18,842 bases of DNA from an uncultured Anaerolineaceae bacterium (GTDB lineage: Bacteria; Chloroflexota; Anaerolineae; Anaerolineales; Anaerolineaceae): NCBI GenBank assembly GCA_937894825.1, contig CALCQT010000220.1:1-18842 (forward strand). The letters run 5' to 3'. A model generated the notes under the pieces. The model was not told where the DNA came from. It worked only from the letters and a program-made list of their open reading frames with translations, and made no database searches. The translations under genes and the position numbers were made by a program. Positions 1-18,842 of the stretch are shown one piece after another (the first letter of the stretch is position 1; every line of letters begins with the position of its first letter).

Positions 1-92
1 TTAAGCGGAATTTGCAGCTTCAATCGTATGGCAAACGAGACTAGGGGTTGAACGATAAAAGAGTTCTGGTTGTAGAATATTAAGGAGTGAAG

Positions 93-1040
93 ATGGAAAA
101 AAAGTTTGTTTTCGTTGTGTTGTTGATCGCGTGTCTGGTAATTACCATCCCTGCCGGCGCAGATGCGGATAAGCTGGAAATTTGTGTTGTCCATAATAAT
201 GCCGATCATCCTTCGATCACCGCGATTGTGCAGGGTATGAATGATGAAGCCGCCATCTATGGTGCGGAAGTGACTTTCTTTGACCCGGCTGCGGATCCAC
301 AGAAACAGGCGTCGATGATTGAGGATTGCATCTCCCGGCAAGCGGATGTCATCGTTGTCAACGCTGTCGATCCGACAGCGGTGGTCGCGCCGATTAAAAA
401 AGCTTATGAAGCCGGCATTCCGATCCTGACCCAAAATGCGGACGTCGCTCCGGAAGGGAAAGCTTATACCCGCGCATTTGTCGGCTCTCAGAGCATTGAC
501 CAGGGTTATGCCGTTGGCAGGATGATGGTCCAAAAATTTGGTGATCAGGAAGCAAAAGTCGTCATCATCGGCGGGAATCCGGGACAAACGGATTATGTGA
601 ACCGGGTGGCCGGCGCGCAGCAAGCCTGGGCGGACGCCGGGGTGAATTATGAAATCATCTCCGATCAGCCGGCCGGATGGAGCAAAGACAAGGCCATGAC
701 GCTGATGACCGATCTGTTGACCCGCTTCCCCACCGGGATTGATATGGTTTATGCGGTGGATGATCCGATGGCGATTGGTGTCGTCGAATCGATCAAGGCC
801 GCCGGTTATGACGGCGAGATCGCGGTTTATGGAACCAACGGAAATGTGGATGCCTGCGCTGCGATTCAAAAGGGCGATATGGCAGGAACCGCGCTGCAGA
901 TGAGCTATCTGGTGGGTGTTTATGCTGTGCGCGCCGCTTATGATATCTATGTTGATCGGGTCCTTCCGGAGGAGATTCTGGCTCCGACCGCACCGATTAC
1001 CAGTGAAAATATCGATCAATGGTTTGAAATGTGCTGGTAA
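93..1040 (+). CDS. RbsB-type sugar ABC transporter substrate-binding protein
   Basis: This 315-residue exported protein belongs to the periplasmic-binding-protein type 1 family (ribose/galactose-binding class) and should capture a sugar or polyol for an ABC importer. A hydrophobic signal peptide covers residues 4-20, with a likely signal-peptidase-I site after AGA (residue 23). LIAC at residues 11-14 looks like a lipobox but lies very early and is followed by more hydrophobic sequence, so lipoprotein status is uncertain. Family features include ADVIVVNAVDPTAV, GIPILTQNAD, the FVGSQ segment and AVDDPMAIGVVESIKAAG. ATG at 93 is chosen because TAAGGAG (81-87) sits 5 nt upstream; an in-frame GTG at 87 overlaps that site. 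A strong terminator follows at 1065-1096, so this is the last gene of its transcript. Its permease and ATPase partners are not in the window and may lie upstream. The substrate is unknown. Confidence 0.88.
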   Translation: MEKKFVFVVLLIACLVITIPAGADADKLEICVVHNNADHPSITAIVQGMNDEAAIYGAEVTFFDPAADPQKQASMIEDCISRQADVIVVNAVDPTAVVAPIKKAYEAGIPILTQNADVAPEGKAYTRAFVGSQSIDQGYAVGRMMVQKFGDQEAKVVIIGGNPGQTDYVNRVAGAQQAWADAGVNYEIISDQPAGWSKDKAMTLMTDLLTRFPTGIDMVYAVDDPMAIGVVESIKAAGYDGEIAVYGTNGNVDACAAIQKGDMAGTALQMSYLVGVYAVRAAYDIYVDRVLPEEILAPTAPITSENIDQWFEMCW

Positions 1041-1064
1041 TTTTTTGAAGTAAAATGAGGTTAA

Positions 1065-1096
1065 ATTGAGAGGCTTCCAAGCCTCTCAATCTTTTT
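1065..1096 (+). terminator. Rho-independent terminator after the sugar-binding protein gene
   Basis: Perfect inverted repeat ATTGAGAGGCTT / AAGCCTCTCAAT (1065-1076 and 1079-1090) with a CC centre, followed by CTTTTT. The stem is long, GC-containing and ends in a T run, as expected for an intrinsic terminator of the preceding gene. It lies only 17 nt before the next start codon, so the next gene is either transcribed separately or by read-through. Confidence 0.9.
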
Positions 1097-1112
1097 CAAA
1101 GGTCGTGAATTC

Positions 1113-2051
1113 ATGGCAAAAATAATCAAAGTTGTTACGTCGTCCCTGGCAACGCTGGAGAATACCGCGCCGCCGCAAAATCTGCGCATTCCGGATTGCA
1201 GTGAGACGCTGGCGTTAGCGGATTCAATCCTGAGCGCGGCCGGAAAGTTCGAGCCGGACATTGTGCTTCTTCCGGAAACGTTCAAAAGCGCCGGCAGATC
1301 TTCCGGAACGTTCGCTGAGGATGCGGAGCCGATGGATGGCCCGACGGTGCGCTGGCTTTCCGAGACGGCGAAGCGCGGGCATTATCATCTTGTGGCCGGT
1401 CTGTTGATTCAAAAAGGGGCGCATTACTCGAATGACGCGCTGGTCTTTAATCGAGACGGGGTTCTTGCAGGCGTTTATACGAAGAACTATCCGGTCGAAT
1501 CCGAAATTGAGAACGGGATTGTTCCCGGGGATACGATTCCGGTTTTTGACCTGGATTTTGGCCGGATTGGCGTGGCAATTTGTTTTGACCTCAATTGGCG
1601 CAGGGTTTGGGCGCAGTTTACGGATTCCGGCATTGACCTGGCCTGCTGGATCTCAGCGTATGAAGGCGGGTATCCGTTATCCATGTACGCGCAATGGCAT
1701 GGCTATCCGGTCGTTTCTTCGGTTTTCTCCTATCATGGCAAGGTCGTTGATATCACCGGTGAGACGCTGGTTTCGACCTCCCGTTGGAACCGGATCGCTT
1801 ATGCAGAACTTAATCTGGACCGTGAAATTTATCATACCGACCAACAGATGGATAAAATTTTGACGCTTCAGGAAAAATTCGGGAAAGATCTGACCGTTCG
1901 GGCCTTCACGGAGGAACATCTTTTCATGGTTACAAACTACCGCCAGGATTGTACGATCAAAGATATCGAAAAAGAGTTTGGGCTGGTCAGTTATGCCGAT
2001 TACATTCAGCGCTGCGAAACCACACGGGAGAGCCGTCTGCTGAAAAACTAA
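1113..2051 (+). CDS. Carbon-nitrogen hydrolase (nitrilase superfamily)
   Basis: A 312-residue cytoplasmic member of the nitrilase superfamily, which hydrolyses nitriles, amides or N-carbamoyl compounds through a Glu-Lys-Cys triad. All three residues are visible: E55 in LLPETF, K124 in YTKNYPVESE and C157 in VAICFDLNW. The length is usual for the family. The C-terminal 80 residues (about 230-312) are less typical and may form an extra helical tail. The ATG at 1113 has AAAGG about 10 nt upstream. It stands between a terminator and a zinc dehydrogenase gene 70 nt downstream and could be co-transcribed with the latter. The substrate cannot be told from sequence; an omega-amidase or a beta-ureidopropionase-like activity are alternatives. 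Confidence 0.88.
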   Translation: MAKIIKVVTSSLATLENTAPPQNLRIPDCSETLALADSILSAAGKFEPDIVLLPETFKSAGRSSGTFAEDAEPMDGPTVRWLSETAKRGHYHLVAGLLIQKGAHYSNDALVFNRDGVLAGVYTKNYPVESEIENGIVPGDTIPVFDLDFGRIGVAICFDLNWRRVWAQFTDSGIDLACWISAYEGGYPLSMYAQWHGYPVVSSVFSYHGKVVDITGETLVSTSRWNRIAYAELNLDREIYHTDQQMDKILTLQEKFGKDLTVRAFTEEHLFMVTNYRQDCTIKDIEKEFGLVSYADYIQRCETTRESRLLKN

Positions 2052-2121
2052 TCCCTTTTCATTGAATTTCGGAGTTTGTCCCAGTCCCGTTGCTTCTTGA
2101 ACAATTGAAAAAGGAGGGAAA

Positions 2122-3134
2122 ATGAAAGCATTAATTCTGGAAGAATACAACAAATTTACGTATACGGATCAACCCACGCCTGTCCCCGGGTGAAGGCCTG
2201 TGCCGTGTGCGGCAGCGATGTGCACGGCATGGACGGGAGCACCGGGCGGCGTCAACCACCCATTATCATGGGTCACGAAGCTTCGGGCGTCGTCGAAAAA
2301 TGCGGAGAACGCGTGGTCAATTTCCACGTTGGCGACCGGGTTACTTTTGACTCCACGATTTTTTGCGGTGAATGCGAAATGTGCCGGGCGGGCGATGTGA
2401 ATTTGTGCGAAAACCGCCGGGTGCTGGGCGTGTCCTGTGACGATTACCGGCTGCATGGCGCGTTTGCGGACTATGTCGCCGTTCCGGAACGTGTCCTTTA
2501 TCGGCTGCCGGATTCAGTCAGTTTTGTCGAGGCGGCGATGGTTGAACCTTTAGCCATCGCATACCATGCCGCGATGCGCGTGCAGATCCATGAAAAATCG
2601 ACAGCGCTGGTGGTCGGTGTGGGTACGATCGGTCTTTTGGTGTTGCAGGTGGCGAAAGCCATGGGCGCCGATGAAATCATCGCGGTCGACATTGATGATT
2701 CCCGCCTGGAGATGGCCAAACAGCTGGGCGCGACGCACTGCGTGAATTCACTGAACGATGACGCGGAAGCGCAAATACGCGCTTATACGAAGGGCGGGAA
2801 AGGCGTTGACACCGCTTTTGACGCGACGGGAATTTCCCAAACAATCAATTTGTGCTTGCGTGTCACCAGGATCAATGGTTCGGTGGTGCTGGTCGGGAAT
2901 CTGGCGCAATCCGTTGATTTCCCGCTGCAATGGGTCGTCACGCGACAGCAAAGCCTCTTTGGCAGTTGCGCTTCAGCGGGTGAATATCAAAAATGTCTTG
3001 AGTTGATTGCCGGACGAAAGATTAACGTTGCCGCCATGGTTTCGAAAGAAGTGCCGCTGTCGGAAGGAAATGAGTGGATTCGTCGTGTCTATGACCGGGA
3101 GCCGGGTTTATACAAAATCGTCCTGATTCCATAA
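2122..3134 (+). pseudogene. Zinc-dependent alcohol/polyol dehydrogenase, frameshifted by an approximately 22-nt deletion
   Basis: Medium-chain zinc dehydrogenase (threonine/sorbitol dehydrogenase class), which oxidises a secondary alcohol with NAD(P). AAGGAGGG (2111-2118) precedes ATG 2122, which opens MKALILEEYNKFTYTD and PTPVPG and then hits TGA at 2191-2193. The rest of the protein continues in another frame from about 2190: VKACAVCGSDVHGMDG, the MGHEASG helix, structural zinc cysteines in CGECEMC and NLCENR, and the Rossmann motif VGVGTIG. Family members normally have about seven residues (of the type PDEVLIR) between PVPG and VKAC, so the pattern is a loss of roughly 7 codons plus 1 nt. 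GTG at 2190 could start a 314-residue protein, but it has no ribosome binding site and lacks the first strands of the catalytic domain. The downstream frame is otherwise intact, so the break is recent, an assembly error, or rescued by reinitiation. Confidence 0.8.
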
Positions 3135-3159
3135 AGATGCTGGGAAATGATGAAAGATT

Positions 3160-3186
3160 CAGGGTTTTGCTTGGACCTGCTTTTTT
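3160..3186 (+). terminator. Possible intrinsic terminator after the zinc dehydrogenase
   Basis: CAGG(G)T at 3160-3165 can pair with ACCTG at 3175-3179 (one bulged G, 9-nt loop), followed by C and six T. The stem is short and imperfect, so this is only a candidate, but its position 25 nt after the stop codon and the T run fit. Confidence 0.35.
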
Positions 3187-3201
3187 GAATCGGTAATCAA
3201 A

Positions 3202-3507
3202 TATGATGAGGGTATCAAAAGTATTAAACGGCACCCCTTGTAGGGGCGATCATCGATCGCCCGATCCGCCTGTGGCGGATAACTTTGCGCGATATTGATC
3301 AGACAGTGGGAGTAAAATTTGCAAATAACGCGGGGATGTTCCCGCAGTCTTCGACCGCGTGAACTGGGCGATCATCGCGAAGCACCCTGGCGGGGGGAAT
3401 CGCCCCTACAAAGAGGTTCGCACAAAAGAAGTTTCTTTCCACAATGCATACGTCTTCTGAACGTACTTTTGACACCCACATCAAATTTGATAAGGGTGAT
3501 AAAAGTC
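3202..3507. repeat. Repeat-rich, non-coding palindromic element
   Basis: This fills most of the gene-free stretch 3135-3641. Outer 22-nt repeats occur three times: 3202-3223 (plus), 3464-3485 (inverted, 19 of 22 identical) and 3486-3507 (plus, about 16 of 22), with the shared core GGGTnnnnAAAAGT. The last two copies are head to head and make an imperfect 42-bp palindrome (3465-3506) around TCAAATTTGA. Inside lies a second inverted pair, TTGTAGGGGCGAT (3238-3250) and ATCGCCCCTACAA (3399-3411). There are hairpins GGGCGAT/ATCGCCC (3244-3262) and ATCCGCC/GGCGGAT (3264-3280), and GGGCGATCATCG is repeated directly (3244-3255, 3366-3377). No protein is recognisable. It looks like a dispersed intergenic (REP/MITE-like) element. 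Between it and the next gene only a lone TATAAT (3601-3606), possibly a -10 box without a good -35, is visible. Confidence 0.65.
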
Positions 3508-3641
3508 CTTTTTGTATATTAAATTGAGGTTGAAACGTCTTCTTTTGTTATTTCATTTTACGGATGATTGCAGCGTAACAGGTTTTGCCGGACGGTAGGC
3601 TATAATAAGTCTCAGAAAATACAGAAAGGCCGGTAAATCGG

Positions 3642-4310
3642 ATGGAAAACAAAAATCAAATCGTGTTGGATACGTTTCAATTTCGCAGTGCATGCAAAAA
3701 ATATGACCCGTCCAAAGTTGTGTCGGATGAAGATTTCGCCACGATCATGGAGGCGGCCAGACTTTCCCCCAGTTCGTTTGGCTTCGAGCCCTGGAAATTC
3801 CTGGTCCTTCGGAACGCTGAGATCAAAGAGAAACTTTGGGATCTGGCCTGGGGTGCGCAGAACAGCTTCCGCGGCGCCAGCCATTTTGTGATCCTGTTGG
3901 CGCGGAAGAAAATTGATCTGGTTTACGACGCGCAGTACCTCGACTATATTATGCGGGACGTTCAAAAGATGCCGGACGACCTGATGGCGCCGAGAAAAGC
4001 GCGGGTCGAAAGTTTCCAGCGCGATGATTTTGCGCTTCTGGAGGATGACCGGGCCATTTTTGACTGGGCCTGCAAGCAAACCTATATTGCTTTGGGAAAT
4101 ATGCTGACGGTGGCCGGGTTCCTGCGGGTTGATTCCTGTCCGATTGAAGGCTTTCACAGGGAGAAGGCTGAAGCTGTTTTGGCGGAGGCCGGTGTGCTGG
4201 ACCGGGAGCATTTCGGTGTTTCAGTGATGGCCAGTTTTGGCTACCGGGCGGATGCGCCGCACCGTCCCAAGACACGCCGGACTGCGGAAGAGGTCATCCA
4301 GTGGGTTTAG
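3642..4310 (+). CDS. Nitroreductase family protein (NfsB-like, FMN-dependent NAD(P)H oxidoreductase)
   Basis: A 222-residue FMN flavoprotein of the nitroreductase family, which uses NAD(P)H to reduce nitro groups, quinones or similar acceptors in the cytoplasm. Visible family features are the N-terminal FRSACKKYDPSK segment (R15 in the usual phosphate-binding place), EAARLSPSSFGFEPWKFLVL (FMN contact), the central CKQTYIALGNML helix, CPIEGF near residue 165 and the C-terminal FGYR segment. The length matches NfsB/YfkO-type enzymes. ATG 3642 has AAAGG at 3625-3629, a rather long 12-nt spacing. A 6-bp hairpin (4320-4336) follows without a T run. A second copy of the last 25 nt of this gene is found about 1.2 kb downstream (5481-5505). 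Confidence 0.9.
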   Translation: MENKNQIVLDTFQFRSACKKYDPSKVVSDEDFATIMEAARLSPSSFGFEPWKFLVLRNAEIKEKLWDLAWGAQNSFRGASHFVILLARKKIDLVYDAQYLDYIMRDVQKMPDDLMAPRKARVESFQRDDFALLEDDRAIFDWACKQTYIALGNMLTVAGFLRVDSCPIEGFHREKAEAVLAEAGVLDREHFGVSVMASFGYRADAPHRPKTRRTAEEVIQWV

Positions 4311-4380
4311 CATTGTGGTTTTCCCGGTTGGGGAAAGCGCGTGATACAAGTGTTATTGGATAATGAAAGGAGTTCATGGA

Positions 4381-5217
4381 ATGAGCGATAGCCATGTTTT
4401 AAATAATGGTTTTAACATCCCGGCGATCGGGTTCGGAACTTTTCGGACAGCGGCGGGGAAGGACACTGAGGAATCAGTGACAGCGGCAATCCGTGCCGGT
4501 TACCGCCTGATTGACGGCGCCGCGGCATATCAAAATGAGCAAAGCGTGGGGTTGGGGATTCGGAATGCCAGTGTCCGGCGTGAGGATTTGTTTATTACCA
4601 GCAAGTTATGGAATAAGGAAAAAGGCTATGACCCAACGATCAAAGCCGTTGAGAAAACTTTGTCGGATCTGCAGCTAGCCTATTTGGACCTGTATCTGAT
4701 CCATTGGCCGATTGGGAAAGGTTTCAAGGATCGCTGGAAAGCGGTGAATCGGGAAACCTGGCGCGCGTTTGAGGAGCTGGCGGTTGCGGGAAAAATCAGG
4801 TCACTGGGCGTCAGCAATTTTCGTCCGCATCATTTGGATGCGCTGCTGGAACATGCCAAAATCCAGCCGGCAGTGAACCAGATTGAATTCCATCCCGGCG
4901 AATTGCAGCCGGAGACAGTGAAGTATTGTCAGGAGCATAAAATTCTGGTGGAAGCCTGGGCGCCTTTATCGAACGGAGCGATCCTGAAAAATGCGGATGT
5001 CCTCAACGTTGCGGATAAGTATCACAAGTCAGCCGCGCAGGTTGTTTTGCGCTGGATCATCCAGAAAGGCATTGTGCCGAAGTCGATCACGCCGAGCCGG
5101 ATCCGGGAGAACCTGGATGTGTTCGCTTTTGCGTTGCAGGCGGAGGATGTCGCCGTGCTGGACCGGGTTACGGATGGCGGCAGTTCCGGCTTGGATCCCG
5201 ATCTGGTGGATTTTTAG
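4381..5217 (+). CDS. Aldo/keto reductase (2,5-diketo-D-gluconate reductase class)
   Basis: A 278-residue NADPH-dependent aldo/keto reductase, a TIM barrel acting on aldehydes and ketones including sugar-derived ones. The catalytic tetrad is complete: D45 and Y50 in LIDGAAAYQNE, K75 in ITSKLW and H108 in LIHWP. Further family motifs are GKIRSLGVSNF, PAVNQIEFHP, the cofactor segment IVPKSITPSRIRENLDVF, and the tail GLDPDLVDF. ATG 4381 is chosen because GAAAGGAG (4365-4372) lies 8 nt upstream; the in-frame ATG at 4363 precedes that site. It lies 70 nt after the nitroreductase in the same direction and may share its transcript. The exact substrate is unknown. Confidence 0.92.
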   Translation: MSDSHVLNNGFNIPAIGFGTFRTAAGKDTEESVTAAIRAGYRLIDGAAAYQNEQSVGLGIRNASVRREDLFITSKLWNKEKGYDPTIKAVEKTLSDLQLAYLDLYLIHWPIGKGFKDRWKAVNRETWRAFEELAVAGKIRSLGVSNFRPHHLDALLEHAKIQPAVNQIEFHPGELQPETVKYCQEHKILVEAWAPLSNGAILKNADVLNVADKYHKSAAQVVLRWIIQKGIVPKSITPSRIRENLDVFAFALQAEDVAVLDRVTDGGSSGLDPDLVDF

Positions 5218-5270
5218 ACAGGAAAGACTTGCTCGGCGATTTTTAGTCTGATAGTTGTTTCGCGTTGTAC

Positions 5271-5305
5271 AAAAAAGGAAGGTATCCCGGCATTTTGGGG
5301 ATACC
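5271..5305 (-). terminator. Minus-strand intrinsic terminator
   Basis: Read on the minus strand, GGTATCCC (paired with GGGATACC, plus-strand arms 5281-5288 and 5298-5305, 9-nt loop) is followed by TTCCTTTTTT (5280-5271). This fits a terminator for minus-strand transcripts arriving from the metal-binding remnant and the YesL-like gene. The hairpin may also serve the plus-strand aldo/keto reductase, but on that strand the T run is poor. Confidence 0.55.
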
Positions 5306-5350
5306 CTCAAAAATCGATCGTTTTTATTGAATCTTCTCAATAAACGCGTT

Positions 5351-5476
5351 TTATGTGCATAGAGAAGACCAAAACTTATACGACTTCATCCCCTGTTCGA
5401 CAATCTCTTCCTTGATCTTGTCCAGCGAGACGTTCTCACTGTACTGCACGTTCACAGTGCCGTCAGCCACGCTTGC
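5351..5476 (-). pseudogene. Remnant of a heavy-metal-associated (HMA, CopZ-like) domain
   Basis: The minus strand encodes 41 residues before a TAA, including ASVADGTVNVQYSENVSL and DKIKEEIVEQG. This is the second half of an HMA metal-binding domain as found in copper chaperones and at the N terminus of copper P-type ATPases. The first half with the CxxC metal ligands is absent, and an in-frame stop (complement of 5477-5479) lies directly upstream. The final MKSYKFWSSLCT differs from usual family ends, which suggests further decay. No start codon or ribosome binding site is visible. The match is by recognition of the pattern, not by alignment. Confidence 0.6.
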
Positions 5477-5478
5477 CT

Positions 5479-5505
5479 ACCGAAGAGGTTATCCAGTGGG
5501 TTTAG
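5479..5505 (+). pseudogene. Remnant: duplicated 3' tip of a nitroreductase gene
   Basis: The last codons read TEEVIQWV-stop and match the end of the nitroreductase gene. 5481-5505 is identical to 4286-4310 at 23 of 25 positions, with a synonymous GTC/GTT change and the same TAG stop. Nothing upstream continues the homology; the HMA remnant abuts it on the other strand. This points to the edge of an old duplication, deletion or recombination. Confidence 0.6.
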
Positions 5506-5539
5506 GGTAGGTAGATGGATCGGAGAGATAGCTTTCTTT

Positions 5540-6166
5540 TCAATCGTTTTTTTTCTGGGTAACCAAATCAATATAGTAGGAAAATATTCTGGCCAGGATT
5601 TTCGAGTGAAGAAATACGATTATTCCAAAGGAAAAAAGAAAAAGCTCTTTTATGATGAAGTAAGTAAAAGCAAATACAGCGATGGAAATAATTAAAAGAA
5701 GAACACTCCATCCCAGGTTCTTAATCGAAAGAATGAAAGAAAAGCCCACAATATTTTTGATTGAGTTCTTGAATACCGCTAACACAGGAAAAACATATTG
5801 GAGCCCCAGTATATAAAAAAACAGGAAAACGGACTCGACAACAAGAAATAATTTCCTAAATTCTCCATTTTGCTGTGAATAAAATCGGAAATTTATGTAG
5901 AATAAAAAAACTACGATGAGATTTAGCAGCCAAATGATGGTACTTTGCCTAAAATTCTCCGCAAATACTCTGAAAAATGTTTTTGTGATCAGGCTGTCTC
6001 TGTTTTGATCAATTTGTAACATGACAGCATAAAATGCGGTCGTTGAAGCGCCAATCGTAAGTATAGGGATACAGCAAACCAGCCACAAAATACTTACCCA
6101 TAAAATGTCCATTATCTTTCCGATAAAAACCAGTATCGGACTATCTACACTAAAAAGATTATTCAC
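5540..6166 (-). CDS. YesL-like (DUF624) integral membrane protein
   Basis: A 208-residue membrane protein of the YesL/DUF624 family, found next to YesM/YesN regulators and sugar ABC transporters. Its biochemical role is unknown. The N-terminal NLFSVDSPI and then CCIPILTIGASTTAFYAVML are characteristic; several hydrophobic segments follow (about residues 15-45, 72-92, 103-130, 145-185). The start is GTG at 6166, because GAGGAG (6176-6181) lies 9 nt upstream and family members begin just before NLF; a longer frame from TTG 6208 has no ribosome binding site. It is transcribed divergently from the creatininase and transporter genes. In known loci yesL lies in the same operon as yesM and yesN, so its separation here is a small departure. 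It is visibly more AT-rich than genes before 5217. Confidence 0.85.
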   Translation of the reverse strand: MNNLFSVDSPILVFIGKIMDILWVSILWLVCCIPILTIGASTTAFYAVMLQIDQNRDSLITKTFFRVFAENFRQSTIIWLLNLIVVFLFYINFRFYSQQNGEFRKLFLVVESVFLFFYILGLQYVFPVLAVFKNSIKNIVGFSFILSIKNLGWSVLLLIISIAVFAFTYFIIKELFLFSFGIIVFLHSKILARIFSYYIDLVTQKKND

Positions 6167-6175
6167 TGAACTTAT

Positions 6176-6181
6176 CTCCTC
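6176..6181 (-). promoter_or_regulatory. Ribosome binding site that decides the yesL-like start
   Basis: GAGGAG on the minus strand, 9 nt before GTG 6166. It supports the GTG start over the upstream TTG at 6208. Confidence 0.7.
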
Positions 6182-6279
6182 ATGAACAAATGGATGACGT
6201 TTTTTCAACGGAAATGATCAAAATCGATTCTAAAGTAAAAAGAAAGCAAAAAAAATTGTACACCATTTTTATGGAGTCG

Positions 6280-6300
6280 TTTTATTTGACTCAAATAAAA
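6280..6300. promoter_or_regulatory. Perfect 21-bp palindrome, candidate operator
   Basis: Ten-base arms TTTTATTTGA and TCAAATAAAA flank a central C with no mismatch. The site covers the -10 region of the candidate yesL-like promoter, a good place for a repressor or activator dimer. Its inner TATTTGACTCA (6283-6293) recurs exactly upstream of the histidine kinase gene (10806-10816). Confidence 0.5.
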
Positions 6301-6322
6301 TTGGCGGTTCAACTTTTGTCAA
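6294..6322 (-). promoter_or_regulatory. Candidate promoter of the yesL-like gene
   Basis: Minus strand TTGACA (6322-6317) is a perfect -35 box; 17 nt later TTTATT (6299-6294) is a weak -10 box (3 of 6 consensus positions). It points toward the yesL-like start about 130 nt away and overlaps the palindrome at 6280-6300. Confidence 0.35.
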
Positions 6323-6596
6323 GTAATTTGGCGTTATTATTTAACAATCTTTTTGTTCCTGAATTATTAAATTTCAACCGGGTTCTATTGTAAGGTGGTT
6401 TTCTCCGGTCACTGGAAAACCGGGCTGATAGAATTAGAGCCACCATTAAGCGATAGTGGTCTTCACATTTCAAATGGTTTTGAGAAAGTAAATCAAAACA
6501 GATTGATTTGCATATGTTTTTTGCGGTCAAAAGTATTGTGAGGTGAACGATCACGATAAACTACGGATGAAATCGTCAAAAAAAAGGAGATTGATT

Positions 6597-7358
6597 GTGG
6601 AAAAAGTACTTTATGAAGAATTGTTCCCCGAAGAATTTTCAGCAAGACTTAACCTTTGTCCTGTTGCTTATCTCCCACTGGGAACGCTGGAATGGCATGG
6701 CCCTCATCTGCCATTGGGTGCGGACGGGATCCAGGCTGAGGGGTTATTTACCCGCTTAGCATCAGAGGTTGGCGGGATTGTCCTCCCAATGCTTTTTGTT
6801 GGACCAGATTTCAGGCATAAAATAGATCCGGAAACGAAAGAAGAATTCTATGGCATGGATGTTGGTTCTATTCATCGCCCAGGTGTTATGTGTTCTTATC
6901 CGGATCAGCAACTAATTGGCAGTGCATATTACATCTCTGAAAATCTATTTGGTCAATTGTTGGAAACGATTTCTTTTCAACTTAAACGAGCCGGGTTCAA
7001 GATAATCGTTGCGCATGGGCATGGTCCCTCGTCGCAAGTGTTTTCAAGAATGGCCGGAGAGATTGAGAAAACGGTTGGAATCCGCTGTGTTGATTGTATT
7101 ACCTCCGTTGAAGAGGAAAAACTGCCATATCAAATCGATCATGCCGGTGCGAATGAAACCTCCATTGTGATGGCATTGCGTCCGGATCTCGTGAAAATGG
7201 AAAACCTTCCTTCAGATCCGAATGAAAAACCGTTGGCAATCATTGGTTCAGATCCCCGTGCGTTTGCATCACCTGAGAGCGGTGAGAAATCTCTCCGAAT
7301 AACGACTAAAGAAGTTAAGAGAAAAATCTTCCTTGCGCTTGGATATTCACATGAATAG
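6597..7358 (+). CDS. Creatininase-family amidohydrolase
   Basis: A 253-residue protein of the creatininase superfamily, metal-dependent cytoplasmic hydrolases of cyclic amides and related bonds. Clear motifs are LPLGTLEWHGPHLPLGAD (E32, H34 and D43 as expected metal ligands), VAHGHGP at residues 139-144 in place of the common NGHGGN, and HAGANETS (E187). GTG 6597 is chosen over an upstream in-frame GTG (6543) because AAGGAGA (6584-6590) lies 6 nt before it. It heads a plus-strand series followed by a sugar-binding protein 160 nt downstream. True creatininase activity is unlikely in this setting. The family also includes formamide hydrolases and uncharacterised members near sugar genes, so the substrate is open. 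Confidence 0.85.
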   Translation: MEKVLYEELFPEEFSARLNLCPVAYLPLGTLEWHGPHLPLGADGIQAEGLFTRLASEVGGIVLPMLFVGPDFRHKIDPETKEEFYGMDVGSIHRPGVMCSYPDQQLIGSAYYISENLFGQLLETISFQLKRAGFKIIVAHGHGPSSQVFSRMAGEIEKTVGIRCVDCITSVEEEKLPYQIDHAGANETSIVMALRPDLVKMENLPSDPNEKPLAIIGSDPRAFASPESGEKSLRITTKEVKRKIFLALGYSHE

Positions 7359-7438
7359 ACAATGATTTTATTTTTGCCGGGATACGGTCCGATAAAAATT
7401 GCGGGAGTGTCAATTTTTAAACAAAAGACCACTGAAAA

Positions 7439-7467
7439 TTGAATTGTTTCTCTTATGTATCTCTAAT
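7439..7467 (+). promoter_or_regulatory. Candidate promoter of the sugar-binding protein gene
   Basis: TTGAAT (7439-7444), a 17-nt spacer and TCTAAT (7462-7467; 5 of 6 consensus positions) lie about 50 nt before the start codon. An inverted repeat CAATTTT/AAAATTG (7411-7417, 7435-7441) overlaps the -35 box and could be an operator. The evidence is sequence resemblance only. Confidence 0.35.
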
Positions 7468-7518
7468 AAAATAAGAACAAGTCCCTTTATACAATTTGGA
7501 TTTCATAAGGAGAAAGAT

Positions 7519-8880
7519 ATGAAAAAAGTCTTTTGTTTTGCCATTGTGGTTGTATTGGTCGCTTTGGTTGTCGCAGGATTTTCTGGCGTTAGCGCTGAAG
7601 AGAAGACCAAACTTACAATCTGGAGCATGTCTCGTGCAGATTTAAGTTTTATTGATCCAATAATAAAAGAATATAATGAAACGAATATGGATGGAATTGA
7701 GCTGGTATTGGAAATTTATACCGACAATTTTTTCCAGGCAGTTGATGTTGCTGCGGCAACCGGTGGTCCTGATATTATAGATCTCCCGAATACGCTGTCG
7801 GTTTTCACAAATTATGTTGGACAGGGATACTATATTCCGATTGATCAATTTATGACGGAGGAAGATAAGGCCTTGTGGGGTGATTATCGTATTGAAGGAA
7901 TCACCGCATATAAAGGGGATCTGTATTATTTTCCCACTGTTGCCACAACAGGCCGGTTGATTTACAATCAGGACATTTTTGATCGTGTTGGCATCGAAAA
8001 TCCCCCCACTACACTGTCTGAAATGGTTGCTGACGCAAAACTTATAACGGAAAAATTGTCCGGTGAAGGCATTTATGGCTTTGCGGCAAACTTCAAGAGT
8101 CCAACGGGAGCATTGTTGCGTTCAATGGATTTTATGATTGAACTCTCCGGTGGTCCATGCCAGGGATTTGATTTTGCGAAAGGACAATATGATTACTCCT
8201 TCTATACACCTTTTGTCGAGGCCTACCGCGAAATGTTCACACAGGGGATTGCCTTCCCCGGATGTGAGTCGCTCGATATTGATCCACTGAGGACCCAATT
8301 TGCGGCGGGGAAAATCGGTATGTATATTTCCTGGTCCCATGCAGAGCCTGGTGTATATGCAACGCAATTCCCCACGGATATCAATTGGAATGGGGCAACG
8401 ATCCCGCTAATTGATGGACATGAGAAAGCGTCCCAGTCTGTGATTGGGTATCATGGCTATCTGATTACAAAAGATTGTAAAGATCCTGAGAAGGCCTGGA
8501 AAGCGATTAACGACGTTTTCTATAATCCGGAGTATATCGCCGCTTATCAGGAAGCCGGGCTTGGCGTTATTATGAACCCAATCATCTCGGCAACTGCGGG
8601 TACGCCGGCTTTGCTTGAAGGCAAGGAAGCCTTTTTGATGGGTCCTACTGATATTTTATGGCCTGCCGTACCGCATGAAGTCAACAGCCAGGCAGTTTTG
8701 GTTGAGGGCGAAAATATGTACAACACAATTATGGGCTTAATTCTTGGGAATGCTGACATTGATAAGACACTTGCGGATTTGACCGACCGTTACAATGCTG
8801 CATATCAAAAAGGAATTGAGCAAGGTTTGGGCGAACCAATACAGATTGAGAACTTTAATCCTGCAGCTCCTGCCAATTAA
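7519..8880 (+). CDS. Extracellular sugar-binding protein of an ABC importer (family 1)
   Basis: A 453-residue solute-binding protein of the MalE/UgpB/YesO class that should deliver an oligosaccharide or sugar acid to the two permeases encoded downstream. A signal peptide (KK, hydrophobic residues 5-20) ends at VSA, with cleavage after residue 26. No lipobox cysteine is present, so the product is probably periplasmic or released rather than a lipoprotein. The start KLTIWSMSRADLSFIDPI, the GGPDIIDLP segment and LYYFPTVATTGRLIYNQDIF are typical. ATG 7519 has AAGGAG (7507-7512) 6 nt upstream; the frame is open further 5' but without a usable start signal. It is followed by a stable hairpin and then the permease genes, the usual order of such operons. 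Ligand identity is not readable; the downstream genes suggest a uronate-containing compound. Confidence 0.92.
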   Translation: MKKVFCFAIVVVLVALVVAGFSGVSAEEKTKLTIWSMSRADLSFIDPIIKEYNETNMDGIELVLEIYTDNFFQAVDVAAATGGPDIIDLPNTLSVFTNYVGQGYYIPIDQFMTEEDKALWGDYRIEGITAYKGDLYYFPTVATTGRLIYNQDIFDRVGIENPPTTLSEMVADAKLITEKLSGEGIYGFAANFKSPTGALLRSMDFMIELSGGPCQGFDFAKGQYDYSFYTPFVEAYREMFTQGIAFPGCESLDIDPLRTQFAAGKIGMYISWSHAEPGVYATQFPTDINWNGATIPLIDGHEKASQSVIGYHGYLITKDCKDPEKAWKAINDVFYNPEYIAAYQEAGLGVIMNPIISATAGTPALLEGKEAFLMGPTDILWPAVPHEVNSQAVLVEGENMYNTIMGLILGNADIDKTLADLTDRYNAAYQKGIEQGLGEPIQIENFNPAAPAN

Positions 8881-8919
8881 GGATCTCTGCTAGAACAATG
8901 TTCCCATTATAAAAAGTCA

Positions 8920-8954
8920 AAGATACGGAATGCTTCAATGACATTCCGTATCTT
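8920..8954 (+). promoter_or_regulatory. Stable hairpin between binding-protein and permease genes
   Basis: Perfect 13-bp arms AAGATACGGAATG and CATTCCGTATCTT (8920-8932, 8942-8954) with a 9-nt loop. No T run follows, only AAAATTTTA. Such hairpins are known to protect the 3' end of binding-protein mRNA or to reduce transcription into the permeases, giving more binding protein than permease. That role is inferred. Confidence 0.7.
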
Positions 8955-8985
8955 AAAATTTTATGAAACATAAGGTTTGAGCCCA

Positions 8986-9894
8986 ATGAATAAGAAAGTT
9001 AGCGAGAGACTGCAAATTTTTGCCATGCTCGCCCCAAATCTGGTTTTGTTTTTTTTCTTGTCAATTTACCCGGTGGTTTGGTGTTTTCGTTATATCTTTT
9101 TTCAATATGGCGGTTTGGCGAGCGGTGATCCGATTTATATCGGGCTTGGTAATTTCAAGCGGTTATTTACGAATGACCCTGTTTTTATAATAGCACTCAA
9201 AAATACTTTTATTTATGCCATTGGAAAAGTTGGCGGTGTGTTGCCGCTTGCGTTCTTTTCTGCGATGATGCTCAATAGAAAAAATTTAAAAGGATCCGGT
9301 TTTCTTCGGGCGACATTGTTTATGCCGACTATTATGAGCGCGGCCGTTATGGGATTGGTTTTTTATCTGTTATTTAATGTCTATAACGGTGAAGTGAACA
9401 AGTATCTTTTACTATTGGGCATGAAAACTCCCGTAAACTGGCTGGGCACAAAAAATGCCATGCTAACGGTGATAATTATTGGAATTTGGGGCGGGTTAGG
9501 CAATTATATGATTTATTTTCTGGCGGGGCTGCAGGGTGTTCCGCAAGAATTGTATGAGAGCGCTGATCTTGATGGCGTCAATGCAATCCAACGAATTTGG
9601 TACGTTACATTGCCGATGCTTGGCCCGGTGTTGAAGATGATCATGATGCTGGCTATCGTTATTGCTTTTCAGGATATTACGACAATCATGGTACTCACAG
9701 AAGGCGGCCCTGTTAACGCCACCATGACCTTGTTTTTATATGCGTATCAGTTTTTCTTTCCAATCTCTCCAGGATCTGTTGTTACGACTCAATTTGGATA
9801 TGGTGCAACAGTATCGTTGGTTTCATCCGTTATTGTCGGAATTGTGACTATCATTTATCTGGTCGTTTCACGCAAATTGGATAATCTTTATTAA
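8986..9894 (+). CDS. ABC sugar transporter permease (MalF/UgpA/YesP type)
   Basis: A 302-residue inner-membrane permease with about six hydrophobic segments. It begins with the usual ERLQIFAMLAPNLVLFF helix, and the cytoplasmic EAA loop (about 188-210) reads ELYESADLDGVNAIQRIWYV and then TLPML, the coupling site for the ATPase. FQDITTIMVLTEGGP, a strongly conserved MalF-family segment, lies at 228-242. ATG 8986 is preferred over TTG 8977, as TAAGG (8971-8975) is about 10 nt away from the ATG but almost touches the TTG. It lies 12 nt before the second permease gene, with which it forms the heterodimeric pore. Confidence 0.93.
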   Translation: MNKKVSERLQIFAMLAPNLVLFFFLSIYPVVWCFRYIFFQYGGLASGDPIYIGLGNFKRLFTNDPVFIIALKNTFIYAIGKVGGVLPLAFFSAMMLNRKNLKGSGFLRATLFMPTIMSAAVMGLVFYLLFNVYNGEVNKYLLLLGMKTPVNWLGTKNAMLTVIIIGIWGGLGNYMIYFLAGLQGVPQELYESADLDGVNAIQRIWYVTLPMLGPVLKMIMMLAIVIAFQDITTIMVLTEGGPVNATMTLFLYAYQFFFPISPGSVVTTQFGYGATVSLVSSVIVGIVTIIYLVVSRKLDNLY

Positions 9895-9906
9895 GCGAGT
9901 GATGAG

Positions 9907-10758
9907 ATGAAAAGACGACACTCTTTTTTTTCCATATTCTTTAATGTTTTGGGCTGGCTGATTATTGGTGTGCTGATTCTGTTTACGGTTTATCCTGTGA
10001 TATATGCGCTGTTGGGATCTTTAAAAACAAACGCTGAATTGACGCTTGGTGGTGCGATTTTCCCGAAAGATCCTCAGTGGAAAAATTACGTAAAAGCCTT
10101 TATTGACTCGAATTTTATTACCTACAGCAAAAATAGTTTGCTTATTAGTTTGGGGACGATGATAGTAGCCTGTTTTACCTCTTCCCTGACTGGCTATATT
10201 TTTGCGCGTCATGAATTTCCGGGGAAACGACTTTTAATTTCATTGTATGGAGCCATGATGTTTGTATCCATTGGATCCGTTGCGCTTTATCCGATTAAAT
10301 TATTCCTTCAAAAATTCAGTTTGGATAATACCTTATTAGCATTAATTCTTGTCTTGACGGGAAGCCAAATTACCAATGTTTTTCTGGTTATGGGGTTCGT
10401 TAAAGGAATTCCCAAAGAATTGGATGAAGCCGCAATTCTGGATGGGTGTAACATTTTTTCAATTTATTATCGAATTATTTTGCCTCTCATCCGGCCAATT
10501 GTTGGTGTCGTGGCGCTGTTTACTTTTCGGAATACCTGGAACGACTACATTACTACGCTTATTATGACCATGTCGAACAAGAGTCTGACGACCTTAACCG
10601 TTGCAGTTGTACAGCTTAAATATTCAGTCTTTGCCGCAGCAGAGTGGCATATTATGCTGGCAGGTGCTTCTCTGGCAATCATCCCGGTATTGCTCCTTTA
10701 CGTTTTTACAAATAAACAATTCATTTCAGGCCTTACCGCAGGAGCAGTTAAAGGATAG
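9907..10758 (+). CDS. ABC sugar transporter permease (MalG/UgpE/YesQ type)
   Basis: A 283-residue membrane permease, partner of the preceding one. Typical features are the N-terminal TVYPVIYALLGSLKTNAEL, the WKNYVKAF segment before the second helix, and the EAA loop (about 171-195) ELDEAAILDGCNIFSIYYRI with ILPL after it. The C terminus FTNKQFISGLTAGAVKG is the standard end of this family. The initiating ATG (9907) follows the previous stop by 12 nt with only a weak purine-rich site, suggesting translational coupling. No ATPase gene follows; as in many such systems an MsmK/UgpC-type ATPase encoded elsewhere is probably shared. Confidence 0.93.
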   Translation: MKRRHSFFSIFFNVLGWLIIGVLILFTVYPVIYALLGSLKTNAELTLGGAIFPKDPQWKNYVKAFIDSNFITYSKNSLLISLGTMIVACFTSSLTGYIFARHEFPGKRLLISLYGAMMFVSIGSVALYPIKLFLQKFSLDNTLLALILVLTGSQITNVFLVMGFVKGIPKELDEAAILDGCNIFSIYYRIILPLIRPIVGVVALFTFRNTWNDYITTLIMTMSNKSLTTLTVAVVQLKYSVFAAAEWHIMLAGASLAIIPVLLLYVFTNKQFISGLTAGAVKG

Positions 10759-10805
10759 GAAAACTTGTTTTGCTTCGATAGTTACGCAAATCCATTATTT
10801 CAGAA

Positions 10806-10816
10806 TATTTGACTCA
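10806..10816 (+). promoter_or_regulatory. 11-nt motif shared with the yesL-like upstream region
   Basis: TATTTGACTCA here equals 6283-6293 exactly. The following bases (TTGAAAA) keep only part of the palindrome seen there. It lies about 110 nt before the histidine kinase start and may be a binding site for a common regulator, perhaps the YesN-like or AraC-type protein. This is an inference from an exact shared word between two relevant upstream regions. Confidence 0.35.
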
Positions 10817-10927
10817 TTGAAAACAAAGTATGGCAGATCAACCATTACAAATGTGGTGGGAAATAAATTAGATTTTCGGAGAGACAGGTTGTTCTCGATC
10901 CCGAACGACGGGTAGAGGAGGTAGTAA

Positions 10928-12751
10928 TTGAAAGGAGTAGTAAAAAATGTAACGCTGAGAAGCAAAATAATATTATTTACATTGGTTTTGACCTTGTTCA
11001 TTGTTGCGATTTTTTCAGTATCTTATTATCAGAACCTGGCAACAGATTTAGAAAAGAATCTCACAGATTATGCAAATTCATTGTCAAACCAGGTAGGGCA
11101 ATATTTTAATGAACGGCTGAATATTTTTGTTGTTAATATTTTTTCCCTTACGAAAAGCGACCGATTTCAACAAACTTTTCTGCGTTATTTAACGAATGAC
11201 ATCCCATATCAATATTCCCTGACGCTTTCTGATTTTAACTCCCTCTTATCCGAAGTGAAAATTCCGGATTCCTTTTATGAATCTGCTTATCTTTATACTC
11301 CGAAGCGGACCTTTTTTGATCTTTCAAGAATTACGTACGATATTACTGATTTTACAGGATCAGAACTTTACCGGGATTATTTAAACGCTGATGTTCATTC
11401 CATTTATTATGGCCATCAAATGAAAGACGATGTTTATAAATCCGGAAAATCTATCGTACCCATCGTAATTCGTACGCCGATTGCCGGTTATCCGAATGAT
11501 GTTTTTCTAATCGTTCATATTGATAGCCAGGTTATTGAAGATTATCTGTCAAACAGCGTCATTTCCGGTGTGGACATTTTGGTTGTCGATTCAAATAATC
11601 AGCTTGTCGCTTCCGGAAACTCACAAATGAATGACCGGTATATTAGCATTATCTCGAATCAAAATGAGCTTCATTATGGTATAGGGAAAAACTATATCAT
11701 TTCGGAAACGAAATTAGCCGTAAATGATTGGAAGATCATCTCATTTTCTGATAAAACAATTATCAAAAAATCTCTTGAAAACAGTGTCGCATTCTTAATT
11801 TTTCTTCACATAATAACTTTGTTGATAGCGGGATTCTTTTCGTCATTCTTTTCCGGGCAAATTGTAAAGCCTTTGCAGGATCTGCAAAAAAGTATGTTCC
11901 GTTTTTTCGAAGGGGATTTTTCCCCGTGGGATGAACATTATCCGGACAATGAAGTGGGACGGCTCGCATCCGGGTTCAGTGAAATGGGTCGTCAACTCAG
12001 CGATCTTGTACGTGAACTGCAGCATTCTGTCGAACAACTTCAAATTGAGAAAGAAAATGTTTATCAGGAGAAGACATTGAAAAGATTTGCAGAACTCAGT
12101 GCGCTTCAGGCACAAATTGATCCTCATTTTCTATATAACACACTCAACTCGATCGTTTGGCTTTCTATGGAAAAAGAGAACGAAAAGATTAATGATTTGG
12201 CTGTAAATTTGTCCGCATTTTATAAATATCGGATTCAAGAACATGGGATATTTGTTTCAATAAGAAATGAAATTGAGGAAGTGGATCACTATGTCAATAT
12301 TCAAAATTTCCGCTATAGCAATACGATTAATTGTCAGTTTGATATCGATGAAATGCTTATAGAGAAATTTACATTAAAAATGATCGTTCAACCATTGGTT
12401 GAAAATGCAATTTTTCATGGTCTGTGCTGCAAAGAAGGAGCACGGGATATTATGGTCCGGGGAAAGTTAATGACGGAAAAAGTGTCAAACGGTGACTTTT
12501 GCATAGAAGTAATTGATAACGGCGCGGGCATGCCGCCTAAAAAGCTGGAAACAATCAATAACGATCTGCAGGAGTCAAAAATGCCTTTAACCGGGGGCTA
12601 TGGAATTTATAACGTTAATGAAAGAATCCAGTTGATTTTTGGGAAAAAATATGGTCTCCAATATGAAAGCGAACTTGGTGTTGGGACAACCGCGAGGTTG
12701 ATTCTCCCTCAAATTACGGAGCAGGAAAGCAAAATATTATGTATACGTTGA
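10928..12751 (+). CDS. YesM-like sensor histidine kinase
   Basis: A 607-residue membrane sensor kinase. In order: transmembrane helix 1 (about 12-34), an extracytoplasmic Cache-like sensing region (about 35-285), transmembrane helix 2 (about 287-308), a HAMP linker (about 309-362), a coiled-coil segment, the His_kinase domain with H400 in AQIDPHFLYNTLN, and an HATPase domain with the N box VQPLVENAIFHG (488-498), DNGAGMP (530-536) and GGYGIYNVNERI. This is the LytS/YesM architecture. TTG 10928 is the start: AGAGGAGGT (10914-10922) lies 5 nt upstream and no in-frame ATG offers an alternative. Its end overlaps the response regulator gene by 13 nt, so the two are translationally coupled. The likely signal is an extracellular sugar, sensed directly or through the binding protein. 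Confidence 0.93.
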   Translation: MKGVVKNVTLRSKIILFTLVLTLFIVAIFSVSYYQNLATDLEKNLTDYANSLSNQVGQYFNERLNIFVVNIFSLTKSDRFQQTFLRYLTNDIPYQYSLTLSDFNSLLSEVKIPDSFYESAYLYTPKRTFFDLSRITYDITDFTGSELYRDYLNADVHSIYYGHQMKDDVYKSGKSIVPIVIRTPIAGYPNDVFLIVHIDSQVIEDYLSNSVISGVDILVVDSNNQLVASGNSQMNDRYISIISNQNELHYGIGKNYIISETKLAVNDWKIISFSDKTIIKKSLENSVAFLIFLHIITLLIAGFFSSFFSGQIVKPLQDLQKSMFRFFEGDFSPWDEHYPDNEVGRLASGFSEMGRQLSDLVRELQHSVEQLQIEKENVYQEKTLKRFAELSALQAQIDPHFLYNTLNSIVWLSMEKENEKINDLAVNLSAFYKYRIQEHGIFVSIRNEIEEVDHYVNIQNFRYSNTINCQFDIDEMLIEKFTLKMIVQPLVENAIFHGLCCKEGARDIMVRGKLMTEKVSNGDFCIEVIDNGAGMPPKKLETINNDLQESKMPLTGGYGIYNVNERIQLIFGKKYGLQYESELGVGTTARLILPQITEQESKILCIR

Positions 12752-14349
12752 TGATCGTTGACGACGATGAAATAACGCGCAGTGGCATTTCTCGCTTTTT
12801 GCAGAAGAGTGTTCCGCTGATACAGTCTGTTTGGACAGCACAGGACGGTGAAGAAGGGCTTAAGTTGTATGAGGAATATCAGCCTGATTTTCTTTTGGTA
12901 GATATTGAAATGCCAAAAATGGACGGATTGGAACTGATTGAACAACTTCGGTTGAATGGATATCAGCCTAATGTCATTATTCTTAGTGATCATAAAAACT
13001 TTTCTTATGCGCAAAGTGCGGTCCGTTTGGGCGTAAAAGAATACCTGACGAAACCAATCATGCCTTCCGATATTCTACGGGTCATAAATGAATTAATTGG
13101 GGAGGAAGATAAACGAGATCATCATTTAAAAAAATTACATGAGACAGCGAGTGAACAATTTGAGAACTTATTGGTGCTGCGGGAAAGATTTTTTAATTCC
13201 CTGATATACACAAGTCTATACGAGCAGATTGACGAACAATATATAAAACAGCGGGCGCTTCTCATTGATCTTGATTTATCCGCCTCTCTTTACATGGTGG
13301 TGATTTTACGCGTAGCATCTATAGAAGATTCTTTGAAGAACAAACTTGCCTCCGAAAGCCTTGATTCCCTTTTTCATGTTATTCCTGACCCCGTATTTCC
13401 TGAAAAAATAAAATGCTATTCTGTTATTCTCAATGAAAAGGATATTGCATTGATTCTTTTTTCAAATGATTCGGATCGGGAAGGTTTTTTCAAGGTCGTC
13501 AATTCGGGATTGTCCAGAGTTCTTTCTATTGCCAAGAAGAAATTAAACATGATTGTTTGTGGTGGGATTGGACGCCAATACGACCAGATCAGCGGAATTT
13601 GTAAATCCTATAATGATGCATTGGATGCTTTGATATCCATTGAAAATAATCATGGAACTGAGCAGCTTCGAAATTATGAAGATATTTCACCTTTCGAACT
13701 TTTTTTGGATAAAAACTTGCTGACAGAGCCGGAAACACTGCTTTTGCACGGGGTCAAGTACCAATCATATGAGCAATGTATTGAATATGTCGATCAATTA
13801 TTTTCTATCCTTCAAAATTATTGGATCCACCATTGCAGTTATGTGAAAAGCTATTTTTTGAAGGTAGCTGTTCTTATTTGGCGGGATTTACAAAATATGA
13901 ATAATGGTGAATCCGATATTGGGATTGATTTCTCGGTGGTACTAAACTGTGAAAAAATCAATGACTGCTTTCAATGGTTTCGAAATTTTTTAAATGTTGT
14001 TGTTGACAGCTATAAAAAAGTAAATGAAGAGAAAGGTAATTCGCTATTAAATAAGGCTCGGCATATAATCTTGGATAATTTCTCTAATTGTGATTTTAAT
14101 ATAGATGACGTCGCTTCTCAGCTTTTTATTAGTTCAAGTTACTTGCGTCAAATATTTAAAAAGCAATCCAATGAATCTTTCGTTGAATATCTGACACGTA
14201 TTCGGATGGAGAATGCACTTGAGTTGCTGCAAAGAAGCAACTTAAGAATTCAAGAGATCGCTGAACAATCCGGTTTTGCCAATCAACGTTATTTTTCCGT
14301 TTGTTTCAAGAAACATTATGGAAAAACTCCTTCAGAATGCAGAAGTTAA
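12739..14349 (+). CDS. YesN-like response regulator with AraC-type DNA-binding domain
   Basis: A 536-residue response regulator. The receiver domain (1-120) has the acidic patch D8-D10, phospho-acceptor D55 in LLVDIEMPKMDGLELI, S83 in IILSDHKNF and K105 in YLTKPI. A middle region (about 130-430) of the kind seen in YesN proteins follows, and the C-terminal 100 residues form the AraC double helix-turn-helix: DDVASQLFISSSYLRQIFKK and then IQEIAEQSGFANQRYFSVCF with KKHYGKTPSE. It starts inside the kinase gene (ATG 12739, MYTLMIVDDD) and so forms one unit with it. It probably activates the transporter and yesL-like promoters once phosphorylated. It ends only 20 nt from the convergent AraC gene, with no hairpin between them. 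Confidence 0.94.
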   Translation: MYTLMIVDDDEITRSGISRFLQKSVPLIQSVWTAQDGEEGLKLYEEYQPDFLLVDIEMPKMDGLELIEQLRLNGYQPNVIILSDHKNFSYAQSAVRLGVKEYLTKPIMPSDILRVINELIGEEDKRDHHLKKLHETASEQFENLLVLRERFFNSLIYTSLYEQIDEQYIKQRALLIDLDLSASLYMVVILRVASIEDSLKNKLASESLDSLFHVIPDPVFPEKIKCYSVILNEKDIALILFSNDSDREGFFKVVNSGLSRVLSIAKKKLNMIVCGGIGRQYDQISGICKSYNDALDALISIENNHGTEQLRNYEDISPFELFLDKNLLTEPETLLLHGVKYQSYEQCIEYVDQLFSILQNYWIHHCSYVKSYFLKVAVLIWRDLQNMNNGESDIGIDFSVVLNCEKINDCFQWFRNFLNVVVDSYKKVNEEKGNSLLNKARHIILDNFSNCDFNIDDVASQLFISSSYLRQIFKKQSNESFVEYLTRIRMENALELLQRSNLRIQEIAEQSGFANQRYFSVCFKKHYGKTPSECRS

Positions 14350-14369
14350 ACCGGACACTCATAATTCAT

Positions 14370-15215
14370 TTAAGACCATTGGATTTGCTGCGCATAGAAT
14401 TGCTTTGGTGCGATTCCATAATTATTTCGGAAAACATTGTAAAAACGGCTGGGGCTTTTAAACCCCGCAGCATATGCGATATCGATGATGCGATGGTCGG
14501 AATGAAGCAATAGATTGACAGCATAATTAAGCCGCTGTTGGTTCAGGTAAACGCTGGGCGATACGCCCAGATAGCGTTTGAAAGTCCGGCACAGATGCGC
14601 CTTTGTATAACCTGTGAATTTGCAGAAAAAATCCAGCCCTTCCTGCCGGTGGTCTTCCATCTGCCAGGCCTGCAAAGCCTCATCCAGCCAATCCGGAAGG
14701 GTTTTGGAGCCGGAATCCGCCAATGCTGCGGGTAATACATATTGTGCAATCACTTCGAACAGGAAATTACGCATGATGGTACGGCCTTTTGCCCACTCGT
14801 CAACGTGAATTGTGTTTAATGCTTGAATTTTCTTTTCCAATTTTCCTAAAGCTTGATGAGATAAGAAAACAGGACGTACATAAGGAAACCCTGCTAATAG
14901 CGTTTTAGAATTCTCGTCACATAGATATTCAAATAATGAGTTAACTGCTTTGGTGGGAAAGGCAAGATTGATATGAGAACATTTTTCACCGGATTTTGAA
15001 TGGATATCTCCGGGGCGAATCAGGATTAAACTGCCTGCCTGAAGAGATAATCCGGTTTCGCATAAGCGCAGATGAAGGATTCCTGACGTGACAAGAATAA
15101 TTTCATAAAAATTATGAACTTGAGGATAGATATTGGGATTGATCTGGGTATGGTATCGATAGTGATATTCTCCCTCACCGACAAATACATCTTTATGATC
15201 AATGAAATTCAGCAT
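14370..15215 (-). CDS. AraC-family transcriptional regulator
   Basis: A 281-residue regulator with an N-terminal cupin-like sensing domain (about 10-150; PQVHNFYEIILVTSG, IRPGDIHS) and a C-terminal AraC helix-turn-helix pair (about 185-281; FCKFTGYTKAHLCRTFKRYL and then IIDIAYAAGFKSPSRFYNVF). The cupin domain probably binds a sugar acid or similar effector directly. ATG 15215 is chosen because AAAAGGGG lies just upstream (about 15222-15229); GTG 15221 overlaps that site too closely. It is divergent from the mannonate dehydratase gene, across about 200 nt, and is the natural candidate to control it. It converges with the yesN-like gene. Confidence 0.9.
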   Translation of the reverse strand: MLNFIDHKDVFVGEGEYHYRYHTQINPNIYPQVHNFYEIILVTSGILHLRLCETGLSLQAGSLILIRPGDIHSKSGEKCSHINLAFPTKAVNSLFEYLCDENSKTLLAGFPYVRPVFLSHQALGKLEKKIQALNTIHVDEWAKGRTIMRNFLFEVIAQYVLPAALADSGSKTLPDWLDEALQAWQMEDHRQEGLDFFCKFTGYTKAHLCRTFKRYLGVSPSVYLNQQRLNYAVNLLLHSDHRIIDIAYAAGFKSPSRFYNVFRNNYGIAPKQFYAQQIQWS

Positions 15216-15245
15216 AGACACCCCTTTTCATAATTGGAATCAATA

Positions 15246-15281
15246 AATCGAATAGCGGATTATGTAAGAAATAATTCGATT
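15246..15281. promoter_or_regulatory. Inverted repeat in the araC-type/uxuA divergent region
   Basis: AATCGAAT (15246-15253) and ATTCGATT (15274-15281) are exact inverse copies with 28 nt between centres, about 30-65 nt upstream of the AraC-type start. They could be a regulator binding site. The rest of 15216-15420 is AT-rich, with TATAAA (15339-15344) as a possible -10 box for uxuA but no convincing -35. Confidence 0.35.
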
Positions 15282-15420
15282 GTTTTCGTTTAATGACTTT
15301 TTTGCTTTTTATTAAATATCAATATACGACACATATTGTATAAAAAACAAGAGGACAATGATAGCAATAGTTGTAATAATAATACATAGAAATTCATCAA
15401 AACAAATAGGATCTCTTTCG

Positions 15421-16515
15421 ATGGGAAATATTAAGTTAGGCCTTGGCTTATATCGCCATATGTTAACCGATGAGAATTTTGCATTTGCCCGCCAGTGTGG
15501 GTGTACTCATTTAATTGTTCATTTGACGAATTATTACTCTGAACAAATCGTAACCGCAACCGATGAAAACAGAAACTATGGCGAAGCATTCGAGAAAGAT
15601 CCCATTTGGCAGGTGGATAACATTGTTGGACTGCAGAAAAAGGCGAGGGATCATGGACTCGAAATTTATGGCATAGAAAATTTCAGCCCGGCAGATTGGT
15701 ATGACGTCTTGCTGGATGGCCCCAGACGGGATGAGCAGATGGCTTTTCTGAAAGAAATCATTCGAAATGTTGGTAAGGCGGGCATTAAGGCGTTTGGCTA
15801 TAATTTCAGCCTGGCGGGGGTTTGGGGGCATCAGAAAAAGAACGCGGCCAGAGGCGGAGCGCAAAGTACCAGTTTTGATGCTTCAGAAATTACCTGGGAT
15901 GCTCCCATTCCCAGGGGAGAAATCTGGAACATGTCCTACGGCCCTAAAGACGGAACATTTCATGATCCTGTAAGCTCAGAAGCGTTGTGGGACAGGCTGG
16001 AACGATTTTTGTCAGAGATGCTGCCGGTTGCGGAACAGGCCGGGGTCTCGTTAGCGCTTCATCCTGACGATCCGCCTTTGGAAAATTTGCGTCAAATGCC
16101 CCGTTTGGTCTATCAACCGGACTATTACCAGCGGGTTATTGATATTTCATCCAGCTTGTCCAACAAATTGGAATTTTGCATGGGAAGTGTTCAGGAAATG
16201 TCCCGGGGTGATATTTATAGCGCTATCAGACAATATGCGAAGCAGAAAAGGATCAGCTATATTCATTTTCGGAATGTGAAAGGAAAAGTACCCCGTTATG
16301 ATGAAGTGTTTGTCGATGAAGGGGACATTGATATGTTTAAAGCGCTGGCACTTCTGAATGAATATGAATTTGATGGTGTGATGATACCGGATCATACGCC
16401 GGAACTGTCCTGTCCCGGTCCCTGGTATGCCGGAATGGCGTTCGCATTGGGTTACATGCGAGCGGCACTGCAGATGATAGACAAGGGAATCTTGCCCCAT
16501 TCATCAGTGGAATAA
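15421..16515 (+). CDS. uxuA: Mannonate dehydratase
   Basis: A 364-residue UxuA-family enzyme (D-mannonate dehydratase, EC 4.2.1.8), which converts D-mannonate to 2-keto-3-deoxygluconate in glucuronate catabolism. The fold is a TIM barrel with a metal site built from His, Cys, His and Asp; here H214 in LALHPDDPP, C253 in LEFCMGSVQE, H282 in YIHFRNVKG and D324 in MIPDHTP. The length is usual. The frame is open from ATG 15358, but that site has a ribosome binding site only 3 nt away and would add a hydrophobic leader not known in the family. ATG 15421 has AGGA at 15408-15411 and matches the usual start (MGNIKLGLGLYRHM). It opens a plus-strand series with an SDR gene 34 nt downstream. Confidence 0.92.
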   Translation: MGNIKLGLGLYRHMLTDENFAFARQCGCTHLIVHLTNYYSEQIVTATDENRNYGEAFEKDPIWQVDNIVGLQKKARDHGLEIYGIENFSPADWYDVLLDGPRRDEQMAFLKEIIRNVGKAGIKAFGYNFSLAGVWGHQKKNAARGGAQSTSFDASEITWDAPIPRGEIWNMSYGPKDGTFHDPVSSEALWDRLERFLSEMLPVAEQAGVSLALHPDDPPLENLRQMPRLVYQPDYYQRVIDISSSLSNKLEFCMGSVQEMSRGDIYSAIRQYAKQKRISYIHFRNVKGKVPRYDEVFVDEGDIDMFKALALLNEYEFDGVMIPDHTPELSCPGPWYAGMAFALGYMRAALQMIDKGILPHSSVE

Positions 16516-16549
16516 GTCATTCGAAAAAAGAACAGTATGGGGGAATTCT

Positions 16550-17320
16550 ATGAATAATGCGTTGATGGAAACTTTTGGATTGGCTGGAAAAGTTGCTTTG
16601 GTAACTGGCGGTGGCAGCGGGTTGGGCTACGCCATGGCAAACTGCCTTGCTCTGGCGAGGGCGAAAGTTATCATCACAGGCAGGCGTAAAAAACTATTGG
16701 ATGAAGCATGTGAAAAGATCGGTTCCGGTGTGAGTGGGAAAGTGTTTGATGTTACTTCCACCGAGAAAACGAGCGGCTTTGTTCAGGAAATTGTTAATGA
16801 GAATGGGAGTCTGGATATTCTCATCAATAACGCTGGCGTTCATTGTAAAAAGCCGATCGAAAATGTCACAATGGCTGACCTTAAAAGTGTGCTGGATGTT
16901 CATTTGTTCGGAGCGTACGCGCTTACCCAGGCGGTAGTGCCTTTTATGAAGGCTCGTAAAGACGGCAGCATTATTTTTATTTCCTCAATGTCGGCCTTTA
17001 TCGGGCTTACCAACGTTAGCGCCTATTCTGCTGCGAAAGCTGCGGTATTAGGATTGGTAAAAACGATTTCAGGGGAAGTTGCCGGAGATGGCATACGCGT
17101 TAATGCTATCGTGCCGGGATTTATTGATACGCCCATGTTTCGTGAGGTTACAGACGCGGATCCGGAACGCAAAAAGAAGATTTTAGGTCATACACCCATG
17201 GGAAGATTTGGCTCGCCTGAAGATATTGGTTGGGCTGCGGTATATTTGTCAGCGAAAAGTTCACGTTTTGTGACCGGAACCGCGTTGATGGTTGATGGTG
17301 GTTGTGCCATAGGGTTTTAG
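16550..17320 (+). CDS. SDR-family oxidoreductase, probable fructuronate (mannonate) reductase
   Basis: A 256-residue classical short-chain dehydrogenase. Visible are the dinucleotide motif TGGGSGLG (19-26), NNAG (93-96) and the catalytic S146, Y159 and K163 in YSAAK, followed by VNAIVPGFIDTPMF and the C-terminal VDGG. R45-R46 after the second beta strand suggest NADP(H) preference. It lies 34 nt downstream of uxuA with GGGGGA (16539-16544) before ATG 16550. In Bacillus the D-mannonate/fructuronate oxidoreductase UxuB (YjmF) is also an SDR next to uxuA, so that activity is the best guess. Gluconate 5-dehydrogenase or a related keto-acid reductase is an alternative. Confidence 0.88.
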   Translation: MNNALMETFGLAGKVALVTGGGSGLGYAMANCLALARAKVIITGRRKKLLDEACEKIGSGVSGKVFDVTSTEKTSGFVQEIVNENGSLDILINNAGVHCKKPIENVTMADLKSVLDVHLFGAYALTQAVVPFMKARKDGSIIFISSMSAFIGLTNVSAYSAAKAAVLGLVKTISGEVAGDGIRVNAIVPGFIDTPMFREVTDADPERKKKILGHTPMGRFGSPEDIGWAAVYLSAKSSRFVTGTALMVDGGCAIGF

Positions 17321-17366
17321 TCTTCCGATTTGTAACAAGTCTTTGCGTTCGTCCTGAAGCAGTGTC

Positions 17367-17489
17367 ATGTTCACAAAAGACCCCGTGTTGCGAGAAATAG
17401 CGGACAGACATTTTGTGGCATGTCATTTTGCTGAGGAATCAAGAGAACGCGCCAAAACGGCCCGAACGATGAAACTCTCGAATGTGTGA
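17367..17489 (+). other. Doubtful small ORF in the SDR-RraA intergenic gap
   Basis: ATG to TGA gives 40 residues (MFTKDPVLREIADRHF and so on) rich in charged residues, and occupies half of the 236-nt gap 17321-17556. No ribosome binding site precedes it and I recognise no family. It could be a decayed gene piece or chance. No clear terminator or promoter is seen in the rest of the gap. Confidence 0.15.
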
Positions 17490-17556
17490 TTTGTTGGCGA
17501 TTAACAATCGTATGTCTGTGAAATAAGAGAACAAAAAAAGGGAAAGCAGGTAGCGC

Positions 17557-18216
17557 ATGCAACAAACAGAACTTGAATTATTCGAATTGATGAAAGAAAA
17601 GTTATATACGCCTGTCGTCGGGGATATTTTAGATGAGATGGGATATTACCATCAGTTCCTGCCTCAGAATATCCGTCCTCTGGACCCATCCATGAAGCTT
17701 GCCGGTAAAGCCATGACAGTGCTGATGATCGACGTCTATGGCCTGCAAAAAAAACCTTTCGGTCTTTTGACGGAAGCTTTGGACCAGTTACAGCAGAATG
17801 AAATCTATATCGCTACGGGCGGGCTAAAACGTTGTGCCTATTGGGGCGAACTTCTGACGGCTACGGCTCGCACTCGCGGCGCGGTCGGGGCCGTTGTGGA
17901 CGGCTGGCACAGAGATACACCACAGGTGCTGGAACAGGATTGGCCTGTTTTCAGTTGCGGGTGCTATGCGCAGGATTCCAGCGTTCGCACGCAGGTTGTC
18001 GATTTCCGCTGCCCGATTGAAATTGGTCAGGTGACAATTCATGATGGCGACCTGGTTTTTGGGGATATCGATGGTGTTTTGATCATTCCGCAAGCGACCG
18101 CTTCTGAAGTTGTGGAGAAATCGTTAAAAAAGGCTGCGGGTGAAAAAGTCGTCCGCAAGGCGATCGAAAATGGGATGACGGCCACCGCAGCTTTTGAAAA
18201 ATTCGGTATTTTATAA
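17557..18216 (+). CDS. RraA-like protein (HMG/CHA aldolase fold)
   Basis: A 219-residue member of the RraA / 4-hydroxy-4-methyl-2-oxoglutarate aldolase family. Members with the full motif are divalent-metal aldolases or decarboxylases of keto-acids; true RraA regulators of RNase E lack key residues. Here [17 protein letters not shown] with RTRG and then VVDGWHRD (G97-E98, R107, D115, R119, D120) is preserved, as is [12 protein letters not shown] (167-178). That favours an enzyme over an RNase E inhibitor. ATG 17557 has GCAGG (17546-17550) 6 nt upstream. The next gene starts 13 nt after its stop, which places it in the altronate dehydratase operon. A role on a uronate-derived keto-acid is inferred. 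Confidence 0.85.
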
Positions 18217-18229
18217 AGAGAAGCGCCTC

Positions 18230-18565
18230 GTGACGGAAATACAAAAAGCATTCCAAATTATGCCTTCGGACAATGTTGCAACTGCCCTGGCGCCCTTGGC
18301 GCCGGGGGAAGTGACGTTGATTGGCGACAGCCCGCTGAGAAGTCTTGAGGCCGTAGTGTCCATCCCGGCGGGCCATAAAATTGCGTTGAGCGATATTGAT
18401 GAAGATCAACCTGTAATAAAGTATGGTGTTGTGATTGGAAAGGCGACAAAACAGATCCGCAAAGGGACCTGGGTTCATTTACATTGCATGAAAAGTGTTT
18501 ATGATGAGCGTTCTTCGCACTTGGACGTTATGACGGGCGCCCCTTTGGATATCCGCTATGAATAA
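18230..18565 (+). CDS. UxaA-family SAF domain protein (altronate dehydratase small subunit)
   Basis: A 111-residue stand-alone SAF domain corresponding to the N-terminal part of altronate dehydratase (UxaA) and of related galactarate and sulfolactate dehydratases. Evidence is [38 protein letters not shown] and WVHLHC. The usual motif ends VHxHN; here the Asn position is Cys (C86), which is unusual. GTG 18230 is taken as the start, with AAAGAG at about 18215-18220 at the end of the previous gene; an in-frame ATG at 18194 would overlap that gene. Its stop overlaps the start of the next gene (ATG 18558) by 8 nt, so small and large parts were meant to be translated together. Confidence 0.85.
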
Positions 18566-18842
18566 ATTCGAAAATACACCGCTTTTGGATCGCCGATGGC
18601 TGGGCTTTGCCCGTCAAAACGGCAGTAAAGGTGAAAAAACGGGGCATTGAGTTGAAATATGTCGACGGTCAACAGCAGCAAGCAAACCAGATTAAAGCGA
18701 TCCGCTCCTTTATTGCGCAGAAAGTTGATGTGATCGGTTTTTCCGGATGCACCGACAACGAATATGCGGTGCGGCTGTTGATCTCCCTGATCCGGCATCC
18801 CAACATCGGCGGTGTCCTGGCTGTGGGGCTGGGCTGTGAATA
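18558..18842 (+). pseudogene. uxaA: UxaA catalytic-subunit gene, disrupted mosaic, cut by the window edge
   Basis: ATG 18558 overlaps the SAF gene stop and opens 30 residues containing [10 protein letters not shown], the Gx-R-x-x-G-x-x-G start of the UxaA catalytic domain (E. coli has RRANGDVGVRN there). The frame then ends at TGA 18648-18650. From 18745 to the window end another frame reads [20 protein letters not shown] and then [12 protein letters not shown], unmistakably UxaA further downstream. The roughly 50 residues normally between these two parts (VRN... to GC) are missing and replaced by a segment of different origin (18634-18744). The family length is about 390 residues; the rest lies outside. 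As it stands the gene could not make a working altronate dehydratase. Confidence 0.75.
18634..18744 (+). pseudogene. Fragment of a YtfQ/ChvE-like sugar-binding protein inside uxaA
   Basis: These 37 codons read [20 protein letters not shown] and [17 protein letters not shown], the hallmark early segment of YtfQ-type periplasmic sugar-binding proteins. It is out of frame with the UxaA start but in frame with the UxaA part that follows, with no stop at the second junction. No start codon with ribosome binding site precedes it, although GTG 18631 is available. Confidence 0.7.

Follow-up and report, generated by a model that had tools for sequence, protein, structure and literature searches.

Does the uxaA gene at the end of this contig truly carry a piece of a YtfQ-type binding-protein gene in place of its own sequence, or was the mosaic put together in the assembly? 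The window, that is, the whole stretch of DNA that was analysed (18,842 bases), is one entire contig (C220) of a draft genome (G000) with 613 contigs, 3,380,372 bases in total, a completeness of 95.91% and a contamination of 3.2%, and the mosaic runs to the final base of the contig. Judging from sequence comparisons, we consider it very likely that the mosaic is an assembly artefact at the contig end and not a biological feature. The organism itself would most likely have an intact large gene of the usual UxaA type (altronate/galactarate dehydratase), with ~414 codons and located after a SAF-domain gene, and the ytfQ piece—~90 bases replacing ~86 of uxaA—most likely came from a different member of the community. 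Neither a biological mosaic nor a dead altronate branch is required.

Setting and composition of the mosaic

The upstream neighbour of uxaA encodes an RraA-family protein (17557 to 18216, forward strand; Pfam PF03737, 4e-34), which is 100% identical over 219 amino acids to the protein cluster P0121, whose longest contig measures 1,142,766 bases. Between the two genes, and overlapping both, lies an open reading frame with a SAF domain (18194 to 18565, forward strand; Pfam PF08666, 2.3e-8 on 18206 to 18562), which we take to be the N-terminal part of a UxaA whose small and large parts are encoded separately. Farther upstream we observed a mannonate-dehydratase-like gene (15358 to 16515), with a score below the model cut-off, and a short-chain dehydrogenase gene (16550 to 17320), which scored barely above the cut-off of a "glucose 1-dehydrogenase" subfamily and below that of KduD; a second dehydrogenase, similar to this one by eye, lies downstream of uxaA on another contig of the genome, C15 (L015 987 to 1751). 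The end of C220 and the start of C15 are probably parts of one hexuronate or aldonate locus. For a permease gene elsewhere on C220 (8977 to 9894), a relative at 84% is present in a single genome of the genus, and given this relative C220 seems to be correctly binned.

The large uxaA gene opens on the forward strand with 25 unchanged codons (18558 to 18632), all 25 residues being those of residues 1 to 25 of the UxaA protein P0001. At a blunt, frame-breaking first junction (18633 to 18634), where at most one base is in common, the sequence passes into a foreign part of 30 YtfQ-type codons (18634 to 18723) that replace 29 codons of UxaA. There follows an ambiguous stretch, VDVIGFS (18724 to 18744), present both in the YtfQ-type protein P0242 and in UxaA (P0001 residues 55 to 61), which is the site of the second, in-frame junction. 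Comparison with P0001 and C15 identifies the remainder, 18745 to 18842 on the same strand, as UxaA codons 62 to 93 and two bases of codon 94, where the contig ends. With the ambiguous stretch counted on either side, the whole YtfQ-identical patch spans 37 codons (18634 to 18744), identical at 37/37 residues to the metagenome YtfQ-type proteins P0241 and P0242, and 18724 to 18840 encodes UxaA residues 55 to 93, identical to P0001. This is the layout that the initial annotation had read from the sequence—a UxaA start from 18558, 37 YtfQ-type codons, a return to UxaA, a first junction out of frame and a second in frame—and the protein comparisons bear it out in each of these parts. The frame that begins at 18558 meets a stop, TGA, at 18648 to 18650, so that no uninterrupted reading frame leads on from the start codon; such a frame is present in P0001.

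Profile and DNA searches give the same picture of two sources. An open frame at 18607 to 18840 (78 amino acids) matches Pfam GD_AH_second in its second half (2.4e-9) and Peripla_BP_4 in its first half, the latter below the cut-off at 6.3e-5, and 18715 to 18840 matches PF04295 (positions 43 to 88 of the 136 in the profile) with 36.5 bits against a curated cut-off of 27.3. On the DNA level, 18635 to 18735 is 76% identical to ytfQ of Escherichia coli (E value of 4e-11). Given these E values and the 37/37 identity, a chance resemblance of the patch to YtfQ is, on sequence comparison, untenable.

The two junctions differ in kind. UxaA sequence continues as far as GGTG at the first junction, and the donor sequence takes over from AAAAAACGG; residue 26 of P0001 is valine (GTN), and the residue preceding KKRG is alanine in all five donor-like proteins compared (P0241 to P0245), which leaves at most one base in common. 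The second junction keeps the frame because the seven codons of VDVIGFS are common to UxaA and the donor, the shared DNA word (up to ~21 bases) being deduced from the protein identity of P0001 and the donor. Between the first junction and the last base of VDVIGFS, the gene of P0001 has 108 bases (36 codons) and the window 112, hence the break in frame. VDVIGFS aside, we found no wider homology between the native and the foreign segments beyond the level of 500 shuffles (score of 19; shuffle mean of 16.1 and maximum of 37).

The intact gene and the contig break

A PF04295 profile search of the genome returned two places, the end of C220 and the start of C15, the latter below the cut-off of 27.3 (profile positions 96 to 133, 18.3 bits). 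C15 opens with 317 UxaA codons (L015 1 to 954), its base 1 lying in codon 98. With this piece as the query, the best protein was P0001, an intact UxaA of 414 amino acids encoded on a contig of 1,142,766 bases; this one member sequence on one contig is the whole basis of the intact allele. P0001 equals C220 over residues 1 to 25 and 55 to 93 and C15 at 316 of the 317 residues from 98 to 414, and its residues 26 to 54, the stretch that the patch replaces, are ordinary UxaA sequence of the family (compared with P0003, P0005, P0008, and P0013). With P0001 as a guide, the gap implied between C220 and C15 is 10 bases; the two contig ends share no ungapped overlap of 8 to 200 bases at >60% identity and no 12-mers. 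A search of this genome with P0001 (E value of ≤1e-20) found C15 as its sole match, and the 1,142,766-base contig therefore lies outside this assembly. Since the longest contig of the RraA cluster has the same length, the intact uxaA most likely shares its neighbourhood with RraA.

P0001 carries both domains of the large part (Pfam PF04295 and PF20629), as do split dehydratases of the UxaA/GarD type, in which a small SAF part accompanies a large part; unlike these, the copy on C220 is cut and broken in frame. The only NCBIfam model that P0001 matched is galactarate dehydratase, at 163 of 730.85 bits, which is so far below the cut-off that it does not settle whether the substrate is altronate or galactarate. 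The initial annotation had suggested that, if the mosaic were real, the altronate branch would be dead or would have gained an odd fusion; the intact gene in another assembly speaks against this, and the uronate step in this lineage should not be called dead. As a separate observation, residue 185 of the frame that opens C15 (residue 282 of P0001) is tyrosine where P0001 and five other relatives have aspartate, which may be either a strain difference or a further base error of the assembly.

Assembly join or recombination

The reading of the mosaic as an artefact is supported by two facts taken together: another assembly has an intact allele, and the site lies at a contig break. Two marks of a chimera were found, namely, a recipient gene that is intact in a longer assembly (P0001, on its 1,142,766-base contig) and an insert that is missing from the rest of the genome, where its own relatives are at most 59% identical. 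A plausible course of events would start from an assembly that is weak near the break between C220 and C15, where the sequence is short of ~10 bases and C15 departs from P0001 at one residue. The true path may have been left at this weak spot through a chimeric read, a local mis-join, or a gap-closing error; the assembly would then have run along ytfQ reads from a different organism and returned to uxaA through the word of up to ~21 bases common to both genes. The two routes, of 108 and 112 bases and thus nearly equal, would form a bubble in the assembly graph, of which the better-covered, false branch would have been kept. With at most one base in common, the first junction rules out a pure join by shared k-mers at that point, and a chimeric read or gap-filling error is assumed there. 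A review (PMC7299287) describes how chimeric contigs arise where shared k-mers or sequencing errors link assembly graphs, chiefly between related species. The mosaic resembles the intergenome chimeric contigs of short-read metagenomes in that two sources are joined at a common word near a contig break and both parent proteins are intact in other assemblies; it differs from them in that its junctions are only 111 bases apart, which makes the foreign part an island, and in that the common word is found at one junction only.

The alternative that survives best is a true event of illegitimate recombination over a short patch, similar to homology-facilitated illegitimate recombination (HFIR) or short-patch double illegitimate recombination (SPDIR) in natural transformation, which would have carried ~90 bases of a foreign ytfQ into uxaA and inactivated the gene in this strain; we give it a small chance. 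Both HFIR and SPDIR are named as processes of this kind in a review (PMC7192050). The mosaic offers such a process several points of support: the genome contains no further copy of the patch, the lengths exchanged are nearly equal (90 versus ~86 bases), as a true patch replacement would give, and one junction falls in a common word while the other is blunt. Patches left by SPDIR are typically small, and the patch seen here is likewise a small foreign piece about as long as the piece that it replaces. Against recombination, the patch lies 98 bases from the contig end, beside an implied gap of 10 bases; an intact allele exists in P0001; and the frame is ruined, yet the variant would need to have become the consensus. 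In contrast to SPDIR and HFIR events, this mosaic is known from an assembly alone, and at an assembly break. The same small chance applies to its furthest-reaching form, a natural cross-species, perhaps cross-phylum, replacement by a Bacillota-like ytfQ, with a seven-codon word as its anchor that two unrelated genes would have in common by chance. Were the patch genuine, it would represent a short-patch replacement between species, found in nature. With an assembly artefact as the preferred explanation, the case is above all one for caution, in that mosaics at contig ends in fragmented drafts need comparison with other assemblies before they are given a biological reading.

Source of the patch and relatives of the gene

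As a protein query, the patch gave 2286 matches, of which 120 were listed and seven compared. Among the matches listed, the nearest relatives with an organism name belong to a "Firmicutes bacterium", at 89% across 93% of the query, to a "Bacillota bacterium", and to "Capillibacterium sp.", and further named relatives include Variovorax. The best NCBIfam model for P0242 is YtfQ, at 360 bits against a cut-off of 510. A DNA search of G000 found no second copy of the patch, only the patch itself, and from its absence elsewhere in this 95.91% complete genome we infer that P0241 and P0242 belong to another organism. The donor was likewise not found among 147 genomes of the family, own genome included (7 of the 146 others match, at 72 to 82% over ~45 to 110 bases), nor among 400 genomes of the phylum, again with its own (10 of the 399 others match, at ≤80% of residues), and viral contigs had no exact match to a 33-base pattern taken from the patch. 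The DNA of the wider locus (17557 to 18842), compared with 101 genomes including its own, gave short, weak matches in 7 of the 100 others, none of them a close DNA relative or a further copy of the locus.

These searches bear directly on a second alternative, in which uxaA recombined, or was joined in the assembly, with a ytfQ from its own genome or uronate cluster. The genome does have YtfQ-type binding proteins, for example, on contig C345, which would make a source at hand; the one on C345 is its nearest, at 59% identity over 34 residues, the relatives of the patch among its proteins range from 38 to 59%, and apart from the patch itself there is no DNA match in the genome, which at a completeness of 95.91% might still be missing a copy. 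This origin is left with a very slight probability. The initial annotation had two proposals, a recombination event inside a uronate cluster and a chimera of adjacent genes made in the assembly: an assembly chimera is supported by the intact allele elsewhere and the contig break, and neither the neighbouring genes nor the uronate cluster are supported as its source, as a second copy of the patch was not found in this genome. The remaining alternative, in which UxaA proteins of this clade would normally vary in this way and carry the YtfQ-like stretch—in keeping with the in-frame second junction and with a length that is about right, and named by the initial annotation as the observation that would overturn its reading, should KKRG...GFS prove usual in homologues—has a negligible probability and can be considered refuted, as the patch words KKRG and QQQQ occur in 0 of 71 relatives (80 related public-genome loci, with the stretch readable by motif in 71 and the motif missing in 9), P0001 lacks the patch, the frame is broken, and the piece is identical to YtfQ-type proteins at 37/37 residues.

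Two observations on the relatives of the gene stand apart from the origin of the mosaic. A direct repeat of, by eye, ~86 residues (DYCKSVQQYSVSPGN...) in P0002, a metagenome UxaA of 485 amino acids, has the look of an assembly error in a relative of this uxaA gene. The relatives of P0001 reach up to 74% identity, with 70 to 72% in named Bacillota and Sphaerochaeta; within its own family, UxaA relatives were found in 10 of 146 other genomes (E value of ≤1e-20), at identities of 31 to 41%. This difference between the own family and Bacillota or Sphaerochaeta suggests that the uxaA gene of this lineage may have been acquired by horizontal transfer.
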